Positions 1-64,000 of a stretch of DNA of 64,000 bases are shown in pieces. How positions within the stretch are numbered: position 1 is the stretch's first letter; every line of letters begins with the position of its first letter. The DNA comes from an uncultured Atopobiaceae bacterium. Its GTDB lineage: Bacteria; Actinomycetota; Coriobacteriia; Coriobacteriales; Atopobiaceae. A model generated the notes under the pieces. The model had not been told where the DNA came from. It saw only the letters and a program-made list of their open reading frames with translations, and ran no database searches. Position numbers and translations under genes: made by a program. The DNA is taken from assembly GCA_947625405.1 (NCBI GenBank), contig CANQOF010000004.1, positions 62,001 to 126,000 on the forward strand. Reading direction: 5' to 3'.

Positions 1-2
1 GC

Positions 3-68
3 ATCGTCTTCACCGGCTGCTGCGTGTTCTACGGCACGCGCGTGAAGCAGCTGACGAGTCAGAACTAG
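3..68 (+). CDS. C-terminal end of an unidentified protein (partial)
   Basis: An open frame enters from the left edge and stops with TAG at 66-68. It gives 21 residues, starting IVFTGCCVFYG and ending with polar residues. The hydrophobic stretch with two adjacent cysteines followed by a basic polar tail resembles the last membrane segment of a membrane protein, but this is too short to assign. Only 12 bases separate it from the next gene, so it may be the preceding member of the same transporter operon. Confidence 0.5.
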   Translation: MVFTGCCVFYGTRVKQLTSQN

Positions 69-80
69 CCTTCGAGGCGC

Positions 81-1763
81 ATGGACAAATTCCCGCAAAC
101 ACGAGATAGGCGAGCGTCGGGGCCCTCCCGGCGCTCGTTTCTTTGCGCAAGCGCGGCATTCGCGGGTGGCCTTGCCGCCGCGCTCGGGGGATGCGGATCG
201 TCTGGCGAGGCCCCCGGCGAGGGCGCCTCACCCGAGGGACCCGCCGATACCTCCCAGGTGGTCGTCACCCTCTCGAAGGAGGCCGAGCCCGCGGCGGGGT
301 TCGATCCGCTCTACGCTTGGGGCGATGGCGAGCACGTCCACGAGCCGCTCATCCAGTCGACCCTCTTCACCACCGATGCCGAGATGGACTTCGTGAACGA
401 CCTCGCCACCTCCTACGAGGCCTCCGAAGACGGGCTCACCTGGACCTTCCACATCCGCGACGACGTGAAGTTCAGCGACGGCGAGCCGCTTACCGCCTCC
501 GACGTGGCCTTCACGGTGAACGGCATCATCGAAAACGACGCCGCCGAGGCCGATCTCACGATGGTGGACGAGGCCGAGGCCCCCGACGCCACCACCTGCG
601 TGCTCCACCTGAACAAGCCCTATAACGCGATTCTCTACACGCTCGCGGTGGTGGGGATCGTGCCCGAGCACGCCTACGGGCCCGGCTACGGCGAGCACCC
701 GATCGGCTCCGGCAGATACCTCCTCGCGCAATGGGACAAGGGCCAGCAGGTGATCCTCGAGGCCAACCCCGGCTACTACGGCGAGCCTCCTCGCATGAAG
801 CGCGTGGTCGTACTCTTCACGGACGAGGTGGCCTCTCTCGCAGCGGCCAAGGCGGGCGAGGTCGACCTTGCCTACACGGCGGCGACGTACGCGAGCGAGG
901 TGCCGCAGGGCTTCTCGCTCATGAACGCGAAATCCGTCGATTCGCGGGGCATCTCGCTTCCCACGCAGCCCGCGGAAAGCTCCCCCAAGGTAGTCGAGGG
1001 CGACATGGCCTACGCCGTGGGAAACGCCGTGACGAGCGACGTGGCGGTGCGACGCGCGATGAACCTCGCGCTTGATCGCGAGGCGGCCGTTTCCGCCGTG
1101 CTCAACGGCTACGGCGACGCGACGTACAGCGTGAGCCAGGGGATGCCGTGGATCTCGCCCGACATGGAGTGCGCGTATGACGTCGAGGAGGCCAAGCGCC
1201 TCTTGGACGAGGCCGGGTGGATCGCGGGCGACGGCGCGCCCGAGCGACGAGCGAAGGATGGGATCCCGCTCGAGGTCACCCTCTGGTACACGGCTGGCGA
1301 TTCCGTGCGCCAGGCCCTCGCCACGCACTTCGCCCAGCAAATGGCCGAGGTCGGCATCCAGGTGGAGGTTTCCGGCGCGTCCTTCGAGGACATTTACCCC
1401 CGCCAATACGCGGACCCCGTGCTCTGGGGCTGGGGCTCGAACTCGCCCTCCGAGTACTACAACCTCTACTACTCATCCGGCTGGGGGAACTTCCCCTGCT
1501 ACGAGAACGCCACCCTCGACGCCTACATGGACGAGGCGCTCGCGCAGCCGACGGTGACCGATTCCTATGCCCTCTGGCAAGACTCGCAGTGGGATGGCTC
1601 CGAGGGCTTCTGCCCCAAGGGCGCTTCGACGTGGGTGTGGATCTGCAACATCGACCACCTCTACTTCAAGCGCGACGGCCTCGAGGTGGCCCCCCAGAAG
1701 CCGCACCCTCATGGCCACGGTTGGTCGGTCCTCAACAACGTTGACCAATGGGAGTGGCGATAG
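81..1763 (+). CDS. ABC transporter substrate-binding lipoprotein, peptide/nickel family
   Basis: A 560-residue solute-binding protein of the family 5 (DppA/OppA/NikA) type. The N-terminus has a twin-arginine-like motif (R17-R18, SRRSFL), a hydrophobic stretch and a lipobox LGGC with Cys38. It is therefore probably exported, possibly folded through Tat, and lipid-anchored. A Gly/Ser/Pro-rich linker follows, then the family fold with typical blocks (FHIRDDVKFSDGEPLTASD near residue 130). The C-terminus carries HPHGHGW with His542, 544 and 546, and aromatic residues at the end. It is the first gene of a complete importer. Ligand class cannot be fixed from sequence: oligopeptide is the default, and nickel or another metal complex is possible given the His clusters here and in the ATPase. 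Confidence 0.88.
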   Translation: MDKFPQTRDRRASGPSRRSFLCASAAFAGGLAAALGGCGSSGEAPGEGASPEGPADTSQVVVTLSKEAEPAAGFDPLYAWGDGEHVHEPLIQSTLFTTDAEMDFVNDLATSYEASEDGLTWTFHIRDDVKFSDGEPLTASDVAFTVNGIIENDAAEADLTMVDEAEAPDATTCVLHLNKPYNAILYTLAVVGIVPEHAYGPGYGEHPIGSGRYLLAQWDKGQQVILEANPGYYGEPPRMKRVVVLFTDEVASLAAAKAGEVDLAYTAATYASEVPQGFSLMNAKSVDSRGISLPTQPAESSPKVVEGDMAYAVGNAVTSDVAVRRAMNLALDREAAVSAVLNGYGDATYSVSQGMPWISPDMECAYDVEEAKRLLDEAGWIAGDGAPERRAKDGIPLEVTLWYTAGDSVRQALATHFAQQMAEVGIQVEVSGASFEDIYPRQYADPVLWGWGSNSPSEYYNLYYSSGWGNFPCYENATLDAYMDEALAQPTVTDSYALWQDSQWDGSEGFCPKGASTWVWICNIDHLYFKRDGLEVAPQKPHPHGHGWSVLNNVDQWEWR

Positions 1764-1782
1764 GCTGCGACTGCGGGAGCGC

Positions 1783-1788
1783 TAGAAT
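1783..1788 (+). promoter_or_regulatory. Candidate -10 box for a leaderless permease transcript
   Basis: TAGAAT lies 7 bases before the GTG at 1796. There is no Shine-Dalgarno sequence before that GTG. In high-GC actinobacteria this spacing is typical of leaderless transcripts, in which the start codon is the first transcribed base. No convincing -35 box is seen. Confidence 0.35.
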
Positions 1789-1795
1789 CCCGTTC

Positions 1796-2881
1796 GTGTT
1801 TCGATTCTTCGCAAAGAACCTGCTCAAGGCTTGCGTGCTCGTGCTCGTGGTGAGCTTCGTGGTCTTCCTCCTCGTGGACCTCTCGCCGGTGGATCCCGTG
1901 CAGGCCAACGTGGGGCAGGCCGCCACCCTCTCCATGTCCGAGGCCAAGCGCGCCCAGCTTGAGGCGTACTGGGGGGTGGGCGAGTCGCTCCTCGAGCGCT
2001 ACGGAAGGTGGCTTTGGGGCCTCCTGCACGGCGATCTGGGGACGTCGCTTCGCTATGACGAGCCGGTCGCGCAGGTCATCGCCGAGCGCGCGGGGGCTTC
2101 CTTCGCGCTCCTCTCCATCGCGTGGGCGGGAAGCGGCCTTCTGGGCTTCGTCCTCGGCGTCGTGGCCGGCATGGCGCATCGGCGCTGGCCCGATCGCCTC
2201 ATCCGCGGGTGGTGCTTCGCCATGACGTCCATACCGTCCTTCTGGCTCGCCCTCATCGCCCTCATGGTCTTTGCCGTAGCGCTGGGGTGGTTTCCCATCG
2301 GCTTCGCCACGCCCGTCGGCCTGGCGCAGGCGGACGTCTCCTGGGCGGACGTGGCCCACCATCTGGCCCTTCCGGCCATCTGCCTCACGCTCGTGGGCGT
2401 GGCGCCCGTTGCCCTCCACACGCGCGAGAAGGTCATCGAGTTCGAGGCCGGCGAGGTGGCCGACTTCTGCCGGCTGCGCGGCGAGGGCCCTTGGCAGAGG
2501 TTCTGGCGCCATGGCTTACGGAACGTCGCCCTCCCGGCGCTCACGCTCCAATGCGCGAGCGTGGGGGAGATCTTCGGCGGGGCGGTGCTCGTGGAGGAGG
2601 TCTTCTCGTATCCCGGCCTCGGCCAAGCGGCGGTCACGGCGGGCCTTGGCTCCGACGTGTGCCTGCTCGCCGGCATTGCCGTGGTGACGTCGCTTCTCGT
2701 CTTCGGTGGAAACTTCGCGGCCGACGTGCTCTATGGCGTGGTGGATCCGCGCATGCGGAGCGCGCGAGAGGCGGCCCGTGCCGCAAAGGAGGGGCCGCTC
2801 GCCTCGCTCGTCGATCGCCCTGAGGATTATGACGTCCCCCGCTCGGGCGCGGAGGAGGTGGGTCGTGGCGACACCATATGA
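1796..2881 (+). CDS. ABC transporter permease, DppB/OppB type
   Basis: Inner-membrane permease of a peptide/nickel importer, 361 residues from GTG 1796. An ATG at 1748 in the same frame adds 16 residues and overlaps the previous gene. GTG 1796 is preferred because VFRFFAKNLL followed by a membrane helix matches the usual DppB beginning. The large extracytoplasmic loop after helix 1 and the cytoplasmic EAA-type loop before the last helices (ADFCRLRGEG, then FWRHGLRNVALPA) are visible. It would form the channel with the next gene's product. The last 17 bases overlap that gene, which suggests translational coupling. Confidence 0.87.
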   Translation: MFRFFAKNLLKACVLVLVVSFVVFLLVDLSPVDPVQANVGQAATLSMSEAKRAQLEAYWGVGESLLERYGRWLWGLLHGDLGTSLRYDEPVAQVIAERAGASFALLSIAWAGSGLLGFVLGVVAGMAHRRWPDRLIRGWCFAMTSIPSFWLALIALMVFAVALGWFPIGFATPVGLAQADVSWADVAHHLALPAICLTLVGVAPVALHTREKVIEFEAGEVADFCRLRGEGPWQRFWRHGLRNVALPALTLQCASVGEIFGGAVLVEEVFSYPGLGQAAVTAGLGSDVCLLAGIAVVTSLLVFGGNFAADVLYGVVDPRMRSAREAARAAKEGPLASLVDRPEDYDVPRSGAEEVGRGDTI

Positions 2882-3752
2882 CGTGGCCCGCGAGCGGAGC
2901 TCGCGCGCGCCCGTGATCGTGGCGCCGCACGCGCACGCCCTTCCCTCAAGGCGAGCCGATCTCGCCCGCGTGCTCGCCTTAGGCACGGCGCTCATGCTCC
3001 TGCTCGCCGTAGGGGCGGTCCTCGCGCCCGTCGCGCAGGAGGCGGATTTCCTTGCGAAGAACCTTCCGCCCTCCCTCGCGCATCCCTTCGGCACCGACTG
3101 GATGGGGCGCGACATGCTTTCCCGGACGGTCGCGGGGCTCACGCTCTCAGCTTCGCTTGGCCTTCTCGCGGCCCTTGCCGCGGCGGGGCTCTCGCTCGTC
3201 CTCGGCTGCGTGGCGGCTCTCGGGGGCCCTGCGGCCGATGCGTTCGTCTCAGGCGCCATTGACGTGGTGATGGGGCTTCCGCACCTCGTGCTCCTCATCC
3301 TCGTCTCGTTCGCGTTCGGCAAGGGCTTCGTCGGCGTGGCCATGGCCATCGCCCTCACCGAATGGCCGCGGCTCGCGCGCGTCGTCAGGTCGGAGATGCT
3401 GCAATGCCGCGGCTCGGACTACGTGCTCGCCGCAAGGAGGCTTGGCCAGGGCCCGGTGCGCGTGGCCGCGCGGCACCTGGTGCCCTACGTGCTTCCCCAG
3501 TTCGTCGTGGGGCTCGTGCTGCTCTTCCCCCACGCGATCATCCACGAGGCGTCGCTCACCTTCCTCGGGTTCGGGCTTCCGCCCGAGGTGCCGGCCATCG
3601 GATCCATCCTCTCGGAGTCCATGGCCTACCTCTCCACGGGCGCGTGGTGGCTCGTGGCCTTGCCGGGCGCCGCGCTCGTGCTTTGCGTCTTGGCCTTCGA
3701 CATCCTCGGGCGTTCGCTCGCCCGCCTTGCCACGAGGGGAGGGGCCCTATGA
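2865..3752 (+). CDS. ABC transporter permease, DppC/OppC type
   Basis: Second permease, 295 residues. GTG 2865 was chosen because GGAGGAGG lies just upstream and because the longer frame adds only Arg-rich sequence that shadows the previous gene. It shows the DppC hallmark HPFGTDWMGRDMLSR after the first helix, and a C-terminal binding-protein-dependent permease domain with the EAA loop (YVLAARRLGQGPVRVAARHLVP). The start overlaps the DppB frame and the stop overlaps the next ATG (ATGA). Heterodimer with the upstream permease is expected. Confidence 0.88.
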   Translation: MATPYDVARERSSRAPVIVAPHAHALPSRRADLARVLALGTALMLLLAVGAVLAPVAQEADFLAKNLPPSLAHPFGTDWMGRDMLSRTVAGLTLSASLGLLAALAAAGLSLVLGCVAALGGPAADAFVSGAIDVVMGLPHLVLLILVSFAFGKGFVGVAMAIALTEWPRLARVVRSEMLQCRGSDYVLAARRLGQGPVRVAARHLVPYVLPQFVVGLVLLFPHAIIHEASLTFLGFGLPPEVPAIGSILSESMAYLSTGAWWLVALPGAALVLCVLAFDILGRSLARLATRGGAL

Positions 3753-4711
3753 CGGACGAGCCACGCGCCTTCGCGGACGATGCGCACGGTGGGCAGCCAT
3801 TTAAGGCGAGGGCGCACCACTCGGACGAAGCGCACCACCATCACACCCATGCGCTGAACTCGAGGCACCCCGGCCACCACCACCTCCTGCAGGTGGAAGG
3901 CCTCTCCGTGGCCTTCGAGATGTACGAGCCGGGCGCGCCCTTCTTCAAGGCCCGTCGCGCCTTCATCCCCGTCCTTCACGACGTCTCGATCGGCGTCCAC
4001 GAGGGGGAGATGCTCGCGGTCGTGGGGGCGTCGGGCGCCGGCAAGAGCCTCCTCGCCGAGGCCATCATGGGAGCGTCCACCCAAGGAGAGCGTATCGAGG
4101 GGCGCATCTGGTTCGACGGCGAATTGCGCGACGAGGCCGGGCTCCGTCGCCTGCGATCGACGGAGATGGCGTTCATCCCGCAATCGGTCTCCTGCCTCGA
4201 CCCGCTCATGAGAGTGGGGGAGCAGGTGAGGGGGATGCCCCGAGGCAAGGGTCGCGCGCGGAGGGAGGACGAGGCCAGGCGCCTGGAGCGCCAGCGCGAG
4301 CTCTTCGCGCGCTATCGCCTGGGCGAGGAGGTGGCGCGCCTCTACCCGCACGAGCTTTCCGGAGGCATGGCCAGGCGCGTGCTCCTCTGCTGCGCGCTCG
4401 TGGACGAGCCGCGGCTCATCATCGCCGACGAGCCCACCCCCGGCCTCGACCTCGCGCTCGCCGAGGCGGCCCTCGCGGACCTTCGCGCCTTCGCGGACGG
4501 CGGGGGCGCCGTCATGCTCATCACCCACGACATCGAGCTCGCGCTTGCCGTGGCCGATCGCGTGGCCGTGTTCCACGACGGCACGGTGGTGGAGGAGACG
4601 TCGGTCGCGAGCTTCGCCTCGCCCGAGCTCCTTCGCCATCCCTTCAGCCGCGAGCTTTGGCACGCCCTGCCGGAGCACGACTTCGCCCTCGCGTCCAAGA
4701 CGGTGGGGTAG
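3749..4711 (+). CDS. ABC transporter ATPase, DppD/NikD type, with His-rich N-terminus
   Basis: ATP-binding subunit of 320 residues that powers the importer from the cytoplasmic face. It has Walker A GASGAGKS (93-100), signature LSGGMARR, Walker B LIIADEPT and an H-loop TH. The ATG at 3749 overlaps the previous stop. The unusual feature is the first 45 residues, which contain 12 histidines, including four in a row at 29-32 and three at 43-45, before the ABC fold starts near residue 47. Family members normally begin directly with the fold. Such clusters can bind Ni, Zn or Co, which hints at a metal substrate, but this is inference. Confidence 0.86.
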   Translation: MTDEPRAFADDAHGGQPFKARAHHSDEAHHHHTHALNSRHPGHHHLLQVEGLSVAFEMYEPGAPFFKARRAFIPVLHDVSIGVHEGEMLAVVGASGAGKSLLAEAIMGASTQGERIEGRIWFDGELRDEAGLRRLRSTEMAFIPQSVSCLDPLMRVGEQVRGMPRGKGRARREDEARRLERQRELFARYRLGEEVARLYPHELSGGMARRVLLCCALVDEPRLIIADEPTPGLDLALAEAALADLRAFADGGGAVMLITHDIELALAVADRVAVFHDGTVVEETSVASFASPELLRHPFSRELWHALPEHDFALASKTVG

Positions 4712-4715
4712 GGCC

Positions 4716-5306
4716 ATGCTCGAAGCCCGCTTCCTCACGTTTGCCTATCCGGGCGGCGAGGCCGTCTTTCGCGAGCTCTCGCTCGAGGTGGCGCCTGGGG
4801 AGCGCGTGGCGTTCGAGGCCCCCTCGGGCGCGGGCAAGACGACCCTTTGCAGGGTGCTCGCCGGCTACCTGCGTCCCCAAAGGGGCGAGGTGCTCGTGGA
4901 CGGCCAGACGCTGCCCAAGCGGGGCGTCTGTCCGGTGCAGTTGGTGAGCCAGCACCCCGAGCTCGCCTTCGATCCCAGGCTTCGGCTGGGCGATTCGCTT
5001 GCCGAGGCGGGCGAGGTCGCGCCCGCGCTCCTCCAGACCCTCGATGCCGACCCCGCTTGGCTCGAGCGCCGCCCCGCCGCGCTCTCCGCGGGCGAGCTCC
5101 AACGCCTCTGCGTGGCCCGCGCCCTCACAGCCCGTCCGCGCTACCTCGTGGCAGACGAGATCTCCACCATGCTCGACGCCGTCACCCAGGCCCGCGTGTG
5201 GCGCGTCATCCTCGATTGGTGCGCCCGCGAGCAGGCGGGCCTCGTCTTCGTCACGCACTCCGACGCCCTTCGCGCCCGTATCGCCATGCGGGTCGTCGAT
5301 CTCTAG
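4716..5306 (+). CDS. ABC transporter ATPase, short DppF/NikE type
   Basis: Second ATPase of the importer, 196 residues, starting 4 bases after the previous stop at ATG 4716. It contains Walker A APSGAGKT, signature LSAGELQR, Walker B YLVADEIS and switch histidine VTHS, so it should be active. It is about 60-100 residues shorter than usual OppF/DppF proteins and lacks the C-terminal domain with the cysteine cluster typical of oligopeptide systems. That fits NikE-like or minimal ATPases. It probably pairs with the upstream ATPase. Confidence 0.85.
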   Translation: MLEARFLTFAYPGGEAVFRELSLEVAPGERVAFEAPSGAGKTTLCRVLAGYLRPQRGEVLVDGQTLPKRGVCPVQLVSQHPELAFDPRLRLGDSLAEAGEVAPALLQTLDADPAWLERRPAALSAGELQRLCVARALTARPRYLVADEISTMLDAVTQARVWRVILDWCAREQAGLVFVTHSDALRARIAMRVVDL

Positions 5307-5326
5307 GCGCGAGGGCGCGCGAGGCC

Positions 5327-5536
5327 GTGGGCGCCTTCCTCGCCTCGAGGGGCATCGGAGAGGAGACGACGAGGTTCGGCATCGGCGCCATGGAGGGCGG
5401 CGGCCGCGTCCTTCGCGTACTCGGCATGAGCGCGGCCGCGAATCGCGAGGTGGCGCTCGCGTTCTCGAGGTATTGGCGCGCGGCTCGCGGCTTCCAAGAG
5501 CTGCGCCTTCGCAAGAACGACACGCGCCGCGCGTAG
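5327..5536 (+). CDS. Hypothetical small protein, 69 residues
   Basis: A GTG-started frame between the ABC operon and rarA, 20 bases after the ATPase stop. Third positions are strongly G/C, as in the neighbouring genes, so the reading frame looks coding. The protein is basic at its end (ELRLRKNDTRRA) and has a Gly-rich middle (GAMEGGGRVLRVLGM). No family was recognised and no clear ribosome-binding site was seen. It could also be the remnant of a larger gene. Confidence 0.35.
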   Translation: MGAFLASRGIGEETTRFGIGAMEGGGRVLRVLGMSAAANREVALAFSRYWRAARGFQELRLRKNDTRRA

Positions 5537-5547
5537 GGCGCGAGCGC

Positions 5548-5553
5548 TACCAT
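5548..5553 (+). promoter_or_regulatory. Candidate -10 box for rarA
   Basis: TACCAT, the same hexamer as at the mraZ promoter, lies about 35 bases before the preferred rarA ATG. No good -35 box is present 16-18 bases upstream. Confidence 0.3.
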
Positions 5554-5587
5554 CGTGGCCCATGTCCCCCACGAGGAAAGCGAGGCC

Positions 5588-6955
5588 ATGGCTTTGAGTC
5601 CCTGCTCCCCCGATCACCACCTCTTCAGCGCCGAGGAGGCGCGCGTGCTCGCGGCCAACGCGCCGCTCGCGGCCCGCGTGCGTCCGGAGACTCTCGACGC
5701 CTTCGTGGGCCAGGAGGAGGCCGTGGGCGAAGGTTCGTGGCTCAGGCGCGCCATCGAGCACGACGCGCTGTTCTCCGTGATCCTCTTCGGCCCCGCGGGC
5801 ACGGGCAAGACGACCCTCGCGCGCATCGTCGCCCACACGACCGACGCCGCGTTCGTCGAGGTTTCCGCCGTCACGGGCACGGTGAAGGACCTTCGCGCGG
5901 AGATCGACGCGGCCAAGGAGCGGCTCCTCGCCATGGGCAGGCGCACGATCCTCTTCGTGGACGAGATCCACCGCTTCAATCGCTCCCAGCAAGACGCGCT
6001 CCTGCACGCGGTGGAGGACCGCACCGTCATCCTCATCGGCGCCACCACCGAAAACCCGTACTTCGAGGTGAACAGCGCCCTCCTCTCGCGCTCGCGCGTG
6101 GTGGAGCTGAAGGCGCTCTCCGACGACGCCATCCGGGAAATCGTGCGCGAGGCGGTCGCGTCGAGCCGAGGGCTCGATGGCGCCTTCGCGCTTTCAGACG
6201 ACGCGGTGGACGAGATCGTCACGCTCGCGGCGGGCGATGCGCGCGCCGCCCTCACCACGCTCGAGCTTGCCGCGCAGCTCGCGAGCCCCGATGGCTCGCT
6301 CGCTCCCGACGTGGGCGAGCCCATCCGCATCGGGGCAAAGGAGGTGCTCGAGGCGAACCCGCGTCGCGGGCTTCCCTTCGATAAGAGTGGCGACTACCAC
6401 TACGACGTGGTCTCGGCGTTCATCAAGTCCATGCGGGGAAGCGATCCCGACGCCGCGCTCTACTGGCTCGCGCGGATGATCGAAGGTGGGGAGGATCCGC
6501 GCTTCATCGCGCGTCGCATCCTCATCTGCGCCTCCGAGGACATCGGCAACGCCGACCCACAGGCCATCCTCGTGGCCGAGGCCGCGTTCAAGGCAGCCGA
6601 GGTGATCGGCTACCCGGAGTGTCGGATCAACCTCGCCCAGGCCGCGGTCTACCTCGCGCTCGCCCCGAAATCGAACGCCGTGGTGCGCGGCATCGACGCG
6701 GCGCAGAAGGAGGTGCGCGAGGGGGGACGGCGCGAGGTGCCCGATCCCCTTCGGGATCGCCATCGTCCCGGATCCGAGAACTATGGCCGCTACCTCTACC
6801 CGCATAGCTTCCCCGGCGGATGGGTGGAGCAGCGCTATCTCCCCGAGGGCCTCGAGCGCGGGGCCTTCTGGCAGCCCACCGAGCGCGGTTGGGAGGCGTG
6901 GCGCGAGGAGGCCACGAGCAGGGATCGCGCTGAGGGGCAGGACGGGGATTCTTAG
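5588..6955 (+). CDS. rarA: Replication-associated recombination protein A (RarA/MgsA, AAA+ ATPase)
   Basis: AAA+ ATPase of 455 residues related to clamp loaders, acting at stalled replication forks. Walker A is GPAGTGKT (68-75) and Walker B is ILFVDEIHRF. The sensor region GATTENPYFEVNSALLSR and the C-terminal MgsA tetramerisation domain (KSGDYHYDVVSAFIKSMRGSDPDAALYWLARM) are typical of the family. ATG 5588 is preferred to the GTG at 5555 because GAGGAAAG precedes it and the shorter protein matches usual family beginnings. The C-terminal tail EEATSRDRAEGQDGDS is not conserved. Confidence 0.93.
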   Translation: MALSPCSPDHHLFSAEEARVLAANAPLAARVRPETLDAFVGQEEAVGEGSWLRRAIEHDALFSVILFGPAGTGKTTLARIVAHTTDAAFVEVSAVTGTVKDLRAEIDAAKERLLAMGRRTILFVDEIHRFNRSQQDALLHAVEDRTVILIGATTENPYFEVNSALLSRSRVVELKALSDDAIREIVREAVASSRGLDGAFALSDDAVDEIVTLAAGDARAALTTLELAAQLASPDGSLAPDVGEPIRIGAKEVLEANPRRGLPFDKSGDYHYDVVSAFIKSMRGSDPDAALYWLARMIEGGEDPRFIARRILICASEDIGNADPQAILVAEAAFKAAEVIGYPECRINLAQAAVYLALAPKSNAVVRGIDAAQKEVREGGRREVPDPLRDRHRPGSENYGRYLYPHSFPGGWVEQRYLPEGLERGAFWQPTERGWEAWREEATSRDRAEGQDGDS

Positions 6956-6990
6956 GCGTTCCCGGCCGCTTCGCACGCGCGGCTTGAGGG

Positions 6991-6996
6991 TACACT
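6991..6996 (+). promoter_or_regulatory. Candidate -10 box TACACT before the DUF948-like gene
   Basis: TACACT lies in the 98-base gap after rarA and about 57 bases before the next ATG. The same hexamer precedes pyrG, murC, sepF and rnpB in this window. No clear -35 box. Confidence 0.4.
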
Positions 6997-7053
6997 CTCA
7001 GCTGTATGTGCTTTTCGCGGTCGCACGGCGACCCAAGAGCCGAGGAGAGAACC

Positions 7054-7659
7054 ATGGAAATGAACATCGTGCTCGTGGTGTTTCTTTGCATCCTTGCCGC
7101 GGCGTGCGTGTGGGTGGCCGTCGAGGGCGCCCTCATCATCCGCAAGCTGCGCAAGAAGGTGGACGCCCTCACCGACAAGCTCGGCACCTCGCTCGACAAG
7201 GTGGACGACATCCTCGCGAACGCCGACCAGACGATAAGCGACCTTCGTCCCACGCTGCAGGCGCTCCCCGCGGTGGTGGATAACGTCGACCAGACGATCG
7301 GCGCCCTCAAGGGCGACCTCACGACCGTCGACACCATCCTCTCCGACGTGAGCACCATCTCGGGCACCGCGCTCCACGCCACGAACGCGATCTCGAGGAG
7401 CGCCTCACAGGCCTCCACCGCTGTGGGCGGCGCGGTCGCAAAGCTCGGCAAGGCGGTCTCCGACAAGCTCGCCCCAAAGAAGGACGCGCCCGCCCTCGAG
7501 AAATCGGCGGCCAAGGTGGCCATCGAGGAGAAGGCGGCCGAGGTGGCCGACGCCGTGGGCGTCGAGCTTCCCCCCGCGCCGAGCGCAAGCGCGGACGAGG
7601 GCTTCTTCACCTACCCCTCAGAGGATCTCACCGAGGCCGACGCCTCGAGCGCCGCATAA
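7054..7659 (+). CDS. DUF948-like membrane-anchored coiled-coil protein
   Basis: A 201-residue protein of unknown function. A single N-terminal membrane helix (about residues 4-25) is followed by basic residues (IRKLRKKVD) and a long amphipathic heptad region rich in Asp, Val and Leu (about 30-115). A low-complexity Ala/Lys/Glu tail ends the protein. This organisation matches the DUF948 family of Gram-positive bacteria. The ATG at 7054 has GAGGAGAG upstream; the longer frame back to 7006 lacks one. It may scaffold envelope proteins, but this is only inferred from architecture. Confidence 0.65.
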   Translation: MEMNIVLVVFLCILAAACVWVAVEGALIIRKLRKKVDALTDKLGTSLDKVDDILANADQTISDLRPTLQALPAVVDNVDQTIGALKGDLTTVDTILSDVSTISGTALHATNAISRSASQASTAVGGAVAKLGKAVSDKLAPKKDAPALEKSAAKVAIEEKAAEVADAVGVELPPAPSASADEGFFTYPSEDLTEADASSAA

Positions 7660-7724
7660 GGTCCGCACCACGCGAGCGCCCTTAAAGGGGCTCGCACGTT
7701 CCCGAACGAAGGCAGGAAAGCGCC

Positions 7725-8129
7725 ATGGCAAAGAGCATCGTCACACTCAGCGTGCCCGCTGAACCTCGGTTTGCGCGATCGATCCGCATGCTCGCGGCAA
7801 ACCTCGCAGTGGTAGCCGGGCTTTCCATCGATGACGTCGAAGACGTCCGCATGGCCGCCGAAGAGGGCTTCGTCTACGCCTCCGCAACCACCGACGACGC
7901 GCTCTTGGTGGCGTTCGGCGTGAGCGAGGGCGAAGTGGAGATGACCTTCAGCCTCGGGGATCGCGAGCCGCAAGCCGAGCAGTACGCGCCGGGCTCATTC
8001 TCCTACGCCGAGCTTATCCTCGCCGCCGTGAGCGACGAGTACGAGGTGGACGAGGAAGCGGGCACCCTCCGCGTGACGAAGCGCATGTTCGCAGACGACG
8101 AGCTGGGAGACGGCAGTGAGCTCGTCTGA
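7725..8129 (+). CDS. RsbW-like anti-sigma factor (HATPase fold), probably kinase-deficient
   Basis: A 134-residue protein with the layout of RsbW/SpoIIAB anti-sigma kinases: an N-terminal strand-helix pair, a helix VEDVRMAAEEGFVYAS at the N-box position, and the C-terminal GTLRVTKRM. The N-box asparagine appears replaced and no DxGxG motif is visible, so ATP binding may be lost. SD AGGAAAG precedes the ATG. Its stop overlaps the start of a SigB/SigF-type sigma factor by 14 bases, the arrangement in which the anti-sigma protein controls that factor. No RsbV-type antagonist gene is adjacent. Confidence 0.72.
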   Translation: MAKSIVTLSVPAEPRFARSIRMLAANLAVVAGLSIDDVEDVRMAAEEGFVYASATTDDALLVAFGVSEGEVEMTFSLGDREPQAEQYAPGSFSYAELILAAVSDEYEVDEEAGTLRVTKRMFADDELGDGSELV

Positions 8130-8952
8130 GCCTTCCGTAAGCGCAACCAAGGGCGTCCACGCGCGCAGGGTCTCCGCCGCCTCCGGTCGGGGCAAGCTCG
8201 CGTGGGACAAGGAGCGCACGCGGGAGCTTTTCCGCCGCTACAAGGAAAAGGGCGATGAGGACGCGCGCGCCCAGCTCATCGAAAGCCACCTGAACCTCGT
8301 GCGCTTCCTCGCGAGCAGCTATAAGAACCGAGGCGAGCCCCTCGACGACCTCATCCAAGTGGGCTCCATCGGGCTCATCAAGGCGATCGATCGCTTCGAC
8401 CCCGAGCGCGGCCTCGAGTTCACGACCTTCGCCACCCCCACCATCACGGGCGAGATCAAGCGCTACTTCCGAGATAAGGGCTGGAGCGTGCGCGTGCCGA
8501 GGCGCCTCCAGGAGCTCTCGAAGAAGGTGAATCAAGCCACCGACGAGCTCACGGTCGAGCTCAAGCGCTCGCCCACGGTGGAGGAGATCGCGCAGAAGCT
8601 CGGCGTGAGCGTCGACGAGGTGCTGGAGGCGATGGAATCCTCCGGAGCCTATAGCTCCGTGCCGCTCGAGGCGGGCGGGTCGGAGGAGGATGATTCCCCC
8701 GCGGTGATCGATCGCTACGCCACCGAGGACCAAGAGCTCGAGTCCATCGACGAGCGCCTCGTGATCCAAGACACCATCAAATCGTTCTCCCCGCGCGAGC
8801 AAGAGGTGATCCGCATGCGCTTCGTCGATAACCTCACACAGGTGGAGATCGCGCAGAGGCTCGGCGTCTCGCAGGTGCAGGTCTCGAGGTTTTTGCGTCG
8901 CACGCTGAAGAAGGTGAAGGATCGGCTCGATCCCGACGGCACGATGTCGTAG
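8116..8952 (+). CDS. RNA polymerase sigma factor, SigB/SigF/SigG subfamily
   Basis: Alternative sigma factor of 278 residues. Region 2 contains the HLNLVRFLA and DLIQVGSIGLIKAIDRFDP core-binding and -10 recognition helices. Region 3 follows (RSPTVEEIAQKLGVS), and region 4 ends in a helix-turn-helix (LTQVEIAQRLGVSQVQVSRFLRRTL). GTG 8116 overlaps the RsbW-like gene, implying coupled translation and partner control. In Gram-positive bacteria this subfamily directs general-stress or developmental genes; the regulon here is unknown. Confidence 0.9.
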   Translation: MSSSEPSVSATKGVHARRVSAASGRGKLAWDKERTRELFRRYKEKGDEDARAQLIESHLNLVRFLASSYKNRGEPLDDLIQVGSIGLIKAIDRFDPERGLEFTTFATPTITGEIKRYFRDKGWSVRVPRRLQELSKKVNQATDELTVELKRSPTVEEIAQKLGVSVDEVLEAMESSGAYSSVPLEAGGSEEDDSPAVIDRYATEDQELESIDERLVIQDTIKSFSPREQEVIRMRFVDNLTQVEIAQRLGVSQVQVSRFLRRTLKKVKDRLDPDGTMS

Positions 8953-8970
8953 GGCGAGCTCGGGGGGGCC

Positions 8971-10671
8971 ATGGCACAGGGCGCGGGGAGAGAAGAGAGG
9001 GCGCAATTCGCCGAGGCGGGGCGCGAGCACCGCACGCTCGTGCGCATCGGCATCGCGCTCGGCGCGATCGCCATCTTCGCGTTCGTGCTCTACGCCCTCG
9101 GTTTCCTGCTTCCCACGCTCGAGTTCCTCGCGGTGGGCTGCGTGGTCGGCTTCATCATGAGCCCCATCGTGAATTGGCTCGAGGACCGCAAGGTGGGGCG
9201 CCCGGTGGGGGCCATCATCGCGCTCGTGGTGATCATCGGCGTCGTGGTGGCCACGATCGCCGTCCTCGGCCCCATGACCATCAGCCAGCTCGTGAGCCTC
9301 CTCCAGAAGGTGCCGGACTATCTCTCCGAGGCCGAGCACTGGCTCACCACGCAAGTGCAGGCGCTCGCGTCCGATGGCTACGGCGGCATCGAGCAGAACA
9401 TCCAGGCCCTCGTGGACTACATCACGTCGTCCACCTCCAAGCTCGCGAGCGACCTCCTCGGGCAGATCTCGGGCGGCCTCCTGCCCAACATCATGGGCTT
9501 CGCAAACGGCGTGATGATGTTCTTCCTCGGCCTCATCCTCGCGTACTGGCTCGCGGTGGATTACCCGCGCATCTTCAAGGAACTCGCCATCATCACCGGT
9601 CCCGAGCGCCAGGAGGACATGACGCTCCTCTTCGCGGTGCTCTCTCGCTCGGTGGGCGGCTACATGAAGAGCGTAGTCATCACGAGCGTGATCGACGGGG
9701 TGCTCTCGGGCCTCGGCTTCTGGCTCGTGGGCCAGCCCTACGCGCTCCTCATGGGCATCCTCACGGGCGTGTTGCACGTGATTCCCGTGGTGGGGCCGAT
9801 AATCTCCGCGGCGCTCGCCACGGTGACGGCGCTCACGGTGAGCCCCTTCTGCGCCTTCTGGACGCTCATCATGGCGGTGATCGCCGAGAACATCACCGAC
9901 AACATCATCGGCCCCGTGATCATGCGCTCGACCGTCTCGGTGCACCCGGCGTTCTCGCTCCTCGCGATCGTCGTGGGCTCCACGCTCGGCGGCCCCATGG
10001 GAATGATCATCTCCATCCCCATCTCCGCCGCCATCAAAGGCGTCTTCATCTACTACTTCGAGACGCGCACGCATCGCCAGCTCGTGTCCTACGACGGCGC
10101 CATCTTCCAGGGCACGCCCTTCCGCCACCCCGATGGCTCTCCCGCGCCCTCCTTCGACGCGCTCGACGACGACAACTTCTTCGCCACCTCGCGCCTCATC
10201 CCCGAGGAGGACACGAGGCGCATGCACGTGGAGCCGCAGAAGCGTCCCACGGGGTCCGAGCACATCTCCGATCTCATCCGCCGCCACGCCGACGAGGCGC
10301 GCTCCATCTTCGACCGTGCGCGCGACGAGGAGCGAGAGGACGCGGCGGTGGCGAACGGCGAGCCGGTGGCGTCCGCGCATCCCGAGGCCGCATCCCCCTC
10401 GAGCCTTCCCAAGAGCATGGATGGCGAGGCGGACGCGCTCATCGAGGACGCGGAGCAGGCGCTTCGCGACCGCCGCCGCGCGGCCAAGCGCGCCAAGAAG
10501 AGGCAAGACAAGACGGACAAGCAGCAGCGCAAGGCGAAGCGCCTCTCCGAAGAGCCCATCATCGTGGACGTGGACGAGGACGACATCCCCAACGATCAAG
10601 GCGAGCTTCGCTCCCAAGCCTTGAAGAAACGCCAGCGCGACGCCGCCGAGCGCACAGATAGCCTAAGCTAA
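8971..10671 (+). CDS. AI-2E/PerM family membrane transporter with long charged C-terminus
   Basis: A polytopic membrane protein of 566 residues in the UPF0118 family (AI-2E exporter TqsA, Na+/H+ antiporter-like members). About eight hydrophobic segments lie between residues 25 and 370, with a central cytoplasmic loop. The family-like sequence AENITDNIIGPVIM sits near residue 310. The last roughly 190 residues are hydrophilic, rich in Arg, Lys, Glu and Asp, and probably cytoplasmic; most family members lack such a tail. A GGGGGGG run precedes the ATG. Substrate cannot be inferred. Confidence 0.85.
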   Translation: MAQGAGREERAQFAEAGREHRTLVRIGIALGAIAIFAFVLYALGFLLPTLEFLAVGCVVGFIMSPIVNWLEDRKVGRPVGAIIALVVIIGVVVATIAVLGPMTISQLVSLLQKVPDYLSEAEHWLTTQVQALASDGYGGIEQNIQALVDYITSSTSKLASDLLGQISGGLLPNIMGFANGVMMFFLGLILAYWLAVDYPRIFKELAIITGPERQEDMTLLFAVLSRSVGGYMKSVVITSVIDGVLSGLGFWLVGQPYALLMGILTGVLHVIPVVGPIISAALATVTALTVSPFCAFWTLIMAVIAENITDNIIGPVIMRSTVSVHPAFSLLAIVVGSTLGGPMGMIISIPISAAIKGVFIYYFETRTHRQLVSYDGAIFQGTPFRHPDGSPAPSFDALDDDNFFATSRLIPEEDTRRMHVEPQKRPTGSEHISDLIRRHADEARSIFDRARDEEREDAAVANGEPVASAHPEAASPSSLPKSMDGEADALIEDAEQALRDRRRAAKRAKKRQDKTDKQQRKAKRLSEEPIIVDVDEDDIPNDQGELRSQALKKRQRDAAERTDSLS

Positions 10672-10748
10672 GGGGTCGTGCGCGAGCGCCTCCGAGCGCC
10701 CCGCGCCCTGGAAACCGCCCATCCCACACGCCCCGAGAGGGAGATGTC

Positions 10749-13409
10749 ATGGCCTCTCTGCCCCTAAAGCCCACGAGCACCTCCGCCATCCGCCAATCGT
10801 TCCTCGACTTCTTCGCCGAGAAGGGTTGCAGCGTGTGGCGTTCCTCCTCGCTCATCCCCGAGGATCCGTCGCTGCTCGTGACGAACGCCGGCATGAACCA
10901 ATTCAAGTCCTACTACCTCGGCACCAAGACGATGGATTCCATCGGCGCGGCGTCCTGCCAGAAATGCCTTCGCACCAACGACATCGATGTCATCGGCCTC
11001 GACGGGCGCCACCTCTCGTTCTTCGAGATGCTCGGCAACTTCTCGTTCGGCGGCTACGGCAAGCGCGAGGCGTGCGAATGGGCGCTCGAGTTCGTGTGCG
11101 ACCACCTGAGGCTCCCGAAGGAGCGGCTCTACTGCACCGTCTTCACGGACGACGACGAGTGCGAGGAGATCTGGAGGGAGCTCGGCATCGAGGAGAGCCA
11201 TATCTCGCGCCTCGGCGAGGAGGACAACTTCTGGGCGGCCGGTCCCACCGGCCCCTGCGGCCCGTGCTCCGAGATCTACTACGACCAAGGCCCGGAGGTG
11301 GGCTGCGGCAGGCCAGAGTGCGCCCCCGGCTGCGATTGCGATCGGTTCCTCGAGTTCTGGAACCTCGTCTTCACGCAGTACGACCGCCAGGAGGACGGCA
11401 CGCTCGTCGACCTCCCGCACCAAAACGTCGACACCGGCATGGGCCTTGAGCGCATCGCGGCCATCATGCAGGGAAAGTCCTCGAACTACGACGGCGACAT
11501 CCTCTCCTCGCTGATCGCGCTCGGCGAGAGGAAGAGCGGCAAGCGCTACGGCGAGCACGAGGCCACGGACGTGTCGCTGCGCATCATCGCCGACCACACG
11601 CGCGCCGTCTCGTTCATGATCGCCGACGGCATCCTGCCCTCGAACGAGGGGCGTGGCTACATCCTTCGCCGCCTCCTTCGCCGCGCCATCTTCCACGGAC
11701 GCATGCTCGGCATCGAGGGCGCCTTCGTGGGCGAGTTCGCCACGCTCGTGCGCGAGCTCATGGGCGACGTGTACCCCGAGCTCAAGGACAACGAGGCCCT
11801 CGTGCAGGGCACGATCGCCGCCGAGGAGGAGCGCTTCTCGAAGACGCTCGAGACGGGCCGCAGCTACCTCATGGAGGCCATGGCCTCGCTTTCCGAGGGC
11901 GATGCGATCTCCGGCGAGACGGCTTTCACGCTCCACGACACCTACGGCTTCCCCGTGGACCTCACGCGCGAGATCGGCGAGGGCAAGGGACTCACGGTGG
12001 ACATGGCCGGCTTCGAGGCCCTCATGGAGGCGCAACGCGAGCGCGCGCGTTCGGCGCTCGCCACCGAGGACGACGCCTGGAGCGGGCTCGATCTCTGGAC
12101 GGGGCTCGGCGACGAGCTCGGCGAGACGGTCTTCACGGGCTACGAGGACGTGGTGGCCGATGGGCTCACGGTGCGCTCGATCGTCGTCGAGGGCGAGCGC
12201 GTGGAGCGCGTGGACGCGGGCGAGCGCGCGGAGGTCGTGCTCGATTCCACGCCGTTCTACGCGGAGAAGGGCGGCCAGGTGGGCGATGAGGGGCTCCTGC
12301 TCGCAGAGGGCCTTCGCTTCGTCGTGGACGACTGCCAGGTGCGAGGCGATGGCCTCATCTCCCACATCGGGCGCGTGGAGGAGGGCGAGGTCTTCGTCGA
12401 CCAGGCGCTACGCGCCGTCGTGGACGTCGAGCGCCGTGAGCTGATCCGCAGGAACCACACCGCCACGCACCTCCTCGACAGCGCGCTTCGCGAGGTCTTG
12501 GGCGAGCACGTGCACCAGGCGGGGTCGCTCGTGGCGCCCGACAGGCTTCGCTTCGACTTCTCCCACTTCGAGGCCATGACCTCAGATGAGCTCGCCGAGG
12601 TCGAGGGCCTCGTGAACGAGGAGATCTTCCGGGCCATCCCCGTGGCCACCGAGGAACTCCCCATCGAGGAAGCGAGGGCCAAGGGCGCCATCGCGCTCTT
12701 CGGCGAGAAATACGGCGATCGCGTGCGCGTGGTGTCCGTCGAGGATGATGACGGCACCGTCTCCATGGAGTTCTGCGGCGGCACGCATGCGCGCAACACC
12801 GCCGAGCTCGGAGTTTTCAAGATCATCTCGGAATCATCGGTGGGTGCCGCCGTGCGACGCATCGAGGCGGTCACCTCCAAGGGCGCCCTCGCCTACATGA
12901 AGGCGCGCCTCGACGCGGCCGACGAAGCCGCCGCGGAGCTCAAGTGCCCGCCGACGCAGCTCGCCAAGGCGGTGCGCGACCTTCGCGCAAAGGAGCGCGA
13001 GGTCGAGCAGCGGCTCCACAAGGCGCTCGCCGGCGGGGGATCGAGTGAGATCGACGAGGCGGTGCGCACGGCGCGTGACGTCGATGGCTACAAGCTCGCC
13101 ATCGTGCGCCTCGACGGACGTGGCGCGAAGGACCTCCGCGGCGTCTGGGACACCCTCCGCGGAAAGCTCGGTGACGCATCGGCCGCCGTCATCGCGAGTG
13201 CCACGCCGGAGGGCACGGTCGCGCTCCTCGCGGCCGGCACGCCCAAGGCGGTCGCCGCGGGCTTCGCCGCGGGCTCCGTCATACGCGAGCTCGCGCCGGT
13301 GGTGGGAGGTCGCGGAGGCGGTAAGCCCCAGATGGCGCAGGGCGGCGGCCCTGACGCCTCCGCAATCGACGCGGCCCTTACCCGCGCATCGGAGCTCCTC
13401 GCCTCGTGA
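10749..13409 (+). CDS. alaS: Alanine--tRNA ligase
   Basis: Class II aminoacyl-tRNA synthetase of 886 residues, the usual full length. Order: catalytic domain with NAGMNQFK near 40 and the Cys-rich insertion between GPEVGCGRPECAPGC and DRFLEFWNLVF, tRNA-recognition domain, editing domain with the zinc motifs HTATHLL and CGGTHARN, and C-Ala domain ending in the Gly-rich GGRGGGKPQMAQGGG. ATG 10749 has GAGGGAG upstream. It overlaps the next gene by 4 bases (GTGA). The alaS-ruvX-mltG order is common in Gram-positive bacteria. Confidence 0.97.
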   Translation: MASLPLKPTSTSAIRQSFLDFFAEKGCSVWRSSSLIPEDPSLLVTNAGMNQFKSYYLGTKTMDSIGAASCQKCLRTNDIDVIGLDGRHLSFFEMLGNFSFGGYGKREACEWALEFVCDHLRLPKERLYCTVFTDDDECEEIWRELGIEESHISRLGEEDNFWAAGPTGPCGPCSEIYYDQGPEVGCGRPECAPGCDCDRFLEFWNLVFTQYDRQEDGTLVDLPHQNVDTGMGLERIAAIMQGKSSNYDGDILSSLIALGERKSGKRYGEHEATDVSLRIIADHTRAVSFMIADGILPSNEGRGYILRRLLRRAIFHGRMLGIEGAFVGEFATLVRELMGDVYPELKDNEALVQGTIAAEEERFSKTLETGRSYLMEAMASLSEGDAISGETAFTLHDTYGFPVDLTREIGEGKGLTVDMAGFEALMEAQRERARSALATEDDAWSGLDLWTGLGDELGETVFTGYEDVVADGLTVRSIVVEGERVERVDAGERAEVVLDSTPFYAEKGGQVGDEGLLLAEGLRFVVDDCQVRGDGLISHIGRVEEGEVFVDQALRAVVDVERRELIRRNHTATHLLDSALREVLGEHVHQAGSLVAPDRLRFDFSHFEAMTSDELAEVEGLVNEEIFRAIPVATEELPIEEARAKGAIALFGEKYGDRVRVVSVEDDDGTVSMEFCGGTHARNTAELGVFKIISESSVGAAVRRIEAVTSKGALAYMKARLDAADEAAAELKCPPTQLAKAVRDLRAKEREVEQRLHKALAGGGSSEIDEAVRTARDVDGYKLAIVRLDGRGAKDLRGVWDTLRGKLGDASAAVIASATPEGTVALLAAGTPKAVAAGFAAGSVIRELAPVVGGRGGGKPQMAQGGGPDASAIDAALTRASELLAS

Positions 13410-13843
13410 GGGTGATGGCGCTCGATTGGGGCGAGCGCAGGGTGGGCGTCGCGCTCTCCGACCCCTCGGGAAGGGTGGCCACTCCACGCTGCGTGCTCGA
13501 TACCCTCGAGGTGCGCCGACGCGGCCCCTCGCTCATGCGCCTCGTGGAGGAAGCTTCGCCCGAGCGCTTGCTCGTGGGGCTTCCGCTCACGCTTTCGGGC
13601 GAGATGGGTCCGCAGGCGCGCAAGGTGCGCTCCGAGGCGGGCCAGCTCGCGCATGATCTGGGAATTCCTCTGGAGTTTTGGGACGAGCGGTTCTCCAGCG
13701 AGGAGGCACAGCGTATCGTGTGGGAGTCGAATCGGACCACGCGGGACGCGCGCGGATCGCTCGACATGATCGCGGCATCCCTCTTCCTGCAGTCTTACCT
13801 CGATGCCCAGGCCGACCCAGAAGGCGAGCCCGATGATGAGTGA
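13406..13843 (+). CDS. ruvX: Putative pre-16S rRNA nuclease / Holliday junction resolvase-like protein
   Basis: A 145-residue RNase H-like protein (YqgF/RuvX family). The N-terminal strand MALDWGERRVGVALSD carries the first catalytic Asp, LLVGLPLTLSG is the conserved middle block, WDERFSS holds the second acidic residue and SLDMIAASLFLQSYL contains the last Asp. In E. coli YqgF processes the 5' end of 16S rRNA. The GTG start overlaps the alaS stop, and the end overlaps the mltG start. Confidence 0.93.
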   Translation: MRVMALDWGERRVGVALSDPSGRVATPRCVLDTLEVRRRGPSLMRLVEEASPERLLVGLPLTLSGEMGPQARKVRSEAGQLAHDLGIPLEFWDERFSSEEAQRIVWESNRTTRDARGSLDMIAASLFLQSYLDAQADPEGEPDDE

Positions 13844-15188
13844 TCCCCAGGCGCCAAGGCGCGAGCGTCCGCAGGTATCGCAAGGTTCCCCCCGTCCGAG
13901 CGCGCGCTCCGGGCGTCCCTCTGCCGCCTCCCAGGCGAGGACCCGAAGCGCCGTCCATGCCTCCTCCACGCGCCAGGGCACCGCCTCGCACACGCGAGTG
14001 AGCCAAGGCACCGGCGCGCATTCGCGCGTGCAGGGAAGCGCCACCCCGCCTCTCGCCGCGCCGCGCAACGGGATGGCGCACATCGCGTCGGGCTCGCCGG
14101 ACGAGGGGCACGGGATCTCTCGCGGCGTGGCCGTGGCCATCGCCCTCTGCGTGTGCGTCGTGGTCGCCATCGGCGCCTTCTTCGTGCTCACACGCTGCGT
14201 GTTCGCGCCCGAGGAGGGCGATGTGCCCGCGGTGGAGCCCGGCCAGATGGTGACGGTCGTCATTCCCGGGGGCGCGGGCGGGGACGTGATCGCCAACGAG
14301 CTCCTGAAGGCGGGCGTGATCAACGACGAGAAGGCGTTCATGCAGGCGGTGAGCTCGCAGGGCGCCGACATGAAGCTCAAACCGGGCACCTACCAACTCA
14401 CGACCGGCATGACGCCGGACAACGTCGTGGCCCAGCTCGTGGCGGGGCCGAATACCCAAGAAGGGCGCCTCACCATCCCCGAGGGGCTCACCGTTTCCAA
14501 GACGGCTGAGATCGTGGAAGCCTCCCTCGGCATCCCCACCTCGGATTTCCTCGCCCAGGCGAAAGCGCAGAACTACGTGGCCGACTATCCCTTCCTCGCC
14601 GAGGCCGCCGATGATTCGCTCGAGGGCTTCCTCTGGGCGAAGACCTACGACTTCTCCGGCAAGGAGGTGAGCGCCGACAGCGTCATCCGCGCGATGCTCG
14701 ATCAATACGCCGCCGAGGTGCCCACGATCGATTTCGCGGGCGGCGAGCAGCAGATCTACGCCACCTACGGCTACGACCCGTCCGATTACGAGATCCTCAC
14801 GCTCGCCTCGATCATCAACGTCGAAGCGGGCGGAGACGAGGACTACGCGCTCGTGTCCTCCGTCTTCTGGAACCGCATCCGCGCGGGCATGCCGCTCCAA
14901 TCCGACGCGACGATGGGCTACGTGACGGGCGGGGAGGTCACCGCCGACGATCTCCAGCAGGAGAGCCCCTACAACACCTACCTCAACCAAGGCTTTCCCC
15001 CCACCCCCGTCTGCACGCCCGACCTCGCGTGCATCGAGGCGGCGCTCCACCCCGCCGACACCGATTACCTCTACTTCCTCCTCATCGAGAACGACGGCTA
15101 TTCGAATCACACGTTCTCCACCACCTACGAGGAGCATCTCCAGGCGATCGAGCAGGCGAGGCAGGAGATGGCGGAGCTCGGACTATGA
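13833..15188 (+). CDS. mltG: Endolytic murein transglycosylase MltG
   Basis: Membrane-anchored lytic transglycosylase of about 451 residues that cleaves nascent glycan strands and sets their length. A cytoplasmic basic, Ser/Arg-rich N-terminus (about 95 residues) precedes one membrane helix (about 98-120). Next come a LysM-like region (MVTVVIPGGAGGDVIANELLKAGV) and the YceG catalytic domain. The catalytic Glu lies in LASIINVEAGG, followed by VFWNRIRAGMPLQSDATMGY. Two adjacent ATGs at 13833 and 13836 overlap the ruvX stop. Confidence 0.93.
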   Translation: MMSDPQAPRRERPQVSQGSPRPSARSGRPSAASQARTRSAVHASSTRQGTASHTRVSQGTGAHSRVQGSATPPLAAPRNGMAHIASGSPDEGHGISRGVAVAIALCVCVVVAIGAFFVLTRCVFAPEEGDVPAVEPGQMVTVVIPGGAGGDVIANELLKAGVINDEKAFMQAVSSQGADMKLKPGTYQLTTGMTPDNVVAQLVAGPNTQEGRLTIPEGLTVSKTAEIVEASLGIPTSDFLAQAKAQNYVADYPFLAEAADDSLEGFLWAKTYDFSGKEVSADSVIRAMLDQYAAEVPTIDFAGGEQQIYATYGYDPSDYEILTLASIINVEAGGDEDYALVSSVFWNRIRAGMPLQSDATMGYVTGGEVTADDLQQESPYNTYLNQGFPPTPVCTPDLACIEAALHPADTDYLYFLLIENDGYSNHTFSTTYEEHLQAIEQARQEMAELGL

Positions 15189-15724
15189 GCGTGCCCGCGC
15201 TCACGCCGTGGTGTCGTCTCCACGCGCTTTCGGAGCTCGATCCCGCCGAGCTCGAGGCGCGGGGCATCCGCCTCGTGCTCCTCGATCGCGACAACACCTG
15301 CGTGCCGAGGGGGTGTAAAGACCCCGCCCCCGATGTGATCGCGTGGTGCGCGCGGGCTCGCGAGCTGGGGCTGCGCCTCGCGCTCGTGTCGAATAACTGG
15401 TCGGTGTCCGCGCTCGCGCGCACCTCGGAAGCGCTCTCGGCGCCGGTCGTCACCTTCGCGCTGAAGCCGCTTCCCTTTGGCCTTAAGCGCGCGATGGAGG
15501 CGGCGGGCGTGCCCGCCGAGCAGACGGTGCTCGTGGGCGACCAACTCCTCACCGACGTCCTCGGTGGCTCGTTCGCGGGGATTCCCGTGATCCTCGTGGA
15601 CCCCCAATCGCAAAAGGATCTCATCCACACGCGCCTCCTGCGCCCCGTGGAGGCGCGCCTCCTCGCGGGCGTGCCCTATGGGTGGGAGCACGTGGGCGAG
15701 GGGCCTGGAAGGAAGACGAGCTAG
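15185..15724 (+). CDS. YqeG-family HAD phosphatase
   Basis: A 179-residue HAD-IIIA phosphatase of the YqeG type. Motif I is LLDRDNT with both catalytic aspartates, motif II is LVSNNWS, the Lys of motif III is in FALKPLPFGLKRAM, and motif IV is VGDQLLTDV. The physiological substrate is unknown. The start overlaps the mltG stop (ATGA), so the two genes are probably translated together. Confidence 0.87.
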   Translation: MSVPALTPWCRLHALSELDPAELEARGIRLVLLDRDNTCVPRGCKDPAPDVIAWCARARELGLRLALVSNNWSVSALARTSEALSAPVVTFALKPLPFGLKRAMEAAGVPAEQTVLVGDQLLTDVLGGSFAGIPVILVDPQSQKDLIHTRLLRPVEARLLAGVPYGWEHVGEGPGRKTS

Positions 15725-15727
15725 GCG

Positions 15728-16201
15728 ATGGCGCTCGTGTGCGTCTTTGCGATCTGGGCCTCGATCGTGGACGCGAGGAGACGCCTCCTCCCGAATGCGC
15801 TTCTCGCGTCGATGGCGCTTTCCGCGGCCCTCGTTGTGGCCGCACGGTTCGCGGGCGGGGTATGGCTTCGGGACCTTCCATGGGTGGCGGCGCTCGATCC
15901 AAGGCTCGATCCTCCGTGGATGTGCGTGCTCGTTGCGCTGCTCGTCCTCGCCTTGCTCGCCGGCCTTGAGATGGGGCGCCGGCGCAAGGGCGCCGAGCCG
16001 GGCCTCGGGTTTGGCGACGCGAAGCTCGCCTTCTGCTGGATGCTCGCCTTGGGGCTGCTCGGCCTCTGGGGCTTTGCGCTCGGGTGCGGATCAGGCGCGC
16101 TCGCCGCGAAGGTCCGCCATGAGCGCACGTTCGCGCTGGGCCCTTGGGTGAGCGCGTGGTGCGTGGCGCTCGCCGTGCTCGCGGCGCTTCCCTGGCGCTA
16201 A
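15728..16201 (+). CDS. Small prepilin peptidase-like protein (A24 aspartyl protease family)
   Basis: A membrane protein of 157 residues starting 3 bases after the YqeG stop. It retains the two catalytic aspartate signatures of type IV prepilin peptidases: D in SIVDARRRLLPNAL near residue 14 and GFGDAKL near residue 100. About five hydrophobic helices are visible. It lacks the N-terminal methylase domain and cytoplasmic zinc loop of full PilD proteins, so it is peptidase-only. No pilin or secretion genes are nearby; the substrate must be encoded elsewhere. Confidence 0.78.
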   Translation: MALVCVFAIWASIVDARRRLLPNALLASMALSAALVVAARFAGGVWLRDLPWVAALDPRLDPPWMCVLVALLVLALLAGLEMGRRRKGAEPGLGFGDAKLAFCWMLALGLLGLWGFALGCGSGALAAKVRHERTFALGPWVSAWCVALAVLAALPWR

Positions 16202-16250
16202 GCTCGCCATCGCGCGAGCGCTCGGCCCGTCGCTCGGGCGCGTGTTTTTG

Positions 16251-16256
16251 TAGGAT
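16251..16256 (+). promoter_or_regulatory. Candidate -10 box after a possible weak terminator
   Basis: TAGGAT follows a TTTTT run at 16245-16249. Just upstream, CGAGCG (16215-16220) can pair with CGCTCG (16231-16236), so this 95-base gap may end the peptidase transcript and start the next one. No -35 box is clear. Confidence 0.28.
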
Positions 16257-16296
16257 GAGGCCATCGATTCCACTCGGGCACGCGAGGAGGCGGGCA

Positions 16297-17463
16297 ATGG
16301 AAGGCGCCGCGGGGGCAAAGGGAGCGTCGCCACTTCGCCAGGCGATCTCCGTATCCGGAAATCGCTGCGTGATCCTCGCCTCGTCGGGCATTCGCGAGCG
16401 CGCGGGCTCGGAGCTCGCGTCGGCGGTGGGCAAGCCCCGCTTGGCAGCCCTCCTCGTGGAAGAGGGCACCTCCGCCGAGCGCGCCGAGGAGATCCGCCGA
16501 CTCCTCTCAAGCAGCGGCTTTCGCACCTTCGACGTCGCGATTCCCGCGGGATGGGCGGCGCTTTCCCTCGAGGCGGCGCTCGATGTGGCCGACGAGCTCG
16601 CGGGACGCGGTCTCACGCCCGACGACGGCATCGTGGCCATCGGCGGCATGGAGGCGCTCTCGCTCGCGTCCTGGGTGGCGGGAAACTGGGGAGGCAAGGC
16701 GTCCTGCCTTGGCCTTCCCACCACGCTCGAGGCCTGTATCCTCGCCTCGGGCACCCCTCACAACCTCTCGGCGGCGGGCACGAGGGGGATCGTCCACTGC
16801 CCGCCCGCGTTTTCCTCGCTTCTCGCGGATCCCGAGCTCGTCACCGAGGGCGAAGGCGAGAGATCGCGCCAAAACGCCTACGCGCTCATGGTGCAGTCCG
16901 CCTTCGTGGAATCGCCAAAGGCCTTCGATCTCGTGATTTCGAGCTCGGAGACCGTCGCTCCCGATGACACGATGGGCCTTCTCTCGCAAGCGCTCGAAAC
17001 CGCGCGCGCACGCGGAAGGCTCGCCTCCTCGACGCTCGCGAGCGCGCGTCGTTCGCTCGAGATGGGGCTTCCCCTCGCGCGGGCGCTCGCCTCCCGTCTC
17101 GGCGAGGAGTATCCCTTCGGTTCCTACCTCGCGGAGGGCCTTCGCTTCGAGGCGCGGCTCGCGTGGCAGCTCTCCGGCCTTGATCCCGACGTGGTCTTCG
17201 CGCTCGACGCGCTCCTCGCGAGGTTTGGGCTCGAGGAGGTATCCTGCGCGCTCACGCCCGACGAGCTCCTGCGCGCGATGAAGGACGAGACCGCCAAGCT
17301 CACGAATCGTCGGATGTTCATCTTGCCGCGCGCGGTGGGCCGGGCCCTGCCCGAGCCGGTGGATGACGACGTCCTCATTCAGCATCTCACGGCCTTCTGC
17401 AAGGCGCGCAAACCGAAGCGCCCCTCGCGCGAGGCCGTCGTCCCCGTACGCGAATCCGAATAG
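16297..17463 (+). CDS. 3-dehydroquinate synthase (AroB)-like protein lacking active-site residues
   Basis: A 388-residue protein that can be aligned by eye with AroB. IVAIGGMEALSLASWVAG sits where AroB has GGGVVGDLAGFVA, LGLPTTLEACI where it has PTTLLAQVD, and GSYLAEGLRFEARLA where it has HGEAVAIGM. The metal-ligand histidines of AroB and the SSVGGKTG block are missing, so dehydroquinate synthesis is unlikely. The ATG at 16297 has GAGGAGG upstream; the longer frame to 16144 does not. In many Gram-positive bacteria aroB precedes pepP and efp, as here, so this looks like a diverged descendant with an unknown role. Confidence 0.7.
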   Translation: MEGAAGAKGASPLRQAISVSGNRCVILASSGIRERAGSELASAVGKPRLAALLVEEGTSAERAEEIRRLLSSSGFRTFDVAIPAGWAALSLEAALDVADELAGRGLTPDDGIVAIGGMEALSLASWVAGNWGGKASCLGLPTTLEACILASGTPHNLSAAGTRGIVHCPPAFSSLLADPELVTEGEGERSRQNAYALMVQSAFVESPKAFDLVISSSETVAPDDTMGLLSQALETARARGRLASSTLASARRSLEMGLPLARALASRLGEEYPFGSYLAEGLRFEARLAWQLSGLDPDVVFALDALLARFGLEEVSCALTPDELLRAMKDETAKLTNRRMFILPRAVGRALPEPVDDDVLIQHLTAFCKARKPKRPSREAVVPVRESE

Positions 17464-17474
17464 AGGAGAATTCC

Positions 17475-18596
17475 ATGCCCGAAGACACCCCACGCCGCAT
17501 CGCCGCCCTTCGCGAGCTCATGGAGGTGCGCGGCTATGACGCCTGCGTCATCCGCGACCTCGCGACCATCCGTTGGCTCACGGGCGCGGCGAACGTCCTC
17601 GACGACGAGCGATCCCACACGATCTACGTCGATGGCGAGGGTCTCTGGCTCCACACGGATTCGCGCTACGACGAGGCGTTCAAGGAGCACATCGTCGATC
17701 CCGACGCGTGGCGGATCGATCGCGAGAACGTGGGACATCCCGCATGGACGGCCCAGCGCATCCTCCACGGACGCGCGCGCACGGTGGCCGTGGAAGACAC
17801 CCTCGAGCTGGGATTCTTCGACGAGCTCGTCCATGAGGTGGATAAGGCGAGCATCGCCTGCCTCTGGCCGCGCCTCCACGGCGACGAGCAGGGCCTCCGC
17901 ATGGTGAAGGACGAGGGGGAGCTCGAGCTCCTTCGCGAGGCCCAGGCCATCACCGACGCGGCGTTCGACCACATGGTCGGCTTCATCAAGCCCGGGATGA
18001 CGGAGCTCGAGATCCGCGCGGAGCTCGAGCACTACATGCTCGCGCATGGCGCCGATACGCTCTCCTTCGGCTCGATCGTCGCCTGCGGCCCCAACGCGGC
18101 GAACCCCCATGCGAAGCCCGGCGAGCGCACGGCGAAGAAGGGCGAGCTCGTGCTCATGGACTACGGTGCGGGCGTGAAGGGCTACCACGCCGACATGACC
18201 CGCACGGTCGCGCTCGGCGAGCCTCCCGCCGAGGTGCGCGAGGCGTACGCCGTCGTGCAACGCGCGCACGAGGACGCCGCGCGCGCCGTCAAGCCCGACG
18301 TGAACGGCAAGGACGTCCACAACGTCGCAAAGGCCGTGATCGAGGACGCGGGTCTCGGCGCCTACTTCAACCACGGCCTTGGCCATGGCGTGGGCGTGGA
18401 GATCCACGAGGAGCCGTCCTTCAGCCCTCGCTGGGATAAGCCCGTGCCCGCGGGTTCGGTGGTCACGATCGAGCCCGGCGTCTATCTCCCCGGCAAGTTC
18501 GGCATCCGCCTCGAGGACACCGGCGTCGTCACCGAGCGCGGCTTCGAGCCCTTCGCAACCTCGCCCCACGACCTCGTGGTGATCGACTGCGACTAG
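17475..18596 (+). CDS. Xaa-Pro aminopeptidase / prolidase, M24B family
   Basis: A 373-residue metallopeptidase that releases residues before proline. The N-terminal creatinase-like domain (1-130) is followed by the pita-bread catalytic domain. All five dinuclear metal ligands can be found: D in LMDYGAG, D in HADMTRT, H in HGLGHGVG, E in TIEPGVYL and E in RLEDTG. SD GAGGAG lies 8 bases before the ATG. It lies between the AroB-like gene and efp in the common pepP-efp neighbourhood. Confidence 0.92.
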   Translation: MPEDTPRRIAALRELMEVRGYDACVIRDLATIRWLTGAANVLDDERSHTIYVDGEGLWLHTDSRYDEAFKEHIVDPDAWRIDRENVGHPAWTAQRILHGRARTVAVEDTLELGFFDELVHEVDKASIACLWPRLHGDEQGLRMVKDEGELELLREAQAITDAAFDHMVGFIKPGMTELEIRAELEHYMLAHGADTLSFGSIVACGPNAANPHAKPGERTAKKGELVLMDYGAGVKGYHADMTRTVALGEPPAEVREAYAVVQRAHEDAARAVKPDVNGKDVHNVAKAVIEDAGLGAYFNHGLGHGVGVEIHEEPSFSPRWDKPVPAGSVVTIEPGVYLPGKFGIRLEDTGVVTERGFEPFATSPHDLVVIDCD

Positions 18597-18643
18597 CGCG
18601 AGCCCCGCGCGCACGCCCTCCATCGCATCATGGCATTGCGCGC

Positions 18644-18649
18644 TAGACT
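18644..18649 (+). promoter_or_regulatory. Candidate -10 box TAGACT before the EIIA gene
   Basis: TAGACT lies 48 bases upstream of the next ATG in a 101-base gap; the same hexamer occurs at 57355. A -35 box is not evident. Confidence 0.3.
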
Positions 18650-18697
18650 GGGAGGAGAGCGGAGATCCTTCTCGCTCGAAACCCCGGGAGGTGGCAG

Positions 18698-19102
18698 ATG
18701 GTCGGCATTGTCTTGGTGAGTCACGGTGGCGTGGCGCAATCCATGCTCGATTCCGCGGTGATGGTCCTCGGACCCCAACGCAACGTGGCGTGTGCGATGC
18801 TCGCGCCCGACATGGGTCCGGACGATTTCCGCGAGAGGCTCCAAGCCGCGGTCGACGGCCTCGAGGAATCCGACGAGGTGCTCTTCCTCGTGGACCTTTG
18901 GGGCGGGACGCCGTTCAACAAAGTGAGCGAGCTCGTGGGGGAGCGCGAGGGTTGGGTGGCCGTGACCGGGCTCAACCTCCCGATGCTCATCGTGGCCTAC
19001 ACTGAGCGCCACACCAAGGAAACGTCAGCGGAGATCGCGCGCGAAGTGGCCGACCAGGGTCGCAAAGGCGTGCGCATCAAGCCCACCGACCTCGACGCAT
19101 AG
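18698..19102 (+). CDS. PTS EIIA component, mannose/fructose/sorbose family
   Basis: A 134-residue single-domain EIIA(Man). The phosphorylatable His is His9 in IVLVSHGGVAQSM, and VDLWGGTPFN is the other family signature. SD GGGAGGTG precedes the ATG. It stands alone, without EIIB, EIIC or EIID genes, and ends in the basic RKGVRIKPTDLDA. It could supply phosphate to a transporter encoded elsewhere or act as a regulator. It does not look like DhaM because no extra domains are fused. Confidence 0.88.
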   Translation: MVGIVLVSHGGVAQSMLDSAVMVLGPQRNVACAMLAPDMGPDDFRERLQAAVDGLEESDEVLFLVDLWGGTPFNKVSELVGEREGWVAVTGLNLPMLIVAYTERHTKETSAEIAREVADQGRKGVRIKPTDLDA

Positions 19103-19139
19103 CTAATCCTCGGGCACGCGCGCGCCGCGTTGCGTGCCC

Positions 19140-19145
19140 TATACT
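19140..19145 (+). promoter_or_regulatory. Candidate -10 box TATACT for efp
   Basis: TATACT, one mismatch from consensus, lies in the 116-base gap upstream of efp and 73 bases before its GTG. No convincing -35 box is seen. Confidence 0.4.
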
Positions 19146-19218
19146 CTTCTCGTTCAAGTGCAGGCACCGGCCGGCGCCGGGTACGTCACGCGAGCGCCGA
19201 CTTTCGAAAGGACGGATC

Positions 19219-19782
19219 GTGGCCACCATCTCCACCGCAGATTTCCGCAACGGCATGGGCCTTCTCATCAAGGATAAGCCCGCCGTGCTCGTCGAGTTCC
19301 AGCATGTGAAGCCCGGCAAGGGCGGAGCGTTCGTGCGCTACAAGGTGCGAGATCTCCAAAGTGGCCGCGTGGTGGACTACACAGTGAACGCCGGTACGAA
19401 GTTCGAGAGCGTGAATCTCACGACGCGCGAATACCAATACCTCTACAACGACGGCCAGGACTACTACTTCATGGACAACGAGACCTACGAGCAGCTCCCC
19501 CTCTCCGTGGACTACATCGGCGACAACGCGAAGTGGCTGCTCGAGAACGACGTCGTGCAGATCCAATACGCCGACGACCAAATCATCGGCGTAACCCCGC
19601 CCATGTTCATCGAGGCGGAAGTCACCGAGACCGATCCCGGCCTCAAGGGCGACACCGTCTCCGGCGGCACGAAGCCCGCCACCATCTCCACCGGCGCGGT
19701 CGTGCAGGTGCCGCTCTATCTCAACGTGGGCGAGCGCATCAAGGTCGATACACGCGACGGCAAGTTCGTCTCTCGGGTATAG
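19219..19782 (+). CDS. efp: Translation elongation factor P
   Basis: EF-P of 187 residues, which relieves ribosome stalling at polyproline. The three-barrel layout is complete. The tip loop reads HVKPGKGGAFVR, with the Lys at the position modified in many bacteria; no modification enzyme gene (epmA, earP) is adjacent. The C-terminal barrel GERIKVDTRDGKFVSRV is standard. The GTG at 19219 follows GAAAGGA. Confidence 0.97.
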   Translation: MATISTADFRNGMGLLIKDKPAVLVEFQHVKPGKGGAFVRYKVRDLQSGRVVDYTVNAGTKFESVNLTTREYQYLYNDGQDYYFMDNETYEQLPLSVDYIGDNAKWLLENDVVQIQYADDQIIGVTPPMFIEAEVTETDPGLKGDTVSGGTKPATISTGAVVQVPLYLNVGERIKVDTRDGKFVSRV

Positions 19783-19812
19783 ATCCAGCGAGTTTCCAAG
19801 GGAAGGATTGCC

Positions 19813-20172
19813 ATGAGCGATTCGGTCACCGTCTCGGGCGTGACGATTTCCACGAACGTGATCGCCACCCTCGTCACCACCGCCGCGGAGCGCGTCGAGG
19901 GCGTTGCCTACGTGAACGGCCACAACGTGGCCACGAATCTCCTCTCCATCATCACCTCGAAGCCGACGGTGGAGAAGGACACGGTGACGGCCGAGGTGGT
20001 GGATGGGAAGCTCGAGGTCACGCTGCCCATCGCCGTCTTCTTCGGCTACCCCTTCACGCAGCTCGCCCAGCAGGTGCGCGAGGACGTCGCGGAGATCCTC
20101 GAGAGCCAAGCCGGCGTCGAGGTGGGTGCGGTGAACGTGGCCATCGACGAGCTCGTCTTTCCCAAGGCCTAA
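19813..20172 (+). CDS. Asp23/Gls24 family envelope stress protein
   Basis: A 119-residue protein with the family pattern of an N-terminal VSGVTISTNVIATLVTTAAERVEGV helix and a C-terminal VNVAIDELVF strand. Such proteins associate with the membrane in staphylococci and respond to cell-wall stress. Placement between efp and nusB is common in Firmicutes and Actinobacteria. AAGGGAAGGA lies before the ATG. Confidence 0.88.
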   Translation: MSDSVTVSGVTISTNVIATLVTTAAERVEGVAYVNGHNVATNLLSIITSKPTVEKDTVTAEVVDGKLEVTLPIAVFFGYPFTQLAQQVREDVAEILESQAGVEVGAVNVAIDELVFPKA

Positions 20173-20177
20173 GGACG

Positions 20178-20693
20178 GTGCCTTCCTTCCACGGGCGGTC
20201 GCTTGACCGTCTCCAAGCGCTGCAAGTGCTCTTCCAATCGGAGGCCGCGGGGCGAAGCGTCTCGGCGGTGCTCGATGACGCGTATCTCGTGAGCGACGAG
20301 GTGGGCAGGCAAAACCTCGTCACCACGGGGCCTATCCGCCCCTACGCGCGCGAGCTTGCCCTGGGCGTGGAGGCGCATCGCGCGACGCTCGACGCGGAAA
20401 TCGCCGAACGCTCCATCAGCTGGGATTTCTCGAGGATCACGCCCGTCGACAAGAACCTCCTCCGCGTGGCCCTCTTCGAGCTCCTCTACGAAGACGACGT
20501 GGACACGGCCGTCTGCGCGGACGAGGCGGTGCGCCTCGCGAAGGCGCTCGGCGGAGAGGATTCCCATAGGTTCGTGAACGGAATCCTTGGCGCCGTCGCG
20601 AGAAGCGAGCGGGATGCGAGCCGCGTCGCCCGCGCGGAAGGCGGGGACGGGTCCGAGGATGCCCCCGGCAAGGCGAGCGAGAGCGAGGAGTGA
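20178..20693 (+). CDS. nusB: Transcription antitermination factor NusB
   Basis: All-helical RNA-binding protein of about 171 residues that joins NusE(S10) on boxA RNA. It begins VPSFHGRSLDRLQALQVLFQ from GTG 20178; other starts in this frame would run back through the Asp23 gene. Family blocks include ITPVDKNLLRVALFELLY and ADEAVRLAKALGGEDSHRFVNGILGAVAR. The tail of about 25 residues is acidic and not conserved. AAGGA is close to the GTG (2 bases), so the start is slightly uncertain. Its stop overlaps the next ATG. Confidence 0.9.
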   Translation: MPSFHGRSLDRLQALQVLFQSEAAGRSVSAVLDDAYLVSDEVGRQNLVTTGPIRPYARELALGVEAHRATLDAEIAERSISWDFSRITPVDKNLLRVALFELLYEDDVDTAVCADEAVRLAKALGGEDSHRFVNGILGAVARSERDASRVARAEGGDGSEDAPGKASESEE

Positions 20694-21004
20694 TGGCTGA
20701 GACCCGCGACGCATCCACCTACACCGACTTCGATGAGCTCATGGAGCGCCTCTCGTCCATCGTCTCGAGCGTGAGGGCGAAGGACATCACCATCGAGCAA
20801 TCCCTCGACCTCCTCGAAGAGGGGATCTCGCTCGGCCTCCGCGCGACGGACCTCGTCGAGGATCCCACGTTCACCGCCGCGGAGCGCGAGGCGCTTGCCG
20901 ACGCGCGGGGAACGGGCGACGCGGACGGCGCGCGCGTCGCCGAGCCAGAGGTGGCGGAGGTCGTGGAGGTCGTCGAGCGCGCGGACGACGAGGATCCCTC
21001 GTAG
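20693..21004 (+). CDS. xseB: Exodeoxyribonuclease VII small subunit
   Basis: A 103-residue protein whose first 60 residues match XseB: TDFDELMERLSSIVSSV, then TIEQSLDLLEEGISLGL. The rest is an acidic Glu/Val/Asp-rich tail. The ATG overlaps the nusB stop and follows GAGCGAGGAG. The catalytic subunit gene xseA, often adjacent, is not in this window. Confidence 0.85.
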   Translation: MAETRDASTYTDFDELMERLSSIVSSVRAKDITIEQSLDLLEEGISLGLRATDLVEDPTFTAAEREALADARGTGDADGARVAEPEVAEVVEVVERADDEDPS

Positions 21005-21009
21005 CGTCC

Positions 21010-21747
21010 GTGGTGCGCCTCGACGAAGAGCTCGTGCGGCAAGGCCTCGCGGCGAACGTCGACGCCGCGCGCAGGATGATCCTCGCCGGCGAGGTGTCCG
21101 GAGCCTCTGAGCGCTATAGATCTCCCGGCCAGCTCGTAGCTTCGGGCGCGCCGCTCCACGTGCGAGCGCGCAAGCGCTACGTGTCGCGAGGGGGTCTCAA
21201 GCTCGAAGGGGCACTCGCCTCCTTTGACCTCGATGTTTCCGGTTTCTCCTGCGTCGACATCGGCGCTTCGACCGGTGGCTTCACCGACTGCCTCCTGAAG
21301 GCGGGCGCCGCGCGCGTCACCGCGGTGGACGTGGCCTATGGCCAGTTCGCCTGGGCGCTTCGCGACGATCCTCGGATCGAGCTCCTCGAGCGCACGAACG
21401 CGAGGTCCCTCGCGAGGGATCCCTCGCGCAAGGGCGCCTACGACCTTTGCGTGATGGACGTCTCCTTCGCCACCGCCGCGAGCTTCGCGAGCCTCGTGGC
21501 GTATCTCCTGAAGCCCCATGGCCTTCTCCTCTGCCTCGTGAAACCGCAGTTCGAGGCTGCCCCCGCCGAGGTGGGGGAGGGCGGCGTGGTCCGCGAGGAG
21601 GAGGTGCGCCAGGAGGCGGTGAGAAGCGCGAGCCACGCCTTCTTAGCGCAGGGCCTTTCCGTGACGCGCGCGATTCCCTCGCCTGTGTTGGGCGCGAAGG
21701 GAAACCAGGAGTATCTCCTCCTCGCCACGCGCGACATGCAGGGGTGA
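21010..21747 (+). CDS. tlyA: TlyA family rRNA (cytidine-2'-O)-methyltransferase
   Basis: A 245-residue protein with an N-terminal S4 RNA-binding domain (RLDEELVRQGLAANVDAARRMILAG) and an FtsJ/RrmJ-type SAM methyltransferase domain. The SAM motif is VDIGASTGGFTDCLLKAGA, followed by the acidic VTAVDVAYGQ and the block DLCVMDVSFA. In mycobacteria TlyA methylates 16S and 23S rRNA and confers capreomycin sensitivity. Two consecutive GTG codons (21010, 21013) could start it. The order tlyA-nadK-recN is widely conserved. Confidence 0.93.
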   Translation: MVRLDEELVRQGLAANVDAARRMILAGEVSGASERYRSPGQLVASGAPLHVRARKRYVSRGGLKLEGALASFDLDVSGFSCVDIGASTGGFTDCLLKAGAARVTAVDVAYGQFAWALRDDPRIELLERTNARSLARDPSRKGAYDLCVMDVSFATAASFASLVAYLLKPHGLLLCLVKPQFEAAPAEVGEGGVVREEEVRQEAVRSASHAFLAQGLSVTRAIPSPVLGAKGNQEYLLLATRDMQG

Positions 21748-21808
21748 TCACGCCCCTTCCGAGCGCCCGTGCCCGGTTTCAGGCGCGGGGCCATCGCACG
21801 GGAGGGAG

Positions 21809-21814
21809 TAGCAT
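21809..21814 (+). promoter_or_regulatory. Candidate -10 box TAGCAT for nadK-recN
   Basis: TAGCAT lies 38 bases before the nadK GTG. Just upstream, CCCGTGC (21766-21772) and GCACGGG (21796-21802) form an inverted repeat that might end the tlyA transcript, although no T-tract follows. Confidence 0.3.
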
Positions 21815-21852
21815 AGGCGCGTGGGTCTCGAAGCTCGGGAGGTGCGGTTCGC

Positions 21853-22713
21853 GTGAAGGTCATGCTCGTCCCCAATCGCTCACGCGCCGATGCCGTGGAG
21901 GGCACCCGCGAGCTCTCGCGCTGGCTCCAATCGGAAGGCGTCGAGGTCACGGTGGCGCCCGAGCTCTCGCATGGGGAAAGGGGCCTGCCGCCCGTGGAGG
22001 ATTTCAACCTCGTCGTCTCGCTCGGAGGCGATGGCACCCTTCTCCGCGCGGCCTCCATCGTGGCGTGCTCAGAGGTGCCCATACTCGGGCTTTCCTATGG
22101 CCACCTCGGCTTTTTGACGGGCGCGGATTCCTCGCACATCCGCCAGACCGTGGGCTCCGCGCTTGCGGGCGAGCTTCACGCCTCCCGTCGCGCGACCCTT
22201 TCGGTGGACGTTTACTTCGAGGATTCGGGCCCGCTCTTCGACCTTTTCTGCCTGAACGAGATGGCGATCTCGCGTGGCGCGATGGGCGACATCGTCGAGT
22301 TCGACATCGCGGTCTCCGGCGAGCCGATCGATCGCCTGCGCGCCGACGGATTCGTGGTGGCCACCGCCACCGGGAGCACGGGCTACGCGCTCTCCGCGGG
22401 TGGCCCCATCGTCACGCCGAGCTTCACGGGCATGGTGTGCGTGCCCATCGCCCCGCACACGATCCTCGCGCGCGCCTTCCTCACCGCCGCCTCGGATGTG
22501 GTGGAGATCGCCCTCTCGCCGGAGCGCCCCGTCGAGCGCCTCGTCTTCCTCGACGGGCGGCTCGCGACGGAGGGCGCGCAGGCCTCGCGCATCATCGTGC
22601 GTCGCGGCTCGGGCGACATCATCCTGCTCTCAGAGGATACTGGAGAGTTCTACCAGTCGGTTTCCCGCGTGTTCTACGGCACGACGGGAGCGAGGGGCGA
22701 AGCGCGCAGATGA
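21853..22713 (+). CDS. nadK: NAD kinase
   Basis: ATP-NAD kinase of 286 residues that makes NADP. It has the GGDGTLLRA motif near residue 60, the NE block LNEMAISRG, and the Gly-rich ATATGSTGYALSAGGPIV substrate loop. It starts with GTG 21853 (MKVMLVPNRSR) after CGGGAGG. The final ATGA overlaps recN, so NadK and RecN are probably translated as a pair. Confidence 0.95.
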   Translation: MKVMLVPNRSRADAVEGTRELSRWLQSEGVEVTVAPELSHGERGLPPVEDFNLVVSLGGDGTLLRAASIVACSEVPILGLSYGHLGFLTGADSSHIRQTVGSALAGELHASRRATLSVDVYFEDSGPLFDLFCLNEMAISRGAMGDIVEFDIAVSGEPIDRLRADGFVVATATGSTGYALSAGGPIVTPSFTGMVCVPIAPHTILARAFLTAASDVVEIALSPERPVERLVFLDGRLATEGAQASRIIVRRGSGDIILLSEDTGEFYQSVSRVFYGTTGARGEARR

Positions 22714-24350
22714 TCGACGAGATCTCCGTGAAGAATCTCGCGCTCATCGCGAGCGCCCATCTCGCGCCGGGTGCGCATCTGAGCGTGATCACCGGCGAAA
22801 CGGGAAGCGGCAAGACGGCGCTCGTGGAGGGCCTGAAGCTCCTCGCGGGAGAGCGGGGCTCGGCCACGCAGGTGCGAGATGGCGCGGAGGCGCTCGAGGT
22901 GTCGGGCCGCGTCTTCGTGGACGACGGCTCGGAGGACGGCCACGTGATCGTGCGCTCGTTGAGCTCCTCGGGGCGGGGGCGCGTGTCGATCGACGGGGCG
23001 ATGGCCACCGTCGCCGAACTCGCCTCCGGCCTCGGGGCGACGGTCGATCTCTGCGGGCAGCACGAGCACCAGCGCTTGCTCTCGCCCGCGAACCACCTTG
23101 CGCTCGTGGACGATTTCGAGCCCTCGGCCCTCGAGGCGCCCAAGGCGGCGTGGGACGCGGCGTTTGCCGAGGCGCGAGCCGCGCAGCGCGAGCTCGCGCG
23201 TGTGAGATCCCTCGCGCGGGCCTCGAACGAGGCGCTCGACGAGGCCGCCTTCGTGCTTTCGAGGATCGACGCGGTGGCTCCCAAGGAGGGCGAGCTTGAC
23301 GAGCTGCGCGCTCGCCTTCGGGTTGCCGAGCACGCCGACGAGCTCCTCTCCTCGCTCGTGGGCGCTCGCGAGGCGCTTTCCGGCGACGAAGGGGCGATCG
23401 ACGCCCTCTCGCTTGCCATCTCGGCGCTGAGAGACCAGCAAGCGCATGATCCCGCGCTGAGGGAAGCCGCCGACTCGCTCGAAAACGCCCTCTTCGAAGC
23501 GGAGGACGTGGCGGCGACGCTGCGCGACCGCGCGGATGCCGTGGAAATCGATCCCGAGGAGCTCGAGCGCCTCCGCGAGCGCCAGGCGGCGCTCCAAGGC
23601 CTCGTGCGCACCTACGGCCCCTCGCTCGAAGACGTGATCGAGCGCAGGGAGAAGGCGGCGGCGCTCGTGGAGGCCTCGAGGGATTCCTCGGCGCTCCTCG
23701 CAAAGGCGCGCGAGCGCGTGCGAAGTGCCGAGGCCGTGCTCCAGAAGGCGGCCGACGAGCTCGACGAAGCGCGGCAGGCGCTGGCCACGCGCTTTGCCGG
23801 GGCGGTGAATGCCCAGCTCGAGAGCTTGGAGATGAAGGGCGCGGAAGTGCTCGTGACCCTCAACCGGCTCGAACGGAGGCGCTGGAGCGCGCAGGGTCCC
23901 TCCACGGCCGAGCTCCTCTACCGCGCAAACCAGAACGTGCGTCCGCGCCCGCTTGCGAAGGTGGCTTCCGGCGGTGAGGTTTCGCGCGTGATGCTCGCCA
24001 TCAAGGTGGTGGAGGATGCGCGCGCAGCGGCTGAGACGATCGTCTTCGACGAGGTGGACGCGGGGGTGGGCGGCCACGCGGCGCGCTCGCTCGCGCGGGT
24101 GATCCAAACCCTCGCGAAGGATCGCCAGGTGATCTGCGTCACGCACCTCGCGCAGGTGGCGGCCCTCGCCGAGCGCCATTACGTCGTCGCGAAGGAGCAG
24201 GCCGACGCGGCGGGCATCCCCGAGACGCGCCTCGTGGAGGTGGTGGGCGAGGAGCGCGAGGCGGAGATCGCCCGCATGCTCGCCGGCTCCACCACCGAGG
24301 CCTCTCTCGCCCACGCGCGCGAGCTGTTGGGCGAGTCCGAGGCGCGCTAA
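22710..24350 (+). CDS. recN: DNA repair protein RecN
   Basis: SMC-like ATPase of 546 residues acting early in double-strand break repair. Walker A ITGETGSGKT is near residue 32, followed by two long Ala/Glu/Arg-rich coiled-coil arms around a central region. The signature VASGGEVSRVMLAIK, Walker B TIVFDEVDAGVGG and the switch VTHLAQVAALAERHYVV follow. ATG 22710 overlaps the nadK stop. No obvious LexA box was recognised upstream. Confidence 0.96.
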   Translation: MIDEISVKNLALIASAHLAPGAHLSVITGETGSGKTALVEGLKLLAGERGSATQVRDGAEALEVSGRVFVDDGSEDGHVIVRSLSSSGRGRVSIDGAMATVAELASGLGATVDLCGQHEHQRLLSPANHLALVDDFEPSALEAPKAAWDAAFAEARAAQRELARVRSLARASNEALDEAAFVLSRIDAVAPKEGELDELRARLRVAEHADELLSSLVGAREALSGDEGAIDALSLAISALRDQQAHDPALREAADSLENALFEAEDVAATLRDRADAVEIDPEELERLRERQAALQGLVRTYGPSLEDVIERREKAAALVEASRDSSALLAKARERVRSAEAVLQKAADELDEARQALATRFAGAVNAQLESLEMKGAEVLVTLNRLERRRWSAQGPSTAELLYRANQNVRPRPLAKVASGGEVSRVMLAIKVVEDARAAAETIVFDEVDAGVGGHAARSLARVIQTLAKDRQVICVTHLAQVAALAERHYVVAKEQADAAGIPETRLVEVVGEEREAEIARMLAGSTTEASLAHARELLGESEAR

Positions 24351-24430
24351 CCCGAGGGCCTCGCGTTGATGGTGGTCGTGTGCAGACGCGCGACGGCGGA
24401 ATTGCGAGCGTGGCAGCGCAGGGCGCTTGG

Positions 24431-24436
24431 TACACT
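24431..24436 (+). promoter_or_regulatory. Extended -10 promoter for pyrG
   Basis: TACACT is preceded by TGG in the TGN position (TGGTACACT), an extended -10 element, 43 bases before the pyrG ATG. It sits in a 129-base gap after recN. The recN-pyrG gap shows no CTP-sensing initiation tract like the GGGC start of Bacillus pyrG. Confidence 0.5.
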
Positions 24437-24479
24437 GTAAACCCGTGCATGACCCCACATCGATGAGCGGAGGCACGGG

Positions 24480-26135
24480 ATGACGAAGCACGTGTTCGTA
24501 ACCGGCGGCGTCGTTTCCTCTCTTGGCAAAGGCATCACCGCGGCAAGCCTCGGAAGGCTCCTCAAGAGCCGCGGCTACAAGGTGATGATGCAAAAGGCCG
24601 ATCCCTATCTAAACGTCGACCCCGGCACGATGAGCCCCTTGCAGCACGGCGAGGTCTTCGTCACGGAGGACGGCAAGGAAACCGACCTCGACCTCGGCCA
24701 CTACGAGCGTTTCGTCGACGAGAACCTCACGCGCGCCTCGAACTTCACTACCGGTCTCATCTACCAATCGCTCATCTCCCGCGAGCGCCAAGGCGACTTC
24801 CTCGGCGGCACGGTGCAGGTGGTGCCGCACGTGACGGGCGCCATCCGCGATCGCTTCCTGAGGATCGAGCAGCACACGAACGCCGACGTGGTGATCACCG
24901 AGCTCGGTGGCACGATCGGCGACATCGAGGGCCAACCCTTCGTGGAGGCCATGCGCCAGTTCAGGAACGAGAAGGCGCGCGGCGACGTGTGCTTCATCCA
25001 CGTGTCGCTCGTGCCCTACATGAGCGCGGCCCACGAGGTGAAGACGAAGCCCACGCAGCACTCCGTGAAGGAGCTCCGCGGCATGGGCATCCAGCCCGAC
25101 ATCATCGTCTGCCGCTCCGATCACGAGGTGGATGAGTCCATCCGCGCGAAGATCGGCATGTTCTGCGACGTGCCGGCCGATCGCGTCTTCGAGAACTGCG
25201 ACCTCCCGAGCATCTACGACGTGCCGCGCTACCTCGCGGAACAGGGCTTCGACATCAAGGTCTGCGAGTGCCTCGGGCTCGATCCTCGCGAGCTCGACCT
25301 CTCGGAATGGGACGCCTTCACCGACGCCATGCACGCGGCAAACGCGCTCGGCGACGTGACGCGCATCTCCGTGGTGGGCAAGTACACCCAGCTTCCCGAC
25401 GCCTACCTCTCCGTTATCGAGGCGCTCCACCATTCCGGCGTCTACTACGGTCGCCACGTGGAGATCGAGCTCGTGGATGGCGAAAACCTCACGCGCGACG
25501 ACGTGGAGGAGGTGCTCGGCACCTCCGACGGCATCCTCGTGCCCGGCGGCTTCGGCGTTCGCGGCCTTGAGGGGAAGATCCTCGCCGTCCAGCGCGCTCG
25601 CGAGCAGAAGGTGCCGTTCCTGGGCATCTGCCTCGGGCTCCAGGTGGCGGTGTGCGAGGTCGCGCGCCATACGGCGGGCATGGAGGGCGCGTCCTCCACG
25701 GAATTCGTTCCCGATTGCGCCTATCCCGTGATCGACCTCATGCCAGACCAAGAGGACATCACGGACAAAGGTGGCACGATGCGCCTCGGCGCGTGGCCCT
25801 GCAAGGTCCAGCCGGATACGCTCGCGCGCGAAGCCTACGGCACCGACCTCGTCTACGAGCGCCACCGCCATCGCTACGAGGTGAACAACGCCTTCCGCGA
25901 CCGCCTCGCCGAGGCGGGGCTCGTCTTCTCCGGCCTCTCGCCCGATGATCGCCTCGTCGAGATGGTCGAGCTCCCCGAGAGCGAGCATCCGTGGTTCGTG
26001 GCGAGCCAGTTCCATCCCGAGTTCAAGAGCCGGCCCACCAAGCCGCAGCCGCTCTTCCGCGAGTTCGTGCGGGCGGCGATCGCGCGCCACGAGGGCAAGC
26101 AGCGCCACGAGGTGGTGGCGCCGAGCGGGCGTTGA
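24480..26135 (+). CDS. pyrG: CTP synthase
   Basis: Glutamine-dependent CTP synthase of 551 residues. The N-terminal synthetase domain begins with HVFVTGGVVSSLGKGI and contains DPYLNVDPGTM and GGTIGDIEG. The C-terminal class I amidotransferase domain has its nucleophile Cys in LGICLGLQ and the His-Glu pair in QFHPEF. It converts UTP and glutamine to CTP. GGAGGCACGGG precedes the ATG. The C-terminal tail is slightly extended. Confidence 0.97.
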   Translation: MTKHVFVTGGVVSSLGKGITAASLGRLLKSRGYKVMMQKADPYLNVDPGTMSPLQHGEVFVTEDGKETDLDLGHYERFVDENLTRASNFTTGLIYQSLISRERQGDFLGGTVQVVPHVTGAIRDRFLRIEQHTNADVVITELGGTIGDIEGQPFVEAMRQFRNEKARGDVCFIHVSLVPYMSAAHEVKTKPTQHSVKELRGMGIQPDIIVCRSDHEVDESIRAKIGMFCDVPADRVFENCDLPSIYDVPRYLAEQGFDIKVCECLGLDPRELDLSEWDAFTDAMHAANALGDVTRISVVGKYTQLPDAYLSVIEALHHSGVYYGRHVEIELVDGENLTRDDVEEVLGTSDGILVPGGFGVRGLEGKILAVQRAREQKVPFLGICLGLQVAVCEVARHTAGMEGASSTEFVPDCAYPVIDLMPDQEDITDKGGTMRLGAWPCKVQPDTLAREAYGTDLVYERHRHRYEVNNAFRDRLAEAGLVFSGLSPDDRLVEMVELPESEHPWFVASQFHPEFKSRPTKPQPLFREFVRAAIARHEGKQRHEVVAPSGR

Positions 26136-26152
26136 GGCGTCCCGGAGCGAGC

Positions 26153-27085
26153 GTGGCCACCAAGCGCGAAGCGAAACCACGGCCCGAGAACGCGCTGGAA
26201 GACGCCCGCGTGGCCTATATCGACGCGCTCGCGGTCCAGGGCCGCTCCGACGCCACCTGCGCCGCCTACGATCGCGATCTCACGCGCTATCTCGATTGGC
26301 TCCTCGAGAGGGGAGTGAGCGAGCCCGAGGACCTCAGCCCGCGGCTCCTCGAGGCACACGCGGCCCATCTCCTCTCCACGGGCCTTGCGCCGAGCTCCAT
26401 CGATCGCGCCATCTCGGCGGTGAAGGGCTTCCAGCGCTTCCTCGTCTCGGAGGGCCTCGTCTTAGAGGTGGTGCCCTCGAGAATCGCGCCCATGAAGCGT
26501 CCGCAGTACCTTCCAAGCGTGCTGGCGATAGACGAGGCCCAACGCCTGCTCGACCAGCCTTGGCCGAAGACGCCCACGGGCCAGCGCGATCGCACGATCA
26601 TCTGGTGCCTCTACGAGCTCGGCCTTCGCGTGTCGGAGCTCTGCGGGCTCGATCTCCTCTCGTTCTTCGATGACGGCAACCTCGTGCTCGTGCGCGGAAA
26701 GGGCGACAAGGAGCGCGTGGTGCCCGTGCTCGCGAGCTTGAGGGCGCGCATCGACGACTACGTGGGCAACTGGCGAGGCGACCTCGCGAACCCCGGGAAA
26801 CCCACCGGCGCGCTCTTCCTGAACGTGCGCGGGGGACGCCTCACGCGCCAAGCCGTGCACGCGATCGTCGAGCGCGCGGGCCGCATGGTGGGCATCGAGG
26901 GGCTCCATCCCCACACGCTTCGCCATTCCTTCGCGACGCACCTCATCGAAGGGGGAGCGGACCTCAGGAGCGTGCAGGAGCTCCTCGGCCATGCCGACAT
27001 CGCCACCACGCAGCGCTACACGCACCTCGACCTCGCGCACCTTGCCGAGGAGTACTACACGAGCCATCCCCGCGCGCGGGCATAG
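26153..27085 (+). CDS. xerD: Tyrosine recombinase of the XerC/XerD type
   Basis: A 310-residue site-specific recombinase. The N-terminal SAM-like core-binding domain contains YIDALAVQGRSDATCAAYDRDLTRYLDWL. The catalytic domain has Arg in ELGLRVSELCGL, HxxR in HTLRHSFATH, the second His in LLGHADI, and the Tyr nucleophile in TTQRYTHLD. Length and chromosomal context point to a dimer-resolution XerD rather than a phage integrase. GTG 26153 (ATKREAKPRP) follows GGAG. Only one Xer gene lies in the window, so XerC versus XerD is not certain. Confidence 0.88.
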   Translation: MATKREAKPRPENALEDARVAYIDALAVQGRSDATCAAYDRDLTRYLDWLLERGVSEPEDLSPRLLEAHAAHLLSTGLAPSSIDRAISAVKGFQRFLVSEGLVLEVVPSRIAPMKRPQYLPSVLAIDEAQRLLDQPWPKTPTGQRDRTIIWCLYELGLRVSELCGLDLLSFFDDGNLVLVRGKGDKERVVPVLASLRARIDDYVGNWRGDLANPGKPTGALFLNVRGGRLTRQAVHAIVERAGRMVGIEGLHPHTLRHSFATHLIEGGADLRSVQELLGHADIATTQRYTHLDLAHLAEEYYTSHPRARA

Positions 27086-27226
27086 CGAGGCGCGCTTCAA
27101 TTCCACGTGGAAACGCGGCGCCTTCAAAGGGGCCTTCGCGTGCGGTTTGCGCGCGTATACGAGCCTGGCTTCCACCCCCCTCCCACCTTGAAACACCGCT
27201 GTCTGCCAGCGGAAAGACGCTCTGCG
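27086..27226 (+). other. Intergenic region after xerD, no gene seen
   Basis: This first half of a 298-base gap has no convincing reading frame, tRNA or strong hairpin with a T-tract. It contains a pyrimidine-rich stretch (CCACCCCCCTCCC) around 27173-27185. The MraZ boxes and mraZ promoter follow. Confidence 0.5.
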
Positions 27227-27283
27227 TGGGTCGTGATTCGCACCGTTTGACCGTTTAGTGGGAGGAGGTGGGTCGAAGTGTTG
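27227..27283 (+). promoter_or_regulatory. MraZ-binding repeats upstream of mraZ
   Basis: TGGGA at 27259, TGGGT at 27269 and a degenerate TGTTG at 27279 recur with an exact 10-base period; a further TGGGT lies at 27227. MraZ proteins bind TGGGN-N5 direct repeats of this kind upstream of their own operon. The last repeat overlaps the -35 box, so binding should block RNA polymerase and autoregulate the division cluster. Confidence 0.68.
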
Positions 27284-27309
27284 CGAAAGGGCCCGAGAAA
27301 ACCTACCAT
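27281..27309 (+). promoter_or_regulatory. Promoter of the mraZ division and cell-wall operon
   Basis: TTGCGA (27281-27286) and TACCAT (27304-27309) are separated by exactly 17 bases, giving a sigma-70-type promoter with transcription expected near 27316, about 68 bases before mraZ. It is one of the few promoters in the window with a recognisable -35 box. Confidence 0.6.
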
Positions 27310-27383
27310 GAGCACGCGTTGGGATCGGATTCTCGACCAACCCTGATGGCCGGCCATGTTCTTGAGGGAAGAGGAGGGGCGCC

Positions 27384-27815
27384 ATGCATCTCATGGGCAC
27401 CAAGCGCCACTCCGTCGACTCGAAGCTCCGGCTCAAGCTTCCCGCGGAGTTCCGCAGGGAGTTCGGCGATCAGGTGTGCCTCCTTCCAATGGGCGAGTCG
27501 CTCTACGGGTTCACTCCCGAGGAACACGCGAGCTTCGTGGAGGAGCGCTTTGGCGCGAACTTCAATCCCCGCAACCGCGCGCAAGAGGACCTGCGCCGTC
27601 TTCTCAACGCGACCACCGTCGAGTTGGACATCGACTCCGCGGGGCGGATCTCCCTCGGCAAAGTGCCCGAGGCCGCCCGCCCGTGGGTGAAGGCCAACAA
27701 GCCCGTGGTCGTGGTGGGAAACGAGCGCCGCTTCGAGATCTGGAACGAGGAGAGCTGGGCGAAGAAGGAGCAGGAAATGCAGGCTCAGCTCGAATCGCTC
27801 CTCTACGACGCGTAG
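27384..27815 (+). CDS. mraZ: Transcriptional regulator MraZ
   Basis: A 143-residue double-AbrB-fold DNA-binding protein that regulates the dcw cluster. It opens MHLMGTKRHSVDSKLRLKLPAEFR, which is the family start, with the repeat unit recurring as TTVELDIDSAGRISLGKVPEAAR. SD GAGGGGCG lies upstream. Matching TGGGN repeats lie in its own promoter region, which supports autoregulation. It is the first gene of the division cluster, as in most bacteria. Confidence 0.94.
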   Translation: MHLMGTKRHSVDSKLRLKLPAEFRREFGDQVCLLPMGESLYGFTPEEHASFVEERFGANFNPRNRAQEDLRRLLNATTVELDIDSAGRISLGKVPEAARPWVKANKPVVVVGNERRFEIWNEESWAKKEQEMQAQLESLLYDA

Positions 27816-27834
27816 GCCCTTCAGGGGACGCACC

Positions 27835-28833
27835 TTGACATCCGCATATCGGCACGTACCGGTCCTGCTCGATGAGGTGGGAGCGCTGCTTTCGCTCTCC
27901 CCGGGCCAGGTCTACGTCGACGGCACCCTCGGGGGGGCCGGCCATGCGAGCGCCCTCGCGCCCGCGCTCGGCAAAGACGGGCTCATCATCGGCATCGACC
28001 ACGATCCCGCGGCGCTTGCCGCTTCCGAGGTCGCGCTTGAGAAGGCCGCGCCCGAGGTGCCCAGGCTCCTCGTGCACGGTTCCTTCGCGGACCTCGATCG
28101 CATCTTGCTCGACGCGTGCGTGACGGGGGTGGACGCCGTCCTCTTGGACCTTGGCGTCTCATCACCCGAACTCGACGAGGCAGAGCGTGGGTTCTCCTAT
28201 AAGCGGGAGGCCCCTCTGGACATGCGCATGGATCCGGACACTCACACCAAAACCGCAGCTGAGGTCATCAACACCTATTCGCAACCCGACCTCGTCCGGA
28301 TCCTTGGCGCCTATGGCGAGGAGCGCCACGCCAGGGCCATCGCCGCCGCCATCGTGCGCGCGAGGGAGAGGGCGCCCATCGAGACGACGACGGAGCTCGC
28401 CGATCTCGTGCGCGCCGCGTATCCCGCGAGGGAGCGCGCAAGGCGCCATCCCGCGAGGAAGACGTTCCAAGCGCTGAGGATCGAGGTGAACGGGGAGCTC
28501 GAGGCGCTCGAAAGGGGCCTCGACGCCGCGCTCCGCTGGCTTTTGCCAGGCGGGGTGGTCGCGGTGATCTCCTACCACTCTCTTGAGGATCGCATCGTCA
28601 AGCACGCCTTCCAGGAGCTCTCCAAGGGATGCACCTGCCCTCCCGAGCTCGGGGTGTGCGTGTGCGGAAACGTGCCGATTGTGGATGTGCTCACCCCGCG
28701 GCCCATCACGCCGAGCGCGGCGGAGGTGGAGGCAAACCCCAGGGCTCGAAGCGCCAAGCTTAGGGCCGCCCGCAGGCGCGAGGGCGCCTCGCGGCAAGAC
28801 CAGAGGATCCACCCGCGAGCTCGCTCGCGGTAA
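27835..28833 (+). CDS. rsmH: 16S rRNA (cytosine-1402-N4)-methyltransferase
   Basis: RsmH (MraW), 332 residues, methylates C1402 of 16S rRNA using SAM. It starts at TTG 27835 (YRHVPVLLDEV), with GGGGAC upstream. Family blocks include YVDGTLGGAGHASAL, VLLDLGVSSPELDEAERGFSYKREAPLDMRM, and ISYHSLEDRIVKHAF followed by a Cys-containing stretch (GCTCPPELGVCVCG). The order mraZ-rsmH-ftsL-ftsI is the universal dcw beginning. Confidence 0.96.
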   Translation: MTSAYRHVPVLLDEVGALLSLSPGQVYVDGTLGGAGHASALAPALGKDGLIIGIDHDPAALAASEVALEKAAPEVPRLLVHGSFADLDRILLDACVTGVDAVLLDLGVSSPELDEAERGFSYKREAPLDMRMDPDTHTKTAAEVINTYSQPDLVRILGAYGEERHARAIAAAIVRARERAPIETTTELADLVRAAYPARERARRHPARKTFQALRIEVNGELEALERGLDAALRWLLPGGVVAVISYHSLEDRIVKHAFQELSKGCTCPPELGVCVCGNVPIVDVLTPRPITPSAAEVEANPRARSAKLRAARRREGASRQDQRIHPRARSR

Positions 28834-28886
28834 ACGCAGAAGAACGAACCAGAAACGCAGCTCAAACGCACCACCATCGCACCACG

Positions 28887-28914
28887 CTTCGAGCCCCCAT
28901 CCGGGGGCTCGAAG
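28887..28914 (+). other. Perfect hairpin between rsmH and ftsL
   Basis: CTTCGAGCCCCC (28887-28898) and GGGGGCTCGAAG (28903-28914) form a perfect 12-bp stem with an ATCC loop. There is no T-tract, so it is not a classic terminator. It ends about 8 bases before the ftsL ribosome-binding site AAGGAGG and could affect mRNA processing, stability or partial termination. Confidence 0.6.
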
Positions 28915-28931
28915 GCCACCAAGGAGGATCT

Positions 28932-29348
28932 ATGGCAGCCCACGGGCAAGCTCTTGCAGAGGAGCGCGCGTACGCGCCCTCGGAAGCTCCCGGCGCCCTA
29001 CCACGTCCCTCGTTCGAGCTCATCGAGGGTGAGGGGCTCGATCGCCAAGCGCGAAGCTCCCTCGACCCCTCTTGGAAGCGCGCCTTCCACGTGTTCCTCG
29101 TCGTGCTCGCCGTCATCTCGGCGCTCGCGGTGGCGCGCGTGCAGCTCACCGTGCAGTGCGTGGAGGCCCTCTCCGAAAACGCCCAACTCCAGGCCGAGGT
29201 CGCCGATGCGCGCGAGCAAGTCCAATCCCTCGCCGTGGAGAGCAGCACCCTCTCCTCCCTCGAGCGCATCGAGCGCATCGCCACGCAAAACCTCGGGATG
29301 GTCTACGTGGGCACGGGCCAGCCGCTCGCGGGGCCCGAGGAAGGCTAG
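28932..29348 (+). CDS. ftsL: FtsL-like division protein
   Basis: A 138-residue single-pass membrane protein. A cytoplasmic N-terminus of about 50 residues, rich in Ala, Pro and Glu, is followed by a membrane helix (FHVFLVVLAVISALAVARVQL) and a short leucine-zipper-like coiled coil (ALSENAQLQAEVADAREQVQSL). It ends ERIATQNLGMVY, which resembles the conserved FtsL C-terminus. Position between rsmH and ftsI supports FtsL, which would bind DivIC/FtsB outside the membrane. AAGGAGG precedes the ATG. Confidence 0.82.
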   Translation: MAAHGQALAEERAYAPSEAPGALPRPSFELIEGEGLDRQARSSLDPSWKRAFHVFLVVLAVISALAVARVQLTVQCVEALSENAQLQAEVADAREQVQSLAVESSTLSSLERIERIATQNLGMVYVGTGQPLAGPEEG

Positions 29349-29354
29349 GCTCCG

Positions 29355-31319
29355 GTGGCTCGCCGCCATACCTCGCGTCCAAGCGCTTCGCGCCAGCCGC
29401 GCGCGAAGCGATCCTCGTTCGACGAAAGCCAAGATAAGGAGCTTTCGCGTGGCATCGTCTTCCTCGCGAAGGTCGCGCTCGCGCTCGTGGCCATCCTGGG
29501 CTTTCGCCTCGTGCAGCTGCAGGTGGTGCAGGCGGGCGAGCTCTCGAGCATGGCCACCGAGCGCGCCACGAACCAAGTGACGCTCTCGGCGCGACGCGGC
29601 ACGATCTACGATCGCAACGGCAACGTCCTCGCGGCGAGCGAGAAATGCTCGACGCTCTACTGCAACCCCACGGAAATCGAAAACGAGGCCCAGGTGGCCC
29701 GCATCCTCGCCGCCTATCTCGGAGGGAAGCCGGGCGACTACCATCAGAGCCTCTCGGCCGAGACCACGTTCTCCTACGTGGCGCGGCGCGTCGACAGCGC
29801 CACCGCGCAGGAGATCCTCGAATCGCTCGCGAACGCCGGCCAGACCGGCGTCTACGAGCTTCCCGACGTGCGTCGCACGTATCCCATGGGCGAGGTGGCG
29901 GGCCAGATCCTCGGGCTCGTGGGTGACGATGGCCATGGCCTCACCGGCCTCGAGTACTACTACGACAGCGTGCTCTCGGGCACCGACGGCTATCGCTCCA
30001 TGGAGGTGGGAAACGGCGGCACGCCGGTTGCGGGAGGCGCCTACACCGAGGTGCCCGCGGTCGACGGCCAGGACATCGTGATCTCCATCGACGTCGAGGT
30101 GCAGAAAGCCGCCGAGGAGGAAATCGCCAACGCGCCCGAGCAATACGGCGCCAAGGGGGCCATGGCGTGCATCATGGATCCCGATACCGGCGAGATCCTC
30201 GCGATGTGCTGGTCGCCCCTCATGCCCGCGGGCGACACGACCCAGGCGACCGCCGAGGCCACGACCCCGCAGATGATCGCGCTCAGCTATGAGCCGGGCT
30301 CGGTTTCGAAGGTGCTCACCGCCGCCATCGGCCTCGAGACGGGCGCCTTCACCACCGAGACGGTGTGGGACGTCCCGCCGATGCTTCCCTCGGGCGACGA
30401 CATGGTCTCCGATGACGACGGGCGCGAGTATTCGATGTCGATGGACCCCAACGAGATCCTTCGGCGCTCCTCCAACGTGGGCGCCATGACGGAAGGGCAG
30501 GCCATCGGCGAAGAGGCGCTCTCCCATGGCCTTGCCGCCTTCGGGATCGGCGAGCCCACGGGCATCGACTTCCCGGGAGAGACCACGGGCATCGTGCGCG
30601 CGGTGGAGGATTGGGATGCCACCACGCTGAACTCCATGTCCTTCGGGCAGGCCTACTCCGTGCCGCCCATCCAGGTGATGCGCGCGGTCGCCTCCATCGG
30701 AAACCACGGCGTGCTCGTGACCCCGCACTTCCTCGTGCAGAAGGGAAGCGAGCGCGTGGAGTGGCCCCAGGGCGAGCGAGCCGTCACCCCCAAGACCGCC
30801 ACCGCGGTGGCGCAGATGATGCGAAGCGTCGTCGACGAGGGCACCGCCACCGGCGCACAGGTGCCGGGCTTTTCGATAGGAGGAAAGACCGGCACGGCCC
30901 AAAAGGCCGACACGGAGCACGGCGGCTACCTCAAAAACGAGGTCTTCTCTTCCTTCGTGGGCTTCGCGGGCATCCCGAACGCCGGGGTCGTGTGCTATGT
31001 GGGCGTGGATGGCGGCATGCTCCACGGCGGTGAATCCTGCGCGCCGATCTTCGCCAACCTCATGCAACGCGCCACGCGCGATCTCGCCCTCACGCCGGAT
31101 CGTCCGGACGAGGTGAGCTACGACGCGATCCCCCAAACCGTGAACGTGGACGACTACGCGGTCGAGACGGGGGCGCACGACGGCTCCGGGGACGAGGACC
31201 AAAGCGACGAGGTCGTACTCGACGAAAAGGTCGATGAGGGACCCTATGACGAGGAACCCTACGTCGGGGATTACTCGGACGAGGGCTACGACGAAACCCC
31301 AAACGAGGGGAGTTGGTGA
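29355..31319 (+). CDS. ftsI: Septal peptidoglycan transpeptidase FtsI (PBP3 type)
   Basis: Class B penicillin-binding protein of 654 residues from GTG 29355. Basic cytoplasmic N-terminus, one membrane helix (about 34-53), pedestal domain starting RRGTIYDRNG, then the transpeptidase domain. Active-site motifs are SVSK (about 316), SSN (about 371) and KTGTA (about 510). No PASTA domains are visible. The last 40 residues are very acidic (Asp/Glu/Tyr/Gly) and extracytoplasmic. FtsW is encoded downstream in the same cluster and is its expected partner. Confidence 0.95.
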   Translation: MARRHTSRPSASRQPRAKRSSFDESQDKELSRGIVFLAKVALALVAILGFRLVQLQVVQAGELSSMATERATNQVTLSARRGTIYDRNGNVLAASEKCSTLYCNPTEIENEAQVARILAAYLGGKPGDYHQSLSAETTFSYVARRVDSATAQEILESLANAGQTGVYELPDVRRTYPMGEVAGQILGLVGDDGHGLTGLEYYYDSVLSGTDGYRSMEVGNGGTPVAGGAYTEVPAVDGQDIVISIDVEVQKAAEEEIANAPEQYGAKGAMACIMDPDTGEILAMCWSPLMPAGDTTQATAEATTPQMIALSYEPGSVSKVLTAAIGLETGAFTTETVWDVPPMLPSGDDMVSDDDGREYSMSMDPNEILRRSSNVGAMTEGQAIGEEALSHGLAAFGIGEPTGIDFPGETTGIVRAVEDWDATTLNSMSFGQAYSVPPIQVMRAVASIGNHGVLVTPHFLVQKGSERVEWPQGERAVTPKTATAVAQMMRSVVDEGTATGAQVPGFSIGGKTGTAQKADTEHGGYLKNEVFSSFVGFAGIPNAGVVCYVGVDGGMLHGGESCAPIFANLMQRATRDLALTPDRPDEVSYDAIPQTVNVDDYAVETGAHDGSGDEDQSDEVVLDEKVDEGPYDEEPYVGDYSDEGYDETPNEGSW

Positions 31320-32767
31320 TGTTCGAACTTCCCGCGGAGAAGGTGGCGGAGATCACGCGTGCCGAGCTCCTCTTCGGTGATTGCGCCCAGCTCGTGCGCG
31401 GCGTGGTCACCGATTCGCGCGAGGTCGAGCCCGGTGGCACCTACGTGGCCTTCAAGGGCGAGCGCGTGGACGGCAACGCCTTCGCGCAAAGCGCCATCGA
31501 GCGGGGAGCCCGCGCGGTCGTGCTCTCCGACGCGCCCACTGAGGAGCTCCTCGCGCTCGCCGAGGCGAGGGAGGCGTGCGTCTTTCGCGCCGCGGATGAC
31601 GATCCCACCGCGTTTCTCCTCGCGCTTGCCGGCGAGTGGCGCGCGCGCCACGACTGGCTCTGCGTGGGCATCACCGGCTCCGTGGGAAAGACGACGACCA
31701 AGGACCTCACCCTTGCCGCGCTCGAGGGGAGCTACGCGGTGCACGCGAACAAGGGGAATTTGAATTCCGTGATCGGCGTGCCGCTCACCATCCTCTCCGC
31801 TCCCGAAGGGACCCAAATCCTCGTGTGCGAGATGGGGATGAACCATCCCGGCGAGATCGAGCGCATCGCCACCTGCGCGCGTCCGCGGGTGGGCGTCATC
31901 ACCAACATCGGCACGAGCCACATCGGCTATCTCGGCTCTCGCGAGGCCATCGCCCGCGCGAAGGCGGAGATCTGCCCGGTGCTCGCCTCCTCTTCTCCTT
32001 CGAAGGTGGCGCCCGACGTCGAGCCGGCGCTCATCCTCGCCTCGGCGGACGATTTCACGGGCTACATCGAGGAGCGCTTCGCCTCCCCGCTCCATCTCGG
32101 GACGATCGAGGTGGGGGAGGGCGAGACGGATGCCCTTCGCGCCGAGGACGTGCGGCTCGACGAGGCGGGAAAGGCGAGCTTCACCGCCATTGCGGGAGCG
32201 GAGCGCGCGCACGTGGCGCTTTCCCTCACGGGCTCCCAGGCCGTGATCGATGCGCTCCTCGCGCTCGCGGTGGCGTATCGCCTGGACGTGCCCCTTGCGC
32301 GGGCGGCCGAGCGGATCGCTCACGTGAGCTCGGCTGACATGCGCGCAAGGGTGATCAAGGCCCCCGGAGGCTGGACCGTCATCGACGACACCTACAACGC
32401 GAGCCCCTCGTCGCTCGCCGCGGCGCTCGATACGCTTGCCGCCTACGACGCGCAGGGCAAGCGCGTGGCGGTCGTGGGCACGGTCGGCGAGCTCGGCGAC
32501 GAGGCGACGCACCTCCATGGACTCATGGGCGCGTACGTGGCGGCCGTGAAGCCCGATCTCGCGTGCTTCGTGGGCGGCGAAGACGCGGACACCATGGCCG
32601 AGGCGGCGTCGATCATGGGGCTCTCCCACGAGAAGGTGCTTCGCGCGAAGGACGCGCTCGAGGCCGCGGAGCTCGTCGTCGGCGCGCTGGAACCCGGCGA
32701 TCTCGTGCTCGTGAAGGCGTCCCGGGCGCTCGGACTCGAGCGGTTCAGTGAGGCGGCGACGAAGTAG
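31319..32767 (+). CDS. murF: UDP-MurNAc-tripeptide--D-Ala-D-Ala ligase
   Basis: Mur ligase of 482 residues that adds D-Ala-D-Ala. The P-loop is GITGSVGKTTTKD, the conserved NSVIGVPLTIL and MGMNHPGEI blocks follow, and VIDDTYNASPSSLAAAL is the MurF signature in the third domain. ATG 31319 touches the ftsI stop; GAGGGGAG is upstream. The murE gene that normally lies between ftsI and murF is absent here. Confidence 0.94.
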   Translation: MFELPAEKVAEITRAELLFGDCAQLVRGVVTDSREVEPGGTYVAFKGERVDGNAFAQSAIERGARAVVLSDAPTEELLALAEAREACVFRAADDDPTAFLLALAGEWRARHDWLCVGITGSVGKTTTKDLTLAALEGSYAVHANKGNLNSVIGVPLTILSAPEGTQILVCEMGMNHPGEIERIATCARPRVGVITNIGTSHIGYLGSREAIARAKAEICPVLASSSPSKVAPDVEPALILASADDFTGYIEERFASPLHLGTIEVGEGETDALRAEDVRLDEAGKASFTAIAGAERAHVALSLTGSQAVIDALLALAVAYRLDVPLARAAERIAHVSSADMRARVIKAPGGWTVIDDTYNASPSSLAAALDTLAAYDAQGKRVAVVGTVGELGDEATHLHGLMGAYVAAVKPDLACFVGGEDADTMAEAASIMGLSHEKVLRAKDALEAAELVVGALEPGDLVLVKASRALGLERFSEAATK

Positions 32768-32769
32768 CG

Positions 32770-33801
32770 ATGATCAACACCGGCGCCTATCCCACCTACA
32801 CCGTCTTCCTCGCGGTCGCCGTCTCGGCGATCGTCGTCATGGCGCTCATGCCGTTCTTCATCAAGCTCATGCGCCACCGTGGCATGGGACAGCAGGTGAG
32901 GGCGGATGGTCCGGGCACGCATCTCGTGAAGCAGGGCACGCCCACCATGGGCGGCGCGATCATCATCGCCTCCGTGCTCATCACCGTGGCCATCTTCGCC
33001 CGCTGGACGCCGGCACTCATCCTCGGCGTGCTCGTGCTCGTGGCCTGCGCGCTCCTCGGGCTCGCGGATGACATCGAGAGCGTCTCGCACGGCCGCTCGC
33101 TCGGTCTCACCCCCTCGCAGAAGATGGTGAGCCTCACGCTCATCTCCATCGTCTTCTGCCTGCTCGCGGTGAACTGGGCGGGTCGCTCGCCGGTGGTCGC
33201 CTTCCCGGGAGGCTTCTCGATCGACCTCGGCGTGCTCACCACGGAAATCCCGATGGGCGAGGGGAGCTTCCAGATCCCCTGGCTCTACGTCTTCTTCGTC
33301 TTCTTGCTCGTGGCGGGCCTCTCGAACGCGGTGAACCTCACCGACGGCCTCGATGGTCTTGCGGGAGGCACGGTCTTCGTCGTCATGGTCTTCATGGCGA
33401 TGGTGGCCTACGCGGAAAACGAGCTCTCGCTCGCGATCCTCGCCGCGGCCATTGCGGGAAGTTGCGTGGGCTTCATCTGGTATAACTGCTATCCCGCGCA
33501 GATCTTCATGGGCGACACGGGCTCGCTTGCCCTCGGCGGCGCCTTCGCGGCGCTCGCGATCCTCACGAAGACCGAGGTCACCTCCCTCATCATGGGCGCC
33601 CTCTTCATCGCCGAGGCGCTCTCGGTGATCATCCAGGTCTTCTGGTTCAAGCGCACCGGCACCCGCGTCTTCCTCATGGCGCCGCTCCACCACCACTTCG
33701 AGAAGCGCGGGTGGTCGGAGACGACGGTCGTCATTCGCTTTTGGATCGTGTCGGCGGCGTTTTCCACGTTGGGATTCGCCCTCTTCTTCCAGATGGGTTG
33801 A
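32770..33801 (+). CDS. mraY: Phospho-N-acetylmuramoyl-pentapeptide transferase
   Basis: A polytopic membrane enzyme of 343 residues that makes lipid I from UDP-MurNAc-pentapeptide and undecaprenyl phosphate. It shows about ten helices and the signatures KQGTPTMGG, LADDIESV, NAVNLTDGLDGLAGG and FMGDTGSLALGG, plus APLHHHFEKRGWSE near the end. Two bases separate it from murF. Confidence 0.96.
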   Translation: MINTGAYPTYTVFLAVAVSAIVVMALMPFFIKLMRHRGMGQQVRADGPGTHLVKQGTPTMGGAIIIASVLITVAIFARWTPALILGVLVLVACALLGLADDIESVSHGRSLGLTPSQKMVSLTLISIVFCLLAVNWAGRSPVVAFPGGFSIDLGVLTTEIPMGEGSFQIPWLYVFFVFLLVAGLSNAVNLTDGLDGLAGGTVFVVMVFMAMVAYAENELSLAILAAAIAGSCVGFIWYNCYPAQIFMGDTGSLALGGAFAALAILTKTEVTSLIMGALFIAEALSVIIQVFWFKRTGTRVFLMAPLHHHFEKRGWSETTVVIRFWIVSAAFSTLGFALFFQMG

Positions 33802-33807
33802 TTCCCC

Positions 33808-35208
33808 ATGGCTGAGCTCTCCACATCCTCCACGCGCCTTGGCGACGTCTGCGTCCTCGGACTTGGCGTGACGGGCCAGGCGCTCCTCGAGTACCTCGTC
33901 CGCGCTAAGGCAGCGGGGCGCGTGGGGCGCCTCGTGGCCTTCGGGCGCGCGAAGGATGATCAGCTGGACGCCCTCGAAGCCCGCTTCAAAGGCGCGTGCG
34001 AGATCATGGCGACTGAAGAGGTCGAGGGCTCCTTCGACCTCGCGATCGCGAGCCCGGGCATCTCGGTGTTCTCGCCGTTCTTTGTCTCTGCAAGAGAAGC
34101 CGCCGTCGAGGTGATCGGCGAGCCGGAATTCGCGTTTCGCGAGAGCCCCGAGCGGTGGATCTCCATCACGGGCACCAACGGCAAGACCACCACGACGACC
34201 CTCGTCGCGGCGCTCCTTCGCGCCTCGGGCCTCGGCGCGAAGGCGCTGGGAAACATAGGGGACGCGCTCATCAGCGCCGTGGCCACGCGAGCGGACGAAT
34301 GGTTCTGCACGGAGCTCTCGAGCTACCAGCTCGCGACCACGCGCCTCTTGCACCCGCGCGTGGCGATCCTCTTGAACGTGACCCCCGACCACCTCTCCTG
34401 GCATAGGTCGCTCGAGCACTACGAGGCGTCGAAGATGCGCGAGTTCGCGAACCTCGAACCCTGCGATCTCGCCATCCTCGTGGTCGACGACGAGGCCTGC
34501 GCGCGCCAGGCGTCCGCGCTCGAGCAGCGCGGGGTGCGCGTGTGTCGCGTCTCCGCTTCCGCGCGACCCATTGGAAAGGACGCGGCGTGGGTGGCGGACG
34601 GCATCCTCACGGTGGAGCTCGGGGGCGAGCGTTTCGAGCTCGGACGCGCCGAGGATCTCCACATCAAGGGCCCCCACAACCACACGAACGCCCTCGCCGC
34701 CGCAACGGCCGCCCTCTTCGTGGGCGCGAGCGCGGAGGCGCTTCGCGGTGCCCTCGCCGCCTTCGAGCCGCTTGCGCATCGCGTGGAGCCGGTGGGCTCG
34801 AGCGATGGCATCACCTACATCGACGATTCGAAGGCCACGAACACCGACGCCGTGGAGAAGGCCCTCGATGCGGCGCCTGAGGGCAAGACGATCATCCTCC
34901 TCGGCGGCACGGACAAGGGCACCGACCTCACGACCCTTTCCGAAAAGGTGGCGAAGGTCTGCAAGGCGGCCGTGTGCTATGGCGAGGCGGGCCCGAGGAT
35001 GAGGGCCGCGCTCGAGGCCGCGGGCTTCTCCCGCGCAAAGGGGGCCGCGCATCTCGCGGACGCCTTCGAGTGCGCGCGCGAGCTCGCCGATCGCGGCGAC
35101 ACGATCCTCCTCTCGCCCGCGTGCGCGAGCTTTGACGAATTCAGCGGCTTCGAGGAGCGCGGAGAGGTGTTCCAAGCCCTCGTGGCCGAGAAAGCGGGGA
35201 AGCGATGA
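33808..35208 (+). CDS. murD: UDP-N-acetylmuramoyl-L-alanine--D-glutamate ligase
   Basis: Mur ligase of 466 residues. The N-terminal Rossmann-like domain has VCVLGLGVTGQALLEYL, the P-loop is ITGTNGKTTTTTLVA, and LNVTPDHLSWH and YIDDSKATNTDAVEKAL mark the central and C-terminal domains. It adds D-Glu to UDP-MurNAc-L-Ala. Its stop overlaps the ftsW ATG (ATGA). Confidence 0.95.
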   Translation: MAELSTSSTRLGDVCVLGLGVTGQALLEYLVRAKAAGRVGRLVAFGRAKDDQLDALEARFKGACEIMATEEVEGSFDLAIASPGISVFSPFFVSAREAAVEVIGEPEFAFRESPERWISITGTNGKTTTTTLVAALLRASGLGAKALGNIGDALISAVATRADEWFCTELSSYQLATTRLLHPRVAILLNVTPDHLSWHRSLEHYEASKMREFANLEPCDLAILVVDDEACARQASALEQRGVRVCRVSASARPIGKDAAWVADGILTVELGGERFELGRAEDLHIKGPHNHTNALAAATAALFVGASAEALRGALAAFEPLAHRVEPVGSSDGITYIDDSKATNTDAVEKALDAAPEGKTIILLGGTDKGTDLTTLSEKVAKVCKAAVCYGEAGPRMRAALEAAGFSRAKGAAHLADAFECARELADRGDTILLSPACASFDEFSGFEERGEVFQALVAEKAGKR

Positions 35209-36656
35209 GCCACGCTTCGCGAACTGCCACGCACACGCGCCGAGCGCCGAAGCGCGCCGCCGCGAGGGGGCTCGAGGCCCAGGCCGCCCGCATCGCCGCG
35301 CCGCGTCTGTGGCTCGTCTCCGCGGTGTGCGCGCTCGTGGCACTTGGGGTCGTCATGGTCTACTCGGCCTCGTCGATCAAGGACCTCACCTCCGGCGGCA
35401 ACGCGCAGGCCGAGCTCATCTCCCAACTCGTCTTCACCATCGGGGGCGTCGTCGTCGCGGTGGTGGCCGCGCGGCTCGTGGATTACCGCTTCCTCCTCAA
35501 GAACAGCTTCTACTTCGTGTGCGGGGCGATCCTCCTCTTGGGCGCCGTGCTCGTGGGAGGCGTGGCCTCGCACGGAGCCACGCGGTGGATCTCGGTCATG
35601 GGCGTCTCCCTCCAACCCTCGGAGTTCGCGAAGATCTGCATCGTGCTTTGCCTCGCGCATGTGATGGCGAGGTTCCCGAAGAAGATCCGCTTCTACGAGC
35701 AGGAAGCGCGCATTGCGGGAGCCACTTGCATCCTCGCGCTCGCGCTCATCTTCATCCAGCCGGATAAGGGCACGGTCATGGTGTGCGCGATCGCGCTCTG
35801 GGTGATGATGGCGGCCGATGGCTACAGCCCCACGGCCCTCCTCATCGCCGCGGGCATCTTCATAGGCCTCTACCTTGCGTGGGCCCTTCGGGACGACTAT
35901 TCGCGCCAGCGCATCCTCTCGGTCCTCGATCCCTTTGCCGATGAGTACGGCGACGGCTACCAGTCGGTCCACGGGTTCTTCGCGTTCGCGTCGGGCGGCC
36001 TCTTCGGGCGTGGCCTCGGCATGGGCGTGCAAAAGTACGCGTATCTGCCCGAGGCCCATAACGACTTCATCCTCCCGGTGATCGGCGAGGAGCTGGGGCT
36101 CGTGGGCGTCCTCTTCGTCTTCGCGTGCTTCGGCGTGATTGCGTGGGCCGGCGTGCGCATCGCCGCGCAGGCAAACGACAAGGGCGGACGCCTGCTCGCC
36201 ATGGGCTGCGTGGGGCTCCTCCTCGGGCAGGCCACGCTGAACTTCGCCGGCGTCCTCGGCGTCGCGCCGCTCACGGGCAAGGCGGTGCCCTTCCTCTCCG
36301 CGGGCGGTTCGTCGATGCTCGCCTCCATGCTCATCGTCGGCCTCCTCGTAAACGTCTCCCTCAACACGACGCTTCCCGAGACCGTTCACGATCGCCGGAG
36401 GGCGAGGCTCGCCATCGCGGCGCGTGAGGAGGAGCGCGCGCCGCGATCCCCGCGCGCCGCTGAGCCCGCGGGACTCACCCTCATCAACGGCGGTTATGCG
36501 GATAAGTCGGCTCCTCGTAGAAGGAGCGCGTACACTTCGACTTCCCTCGCGTCGAATCGCGACCTCGCTCGTGGTGCGCGGCCTTCGAACGCGCACCTTC
36601 GCGACGTCTCGCGCCCGGCTCGCAGGAGTCGCTCGGCGCTTCGGCAAGGAGCGTGA
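35205..36656 (+). CDS. ftsW: Peptidoglycan glycosyltransferase FtsW
   Basis: SEDS-family septal glycan polymerase of 483 residues with about ten membrane helices. Recognisable blocks are GVVMVYSASSI, GVSLQPSEFAKICIV, QPDKGTVMV, and PFLSAGGSSMLASMLIVGLLVNVS. The N-terminus (35 residues) and C-terminus (about 95 residues) are basic and cytoplasmic. Its ATG overlaps the murD stop. It should work with FtsI. Confidence 0.94.
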   Translation: MSHASRTATHTRRAPKRAAARGLEAQAARIAAPRLWLVSAVCALVALGVVMVYSASSIKDLTSGGNAQAELISQLVFTIGGVVVAVVAARLVDYRFLLKNSFYFVCGAILLLGAVLVGGVASHGATRWISVMGVSLQPSEFAKICIVLCLAHVMARFPKKIRFYEQEARIAGATCILALALIFIQPDKGTVMVCAIALWVMMAADGYSPTALLIAAGIFIGLYLAWALRDDYSRQRILSVLDPFADEYGDGYQSVHGFFAFASGGLFGRGLGMGVQKYAYLPEAHNDFILPVIGEELGLVGVLFVFACFGVIAWAGVRIAAQANDKGGRLLAMGCVGLLLGQATLNFAGVLGVAPLTGKAVPFLSAGGSSMLASMLIVGLLVNVSLNTTLPETVHDRRRARLAIAAREEERAPRSPRAAEPAGLTLINGGYADKSAPRRRSAYTSTSLASNRDLARGARPSNAHLRDVSRPARRSRSALRQGA

Positions 36657-36659
36657 ACC

Positions 36660-37790
36660 ATGGCGCTGGTGGCCATTGCCGCAGGTGGCACGGCGGGACA
36701 CGTGAACCCCGCGCTCGCGCTCGCCGAGGAGCTCACGCGGCGCGGCGAGGACGTGCTCTTCTTCGGCCAATCGACCAAGCTCGAGGGACGCCTCGTGCCC
36801 GAGGCGGGCTTCGAGCTCGTGCCGCTCGTCGTTCGCGGCTTCGATCGCTCGAAGCCCTGGACGGCCGTATCCGCGGCGGCGAAGCTCATGAAGGCCAAGA
36901 GGGACGTGCGCGAGGTGATCTCCGCGCGCACGCCCGAGGTGGCGGTGGGCTTCGGCGCCTATGTGGAGGTGCCGCTCCTCTCCGAATGCGATCGCGCGGG
37001 CATCCCCACCGTCATCCACGAGCAAAACTCCGTGGTGGGGCTCGCCAACCGCATGATGGCGAAGAAGGCGCGAGAGGTCTGCATCTCGTTTCCGCAGGCG
37101 GAGGCGGGCTTCGAGGGCTCGCTCGGGCCCGAGACGAAACTCGTCTTCACGGGAAATCCCGTGCGTCGCTCCGTGATCGAGGGAAACGGCGCCCGGGCGC
37201 GCGAGAGCCGGGGCATTCCCGGCGACGCGGAGATCCTCGTCTGCTTCGGGGGATCCCTCGGCGCCGTCGCCCTCAACGAGGCGCTCGCGGAGCTGAAGAC
37301 CCGGCTCCTTTCCGTGGGGGGACTCCACGTCATCCACGCGACGGGCGCCGAGGGCTACGACGCCACCGCGGCGGCCCTTGCGCTCACGCCGGAGGAGGTC
37401 GAGCGCTGGCACCTCAGCGCCTACGTAAACGACATGGGCGACGTGCTCGCCGCGAGCGACCTTGCGCTGTGCCGCTCCGGGGCCTCGAGCGTCGCCGAGC
37501 TCGCGGCGGTCGCCCTTCCGTCGATCCTCGTGCCCTATCCCCACGCAACGGCCGACCACCAGCGCGTGAACGCCTCGTGGCTTGCCGACGCGGGCGCCGC
37601 GCGCATCGTCGACAACGACGACCTCCAGACCCCGGCCTTTGCGGACGAGCTCGTCGCGCTCCTTGAAGACGCGGACCAACGCGAGGCGATGGCCGAGGCG
37701 GCGCGCTCGCTCGGCTCCGCGAAAGCCGCCTCCCTCCTTGCCGACGAAGTGCTCTCCGCGGCTTCGCAGGCATGCCCCCGGCTACACTAA
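36660..37790 (+). CDS. murG: UDP-GlcNAc transferase making lipid II (MurG)
   Basis: GT28 glycosyltransferase of 376 residues at the inner membrane face. N-terminal loop IAAGGTAGHVNPALALAEEL, then VIHEQNSVVGLANRMMAKKA and FTGNPVRRSVI. The donor-binding C-domain has CFGGSLGAVALNEALAE and LALCRSGASSVAELAAVALPSILVPYPHATADHQ. Starts 3 bases after ftsW. A TACACT at 36531-36536 inside ftsW might be an internal promoter but lies in coding sequence. Confidence 0.95.
   Translation: MALVAIAAGGTAGHVNPALALAEELTRRGEDVLFFGQSTKLEGRLVPEAGFELVPLVVRGFDRSKPWTAVSAAAKLMKAKRDVREVISARTPEVAVGFGAYVEVPLLSECDRAGIPTVIHEQNSVVGLANRMMAKKAREVCISFPQAEAGFEGSLGPETKLVFTGNPVRRSVIEGNGARARESRGIPGDAEILVCFGGSLGAVALNEALAELKTRLLSVGGLHVIHATGAEGYDATAAALALTPEEVERWHLSAYVNDMGDVLAASDLALCRSGASSVAELAAVALPSILVPYPHATADHQRVNASWLADAGAARIVDNDDLQTPAFADELVALLEDADQREAMAEAARSLGSAKAASLLADEVLSAASQACPRLH
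37783..37788 (+). promoter_or_regulatory. Candidate internal -10 box before murC
   Basis: TACACT ends two bases before the last base of the murG stop codon and 65 bases before the murC ATG. It matches the -10 hexamer of pyrG, sepF and rnpB and could give extra expression of murC-ftsQ. No -35 box is clear. Confidence 0.3.
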
Positions 37791-37853
37791 TCGCGGATCC
37801 GATTTCGACTTCGAGGCGTCCCGATGGCGAGCGTATCGGGCGGAAGGGCTCAC

Positions 37854-39239
37854 ATGACGACCCCCAGCTTGGGCTTCACCAACGTGCACTTCATCGGCAT
37901 CGGCGGCGCGGGCATGAGCGGCATCGCGCTCGTGTTGCACGAACGCGGCTACCGCGTGAGCGGCTCGGACCTCAAGAGCTCCCGCTACGTGCGCGAGCTC
38001 ACGCGCGCGGGCATCCCCGTCACGATCGGCCACAGGGCCTCGACCATCGATGCCGTGGATCCCGACGTCGTGGTGATCTCCACGGCGATCCCCGACGACA
38101 ACCCCGAGCTCAGGGCCGCCCGGAAGAAGGGCATCGACGTGTGGCCGCGCGCGAAGATGCTCGCGGCCCTCTCGAAGGGCCAAAGGTCCGTCTGCGTGGC
38201 CGGCACGCATGGCAAGACCACCACTTCCTCGATGATCGCGGTCATGCTCGAGGGCCTTGGGCTCGATCCCTCCTTTTTGATCGGCGGGGTCGTGGAGGGC
38301 TACGGCACCAACGGAAAGAACGGTTCGGGAGAGCTCTTCGTGGCCGAGGCCGATGAATCCGACGAATCGTTCCTCTTGCTCCACCCGCAGGTGGCCGTGG
38401 TCACGAACATCGAGGCTGACCACCTCGACCACTACCATTCCTTAGAAGAGATCCACGAGGCGTTTCGCCAGTTCATGGCCCTTCCGGGCGCCGGCGGGAT
38501 GGCGATCGTCTGGGGCGAGGACACCGCCCTCGCCGCGCTTGCGAAGGAGAGCGGCACGCCGTCGAAGACCTACGGGCGCGGTGTCGAGTTCGACTACGTG
38601 GCCACGCTCGACGAGGATCCCAAGGTCGTGCACGTCACCACGCCCGCCGGAGCGCGCGTCACCGTGCGCATCGAGGCCAATCCCGGCGTCCACAACCTCC
38701 TGAACGCCACGGCCGCCATCGCCGTGGCCGACGTGCTCGGCCTCGATGTGGAGGCGGCGGCGCGCGCCCTTTCGAGCTTCAAGGGCGTGAAGCGGCGCTT
38801 CACGCCGGTGGGGCAGGCCGACGGCATCACGATCGTCGACGACTACGGCCACCATCCCACGGAGATCAAGGCCACGCTCTCCGCGGCGAAATCGCTCGGC
38901 TACGACCGCGTCGTCGTGCTCTTCCAGCCTCACCGCTACAGCCGCACCCAGGCCCTTGCGAAAGAGTTCGCGAGCGCCTTCGACGATGCGGACGAGCTCG
39001 TGGTGATGGACGTCTTCGCCGCGAGCGAGATGCCCATCCCCGGCGTTTCGGGCAAGACCGTGGCTGCCTCGGTGGCCGAGCACCGTCCGGGGATGGTGGT
39101 TTCCTACCTCCCAGACCGCAGGAAGCTCGCCGACGAGCTCGTGGAGAGGATTCGTCCGGGCGACCTCCTCATCACGATGGGTGCGGGCGACGTGACGATG
39201 GTCGGCCCCGAGGTCCTCGAGCGCCTCGAGACGCGGTAA
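37854..39239 (+). CDS. murC: UDP-N-acetylmuramate--L-alanine ligase
   Basis: Mur ligase of 461 residues. VHFIGIGGAGMSGIALVLHERG begins the nucleotide-binding domain, the P-loop is CVAGTHGKTTTSS, EADESDESFLLLHP and NIEADHLDHY lie in the central domain, and DDYGHHPTEIKATL opens the third domain. ATG 37854 has GGAAGGG upstream; a longer start at 37824 does not. In many genomes murB follows, but here ftsQ does. Confidence 0.95.
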   Translation: MTTPSLGFTNVHFIGIGGAGMSGIALVLHERGYRVSGSDLKSSRYVRELTRAGIPVTIGHRASTIDAVDPDVVVISTAIPDDNPELRAARKKGIDVWPRAKMLAALSKGQRSVCVAGTHGKTTTSSMIAVMLEGLGLDPSFLIGGVVEGYGTNGKNGSGELFVAEADESDESFLLLHPQVAVVTNIEADHLDHYHSLEEIHEAFRQFMALPGAGGMAIVWGEDTALAALAKESGTPSKTYGRGVEFDYVATLDEDPKVVHVTTPAGARVTVRIEANPGVHNLLNATAAIAVADVLGLDVEAAARALSSFKGVKRRFTPVGQADGITIVDDYGHHPTEIKATLSAAKSLGYDRVVVLFQPHRYSRTQALAKEFASAFDDADELVVMDVFAASEMPIPGVSGKTVAASVAEHRPGMVVSYLPDRRKLADELVERIRPGDLLITMGAGDVTMVGPEVLERLETR

Positions 39240-39257
39240 GCGCACGCGCCGAGCGTC

Positions 39258-40517
39258 GTGGCCAAGAAGAAGGCAACACCGAGGCAGTCGGGCATCGCGG
39301 GCTCGTCCACGCGGAGCGGCTCTCCCTCGCGCTCGAAGTCGGCGAGGCCCAAAGCCTCGAACGTTTCCAAGGCCCCTAAGGCGCCCAAGGCGGCGAAGCC
39401 GAAGGCGCCGAGGCGCGCCAAGCCCGAGAAGGTCTCGAAGGCCCCGCGGACGGCGAAGGCGCGGGCGCAGAAGGCGAGAGCGACTGAGCGCGTTCGAGCA
39501 AAGCAGGGTCACGAGCTTCCCAAGCGCACGCCCTCGCTCGGTGGCACGCCTCGCGCACCTGGCACTCGGCGATCTCGGGAGGCGATGCCCAGGGATGGGC
39601 GAGGCGAGACGCCCTCCCGGGAGGGAAGGGGCCGCTCGAGGCTACGCCTCGTCATCGGGACGATCGGGATCGCCCTCTTCGCCATCGTCGTGGGCGCCAT
39701 CGTGCTCTCCTTCACGCCGGTTCTGCAGGTGCGCTCGATCGAGGCCGCCTCGACGGCGCACATTCCCTCCTCAGACATCATTCGCCTTTCGCAGGTGGAC
39801 GTGGGGACGCCCCTCATCTCGCTCGATCGGGAGGCGATACGCTCACGGCTCATGGCAAACCCGTGGGTGGTGTCGGTGGACGCGACGTGGGGCATCGACG
39901 GGACGCTCCACATCGCGGTGAGCGAGCGGAGCCCCTACGCGCTCGTGGTGATGGGGAGCCAGAACATCGCGTGGTACCTTGCGGAAGATGGCGTATGGCT
40001 CGAGCCGTCGGACGTGAAGCCCTCGGGCGAGGTGTCCATGTTCGAGGCCGCGCTCGAGAAGAGCCGAGCCGAGGGACTCCTGTTGATCACCGATGTGCCG
40101 CAGACGGTGAACCCCGAGGCGGGTGCGAAGACGACCGACGCCTCGATCGAGGGCGTGCTCGCCTACCAGGAGGGGTTCTCTCCCGAGTTCGCCCAGCAGG
40201 TGGCCTACTACCGCGCGGAATCCGAATCCTCGCTCACCTGCGTGCTCATGAGCGGGGTCGAGATCTCCCTCGGCGCCCCTCGCGAAATCGAATCCAAGGA
40301 AGTGGTGATCCAAGCCCTCCTTGCGGAGTTCCCCAACCAGCTCACCTACATCAACGTGCGCGTGCCCTCGCGCCCCACGTATAGGAAGCTCGACAGCGAG
40401 AACGTGGCACCCGGAAGCGGCGTCTACGGCGAGGGGGACGAGACTTTTGGAGATGAGGGGGCGCCCGAGGAAGAGGAGCAGGGCGAAGACGAGGGTTCGT
40501 ACGAGGATGAGGGTTGA
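39258..40517 (+). CDS. ftsQ: FtsQ/DivIB division protein with long basic N-terminus
   Basis: A bitopic membrane protein of 419 residues. The cytoplasmic N-terminus (about 130 residues) is Lys/Ala/Pro/Arg-rich with repeated KAPKAPK-type units. A membrane helix (about 131-152) is followed by the POTRA domain (LQVRSIEAASTAHIPSSDIIRLSQVDVGTPLISLDREAI) and the FtsQ beta domain. The C-terminal 28 residues are acidic. GTG 39258 has no good ribosome-binding site. A later ATG at 39585 would remove most of the basic region, so the start is uncertain. It would stabilise FtsL/DivIC. Confidence 0.85.
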   Translation: MAKKKATPRQSGIAGSSTRSGSPSRSKSARPKASNVSKAPKAPKAAKPKAPRRAKPEKVSKAPRTAKARAQKARATERVRAKQGHELPKRTPSLGGTPRAPGTRRSREAMPRDGRGETPSREGRGRSRLRLVIGTIGIALFAIVVGAIVLSFTPVLQVRSIEAASTAHIPSSDIIRLSQVDVGTPLISLDREAIRSRLMANPWVVSVDATWGIDGTLHIAVSERSPYALVVMGSQNIAWYLAEDGVWLEPSDVKPSGEVSMFEAALEKSRAEGLLLITDVPQTVNPEAGAKTTDASIEGVLAYQEGFSPEFAQQVAYYRAESESSLTCVLMSGVEISLGAPREIESKEVVIQALLAEFPNQLTYINVRVPSRPTYRKLDSENVAPGSGVYGEGDETFGDEGAPEEEEQGEDEGSYEDEG

Positions 40518-40791
40518 GCCTTTTCGAGCCTGCGCGCCGTCGAGCAGAACCCTCAAGCGGTGGTCGAGAGTTTAAGGACCGTGTGGCTGAGCCTTTGACC
40601 TGCGATTATGCTATCCATCGAACCTTGCTTGACCACCCCTTGGGCTATGTGCGAAGATACCTCGATTTACGGTTGCCATCGGGTTCAACTTGAGAATTAC
40701 GGTTGGTTTCGACGGTTTCCGAACCATCAACGCGGGGCAGACGGCGCCCCGTCAAACGCGTGACGGAACGAGCCCGCCGGGAGGAGAAACG
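40518..40791 (+). promoter_or_regulatory. Regulatory gap upstream of ftsZ with 30-base-spaced repeats
   Basis: This 274-base gap is visibly more AT-rich than the surrounding genes. TTGACC occurs at 40595-40600 and 40629-40634, near TATGCT, TATCCA and GATACC sequences, but no pair has ideal spacing. TTACGGTTG occurs at 40667-40675 and again at 40697-40705, exactly 30 bases apart. It probably contains one or more ftsZ promoters; the exact boxes cannot be chosen by eye. Confidence 0.45.
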
Positions 40792-41895
40792 ATGGACACC
40801 ATGGCCCCCAACAACTACCTCGCCGTGATCAAGGTCGTGGGCGTAGGTGGTGGCGGCACGAACGCCATCAATCGCATGATCGACGAGGGGATCCGGGGCG
40901 TTGAGTTCGTTGCGGTGAACACCGATGCCCAGGCGCTCGCCCTCTCCGAGGCCGACCACCTCGTGCACATCGGCACGGACATCACCAAGGGTCTCGGCGC
41001 CGGCGCGAACCCCGAGGTGGGCTCGCAGGCCGCCGAGGAAAGCAGGGACGAGATCAAGGCCGCGCTCGCGGGCGCGGACATGGTCTTCATCACCGCGGGC
41101 GAGGGCGGTGGCACCGGTACGGGCGCCGCGCCCGTCGTGGCCCGCATCGCCAAGGACGACATCGGCGCCCTCACGGTGGCGGTCGTCACGAAGCCCTTCA
41201 CCTTCGAGGGCAAGACCCGCACCGCGCAGGCGGAGGCGGGCATCGAGGAGCTCCAAGACAACGTCGATACCCTCATCGTCATCCCGAACGATCGCCTCCT
41301 GGAGCTCTCCGAGAAGAAGACCACCATGCTCGAGGCCTTCCAGACGGCGGACGACGTGCTCTGCCAGGGCACCCAGGGCATCACCGACCTCATCACCGTC
41401 CCCGGCCTCATCAACCTCGACTTCGCGGACGTCTCCACGATCATGCGCGGGGCCGGCACGGCGATGATGGGCATCGGCGTCGCTTCGGGCGACAATCGCG
41501 CGGTGGACGCGGCGCAGGAGGCTATCTCGAGCCGACTCCTCGAGAGCTCGACCGACGGCGCGACGCGCGTCCTCCTCTCGATCGCCGGCAACAAGGACCT
41601 CGGCATCCAAGAGATCAACGACGCCGCCGACCTCGTGGCGGCCAACGTCGATCCCGAGGCGAACATCATCTTCGGCACGGTCGTGGATGAATCGCTGGGC
41701 GACCAGGTGCGCGTGACCGTGATCGCCACCGGCTTCGAGCGCAATCCGAATCCCCAGCCGTTCGTGAGCGGCTTCGGCATCCCAGAGCGCGCAGAGCGTC
41801 GTCGCACCACGCATGCCCCCGCGGCGCGTCGCGAGCCGGCGTCCTCCTCGAACGATTTCGAGATCCCCGACTTCCTCAGGCGTCCTCGCGTCTAG
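40792..41895 (+). CDS. ftsZ: Cell division GTPase FtsZ
   Basis: Tubulin-like GTPase of 367 residues that forms the Z ring. GTP-binding loop [18 protein letters not shown], tubulin signature [13 protein letters not shown], and the T7 region [14 protein letters not shown] variable linker leads to the C-terminal peptide [12 protein letters not shown], which would bind SepF. The ATG at 40792 follows GGGAGGAG; the longer frame from 40690 is non-coding in character. ftsA is absent nearby, as usual in Actinobacteria. Confidence 0.97.
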
Positions 41896-41903
41896 GGCGA
41901 AGC

Positions 41904-42704
41904 GTGAGCAATCCCGCACTGGGCGCCATCGGCGCGCCTGAGCTGGAATTGATTGGCGATGCGTCACGTCCCCATGGCGTGACGCTCGCCTTTTCGGGTC
42001 GCGTGGGCGGAGTCTCCCATGGGCCGTACGCCTCGCTCAACATCGGAAGCCGCGTGGGGGACGATCCCGAGCGCGTGGCCGAGAATCGCCGCATCCTCCT
42101 CTCCGCGCTCGACGCGACGGACCTCGAGAATGCGCTCGTGAACCCGAAGCAGGTCCACGGCACCCATGTCGTGTCCCTCGTCGAATCCTCCAAGGAGGCG
42201 CTCCACGCCTTTCGCGAGGAGGCCGAGGCGGGAGCGGACGCGCTCTGCGTGAGCGTGCCCGGCGTGCCGGTGCTCCTCGGCTTTGCCGACTGCGTGCCGG
42301 TGGTGCTCGTGGGCGAGGGAGGCTTTGCCGTGGTGCATTCCGGGTGGCGCGGCACGATCGCGCGCATCTCCGAGATCGCACTCCACGAGCTCGTGCGCAT
42401 CACCCACACTCGTCCGGAAGACGTGCGCGCCTACATCGGACCTCACATCCGGGCGACCGACTACGAGGTGTCGGATGAGCTCCTCGCAAGGTTCGTCGCC
42501 GAATTCGGCCCGGGCGTCGATGCGGGAGGGCGCCACCTTTCGCTCGCACGCTCGATCTCGAAGACGCTCGCCGACGCGGGCGTGCCCGAGGAGCGCCTTT
42601 GCGTGTGCGGCGTCTCCACCTTCGCTGAGCCCGAGCGCTACTTCTCGCATCGTCGCGACGGCTCGCCGAGCGGAAGGCAGGGGGCGATCGCATGGCTTGC
42701 CTGA
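41904..42704 (+). CDS. pgeF: Multicopper oxidase-fold purine nucleosidase / peptidoglycan editing factor (YfiH/PgeF)
   Basis: A 266-residue YfiH-family protein. The zinc ligands are visible in QVHGTHV, FADCVPVVL and VHSGWRGT. In bacteria it acts on purine nucleosides, and in E. coli it also prevents wrong residues entering peptidoglycan. It follows ftsZ by 8 bases, as in many Gram-positive bacteria. Its last 13 bases overlap the pstS start. Confidence 0.92.
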   Translation: MSNPALGAIGAPELELIGDASRPHGVTLAFSGRVGGVSHGPYASLNIGSRVGDDPERVAENRRILLSALDATDLENALVNPKQVHGTHVVSLVESSKEALHAFREEAEAGADALCVSVPGVPVLLGFADCVPVVLVGEGGFAVVHSGWRGTIARISEIALHELVRITHTRPEDVRAYIGPHIRATDYEVSDELLARFVAEFGPGVDAGGRHLSLARSISKTLADAGVPEERLCVCGVSTFAEPERYFSHRRDGSPSGRQGAIAWLA

Positions 42705-43525
42705 AGCGCGCGTTCACGCTCCTCGTCGCCTCGATGGCGCTCCTCGCCCTTCCCGCCTGCGGTTCGGGCGAGGACGGCGTCCTCACGGTCGCCGGCTCCA
42801 CGACGGTCCTCCCCATCGCCGAGATAGCGGCGGAGGACTTCGAGGAGGAGAGCGGAGTCCACGTGCTCGTGTCGGGCCTTGGTTCCTCCGCGGGCATCGA
42901 GGCCGTGATCAACGGAACGGCCGACGTGGCCACTTCCAGCCGAGACCTCACCTCCGCAGAGGCCGAGGAGGGGCTCTCCCAGTACGCCGTCGCCCACGAC
43001 GGCATTGCCGTCATCGTGAACGACGAGAATCCCGTCAGCGACATCTCCCTCGACGATCTTCGCGGCATCTACGCGGGCGAGATCGGCAATTGGAGTGAGA
43101 TCGGCGGCCCCGATCTCGCCATCCAGGTGGTGAATCGCGATGAGGCGTCCGGCACTCGAGAGGCCTTCCGCGCCATCGTGATGCGCGGCACGCCGTTTGA
43201 TCGCACCGCCGCCGTGCTCCCCGGTACGGGCCAGGTGCGCGATGTGGTCGCTCGCACCCCGGGTGCGATCGGCTACATCTCCATCGGCTTCGTGGAGAAC
43301 CGCTTCACGAGCTCCACGGTGAAGACCCTCGACGTCGATGGCGTCGAGCCCACGGAGGCAAACCTCGAATCAAGCGCCTATCCGCTCTCGCGTGACCTCT
43401 ACTTCTTCACGAAGGGGCCGGCCGAGGGCGAGGCGAAGGAGTTCATCGACTACGTGCGCTCGAGTGCCATGGACGCCACCATCCGCGACGCCGGCTACGT
43501 GCCGGTGGGCGAGGGAGGCGAATAG
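42692..43525 (+). CDS. pstS: Phosphate-binding lipoprotein PstS
   Basis: A 277-residue periplasmic-type binding protein with signal peptide and lipobox LPAC at about residue 22. Phosphate-site blocks are LTVAGSTTVLPIAE near 30-43 and NRDEASGTREAF, with GSSAGIEAVINGTADVATSSRDLT between. It captures phosphate for the PstCA-PstB importer. The ATG overlaps pgeF by 13 bases, so it may be translated from the ftsZ transcript; GGGGG precedes it. No Pho box was recognised. Confidence 0.93.
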   Translation: MACLKRAFTLLVASMALLALPACGSGEDGVLTVAGSTTVLPIAEIAAEDFEEESGVHVLVSGLGSSAGIEAVINGTADVATSSRDLTSAEAEEGLSQYAVAHDGIAVIVNDENPVSDISLDDLRGIYAGEIGNWSEIGGPDLAIQVVNRDEASGTREAFRAIVMRGTPFDRTAAVLPGTGQVRDVVARTPGAIGYISIGFVENRFTSSTVKTLDVDGVEPTEANLESSAYPLSRDLYFFTKGPAEGEAKEFIDYVRSSAMDATIRDAGYVPVGEGGE

Positions 43526-43527
43526 CG

Positions 43528-45549
43528 ATGCCCGATCCCGTTTCCCCGCCTCCGAACGTGCTCGAGGACGTGCGCCGCGCGCAGGGCACCGGGCGCGTGC
43601 CCGGCGACCTCGTGAAGCCGCCGCACATAGAGGACATCAGCCCGAACTCTCGCAAGGCCTATAAACGCGGCCTCAAGCTCGTGGACCGTCGCACGTACGC
43701 GAAGGAGCGCGCGCTCGAGTGGCTCTTCTTCGCGTGCGCCTTCGTGGCGGTGGTCGCGGTCTTCCTCATCTTCGTCTTCACGATCTATCGCGCGGCCCCC
43801 GTGCTCACCGACATCGGCTTCGCCGAGTTCTTTGGCCTCGACTGGGCCCCTTCGGAGGGTTCCTACGGCATCGTCGCGCTGCTCTTGGGCTCGATCCTCG
43901 TCACGGCGGGCTCGCTCGCGCTCGGCGTGCCGCTTGCCATCGGGTGCGCGGTCTACCTCGTGGAAATCGCCTCGAAGCGCGTCTCGCGAATCGTCTCGAC
44001 GGCCGTCGATTTGCTCGCGGGCGTGCCGAGCGTGATCTTCGGCTTCTTCGGCCTCGTGATGCTCCGCCCGCTCATCGCCGACCTCACGGGCGGCATGGGC
44101 TTCGGCGCCCTCACGGCTTGGCTCGTGCTCGCCATCATGATCGTCCCCACCATCACTACCCTCACAATGGACGCGTTGCGCTCCATCCCCATGGGCGTGC
44201 GCGAGGCGTCCTACTCCATGGGCGCCACGAAGTGGCAGACCATCTACAAGGTCGTCCTCCCGGCGGCGAAGCTCGGCATCGTGAACGCCGTGGTGCTCGG
44301 CATGGGTCGCGCGATCGGCGAGACGATGGCCGTGCTCATGGTCGTGGGAAACGCGCCCGTCGTGCCCGAATCCATCTCGAGCCCCGTCTCCACGCTCACG
44401 AGCCAGATCGCGCTCGACATGGGCTATTCCTCGGGCCTCCACCGCGCCGCGCTCTTCGGCATGGGCGTCGTGCTCTTCGTGATCTCCGCCTCGCTCGTGG
44501 GCATCGTCCGGCTCATATCGCGTGAGCGCGAGGAGCGCGTGGACAGCCGGGAGGCGGAGCGCGAGCGGGAGAAGCGCGAGCGACTCGCCAAGGCCACCCC
44601 GGTGGAGCTCGCGACGACCGGGCCCGATCTCTCCGGCGTCCAGCTCGCCCAAGAGACGGCAATCCAAGAGAATTCGCGCAAGCGCATCAAGCGCCACCTC
44701 CAAAACGGCTCGAGCGCGAAGGTGAGCAAGAGCGTCACGAACGCGACGATGATCACCATCTTCAAGGCGGCAGGCTGGCTCGCCACGGGAGTGCTCGCCC
44801 TCATCATCGCCTTCGTGGCCTGGAACGGCCTTCCGGTGATGTCGCTCGACTTCATCTTCGGCTGGCCAGAGGGAGTGAACGCGGAAGGCGGCATCTTCCC
44901 CACGATCGTGAGCTCGCTCTACGTGACGGCGCTCGCCATGCTCATCTGCGCCCCGGTGGCCATCCTCGCGGCTGTCTATCTCGCGGAATACGCGAAACAG
45001 GGGCGTCGCGTGGCGTTCATCCGCTACGCGGCCGACACGCTCTCCTCGGTGCCCTCCATCGTGATGGGACTCTTCGGCTTCGCGCTTTTCGTGGAGGCAT
45101 TCGGCTTCGGGCTCTCGATGCTCTCGGCGGCCCTCGCCCTCGCGCTCATGATGCTTCCCATCGTCATGCGCACCACCGAGGAGGCCATCCGCGCCGTGCC
45201 CCGCTACATCCGCTGGGGCGCCTATGGCCTCGGCGCCACGAAGTGGCAAGTGGTCTCGCGCGTCGTGCTCCCCACGGCCTTCCCGAGGATCGCAACCGGC
45301 ATCGTGCTCGCGATCGGGCGCGCGGTGGGGGAGACGGCCGTCGTGCTCTATACGATGGGCCAGGCTATCAACCTCCCCATCACGCCGCTTGATTCCGGCC
45401 GTCCGATGACGATCCACCTCTACCTTCTCGCCAACGATGGCATCAACATGCAGGCCGCCTACGGGACGGCGCTCCTGCTCATGCTCATGATCCTCGCATT
45501 CAACCTCTTCGCTCGCTACCTCTCCCACAAGAGCGCGCGGAAAGCCTAA
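43528..45549 (+). CDS. pstCA: Fused phosphate ABC transporter permease PstC-PstA
   Basis: A single uninterrupted frame of 673 residues containing both phosphate permeases. Residues about 65-330 are PstC, with the EAA loop [20 protein letters not shown]. Residues about 410-670 are PstA, with the parallel loop [17 protein letters not shown]. Between them is a charged cytoplasmic linker of about 80 residues (RE/RK-rich, then Gln/Asn-rich). An additional 60-residue hydrophilic N-terminus precedes the first helix. The two halves are normally separate proteins. It starts 2 bases after pstS. Confidence 0.92.
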
Positions 45550-45563
45550 GGGGAAGTGATCCC

Positions 45564-46370
45564 ATGACCGCCTATAGGGACGCTCCGCAAAACGAGCCCA
45601 AGCAGGGCATTCACGTCAAGGACTTCGACTTCTGGTATGGCGAGTTCCACGCGCTCACCGGCGTGACGCTCGATCTCGCCCAGAACAAGATCACGTCCTT
45701 CATCGGCCCCTCGGGTTGCGGGAAGTCGACGTTTCTGCGCTGCATCAACCGCATGAACGACCTCATCGACGGCACGCGCACCGCCGGGCTCATGGAGCTC
45801 GACGGCAACGACATCTACGCCGAGGGCGTGGATCCCGTCGACCTTCGCCGCCGCGTGGGCATGATCTTCCAACAGCCCAATCCCTTCCCGAAGTCCATCT
45901 ACGAGAACGTGGCCTTCGGTCCGCGCCTCCAGGGCGTGACGGCGAAGAGCGACCTCGACGCCATCGTCGAGGAATCGCTCAAGCGCGCGAACCTCTGGAA
46001 GGAAGTCTCGAACCAGCTGAACAAGAACGGTCTCGCCCTCTCGGGCGGCCAACAGCAGCGCCTCTGCATCGCGCGCGTGCTCGCCGTGCAGCCCGACGTG
46101 CTCTTGATGGACGAGCCATGCTCGGCGATCGACCCCACCTCCGTGCAGAAGGTGGAGGATCTCATGGCCGAGCTCGCGCCCGAGATGACGATCATCATCG
46201 TGACCCACAACATGCAACAGGCGGCGCGCGTGTCCGATTACATGGCCTTCTTCCTGCAGGAGCACGCCGGCGAGCCGGCGACTCTCATCGAATACGGAGT
46301 CACGAGCGAGATCTTCTCGGCCCCGCAGGACCAACGCACCGAGGACTACATCACGGGCCGCTTCGGCTGA
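45564..46370 (+). CDS. pstB: Phosphate import ATP-binding protein PstB
   Basis: ABC ATPase of 268 residues. Walker [10 protein letters not shown], PstB-specific [10 protein letters not shown], signature LSGGQQQR, Walker [16 protein letters not shown] and [13 protein letters not shown]. It drives phosphate uptake through the fused PstCA. Starts 14 bases after pstCA with AAGGGGAAG upstream. Confidence 0.96.
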
Positions 46371-46420
46371 GCCGCGCCCGCGCGAAGTAACGCCGCATCC
46401 GGCAAAGGGAGGCGCACACC

Positions 46421-47263
46421 ATGCGCGAACAGTTTGACAAGGAGCTCGCGAAGCTCAGGCAGGATCTCATACGCATCTACGCCGAGCTCGACCTCCAGCT
46501 CCACGAGGCGATGGACTCGCTCATCCACGAGGACAAGGAGAAGGCGAAGAAGGTGCGTCGCGCCACGCACGAGATCGACCAGGAATCGATGAAGCTCGAG
46601 GAGCGCGCCTACAACCTCATCGTCCTCCAGAACCCGGTGGCCTCCGACCTCCGCCTCCTGCAGTTCATCATCTACGTGAACTTCAACATTCAGCGCATGT
46701 CGAACCACGTGCGCAACATCGCGAAGACGACGGAGCGCGCGGCGGGGCACAAGGTGCCGGGCGGCATGCTCGACCTCCTCGCGAGCCTCGCGCACCTCGT
46801 CTATCGCGTGCTCGGCGAGACGGTGCGCGCGATCGTGGAAAACGACCTCAACACGGCTACGAACCTACCCGAGCTCGACGAGCCGGTGGATGAGCTCTAT
46901 CGCACGTTCTTCAAGACCTTCAACAAGCTCAAGACCGAGGACGACATCGAGGCGGCGAGCCGCGTGATGATGGCCGCGCGCATGCTCGAGCGCATCTCCG
47001 ACAACTCGGTGGAGGTGGGGGATCGCCTCGTCTTCCTCCTCACGGGACGTCGCGCGACCCTCGACGACCTTCAAGAGCTCGAACCCGAGGAGCTCGACGA
47101 CATGCAGGCGGCCCAGGGCCTCGCGCTCTCCATGGGCCAGAAGGAGGTCGTGAAGGCCGCCAACCAGATCCCCGAGGTGGAGCTTGATTCGCCCACCTCG
47201 TCGTGGCCGGCGATCCCCGCCGACGAGGGTGATGACGATGACGATGACTACGACGACGACTAG
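46421..47263 (+). CDS. phoU: Phosphate transport regulator PhoU
   Basis: A 280-residue protein with two PhoU three-helix repeats. The metal-binding pattern ExxxD occurs in IVLQNPVASDLR and again near MMAARMLERISDNSVEVGDRLVFL. PhoU signals phosphate status between PstB and a PhoR-type kinase; no kinase gene is nearby. The C-terminal 60 residues are acidic, ending in an Asp run encoded by a GATGAC repeat that also supplies start codons for the next gene. Confidence 0.93.
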   Translation: MREQFDKELAKLRQDLIRIYAELDLQLHEAMDSLIHEDKEKAKKVRRATHEIDQESMKLEERAYNLIVLQNPVASDLRLLQFIIYVNFNIQRMSNHVRNIAKTTERAAGHKVPGGMLDLLASLAHLVYRVLGETVRAIVENDLNTATNLPELDEPVDELYRTFFKTFNKLKTEDDIEAASRVMMAARMLERISDNSVEVGDRLVFLLTGRRATLDDLQELEPEELDDMQAAQGLALSMGQKEVVKAANQIPEVELDSPTSSWPAIPADEGDDDDDDYDDD

Positions 47264-47996
47264 CGCCGAATCCTCGGAGGACCTCACGAGGTTCCTCGTC
47301 GAGCGGCGCGAGCGCATCCTCGACGCCGTGCGCGCGGCGTGCGCGCGCGTGGGGCGTGAGGCGACGGAGATCGAGCTCGTCTGCGTGTCGAAGGGCGAGC
47401 CGGCGGAGGTCGTGGCCGCGGCGCTCGAAGCGGGCTGGACGATCTTCGCGGAAAACCGCGTTCCCGAGCTTGTGCGGAAGAAAGCCGAGCTCGAGGCCCT
47501 TGGCGTCGCGCTCCCGCCATTCGACATGATCGGCAACCTCCAAACGAACAAGCTGAAGGCGCTCGCGGGGCAGGTGCGGATGGTGCAATCCGTCTCCTCG
47601 CTGCACCTCGCCCGCGCGCTTTCCGGGCGCGCGGAGCAGGCGGGCGTCGTGCAGCGGGCGCTCCTCGAGGTGAACGTCTCGGGCGAGGCCACCAAGCAGG
47701 GCTTTTCGCAAGACGAGTTGCTCGAGGCGGCCGAGGAGCTCGCCGCGCTTCCCGCGCTCTCCATCGAGGGCCTCATGACGATGGCGCCCGCGAGGGATCC
47801 CGAGGCGGCGCGCGAGACGTTTCGCGCCGCGCGGGCGCTGATGAAAAGCCTCGAGATGGGGAGCTCGCTTACGCTCTCCGAGCTCTCGGCGGGCATGAGC
47901 GACGACTTCGAGATCGCCATCGAGGAGGGCTCCACGATGGTGCGGCTCGGGAGGGTGGCTCTCAGTAGAAACTACGAACCTTTTACGACGCGCTAG
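47238..47996 (+). CDS. yggS: YggS-family pyridoxal phosphate homeostasis protein
   Basis: PLP-binding barrel protein of about 252 residues. The PLP lysine is in ELVCVSKGEPAEVV, FAENRVPELVRK follows, and FDMIGNLQTNK and LSAGMSDDFEIAIEEGSTMVRLG are family blocks. Three in-frame ATGs (47232, 47238, 47244) lie in a GATGAC repeat within phoU; 47238 is preferred because GAGGG ends 8 bases upstream. In Gram-positive bacteria yggS usually follows pgeF directly, but here the pst genes intervene. Confidence 0.9.
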   Translation: MTMTTTTTSAESSEDLTRFLVERRERILDAVRAACARVGREATEIELVCVSKGEPAEVVAAALEAGWTIFAENRVPELVRKKAELEALGVALPPFDMIGNLQTNKLKALAGQVRMVQSVSSLHLARALSGRAEQAGVVQRALLEVNVSGEATKQGFSQDELLEAAEELAALPALSIEGLMTMAPARDPEAARETFRAARALMKSLEMGSSLTLSELSAGMSDDFEIAIEEGSTMVRLGRVALSRNYEPFTTR

Positions 47997-47998
47997 CG

Positions 47999-48004
47999 TA
48001 CACT
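47999..48004 (+). promoter_or_regulatory. Candidate -10 box TACACT for sepF
   Basis: TACACT begins 3 bases after the yggS stop and lies 63 bases before the preferred sepF ATG. It is the same hexamer as at pyrG and rnpB; no clear -35 box. Confidence 0.38.
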
Positions 48005-48067
48005 TTGCTGGAGGTGGCGGCTCAAGGCCGGGTGCCGCCGTCTTCTCGAGATTCGAAGGGAACAACC

Positions 48068-48718
48068 ATGGGCTTCAGGGACACCATCGAGGGCCTCAAG
48101 GATCGCTTCCTCCGCGGAAACGACGACGAGTACTACGACGAGTACGAGGAGGACTACTTCGACGAGGGCTTCGATGAGGAGGGCGATTTCGAGTCCGTTC
48201 CCGAGAATCCTCGGCTGAAGCCCATCACGCTCCCCGACCAGCGCGGCTCCGGCGTGCTCGGCAATTCCTCGCGTCCCGAGGCGGAGTCCGTCTCCGTGCG
48301 CACGCGTTCCGGCGACCCCGTGTTGAGCGCCCCATCGCCTTCCGTGGGCGGCTACACCTCGCCCACGAGCTTTGCGGGCGATTCCTATCGCAACACGGCG
48401 CCCGCGCCCGGCGCGGGAATGCGCGCCCCCGGCGCTCCCTCGCTCCTCCCCCCCACGGTGATGAAGCCGGCCGCCTACAACGACATCCAGCCCATCATCC
48501 GCCGCATTCGCACGAACCAGCCCGTTGTGCTCGATCTGCGCCACACGCCCGTGCCCGAGGCGAAGCGCATCCTCGACTTCTGCTTCGGCATGGCGCTCGG
48601 CATGGAGGGCGCGATGGAGGAGCTGGACGACCGCGTCTTCGTGATGCTCCCCACCGAGGAGGGTCTCTCCGTGCCGGACCGCGAGCGCCTCGTGCGCGAC
48701 GGGATCATTCGCCGGTAG
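48068..48718 (+). CDS. sepF: Cell division protein SepF
   Basis: A 216-residue FtsZ anchor. The N-terminus MGFRDTIEGLKDRFL is a likely amphipathic membrane-binding helix, followed by a very acidic Asp/Glu/Tyr segment and a Pro/Ser/Gly linker. The conserved SepF domain starts near residue 135 (YNDIQPIIRRIRTNQPVVLD, then AKRILDFCFGMALG). ATG 48068 follows GAAGGG and gives the correct helix; the frame to 48005 does not. In actinobacteria SepF replaces FtsA. Confidence 0.94.
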   Translation: MGFRDTIEGLKDRFLRGNDDEYYDEYEEDYFDEGFDEEGDFESVPENPRLKPITLPDQRGSGVLGNSSRPEAESVSVRTRSGDPVLSAPSPSVGGYTSPTSFAGDSYRNTAPAPGAGMRAPGAPSLLPPTVMKPAAYNDIQPIIRRIRTNQPVVLDLRHTPVPEAKRILDFCFGMALGMEGAMEELDDRVFVMLPTEEGLSVPDRERLVRDGIIRR

Positions 48719-48760
48719 CCCGCGGCCGCCCTCGTCAATCGATCATTTGTTGAGGTAGCT

Positions 48761-49573
48761 ATGTGTTCTGAGCTTTCTGTCGCCGTCATCGGATGCGGCG
48801 CCATGGGAGGCGCCATCGCTCGTGGCCTCGTGACGACGAGGAACGTGGACCCGTCCAACCTCACGCTCGTGGATGCGAGCGACGAGAAGGTCGCCGCACT
48901 CGCGAAGGAGCTCGGTGCCCATGCGGCCAAGGCGGGCGACGCGAGCGTGGCAGAAGCGGCGGACCTCGTACTCCTCGCGGTGAAGCCGCAGGTGCTTCCC
49001 GCGGTGGCCAAGGAGCTCTCCCCCTCCCTCGGTGGAAAGCTCGTGGTCTCCATCGCCGCGGGGGTGACTATCTCCACGCTCGAGGGGCTCATGCCGGGCG
49101 CGCGCGTGGTGCGCGTGATGCCCAACCTCGCCCTCACCGCGGGAAGCTCCGGTACGGCGCTCGCGGGGGGAAAGGGCGCGAGCGAAGGGGATCTCGCGCT
49201 CGTCGTGCGACTCTTCGGCGCCTTCGGGCCCGCTGCCGCCATGAGCGAGGCGCAGCTTGATTCGATGGGGGCGATCTCGGGGTGCGAGCCCGCGTTCGTC
49301 GCGCTGTTCGTGGACGCGCTCACCCGCGCGGCCATCGAGCAGGGCATTCCCGCTTCCCTGGCTCGCGAGTTCATCCTCGCGACCCTCATCGGCTCCGCGA
49401 AGATCCTCCAGGGAGGAGAGCATCCGCGCGCCTTCATGGAGAAGGTCATGTCGCCTGGCGGCACCACCGTCCGCGCCGTCGCCGCGATGGATCCCGCCTA
49501 CATGGAGGCCACGGCGAAGGGCGTGCGCGCCGCGGTGGCCCGCACGCGCGAGCTCGCCGAGGAAGGTGCGTAG
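48761..49573 (+). CDS. proC: Pyrroline-5-carboxylate reductase
   Basis: A 270-residue enzyme completing proline synthesis with NAD(P)H. Rossmann start VAVIGCGAMGGAIARGL, LLAVKPQVLPAV, VVRVMPNLALTAGSS, and the C-terminal SPGGTTVRAVAAM signature. TTGAGG precedes the ATG. proC between sepF and yggT occurs in several bacterial groups. It ends directly before the yggT GTG. Confidence 0.95.
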   Translation: MCSELSVAVIGCGAMGGAIARGLVTTRNVDPSNLTLVDASDEKVAALAKELGAHAAKAGDASVAEAADLVLLAVKPQVLPAVAKELSPSLGGKLVVSIAAGVTISTLEGLMPGARVVRVMPNLALTAGSSGTALAGGKGASEGDLALVVRLFGAFGPAAAMSEAQLDSMGAISGCEPAFVALFVDALTRAAIEQGIPASLAREFILATLIGSAKILQGGEHPRAFMEKVMSPGGTTVRAVAAMDPAYMEATAKGVRAAVARTRELAEEGA

Positions 49574-49852
49574 GTGCTCGCGTATTCCCTCGCCAACGTC
49601 GTCTCCGCGCTCTTCAACCTCTACGAGATCATCATCATCGTGTGGTGCATCATGAGCTGGATCCCGAGGCGTCCGGGCTCGGTGCTGAGCGACGTGGCCG
49701 CGGTGCTCGATCGGCTCGTCGTGCCCTACATCAACCTCTTCCGGCGCTTCATTCCGCCCCTGGGCGGCATCGATTTCTCGCCGGTTTTCGCGGTCCTCGC
49801 GCTCTCGGTGATCGAGATGATCGCCATCCGTCTCATCGCGCTTCTCCTTTAG
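49574..49852 (+). CDS. yggT: YggT-family membrane protein
   Basis: A 92-residue protein with two membrane helices (about 8-28 and 70-90) flanking the conserved WCIMSWIPRRPGS and YINLFRRFIPPLGGIDFSPVFA blocks. It starts at GTG 49574, immediately after the proC stop. It belongs to the division neighbourhood in many Gram-positive bacteria and cyanobacteria; the biochemical role is not settled. Confidence 0.88.
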   Translation: MLAYSLANVVSALFNLYEIIIIVWCIMSWIPRRPGSVLSDVAAVLDRLVVPYINLFRRFIPPLGGIDFSPVFAVLALSVIEMIAIRLIALLL

Positions 49853-49958
49853 CGGGCGAAACACCGGCTTCTCGCTGGTATTTGCCCTCGCATTGGGGCA
49901 CAATGCCGAATCGGGGTTCTCCCGCACCGCAGCTTCAACACACCAGAAGGGACGCACT

Positions 49959-50627
49959 ATGATCACACCCCAGGAAATCGAGCAGAGCGCGTTTTCTGAG
50001 TCAAAGCACGGCTACAACACCGAGGAAGTCGATCAGTTCCTCGAGCAGCTCGCCGTCGAGGTCGATGCCCTACTCCAGAAGATCGCCGATCTCAAGGGCC
50101 GCGTGAGCGCGTCCGACCAAGCGCTTGAGGCTGCGCGTGCGCAGGTGGCGAAGCTCGAGGGCGAGCTCTCTCAGAGCCAACAGCAAGTCGTGCCGGTGTC
50201 CGCCGCGGCCGTCGCGACGTCGAGCGCCACCGAGCAGCAGATCTCGAGGGCCCTCATCGTGGCCCAGCAGTCCGCCGACCGCATCGTGGCCGAGGCTCGC
50301 GAGAACGCGGACAAGATCCGCACCGAGGCCGACCAGAAGGCGCGCGAGGTCATCCGCCAGGCGCTCGCCGAGAAGCAGAACGAGCTCGACGAGATCGATC
50401 GCCTGAAGGCGTCTCGCGAGGAGTTCCGCACCGAGTACAAGCAGCTCCTCCAGCACTTCATGGACGACGCCGACACCACGTTCCCCGAGTCCACGTCCTA
50501 CCCCGCGCAGGCCGCCACCTACGAGGTGCCCGCCGCGCCGGCGACGCCTGAGGTCGATGCGAACGCCACCGTCTACGTGCCCGCCTCCGACGCGGCCGGC
50601 TTCGCGGGGCTTGACGATCTCGACTAG
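49959..50627 (+). CDS. divIVA: DivIVA-domain polar/septal scaffold protein
   Basis: A 222-residue coiled-coil protein. The N-terminal membrane-curvature domain is ITPQEIEQSAFSESKHGYNTEEVDQFLEQL, followed by a coiled coil, an Ala/Ser/Val linker, a second helix SADRIVAEARENADKIRTEADQKAREVIRQAL and an acidic Pro/Ala tail ending GLDDLD. ATG 49959 follows AGAAGGGA; the frame back to 49893 is not expected to be translated. A CACAAT at 49899-49904 is a possible -10 box. It is the last gene of the division cluster and its stop overlaps that of the convergent gene. Confidence 0.93.
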   Translation: MITPQEIEQSAFSESKHGYNTEEVDQFLEQLAVEVDALLQKIADLKGRVSASDQALEAARAQVAKLEGELSQSQQQVVPVSAAAVATSSATEQQISRALIVAQQSADRIVAEARENADKIRTEADQKAREVIRQALAEKQNELDEIDRLKASREEFRTEYKQLLQHFMDDADTTFPESTSYPAQAATYEVPAAPATPEVDANATVYVPASDAAGFAGLDDLD

Positions 50628-51763
50628 CCCCTCGCGCGTTCCTCCAAGAACTTGAGGGCGCTTCCGGGAAGTCCGGAGGCGCCCTTTTCGCGCTCCGCCG
50701 CGGCGTCCGCGAGCGCGCCCGTGCCTGCCGCGTGCGCGCCGGCTGCCACCGCGTCTTCCCACGCGCGCGCCTCGAAGCCCTCGTCGGTGCCGGGATCGAG
50801 CTCGATCAACCCATCGGCGATGCGCTTCGGCATGAAGTGCGCGCGAAGGTCGTAGCCGCGCTCGTGGCGCCCGCGGCCCGGAAGCGCGAGCGCGTCGTAG
50901 AACCGCTTCCAGAGGGCGCGCACGGAGCGCTCCACGCTGGAGAGCTCATGCGGACGCGAGAGTTTTGCCACCTCCTCCGAGGTGAGCGGCCCCACTACGA
51001 GCCTCCCCTCGGAGAAGAGCACCGCCACGTGGTGGAGGGGATCGGCGAGAAGGAAGCGCTCGCCCTCCATGCGCCGCGCAAAGTGGCCGGCCACAAGCGG
51101 GAGGACGTTCGCCTTCGGCGCGTAGAGCGAAAAGAACGCTCCCGTCGAGAGCTCGGAGAAGCGCACGAACTGGCGCGCCTTCTCGCTCTCGTTTACCGCG
51201 AGGGTGTGGAAAGCCTCGGCCTGCGCGATCCTCGCGTCTTGAGCGGCCAGGGAAAGCACGCCCCGCCCATGATCGAAACCGAGTACGAGGAAGGCGTGGA
51301 GCGCCTCGGGCATCGCCTCGTCGTCCGAGGCGGCGATGGTGTAGACGCGTCGCGCGCAACTCGACGAGCATCGCGGCGCGCATCTGCCTCCTCGCGCTCG
51401 GGGACATCCCTCGCGAAACCTCGCGGCAAACCCACGATAGACCCTGCGCGCGAGGCCCTCGATGGTGGGCACCTCGAAGAACGCCTCACCGAGCGCGGGC
51501 TGTGCGCGGTCGCGCCGCACGAAGCGCAAGGGCGCATGGGAACAACGCTCGAGGTAGGAGAGGCCCGTTGCCGTGAGGACGCCCTCCGCGGTGGGATCCA
51601 CCGCCACGCAGACCGAGGGCGCCTCAAGGGCAAGCGCGCCAAGGCGCTCGGCGAGCTCGAGGGCTCGCTCCCCCTCGTCGAGGCGCAGGGAGGCGAGCTC
51701 AGAAGAGCGTGAGCTGGCGAGGGTTCTCTCGCTGGGCTCGGTTATAGGCGCTTGACGCGGCAT
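50624..51763 (-). CDS. DUF4130-type protein linked to a radical SAM protein (probable DNA metabolism)
   Basis: A protein of up to 379 residues of the TIGR03915-type family, which co-occurs with a radical SAM protein and sometimes a uracil-DNA glycosylase domain. Recognisable blocks: TEGVLTAT-like N-terminal strand, RMEGERFLLADPLHHVAVL and the C-terminal LWKRFYDALAL and ERGYDLRAHFMPKRI. No glycosylase domain is fused. The first ATG (51763) overlaps the upstream radical SAM gene by 65 bases; a GTG near the VAVDPTAEG block is a plausible later start. The stop overlaps the divIVA stop. The exact reaction is unknown. Confidence 0.75.
   Translation of the reverse strand: MPRQAPITEPSERTLASSRSSELASLRLDEGERALELAERLGALALEAPSVCVAVDPTAEGVLTATGLSYLERCSHAPLRFVRRDRAQPALGEAFFEVPTIEGLARRVYRGFAARFREGCPRARGGRCAPRCSSSCARRVYTIAASDDEAMPEALHAFLVLGFDHGRGVLSLAAQDARIAQAEAFHTLAVNESEKARQFVRFSELSTGAFFSLYAPKANVLPLVAGHFARRMEGERFLLADPLHHVAVLFSEGRLVVGPLTSEEVAKLSRPHELSSVERSVRALWKRFYDALALPGRGRHERGYDLRAHFMPKRIADGLIELDPGTDEGFEARAWEDAVAAGAHAAGTGALADAAAEREKGASGLPGSALKFLEERARG
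50656..50688 (+). terminator. Rho-independent terminator of divIVA, inside the convergent gene
   Basis: GGGCGCTTCCGG (656-667) pairs over 12 bp, with one G-U wobble, with CCGGAGGCGCCC (673-684) around a GAAGT loop. TTTT follows at 685-688. It lies 28 bases after the divIVA stop and within the coding sequence of the minus-strand DUF4130 gene. Confidence 0.85.
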
Positions 51764-53081
51764 CGCTCACCACCTTCTCGCGTATGGCTTCGGGAGACGC
51801 GACGAAGCGCGGGCTTTGCTCGCCGGAGCAGGTGATGAAGAATCCCGCGCGCTTCACGGATATCCGCAGGCGATCAAGATCGTCGAAGGTGAGGCGGTGC
51901 GCGCGCCGCGCTCGGCAGATCTTCCTCACGGAGGCCGGGCCGAACCCCGGCACGCGCAGGAGCACCTCCTTGCTCGCGGAGTTCACCTCCACCGGGAAAC
52001 GCTCGGGCACGGTGAGCGCCCAGGCGAGCTTTGGATCCACGTCGAGATCGAGGAACGGCGCGTCATCCGCCACGAGCTCGGAGGCCTCGAAGCCGTAGAA
52101 GCGCATGAGCCAGTCCGCTTGGTAGAGGCGATGCTCGCGGCGAAGGGGCACGGGCGTCTCCGGGTGGGGGAGGCGAGGATCGTCCGCGATGGGCATGTAG
52201 GCGGAGAAGAACACGCGTTTCAGGCCAAAGCGCTGGTAGAGGCCCGTGGAGAGCGAGAGGATGTCGCGATCGCTCTCAGGGGTGGCGCCGATAATGAGCT
52301 GGGTGGATTGCCCGGCGGGGCAGAATGCCTCGCTCCGTGGCGCGCCTCGCTTGGAATTGCCTCTCCGAGCGAGCCCCGTGGCGGGAAGCGCCGCCACGCG
52401 CGCCTCGGGTTTCACGGTCGAGTAGCCATTCCCAGCCCCGGAGGTGGTGCCATGCGACATTGCGCCCGCGCCCAGGAGGCGCCCCGAGCGCATGGAGGCC
52501 TGGATCTGCGCCATCGGCGCGATCACGTCCTCCGCGTGCTTCTCCGGGCAGAGCTTCTCGAGCGATTCGGCGCTCGGGAGCTCGACGTTCACGGACAAGC
52601 GGTCGGCGAGGCGCCCGAGCCTGTCGACGAGTTCCGGGTCGGTGCCGGGAATCACCTTCGCGTGCACGTAGCCCGAGAAGCGATACGGCCCCCTCAGGAG
52701 CTCGAGGCACGCGATCATCCGCTCGCTCGTGGCGTCGGGGCTTCCCAGCACGCCCGAGGAGAGGAAGAGCCCCTCGATGTAGTTTCGCTTGTAGAAGTCA
52801 ATGGTGAGCTGCGCGAGCTCAGCGGGCTCGAACGTGGCGCGTGGCACGTGGTTCGACGCGCGGTTCACACAGTAGGCGCAATCGTGCGTGCAGGCGTTGG
52901 AGAGCAGCACCTTGAGGAGCGTCACGCAGCGCCCGTCGGCGGTGAACGAGTGGCAGCATCCGGCATTCGAGGCCACGCCGACCATGCCCTTTTTCGGCCC
53001 TCGCTCCGCGCCGGAGGAGGTGCAGGCCGCGTCGTACTTCGCCGCATCGGCCAAGATCTCGAGCTTCGCGAGCGTATCCAT
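51699..53081 (-). CDS. Putative DNA modification/repair radical SAM protein (TIGR03916 type)
   Basis: Radical SAM enzyme of 460 residues. The cluster motif is CTHDCAYC (Cys64, 68, 71). FLSSGVLGSPDATSERM, ELPSAESLEKLCP and PAGQSTQLIIGATPESD are family blocks. The C-terminus has a helix-hairpin-helix DNA-binding motif (VLLRVPGFGPASVRKICRAR). About 50 Gly/Ala/Arg-rich residues (about 197-248) interrupt the usual run between QIQASM and FCPAGQS. ATG 53081 has GGGGAGG upstream. The gene pair with the DUF4130 protein is a conserved association; substrate unknown. Confidence 0.82.
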   Translation of the reverse strand: MDTLAKLEILADAAKYDAACTSSGAERGPKKGMVGVASNAGCCHSFTADGRCVTLLKVLLSNACTHDCAYCVNRASNHVPRATFEPAELAQLTIDFYKRNYIEGLFLSSGVLGSPDATSERMIACLELLRGPYRFSGYVHAKVIPGTDPELVDRLGRLADRLSVNVELPSAESLEKLCPEKHAEDVIAPMAQIQASMRSGRLLGAGAMSHGTTSGAGNGYSTVKPEARVAALPATGLARRGNSKRGAPRSEAFCPAGQSTQLIIGATPESDRDILSLSTGLYQRFGLKRVFFSAYMPIADDPRLPHPETPVPLRREHRLYQADWLMRFYGFEASELVADDAPFLDLDVDPKLAWALTVPERFPVEVNSASKEVLLRVPGFGPASVRKICRARRAHRLTFDDLDRLRISVKRAGFFITCSGEQSPRFVASPEAIREKVVSDAASSAYNRAQRENPRQLTLF

Positions 53082-53117
53082 CGCCACCTCCCCGCGCCAA
53101 CCGAACGAGTGTTTGGA

Positions 53118-53123
53118 ATACTA
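53118..53123 (-). promoter_or_regulatory. Candidate -10 box for the radical SAM/DUF4130 pair
   Basis: On the minus strand TAGTAT (53123 to 53118) lies about 37 bases before the ATG, in a relatively AT-rich gap, with TTGTCG about 14 bases upstream. The spacing is short, so this is tentative. Confidence 0.3.
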
Positions 53124-53184
53124 CACCGAAAACGCAACGACAATTCCGCACGCAAACGCCTGTTCGATAGGTGGCGCTCCCGGG

Positions 53185-53218
53185 GAGTGCCCAGCCCGCG
53201 AAGCGAGGCTGGGCACTC
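53185..53218 (-). terminator. Strong hairpin just after rnpB
   Basis: GAGTGCCCAGCC (53185-53196) and GGCTGGGCACTC (53207-53218) form a perfect 12-bp stem. On the minus strand it begins 4 bases after the mature RNase P RNA end. There is no T-tract, so it may be a terminator of the T-less kind or a 3' protecting/processing stem. Confidence 0.6.
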
Positions 53219-53221
53219 AAT

Positions 53222-53580
53222 GAAGTGGGCCTGTAAGCCGGGTTCTGTCGAGGACGACCATTTATCTTGGGCACGGCGTCGCCGCCGGCCTCTTCGCGGA
53301 CTACCCGAGCGCAGGCCGGGCCAGCCCCTTGCGCTCCTATTTGCCCTTGCTCCGGATGGGGTTTGCCAAGCCGCCCCGTTGCCGGGACGCTGGTGGTCTC
53401 TTACACCACCGTTTCAGCTTTTCCGTTTGCCCGGCGTGGCCGAGCCACTGGGAGTCTTCTTTTCTGCGGCACTTTCCGTCGGATCGCTCCGCCCAGCCGT
53501 TAGCTGGCATCCTGCCCTGTGGAGCCCGGACTTTCCTCACACGAGACGCGGTCTCGAGCGCGGCCGTCTAGCCCACTTCG
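53222..53580 (-). ncRNA. rnpB: RNase P RNA, type A
   Basis: The catalytic RNA that trims tRNA 5' ends, about 359 nt. The minus strand shows the hallmark GAGGAAAGTCCGGGCTCC near the 5' end and ends GACAGAACCCGGCTTACAGG plus the P1 strand. The first and last bases pair (GAAGTGGGC with GCCCACTTC, P1). Internal blocks GGGTAGTCCGCGAAGAGGCC and AAATGGTCGTC are also typical. The 5' end is inferred from P1 and the -10 box and is exact to a few bases. Confidence 0.95.
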
Positions 53581-53588
53581 CGAAGGGG

Positions 53589-53594
53589 AGTGTA
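53589..53594 (-). promoter_or_regulatory. -10 box TACACT of rnpB
   Basis: On the minus strand TACACT (53594 to 53589) lies 8 bases before the first P1 base, an ideal distance for a stable RNA. The element sits in the 37-base gap to the divergent YigZ gene, so any -35 region overlaps that gene's start. Confidence 0.6.
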
Positions 53595-53617
53595 CCCCAC
53601 TGAGATATGGTGGAGCC

Positions 53618-54265
53618 ATGAGTGCTGGGGAAAAGACGTATCTCACCATCGCCACGGGCGCGGAGCCGGTGGCGGAACTCGAGGCCAAGCGCAGCCGCTT
53701 CATCGCGCGGCTCGGGCACGTGTCGAGCGAGCGGGAGGCGAAGGCCTTCGTCGAGGAGGTGCGCGAGGCGCACCGGGACGCCCGCCACCACGTGGTCGCG
53801 TGGGTGCTCGCGGACAATCGTCGGTGGTCGACTGACGATGGCGAGCCGCAGGGCACCGGCGGCCATCCAGTGCTCGACGTACTCGAGGGCGAGGGCTTGA
53901 AAGACGCGATATGCGCCGTCACCCGCTACTTCGGCGGCACGCTCCTCGGCGCCGGCGGGCTCGTGCGCGCGTACGGCGGGGCGGCGAGGGAGGCGGTTTC
54001 CGCGGCTCGCGAGCTCGGCGCGATCGTCGAGGTGAGGCTCGGCGTGCCCGTCTACGTGGACGTGCCCTACGCGCTCCACGACCGTTGCGTGCGCCTTGCC
54101 GAGGACTGCGGAGGAGAGGTGGTCGAGCGGCTCTTCGCCGAGGATGTGACGCTATCCCTGCGTTTCCCCGTGGGAAGGGAGGAGTCCTTCCTCGCGGCCA
54201 TGCGCGAGCTCGCCAACGGCGAGGAGCTCTGCCGAATTGGGGAACTTCAGTACATGCAGTTCTAG
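53618..54265 (+). CDS. YigZ/IMPACT family protein
   Basis: A 215-residue protein of the UPF0029 family. The N-terminal half carries the signature YLTIATGAEP, ELEAKRSRFIARLGHV, DDGEPQGTGGHPVLDVL and CAVTRYFGGTLLGAGGLVRAYGGAA. The C-terminal half is the DUF1949 domain. The family is linked to translation regulation in eukaryotes (IMPACT); the bacterial role is unclear. ATG 53618 is used; a longer frame would run through rnpB. AGATAT at about 53602-53607 might be its -10 box. Confidence 0.88.
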   Translation: MSAGEKTYLTIATGAEPVAELEAKRSRFIARLGHVSSEREAKAFVEEVREAHRDARHHVVAWVLADNRRWSTDDGEPQGTGGHPVLDVLEGEGLKDAICAVTRYFGGTLLGAGGLVRAYGGAAREAVSAARELGAIVEVRLGVPVYVDVPYALHDRCVRLAEDCGGEVVERLFAEDVTLSLRFPVGREESFLAAMRELANGEELCRIGELQYMQF

Positions 54266-54276
54266 CCGCACGTCCA

Positions 54277-54310
54277 ATTCGAGAAGGGGCTGTCGCACCT
54301 TTACTCGAAT
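54277..54310 (+). terminator. Possible terminator after the YigZ gene
   Basis: ATTCGAG (54277-54283) pairs with CTCGAAT (54304-54310), with AAGG/CCTT extending the stem inside across a TA bulge. TTTT follows at 54315-54318. It is weaker than the divIVA terminator. Confidence 0.4.
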
Positions 54311-54382
54311 ACGCTTTTCGCGAATCATGAATAGCCATGTCGTTGTGATGTCTCCTCGTGCGATAGCCATGGAGAAAGCTGG

Positions 54383-54388
54383 TATGGT
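54383..54388 (+). promoter_or_regulatory. Extended -10 candidate for the pepC pair
   Basis: TGG precedes TATGGT (54383-54388), an extended -10 pattern, 70 bases before the first pepC ATG. The gap 54266-54457 is AT-richer than its surroundings and holds no gene that I can see. Confidence 0.35.
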
Positions 54389-54457
54389 TGCAACAAAGCG
54401 GAAACAATCGAGCGAGCGCACGTCAGCGGGGGCACTGTGCGCACACGAGGAGAGAGC

Positions 54458-55825
54458 ATGGAAGAACGACTCGCCGAGGCAGGAGCCATCACCGCCCGGG
54501 ACCTCGAGGTGGTGGCGAAGCGCCTACGTAGTGATCGCGCGTCCATCGTCGCGCGCAATGCCACCACCGCGGCCGGCATTCGCGTGGCAGCGCGCAATCC
54601 CGAGGCCCCGCGCGCCGTGGGCGAAACCTTCGATCTCGAGATTCGCCAAGGCGAGCCCACCGATCAAGAGCACACCGGCCGTTGCTGGATGTTCGCCTCC
54701 CTGAACACCATGCGCGCGCGGGTGATCGAGCGCCTCGATCTCAAGACCTTCGAGCTCTCGCAGGCCTACCCCCTTTTCTTCGACAAGCTCGAGAAGGCGA
54801 ACTGGTTCCTCAACAACATGATCGACACGGCGGACGTCGAGCTCGAGACGCGCCTCGTCTCGTTCCTCCTCCAGAGCCCCGTGCAGGATGGCGGGCAGTG
54901 GGACATGCTTCGCGACCTCGTGGTGAAGTACGGCGTCGTGCCCAAGGACGCCATGCCGGAGACCGCGTGCTCGAGGGCCACGCGCGAGATGGACCTCTAC
55001 CTCACTCGCTACCTGCGTGGATGCGCCAAGCGCATTCGCGTGGCGGCGGGGGAGGGTGCCACGCGAGGCGAGCTCGATGAGCTCAGGAAGACGATGGTCG
55101 CCGACGTCTACACCCTCCTCGTCACCTGCCTCGGCGAGCCACCGAGGGAGTTTGACGTGCGCCTGCGCGACAAGAAGGGCGCGCTCGTGCTCTGTGGCCG
55201 CTATACGCCGCAGAGCTTCTTCGCCGACGTCATCCAGATGAACGTGATGGACTACATCTCGGTGATCTCCGCCTGCACGCCCGACAAGCCGTTCTATCGC
55301 GCCTACACCGTGAGCCGTCTTGGAAACGTGCAGGAAGCGGGCGGCGTGCGCTATGTGAACCTCCCCATGGAGAGCTTGAAGCGCGCGGCGATCTCCCAAC
55401 TCAAGGATGGCCTTCCCGTGTGGTTCGGCTGCGATGTGGACCAGAGCTTCCTGCGCCCAGACGGCGTCATGGACATCCACGGCATCGACGTCGACGACCT
55501 CTTCGGCTTCGGCATCGAGGATTGCCTTGATCGCGGAGACCGCCTCATGTACGGCGAGAGCGCGATGACGCATGCGATGGTGCTCGAGGGCGTGGACTTC
55601 GACGACGACGGCAAGCCCGCGTTCTGGAAGATCGAGAACAGCTGGGGCAAGGAGCACGGGCGCAAGGGCTTCGACGTGTGCACGGACGAGTGGTTCGACC
55701 AGTACGTCTACCAGGTGGTGGTGGACAAGAAGTACCTCACGAAGGAGGAGCTCGCCGCCTATGAGGGCGAGCTCACGAAGCTCGCCCCGTGGGATCCCAT
55801 GGGCTCGCTCGCGGAGCTCAACTAA
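54458..55825 (+). CDS. pepC: Aminopeptidase C / bleomycin hydrolase family (first copy)
   Basis: Cytoplasmic cysteine aminopeptidase of peptidase family C1B, 455 residues. The catalytic Cys is in HTGRCWMFASLNTMR, the His in SAMTHAMVLEGVDFD and the Asn in FWKIENSWGKEHG. These enzymes form hexamers and trim peptides from the N-terminus. ATG 54458 follows GAGGAGAG; GTG 54437 is an alternative without one. It ends in TAATG shared with the second copy. Confidence 0.94.
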   Translation: MEERLAEAGAITARDLEVVAKRLRSDRASIVARNATTAAGIRVAARNPEAPRAVGETFDLEIRQGEPTDQEHTGRCWMFASLNTMRARVIERLDLKTFELSQAYPLFFDKLEKANWFLNNMIDTADVELETRLVSFLLQSPVQDGGQWDMLRDLVVKYGVVPKDAMPETACSRATREMDLYLTRYLRGCAKRIRVAAGEGATRGELDELRKTMVADVYTLLVTCLGEPPREFDVRLRDKKGALVLCGRYTPQSFFADVIQMNVMDYISVISACTPDKPFYRAYTVSRLGNVQEAGGVRYVNLPMESLKRAAISQLKDGLPVWFGCDVDQSFLRPDGVMDIHGIDVDDLFGFGIEDCLDRGDRLMYGESAMTHAMVLEGVDFDDDGKPAFWKIENSWGKEHGRKGFDVCTDEWFDQYVYQVVVDKKYLTKEELAAYEGELTKLAPWDPMGSLAELN

Positions 55826-57312
55826 TGGCGGCGAAGGAGGCCGGAAGCGCCGACACCCCCGCCCGCCCCATCGAGATCGAGCAAATCGGCGAGCTCACGA
55901 AGCACTTCGCGCGGAGCCGGGCCAATCGCATCGCGCGCAACGCCGTCACCTCCGATGGCGTCGCCAAGGCGGCGCGCAACCCCACCGCCTTCCGCGCGTA
56001 TGCGAAGCCCTTCGACGTGGCGCTCGAGGCGCCCACCCTCATCACCAACCAGAAGAAGACCGGCCGCTGCTGGCTCTTCACCACCTATAACACGCTGCGC
56101 CAGCGCTGGGCGCGCGCCATCGATTGCGGGAGCGTCGATTTCTCCCACGCCTACGGGCAGTTCTTCGACAAGCTCGAGAAGGCGAACGCCTTCCTTGGCC
56201 ACGTGGTCGAGACGGCGGATCGGCCCTATGACGATCGCGTGGTGGAGCACCTCATGCGCCACCCCATTCCCGATGGCGGAGAGTGGCGCTTCGCGGCGAA
56301 CCTCATCGAGAAATGGGGGATGGTGCCCGCCGAGGTGATGCCCGAGACGGTGTGCTCCGAGAATTCGGACGCCATGAACACGGTGCTCGAGCGGCTGCTC
56401 AGAAAGGACGCGAGCGAGCTCCGTCGAGCCTTTGGCAAGGGCGCGAACGAGGAGGAGCTCCGCGATATGATCGCGGGAATGGTCTGTGCCGTGCATCGCG
56501 TGCTGTGCGTGTGCCTTGGCGAGCCGCCCGCGAGCTTCGATCTCGTGCAGGAGCTGGGCCCGGAGGCCACGCTGGACGACGAGCATCACGTGGGCGCCAC
56601 GGTGGAGATCCAAGGCCCGCTCGAGGGGCCGGGCGGCCATCCGACCGAGCGCAAGGGCTCGAAGCGCATCCTCAAGCACCCGAACCTCACGCCCCAGGCC
56701 TTCGCTAAGGATTACCTCGGCTACGACGCCTCCGACTACGTGGACCTCATCTCCTTCCCGCTCGAGGACCTTCCCTACCACGAGGTCTATGGCGTGCGAT
56801 GGCTTGATTCGGTCGTGGGCGGCGAGCCCATGCGCTTCCTGAACGTGCCGATGGAGGAGCTCGAGGACGCCGCCATGGCGTCCCTCGACGCCGGCGAAGC
56901 TTGCTACTTCGGCTGCAACGTGGGGCAGAACTCGCCCCGTTCGCTCGATGATTTTCCCGGCATCCTCGGGCTCGACACCATGGACTACGACGGGCTCTTC
57001 GACATCGACCTCTCCATGGGGAAGGCCGAGATGTTCGAGCTCCGCGAGGCCTACCTCACGCACGCGATGACCCTCCAGGGCTACTCGCGCGACGCGAATG
57101 GTCGTCCGAGCGCGTGGCGCGTGGAAAACAGCTGGGGCAAGGATTCCTGCGATCAGGGCTACTTCACCATCGCCGAGGATTGGTGGCAGCTCTACTCGGG
57201 CGAGGTGGTCGTGCGCCGCTGCTTCGTGGACGGGAAGACCCTCGAGCTTTGGGATGGCGCAAAGACGACGATGACGGAGCCTTGGGGCGTGATCGCTCGC
57301 CGCGAGCGGTAG
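55825..57312 (+). CDS. Aminopeptidase C / bleomycin hydrolase family (second copy)
   Basis: A 495-residue C1B peptidase. Catalytic residues are in KTGRCWLFTTYNTLR (Cys), EAYLTHAMTLQGY (His) and WRVENSWGKDSC (Asn). It is clearly homologous to the upstream protein but much diverged and about 40 residues longer, with an insertion rich in Glu, Gly and Lys (about 250-285) before LTPQAFAKDYLGYD. Its ATG shares one base with the upstream stop, so the two are co-translated and might form mixed hexamers or have different specificities. Confidence 0.93.
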   Translation: MAAKEAGSADTPARPIEIEQIGELTKHFARSRANRIARNAVTSDGVAKAARNPTAFRAYAKPFDVALEAPTLITNQKKTGRCWLFTTYNTLRQRWARAIDCGSVDFSHAYGQFFDKLEKANAFLGHVVETADRPYDDRVVEHLMRHPIPDGGEWRFAANLIEKWGMVPAEVMPETVCSENSDAMNTVLERLLRKDASELRRAFGKGANEEELRDMIAGMVCAVHRVLCVCLGEPPASFDLVQELGPEATLDDEHHVGATVEIQGPLEGPGGHPTERKGSKRILKHPNLTPQAFAKDYLGYDASDYVDLISFPLEDLPYHEVYGVRWLDSVVGGEPMRFLNVPMEELEDAAMASLDAGEACYFGCNVGQNSPRSLDDFPGILGLDTMDYDGLFDIDLSMGKAEMFELREAYLTHAMTLQGYSRDANGRPSAWRVENSWGKDSCDQGYFTIAEDWWQLYSGEVVVRRCFVDGKTLELWDGAKTTMTEPWGVIARRER

Positions 57313-57364
57313 CTGCTTGGGCGAAGCAGAGGCGGCCATCGAACTGTCGCTGGCTAGACTGGGA

Positions 57365-57393
57365 GGCGGCGCCGGGGATCGGCGCCGCCTTTT
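57365..57393 (+). terminator. Rho-independent terminator after the pepC pair
   Basis: GGCGGCGCCG (365-374) and CGGCGCCGCC (380-389) form a perfect 10-bp stem with a GGGAT loop, followed by TTTT. It lies 52 bases after the pepC stop. TAGACT at 57355-57360 directly before it looks like a -10 box for the next gene. Confidence 0.85.
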
Positions 57394-57415
57394 CTCGCGC
57401 TTGGGAGGATCCTCC

Positions 57416-58225
57416 ATGGCCCACGCCATCACCAACGTCGTCTTCGACATGGGCAACGTGCTCATGGGGTGGACGCCGTTCGCCTTCGCCCTGAACTACG
57501 CCAACACCGAGGGAGAGGCGCGTGCCGTCGCGGATTCGATCTTCGACTCGGCGGAGTGGCCGCTCGTGGACGCGGGTGCCATCAGCGAGCCCACGATGCT
57601 CGCCATCGCCAAGAGCCGCCTGCCGGAGCACCTCCACGGCGCGCTTGAGAAGACCTACGCGAACTACCACGACCTCCAGCCGGTGATGTGGGCCACGAAC
57701 CGCCTTGCCTTCGCGCTCCAAGAGGCCGGGGCGCGTCTCTACATCCTCTCGAACGCGGGGGAGCGCTTCCGCGGCATCGCGCCGAGGATCCCCATCTTCG
57801 GCCTCTGCGAGGGGGTGCTCGTGTCGGCCTTTGAGCATGTGATGAAGCCCGACGTGGCCATCTACGAGCTCTTTTGCGAGCGCTTTGGGCTCGCTCCCGA
57901 GGAGTGCGTCTTCGTGGACGATTCACCTAAGAACTGCGCCGGCGCCGCGCGCGCGGGGATGTGCGCCGTGCGCTTCGACGGCAACGTGGAGACGCTTCGG
58001 GCCGAGCTCGCGGGGCTGGGCGTGCCGGGCGCCGCGGAGTACCGCGCTTCGCGCGATGCGGATGAGCCCTTCGAGATCCCGGCCGAAGTCCAGGCGCGGG
58101 TGAAGGCCGTGATGGAGAAGCTTCTCGCCGAGGCGGGGCGCCGCGAGAAGCACGATCCGCGCTCCGTTCCCGGCCATGAACCGGTGCTCGCGATCGAGGG
58201 CCCCGACCTCGGCTGGAACCTCTAG
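57416..58225 (+). CDS. HAD-superfamily hydrolase, YihX-like
   Basis: A 269-residue phosphatase-type HAD protein. Motif I is FDMGNVLMGW with the nucleophilic Asp; the DxG form resembles YihX and haloacid dehalogenase-type members. Motif II is ILSNAGERF, the Lys is in VMKPDVAIYE and motif IV is FVDDSPKNC. The 55-residue C-terminal extension (PAEVQARVKAVMEKLLAEAG, then hydrophilic) is not typical. ATG 57416 follows GGGAGGA. Substrate unknown; YihX itself hydrolyses glucose-1-phosphate. It converges with the radical SAM gene, 14 bases apart. Confidence 0.82.
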   Translation: MAHAITNVVFDMGNVLMGWTPFAFALNYANTEGEARAVADSIFDSAEWPLVDAGAISEPTMLAIAKSRLPEHLHGALEKTYANYHDLQPVMWATNRLAFALQEAGARLYILSNAGERFRGIAPRIPIFGLCEGVLVSAFEHVMKPDVAIYELFCERFGLAPEECVFVDDSPKNCAGAARAGMCAVRFDGNVETLRAELAGLGVPGAAEYRASRDADEPFEIPAEVQARVKAVMEKLLAEAGRREKHDPRSVPGHEPVLAIEGPDLGWNL

Positions 58226-58239
58226 CTCGCCCCTAAAGC

Positions 58240-59706
58240 CTATTTGCCGCCCACGAAGCGCCGCGATGCCTCCGTGGCTGCGGCGCGCGCTTTCTCCACC
58301 CATCCATCGCGGAAGAGCTCGCAGGTGAGGGGGTCGGGAGCGAGCGGGTGCGTAGGGTCGTGCAAGATGGCGTTCACGCGAGAGCCTCCAAGGCACTTAG
58401 GGAAGTGCGGGCATGCCGCGCACCCGGGGTTTTCGTGGAGGTAGTCCTCAGCGCTCACGCCCACGTACTCGAGGAACGTGGAATCGGCGAGGCACGCCCG
58501 AAGCGGTGTTTCGGAGAGGAGCGGAAACGGTTGCTCGCCGAGGGCCTCGGCAAATTCCGTTCCCGCCAAGACCATCGAGGGCATGAGGCGCCCCTCCACG
58601 GAGAGGTAGGGCTCCAGCCGCTCGCGGCGCATGAGCGGATAGCTGGCCGGCCTGCCGGGGGGATATTCGACGGTGATCCGGAAATCCTTGGGGCGCGCTG
58701 CGTCGACTGTGAGCATCGGTCCCAGCCTCAGGCGCTCCAAGGGGAGCCTTCCCCTCGCGAGCCCCGCCTCGAAGTAGGCGGGTATGGCGGCGATGAGCGC
58801 CTCCGCGAGCTCCGCCGCGCTGAGCGAGCGGTACTCCCTTCCCGCCTCGTCTTCCACCCAGCGGCCTTCGTCGCACATGAGGGACACGTCAAGCTCGCGC
58901 GCGCCCCACGAGGAGAGGGCGAGCGCCGTCTCCACGATCGAATCCATGTTGCCCGAGTGCGCGGTGAGCGTCGCGACCGTGCGGAATCCACGCCTGTCGA
59001 GGAGCCGGATCGCGTGCTCGGCGGCCGCCTCGGCGCCGGGCACGCCGCGAAGCCAGTCATGGTGGCCCACCCCATCGAAGGAGAGGACGAATTGGGGACG
59101 TTGCCCCAGCTCCTCGAGGGTGTCGAGCAGCTCCTCGCGCACCAACGAGCCGTTGGTGGAGATGGCGGCGATGCGGATACCTCGGCGGCTGAGGAGCTCG
59201 GCGATAGCGGCGAAGTCCGCCCTAAGCAACGGCTCGCCGCCGGTGAGGGCAACGGCGGGAATCCCGCAGGCGGCGATCTGGTCGGCGATCGCCTCGATCT
59301 CGGCGAAGCTGGGCTCGCGTCCTCCGCCCGCAACGCTCGAGACGGCGCCTTTAGAGCCCGCGTCCATGAGGCAGTGGCGGCAATGGTAGTTGCAGCGTCC
59401 GGTGATTGACCAGTGGATGAGCCGGACGAATCGGTTCGGGAAGCTCCGATGGGCCTGCTCGGGATCGATGCCCTCGCCCGGCGCGCAGGGCTCGATGAGG
59501 CCGCGGCACGCGAGGTCGGCGGCCGCCTCACGCACGTCTGCGGGGATGGTGGGAAGGTCGAGGTCGACGCTCCCATCGCAAAGCTCGAGGCAGGCGAACT
59601 CCTTTGCGGAGAGCGGCGCGAGCGCGAGGCGATCGGCGTCGAGCACCACGTGCGGGAGACCCTGCCACGACCGCAGGCGATAGGGTTGTTTCAAGCGAAA
59701 GCGCAT
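58240..59706 (-). CDS. Radical SAM/SPASM peptide maturase
   Basis: A 488-residue enzyme that probably modifies the adjacent Nif11-type peptide. Residues 1-95 form a small N-terminal domain that could be a PqqD-like peptide-recognition element. The radical SAM cluster motif is CNYHCRHC (Cys105, 109, 112), followed by ALTGGEPLLR. The C-terminal SPASM region binds extra iron-sulfur clusters: Cys405, then CAACPHFPKC (Cys429, 432, 438) and Cys462. No ribosome-binding site precedes ATG 59706; the upstream bases are pyrimidine-rich. The modification type (thioether, carbon-carbon link or epimerisation) cannot be told. Confidence 0.88.
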   Translation of the reverse strand: MRFRLKQPYRLRSWQGLPHVVLDADRLALAPLSAKEFACLELCDGSVDLDLPTIPADVREAAADLACRGLIEPCAPGEGIDPEQAHRSFPNRFVRLIHWSITGRCNYHCRHCLMDAGSKGAVSSVAGGGREPSFAEIEAIADQIAACGIPAVALTGGEPLLRADFAAIAELLSRRGIRIAAISTNGSLVREELLDTLEELGQRPQFVLSFDGVGHHDWLRGVPGAEAAAEHAIRLLDRRGFRTVATLTAHSGNMDSIVETALALSSWGARELDVSLMCDEGRWVEDEAGREYRSLSAAELAEALIAAIPAYFEAGLARGRLPLERLRLGPMLTVDAARPKDFRITVEYPPGRPASYPLMRRERLEPYLSVEGRLMPSMVLAGTEFAEALGEQPFPLLSETPLRACLADSTFLEYVGVSAEDYLHENPGCAACPHFPKCLGGSRVNAILHDPTHPLAPDPLTCELFRDGWVEKARAAATEASRRFVGGK

Positions 59707-59748
59707 GTGGGGGAGGGCGATCGTGTGGGTATTTCGTGATCTGAGCGC

Positions 59749-59782
59749 GGGCCTCGCATCGAGATGTTCCGATGCGAGGCCC
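59749..59782 (-). terminator. Perfect hairpin between RiPP precursor and maturase
   Basis: GGGCCTCGCATCG (59749-59761) and CGATGCGAGGCCC (59770-59782) form a perfect 13-bp stem with an 8-base loop. It lies 26-59 bases after the precursor stop. With no T-tract it may terminate only part of the transcripts or stabilise the precursor mRNA, giving more precursor than enzyme. Confidence 0.6.
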
Positions 59783-59807
59783 TTGCCACAGGTCGAGCGA
59801 TCAGATG

Positions 59808-60092
59808 CTAGTACCAGAGGATCATGGGCTCGTCGTCAACGCCGAAGAGGCTGCACTGATCCCCCGGGAGTCCCATGCCACCGGTGACGACCTTGAGCTC
59901 CTCCTCGGAGATCTCCGCCGAGGGCTCGCGGACGAAGTCCTCGGCCGCGAGGGCGAGGCCGTGGCTCTCGGCGAAGCCGAGGATCGCCTCCATGCGGCTC
60001 GTGCGCAGGCTCTCGAGAAGCTCGCCAAACTCACGACGTAGATCCTCGTCTTGGGAGAGCGCCTCGTTGAAGGCCTTCATGTTCTCGGTCAT
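59808..60092 (-). CDS. Nif11-type RiPP precursor peptide
   Basis: A 94-residue peptide. Residues 1-72 resemble Nif11 leader peptides: a helical start (MTENMKAFNEALSQDEDLRR), GFAESHGLALAAEDF in the middle, and EISEEELKVVTGG at the end. The double glycine at 71-72 is the likely cleavage site. The predicted core MGLPGDQCSLFGVDDEPMILWY has 22 residues with one Cys, three Asp and a C-terminal Trp-Tyr. AAAGGA lies 6 bases before the ATG at 60092, so it should be well translated. The maturase gene follows on the same strand. No peptidase-exporter is adjacent. Confidence 0.85.
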   Translation of the reverse strand: MTENMKAFNEALSQDEDLRREFGELLESLRTSRMEAILGFAESHGLALAAEDFVREPSAEISEEELKVVTGGMGLPGDQCSLFGVDDEPMILWY

Positions 60093-60131
60093 GGCAATTC
60101 CTTTCGCAGTTGGGCGTGGGTTCTGAGGGTG

Positions 60132-60137
60132 ATGATA
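60132..60137 (-). promoter_or_regulatory. -10 box of the RiPP operon
   Basis: On the minus strand TATCAT (60137 to 60132) lies 39 bases before the precursor ATG in the 199-base divergent gap. No good -35 box was found, which may mean an extra activator or another sigma factor. Confidence 0.4.
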
Positions 60138-60279
60138 GGTTTGTGTGGAGACGGCGAAGCGCACGTTGCCGAGCGGTGGGGGCGAAGGCGGCGTTCGTGC
60201 CGCGCGAGGCAACATTCGTGCGCAATGGCCACATGCCTTCCCCGCATGTGACGAGGCGACGCGGCACGCCCCGCTCTGC

Positions 60280-60285
60280 GATACT
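60280..60285 (+). promoter_or_regulatory. Candidate -10 box for a leaderless CCA-enzyme transcript
   Basis: GATACT ends 6 bases before the ATG at 60292 (TGGGCC between), with no ribosome-binding site. This is the typical spacing of leaderless mRNAs. Confidence 0.42.
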
Positions 60286-60291
60286 TGGGCC

Positions 60292-61719
60292 ATGACCACG
60301 GAAAACGCGTATAGCGAGGCGATGCTGGGCACCGCTCGGCTCTCCGAGGCTGGGGGCCGCGTGCTCACCGCGCTCGAAGCCGCGGGCTTCGAGGCGTGGA
60401 TCGTGGGCGGCTGGGTGCGCGACGCGCTCTTGGACACGACGCCCGGCGACGTGGACGTGGCCACCTCCGCCCCATGGCAGGAGAGCGAGGCCGTGCTCGA
60501 AGCTGCGGGTTTGCGGGTGCGCGAGACGGGCACGGCGCACGGCACCGTCACGGCCGTCTTCGGCCACGAGGGCGTGGAGACCACCACCTACCGCGTCGAC
60601 GGGCCCTACGAGGACGGCCGGCATCCCTCCTCGGTGGAGTTCGTGGGCAGCGTCGAGCTCGACCTCGCGCGGCGCGACTTCACGGTGAATGCCATGGCAT
60701 GGCACCCCACGCGTGGCCTCCTCGACCCGTATCGCGGCGAGGAGGATCTCGAAGCGGGCATCATTCGCGCGGTGGGGGATCCTCGCACGCGCTTCGAGGA
60801 AGACGGTCTGCGCGTGCTTCGAGCCGTGCGCTTCGCGGCGCGGCTCGGCTTTGCCATCGAGCCCCGCACGCAAGACGCGGTGCGCGCGCTCGCGCCCCTC
60901 CTTACGCGCGTGTCATCCGAGCGTATCAGCACGGAGCTTCGCGGCATCCTCATGGCGGGGCGTGGCGGATGGCCGCTTCGCGAGGAGCGCGAGACGATGT
61001 TCGCCGCCATTCCCGAGCTTGAGCCCATGGAAGGGTTCGCCCAACACTCTCGCTACCACTCGCTCGACGTGCTCTGCCACGTGTGTCGCGTGATGGACTA
61101 CGTGGAGGTCTACACCGGCGGCGTCGCCTCGGAGGAGCTCCGCTGGTGCGCGCTCCTGCACGACATCGGAAAGCCCTTCACCCTGCAGGTGGACGAGGCG
61201 GGGCAGGGCCACTTCTACGGCCACCCGGCCAAGGGCATGGAGATGACGGACAAGATCATGCGGCGCCTCGCGCTCCCGGAAGCGCTGAGGAAGCGCACGG
61301 TCGCGCTCGTGCGCCTGCACGACCGCCCGGTGCAGCCCACGCGCGCGTCGGTGCTCTCCATCCTCGCCGATCTCGACGCGCTCTGCCCCGGGCAGGCGCC
61401 GAGCCTGGTGCGCGAGCTCATGGTGATCAAGCGCGCCGACGCCATGGCGAAGGCGCCCGAGTATCGCGATTACGCGCTCGAGGTGGATGCGCTCGATGCG
61501 CTTGCGCAGCGCCTCCTCGCCGAGGGGGCGCCCTATCGCGTGCAGGACCTCGCCATCAGCGGCACCGACATCCTCGAGCTCACCGGACGAAGTGGCGGCC
61601 CGTGGCTCGGGGAAGTGCTTCGCACGCTGCTCCAGGAGACGATGCAAGGCTCGCTACCGAACGACCACGCGGCACTTGAGCGACGTAGCACTGCCATCGC
61701 TCGAGGTCTCGAGGCGTAG
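60292..61719 (+). CDS. CCA tRNA nucleotidyltransferase / poly(A) polymerase family with HD domain
   Basis: Class II nucleotidyltransferase of 475 residues. Head domain WIVGGWVRDALLDTTPGDVDVATSA carries the GG and DxD catalytic motifs. VETTTYRVDGPYEDGRHP, RRDFTVNAMAWHP and DGLRVLRAVRFAARLGF follow. A HD domain (HSLDVLCHVCRVMDYVE, then ALLHDIGKPF) lies in the C-terminal half. It should add or repair the tRNA CCA end. ATG 60292 rather than 60145 was chosen because the -10 box lies directly upstream and the longer frame is not family-like. Confidence 0.9.
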   Translation: MTTENAYSEAMLGTARLSEAGGRVLTALEAAGFEAWIVGGWVRDALLDTTPGDVDVATSAPWQESEAVLEAAGLRVRETGTAHGTVTAVFGHEGVETTTYRVDGPYEDGRHPSSVEFVGSVELDLARRDFTVNAMAWHPTRGLLDPYRGEEDLEAGIIRAVGDPRTRFEEDGLRVLRAVRFAARLGFAIEPRTQDAVRALAPLLTRVSSERISTELRGILMAGRGGWPLREERETMFAAIPELEPMEGFAQHSRYHSLDVLCHVCRVMDYVEVYTGGVASEELRWCALLHDIGKPFTLQVDEAGQGHFYGHPAKGMEMTDKIMRRLALPEALRKRTVALVRLHDRPVQPTRASVLSILADLDALCPGQAPSLVRELMVIKRADAMAKAPEYRDYALEVDALDALAQRLLAEGAPYRVQDLAISGTDILELTGRSGGPWLGEVLRTLLQETMQGSLPNDHAALERRSTAIARGLEA

Positions 61720-61801
61720 CGGCTCTCGCGCGCCCATAGTGGGGCCATAGGCTGCTCGCCGCGGTGCGGCGCGCTTTGGGCGTGGGGCGAGGGGGTTGGC
61801 G

Positions 61802-63031
61802 ATGGAATCGGTGGAACTCAGGGTACGGTCCCAGCTCGAGGTCTCGCGCTCGCTCCTCGCGGAGACGTTCGAGGATGCCGGGGTGCCGGCCGTTGGCTTT
61901 GCCGCCCCGGGCAGAAGCGAGATCGCGGGCAACCACACCGACCACGAAGGCGGTTCGGTGATCGCGTGCGCCATCGACTGCGCGCTCGCAGGCGTGGCGG
62001 CGCCGAATACGCGAGGCGAGATTCGCGTGGCGAGCGAGGGATTCGCGCCCTTCGCGCTCGACCTCGAGCGCTTGGAACCACGCGAGCGCGAGCTCACCAC
62101 CTCCGCCGCCCTCGTCCGCGGCATGGCGTGCCAGCTCGAGGCGCGGGGGTTCGCTCCCTCGGGCGTGGACATCGCGCTCACCTCGACCATCCCCTCGGGA
62201 GGTGGCCTTTCGAGCTCCGCCGCCTTCGAGCTCGCGATGGGGCGCGTGCTCGAAGCGCTTTGGGAGCGCCGCGCGGGTTCTCCGCAAGGCCCGATCGATC
62301 CCACCGCGCTCGCGCTCATGGCCAAGGAGACGGAAAACCGCTGGTTCGGCAAGCCATGCGGCCTCATGGACCAACTTGCGATCGCCCTCGGTGGCATCTC
62401 CCTCATGGACTTCGAGGACCCCGCGGCGCCCACGACGAGCTCCATCGACCTCGACTTCGCAGATCTCGGCTACGACCTCGTGCTCGTGAAGGTCGGCGCC
62501 GCGCACGACGATCTCACGCATGAGTACGCGGCGGTGCCGAGCGAGATGCAGGCCGTGGCGCGCGCCTTCGGCCGGGAACGCCTCACGGACGTGGCCGAGG
62601 AGGAGGTCCTCGCGAAGTTGGGGGAGCTCAGGGCGAGCCTGGGCGATCGCGCGGTGCTCCGCGCGCTCCACTTCTTCGTGGAAGACGACCTCGTCCTACG
62701 CCGTTGGCAAGCCCTTCTCGAAGAGGACATGGATCGATTCCTCGCGCTCACGAACCGCTCGGGCGCGAGCTCGGCGATGTTCCTCCAAAACGTCTCGGTG
62801 GCGGGAGCGGCCGATCAAGCGGCGATGGTGGCGCTTGCCCTCGCAACGCTCGAGCTCGGCGAGGCGGGAGCCACGAGGATCCACGGCGGGGGCTTCGGCG
62901 GCACGATCCAGATCTTCTCCCCGCGGGAAGCCACCCCGGCGCTTTGCCGGCGGATGGATGAGGAGCTGGGCCAGCCCTCGGCCTCCGTCTACCGCGTGGT
63001 GGGCGAGGGCGCCTGCGCGTGGAGGCTCTGA
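61802..63031 (+). CDS. galK: Galactokinase
   Basis: GHMP kinase of 409 residues making galactose-1-phosphate. The galactose signature is APGRSEIAGNHTDHEGG, the ATP loop is STIPSGGGLSSSAAFELAMG, and the third motif is ATRIHGGGFGGTIQIF. Its start region diverges from the classic GRVNLIGEH, giving GRSEIAGNH. ATG 61802 follows GAGGGGG at a 6-base distance; a TTG at 61796 is less likely. CATAGT at 61735-61740 may be a -10 box. The TGATG junction couples it to galT. Confidence 0.9.
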   Translation: MESVELRVRSQLEVSRSLLAETFEDAGVPAVGFAAPGRSEIAGNHTDHEGGSVIACAIDCALAGVAAPNTRGEIRVASEGFAPFALDLERLEPRERELTTSAALVRGMACQLEARGFAPSGVDIALTSTIPSGGGLSSSAAFELAMGRVLEALWERRAGSPQGPIDPTALALMAKETENRWFGKPCGLMDQLAIALGGISLMDFEDPAAPTTSSIDLDFADLGYDLVLVKVGAAHDDLTHEYAAVPSEMQAVARAFGRERLTDVAEEEVLAKLGELRASLGDRAVLRALHFFVEDDLVLRRWQALLEEDMDRFLALTNRSGASSAMFLQNVSVAGAADQAAMVALALATLELGEAGATRIHGGGFGGTIQIFSPREATPALCRRMDEELGQPSASVYRVVGEGACAWRL

Positions 63032-64000
63032 TGGCGCCCCTCGATCAAGAAGGGCTCGCCGCTCTCTCGGGCGATCTCGTGGCCTACGGCCTTCGCGAGG
63101 ACCTGCTCGCGCCCGATGACGCGCTCTTCGCCTACAACCGCATCCTCGCCGCACTGCGCATGACGGCCCCCGCCTCGCGTTTCGGCGATGCGCCGCCTGA
63201 GGACGCGGACGTGGCGCTGCCTTCGGATTTCGACCTCGAGCGATGCGTCGCCGAGCTCGGGGACGCCGTGGTGGCGGCACAAGCCGAAGACGACGTGCCC
63301 TCCGCGCACGATCGCGCCGAAACGGCGCTCATGGCGCTTCTCATGGCGCGTCCCTCCGAGGTGAACCGTCGCTTCCAAGAGCTCCGCGCCACGGGCCCCA
63401 CGCTCGAGGAGGGCGCGAAGGCGGCGACTGGCTACCTCTACCACCTCTCCGTGTGCTCGCGCTACGTGCGCGCGGCGGCCATCGCGAGAAACATATCCTG
63501 GACCTCGGAGAGCCCCTACGGGTCGCTCGAGATCACCATCAACCTCTCGAAGCCCGAGAAAGACCCCCGGGAGATCGCCGCGGCGCGCGCGAAGACCGCG
63601 GGCGCGCGCTATCCCGCCTGCGCGCTCTGCCAATCGAACGAGGGCTACGAGGGAAGGCCGGCGAGCGACCCCCAGGGCGCGCAGGATCCTCGCCAAAACC
63701 TCCGCATCGTGGACGTGGAGCTCGGCGGCGAGACCTGGGGCCTGCAGTACTCTCCCTACGCGTACTTCCGCGAGCACTGCATCTGCATGAGCCGCCCGCA
63801 TCGCCCGATGCACGTCGATCGCGAGAACATGGGCCGGCTCCTCGATTTCGTGGACGCCTTCCCGCACTACTTCATCGGCTCCAACGCCGACCTCCCCATC
63901 TGCGGTGGTTCGATCCTCTCGCACGACCACTTCCAGGGCGGAAGGCACACGTTTCCGATGATGGGGGCCGAGGTGGAGTACGAGTTCGCCCTCGAGGATG
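63031..64000 (+). CDS. galT: UDP-glucose--hexose-1-phosphate uridylyltransferase, class II (partial)
   Basis: The first 323 codons of a firmicute-type GalT, cut by the right edge. NRRFQELRATGPTLEEGAKAATGYLYHLSV and CALCQSNEGYEGRPASDP are characteristic of class II enzymes (GalT family 2), and the catalytic HxH lies in SILSHDHFQGGRH. It transfers UMP from UDP-glucose to galactose-1-phosphate. GGAGG precedes ATG 63031, which overlaps the galK stop; galK-galT is the Leloir pathway pair. Confidence 0.93.
   Translation, partial: MAPLDQEGLAALSGDLVAYGLREDLLAPDDALFAYNRILAALRMTAPASRFGDAPPEDADVALPSDFDLERCVAELGDAVVAAQAEDDVPSAHDRAETALMALLMARPSEVNRRFQELRATGPTLEEGAKAATGYLYHLSVCSRYVRAAAIARNISWTSESPYGSLEITINLSKPEKDPREIAAARAKTAGARYPACALCQSNEGYEGRPASDPQGAQDPRQNLRIVDVELGGETWGLQYSPYAYFREHCICMSRPHRPMHVDRENMGRLLDFVDAFPHYFIGSNADLPICGGSILSHDHFQGGRHTFPMMGAEVEYEFALED

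Follow-up and report, generated by a model that had tools for sequence, protein, structure and literature searches.

A Nif11-leader RiPP locus of an uncultured Atopobiaceae bacterium with a radical SAM maturase that lacks the Aux I cysteines

Background

What does a radical SAM/SPASM enzyme do to its peptide when the ligands of one of its auxiliary clusters are missing? This question is raised by two neighbouring genes within a 64,000-nucleotide stretch of DNA (the window), which was taken from contig C4 of a 1.72-Mb assembly. The near relatives of this genome are MAGs of uncultured Atopobiaceae bacterium with Lapin (rabbit) in their isolate names, and the source organism is an uncultured bacterium of the rabbit gut. 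Which functions the two auxiliary clusters of SPASM radical SAM enzymes serve is not yet settled (PMC10470005, PMC9012708). The enzymes described here have undergone a natural deletion of Aux I, which has become fixed in several species, with selection acting on the remainder of the enzyme and on its substrate. Our reading, to which we assign a probability of about 0.6, is that the two genes form a dedicated RiPP pathway with an Aux-I-less maturase and that, Aux I being gone, the product is most likely not a thioether.

A conserved precursor-maturase pair

Table 1. Coordinates of the genes and putative regulatory elements of the locus within the window
Feature	Position	Strand	Remark
Nif11-leader RiPP precursor, 94 aa	59811-60092	minus	stop codon 59808-59810
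Maturase, 488 aa: predicted RRE, radical SAM and SPASM-type domains	58240-59706	minus	
Intergenic region with a 14-bp stem-loop, GGGCCTCGCATCGG...CGATGCGAGGCCC	59720-59785	minus	lies between the two genes
-10-like element, AACCTATCAT	60126-60140	minus	between direct repeat and precursor start
Direct repeat, CACGAATG-N13-CACGAACG	60192-60220	minus	putative LytTR-like operator

Translation confirmed both open reading frames at their predicted positions and placed them on the minus strand, which the original prediction had left unspecified. As predicted, the precursor consists of a leader (residues 1-72) that ends in the GG cleavage motif VVTGG and of a 22-residue core (residues 73-94, MGLPGDQCSLFGVDDEPMILWY) with one Cys. 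The CxxxCxxC motif expected in the enzyme is also present, as CNYHCRHC, within a match to Pfam Radical_SAM (E 3.4e-20). The encoded peptide is small and probably secreted, and it has a dedicated radical enzyme. That the locus combines a Nif11-type precursor with a peptide-modifying maturase is supported by co-occurrence, synteny, the family-wide neighbourhood and the fold.

The two genes adjoin each other in the window genome (G000), in three other species of its Atopobiaceae genus (G001, G002, and G005) and in a genome of another family (G265), so that their adjacency is kept across two families. The G265 leader is 43% identical to that of the window and its maturase 58-61%, values read from two contig pieces, one of them apparently chimeric. 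The pair is flanked in G001 and G002 by the same HAD/PepC-PepC and CCA/galK genes as in the window, while the G005 contig terminates within the maturase gene. In a fourth congener, G003, precursor and maturase are found on the ends of two contigs, which meet within the maturase gene, and in G004 just the 3' end of the maturase was found, at a contig edge. All six genomes of the genus thus contain the maturase gene. Wherever the flanks of a precursor orthologue are intact, its neighbour is a radical SAM enzyme, which goes against the possibility, considered in advance, of homologues occurring without one. The radical SAM neighbour of a precursor homologue in G263 is of a different kind from the window maturase.

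Both genes are under purifying selection. Between the window and G001, dN/dS was 0.35 for the precursor, 0.22 for its core alone and 0.26 for the maturase, for which values ranged from 0.26 to 0.33. The core is better kept between these genomes (20 of 22 residues identical) than the leader (59 of 72). Conserved gene order and synteny in the congeners, together with the low dN/dS of both genes (well below 1), indicate that the pairing is not due to chance. The precursor region of G003 (G003:C17, L096 1-1000; also L047) is about 95% identical to that of the window, whereas the neighbouring genes are 62-86% identical at the protein level. This mismatch suggests recombination or a chimeric MAG, and for this reason we left the near-identical G003 precursor out as independent evidence of constraint. 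Beside the locus, two adjacent PepC-like (bleomycin hydrolase-type) peptidase paralogues of about 35% identity (window positions 54437-57312) occur across the genus.

An undescribed maturase family with an RRE-like N-terminus

The window maturase reached no cut-off in the NCBIfam profile search, and the known NCBIfam maturase classes were therefore rejected. Its match to TIGR04103 scored 48.7 bits against a cut-off of 725 and covered the core domain only; its paralogues likewise remained below the cut-offs of the nif11-class maturase models, and the PapB model was not among the best matches. The classes TIGR04064 and TIGR04103 do resemble this locus in that a Nif11 precursor is partnered with a radical SAM/SPASM enzyme. 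Relatives were found in 47 of 397 Coriobacteriales genomes (E <= 1e-30), and no family member was found outside this order among 396 genomes drawn evenly across the phylum. A scan of genome contigs with A1 as query matched only three congeners, a viral scan returned only a remote 28% match to the barrel, and our search of the literature on radical SAM RiPPs of Coriobacteriia found nothing specific. The locus is a genuine Nif11 RiPP locus whose maturase family is undescribed, and it gives access to these RiPP maturases and their peptides in Coriobacteriales of the gut.

The AlphaFold2 model of the maturase has a pLDDT of 92, and its residues 1-75 form, at high confidence, a beta/alpha pattern such as an RRE would have. 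The best PDB folds retrieved by Foldseek were SuiB and SkfB, both RRE-bearing and both matched over the whole length. The N-terminus would thus be an RRE winged-helix domain, predicted from fold and family to bind the leader. A Nif11/GG precursor lies within 1.5 kb of 42 of the 54 other copies examined, all of which keep the AC1 cysteines discussed below. Genomic context and fold together give good support to a peptide-maturing role. We also considered a non-peptide substrate, as heme, MoaA and NirJ families top the match list; these matches cover the radical SAM core only, and the RRE-like N-terminus and the Nif11 precursors beside nearly all relatives led us to reject this possibility.

Other arrangements occur within the family. 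Contig C9 of the window genome (L039 9406-12252) carries a single Cys-rich Nif11 precursor followed by two family maturases in tandem. Both maturases have the Aux I cysteines, which makes them natural comparison enzymes within the same genome. Meanwhile, a single family maturase in G315 (contig C36, L123 6915-10664) is surrounded by five Nif11 precursors with five-Cys cores.

The precursor and its core

The window precursor matched the Nif11 model TIGR03798 with 26.2 bits (E 6.9e-6), below the cut-off of 32.3. This cut-off was passed by the orthologues of G002 (33.2) and G265 (45.0) and by the leader homologue of G263 (43.8 bits). The genus cores follow the pattern MGLPGDQCSLFG[VA][DE]DEPMILWY, while those of G002 and G265 read FDDSDDCHIAAASDQYFLKWL and MGMFDTWEDEPPFGNNDGWNIR. 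Cores of the window clade contain no Cys or one: Cys80 is found in all genus precursors, even in the otherwise divergent core of G002, and the G265 core has none. The only residue type common to all clade cores is a Trp that follows an acidic stretch and lies 1-4 residues away from the C-terminus (..ILWY, ..LKWL, ..GWNIR).

In G263 (contig C17, L093 8334-10180), the gene after a leader 49% identical to that of the window runs on the opposite strand and encodes another kind of radical SAM/SPASM enzyme, closest to TIGR04334 but below its cut-off; here the leader is shared and the maturase swapped. The window genome itself holds at least nine further Nif11 precursors (L040 7292-12177 on contig C13, L042, L043, and L044). 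Many of the further precursors have CGCxxIGxxKGCxCF cores and no maturase nearby, and these are probably processed in trans.

Loss of the Aux I cysteines

The SPASM cysteines announced by the original prediction are there in part: the Aux II set (C429, C432, C438, and C462) is present, and the Aux I set is missing. We compared 55 sequences (alignment A2), namely 51 rows from outside the clade and those of the window, G001, G002, and G003. The radical SAM cysteines C105, C109, and C112 and the four Aux II cysteines are invariant, as is the GGE motif. Columns 359, 377, and 442, in turn, hold Cys in all 51 full-length relatives and Met359, Ser377, and Ser442 in the clade; no other columns are fixed in all others yet changed in the clade. 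The G265 enzyme has M, S, and F at these positions and the G004 fragment shows the last Ser, so that the cysteines are missing from every clade member that covers them.

The missing residues correspond to AC1 of PapB, whose ligands are C352, C370, and C421, while C408, C411, C417, and C440 form AC2 (PMC10470005). The 18-residue spacing between PapB 352 and 370 equals that between 359 and 377 of the window enzyme, and the series 408-411-417-421-440 agrees with 429-432-438-442-462 to within one residue. The ranthipeptide synthases PapB and CteB share the domain order RRE-radical SAM-SPASM with the window enzyme, whose profile matches CteB (5wgg) at E 4e-13, and they share the ten-Cys plan with its relatives, with identical AC1 and near-identical AC2 spacing. 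The window clade differs from them in lacking all three AC1 cysteines and in its cores with no Cys or one.

From its sequence, the clade is a natural Aux-I-less variant inside the family, and the window enzyme is predicted to carry one auxiliary cluster, Aux II. This is reminiscent of the Twitch enzymes (SkfB, BtrN, MoaA), which likewise have one auxiliary cluster; SkfB was the best profile match and second fold match of the window maturase. Twitch domains retain the Aux I site and are devoid of Aux II (PMC6231123), whereas the window enzyme appears to be reversed, with Aux II kept and Aux I lost.

In the tree, AC1 loss falls on a single branch (SH-aLRT 100), obtained with a quick method and to be read with caution for long-branch effects, as the stem branch of the clade is long (0.88 changes per column). 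Among loci that keep AC1 and have an adjacent precursor, 37 of 42 have at least two core Cys, and the relatives mostly have 2-9. Since the loss of AC1 is one evolutionary event, its tie to Cys-poor cores counts as a single correlation.

Possible chemistry of the maturase

Radical SAM enzymes cleave SAM and then abstract a hydrogen atom, RRE domains bind leaders, and C39 peptidase/ABC proteins cut after GG. In the pathway that we propose, the precursor would be transcribed from a promoter with a LytTR-type direct repeat, and the N-terminal RRE of the maturase would bind the Nif11 leader, as suggested by fold and family. The [4Fe-4S]/SAM site would then make a 5'-deoxyadenosyl radical that abstracts a hydrogen atom from the core, a step for which the intact CxxxCxxC and GGE motifs argue. 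With Aux I gone, the substrate radical would neither be trapped by a cluster-bound Cys thiolate nor be oxidised through Aux I. We favour two possible outcomes: either the core is epimerised, or a cross-link that does not depend on AC1 forms around the Trp near the C-terminal end.

Calpha epimerisation, a redox-neutral change that would be finished by a hydrogen-atom donor of the enzyme, is tentatively the single most likely chemistry. Redox-neutral chemistry is favoured because Aux I is the observed electron acceptor in the C-C bond formation of SuiB (PMC9012708), and because epimerases manage with at most one auxiliary cluster and employ a critical Cys (PMC8326336). The radical SAM epimerases (EpeE/YydG, proteusin epimerases) thus resemble the window enzyme in working without a full SPASM cluster pair. 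EpeE was matched in the barrel by profile and by Foldseek, with no significant similarity beyond it, and the catalytic Cys of the epimerases was not confidently aligned with the window maturase. A possible candidate for the donor is C278, which follows just after strand 271-276 and is a Tyr in G265. As a counterpoint, Aux II could take over electron transfer.

An oxidative cross-link of the C-C or C-O type in the C-terminal segment that holds the Trp (streptide-, daropeptide-, or cyclophane-like), formed through Aux II or an external acceptor, we consider possible but doubtful. It would be consistent with the Trp shared by all clade cores and with DarE, which cross-links Trp and has an Fe content for only two clusters (PMC9055067). 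The best structural match also points this way: the streptide Lys-Trp cyclase SuiB (5v1s, E 4.7e-14, TM 0.58/0.65) has the order RRE-radical SAM-SPASM, the clade cores contain Trp, and the G002 core contains KW. However, SuiB has two fully ligated auxiliary clusters, sends its electron to Aux I, has no Nif11 leader, and is only 13% identical to the window enzyme, and the clade cores share no motif such as WxK, with Trp penultimate in the window core. We rejected a reaction of the mycofactocin type, a decarboxylation of the terminal Tyr (MftA ends in VY), as the orthologous cores end in WY, WL, and NIR.

A thioether on the single core Cys, of the ranthipeptide or sactipeptide type, for which Aux II or some other ligand would have to stand in for Aux I, is unlikely. 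The presence of Cys80 in all genus precursors would agree with it, and the AC1-keeping relatives beside Cys-rich cores do look like thioether maturases. In synthases of these types, though, Aux I is the cluster expected to engage the substrate thiolate, and its ligands are absent from every clade member that covers the positions; PapB deprived of AC1 still forms 5'-dAdo but makes no cross-link (PMC10470005). The view that a thioether is installed at the core Cys is thereby weakened, and so is that of this Cys as the modification site, since it is unconserved and absent from the G265 core.

It is quite improbable that the maturase is drifting to loss of function or is a mere leader-binding or chaperone protein: one cluster is lost and the stem branch is long, but every cysteine of the radical SAM and Aux II sets is invariant, as is the GGE motif, dN/dS is low, and the gene is kept throughout the genus. 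Just as improbable is that precursor and maturase are independent neighbours and another enzyme modifies the precursor in trans, for although many Nif11 precursors of the window genome are distant from all maturases of this family and the G263 leader homologue has a different partner, the adjacency persists across two families.

Comparison of the clade with the Aux-I-bearing paralogues of the same genome, which we infer to act on similar Nif11 leaders, would be a direct test of whether Aux I decides between thioether and other chemistry.

Regulation and export

The first base of the direct repeat upstream of the precursor (Table 1) lies 128 nt from the start codon. Its 21-bp period fits LytTR sites, which usually consist of 9-bp repeats 12 bp apart (PMC6193735), and we regard it as a putative operator. 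The -10-like element, putative and called by consensus only, contains AACCTATCATC, which is identical in the aligned congeners. A relaxed repeat pattern gave 37 matches in the six genus genomes and none with the reversed control; for 24 sites, a start codon with a ribosome-binding site follows at a distance of about 118-131 nt, in most cases that of a Nif11 precursor. The repeat is common to most Nif11 precursors of the genus and was not found upstream of those of G265 or G263. In the window genome, the same 21-bp-period repeat precedes, by about 125 nt, dispersed Nif11 precursors on contigs C1, C6, C7, C9, and C13 (L039-L043).

The shared repeat likely marks a genus-wide Nif11 regulon, with an orphan LytTR protein as its putative regulator. 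We further postulate that a SPASM enzyme operating on Aux II alone, a reverse Twitch arrangement, arose from a Cys-cross-linking ancestor and carries out another reaction on a Cys-poor Trp core, under this LytTR regulon of dispersed Nif11 peptides; the full combination has somewhat less than an even chance of being correct.

Between the two genes, the stem-loop has a predicted fold of -41.8 kcal/mol (z -3.05). The stem is kept in the alignment of four genus genomes, as conservation without covariation, and is absent from G002. It might plausibly act as an attenuator or RNA-processing site that lowers the maturase relative to the precursor.

After cleavage behind GG, the core would be exported by an NHLM/C39 ABC pair whose genes lie at another place in the genome. 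This pair (ABC1/ABC2, contig C1), which scores above the NCBIfam cut-offs, holds the only C39 ABC gene of the window genome.

The window genome has two LytTR proteins. The orphan one, on contig C18, is encoded downstream of an AIM24-like gene (L155 7458-8345) and is present in all six genus genomes. The promoter of the AIM24-like gene carries the same repeat, with one mismatch in the window genome and exactly in G003, which suggests autoregulation of the orphan LytTR protein.
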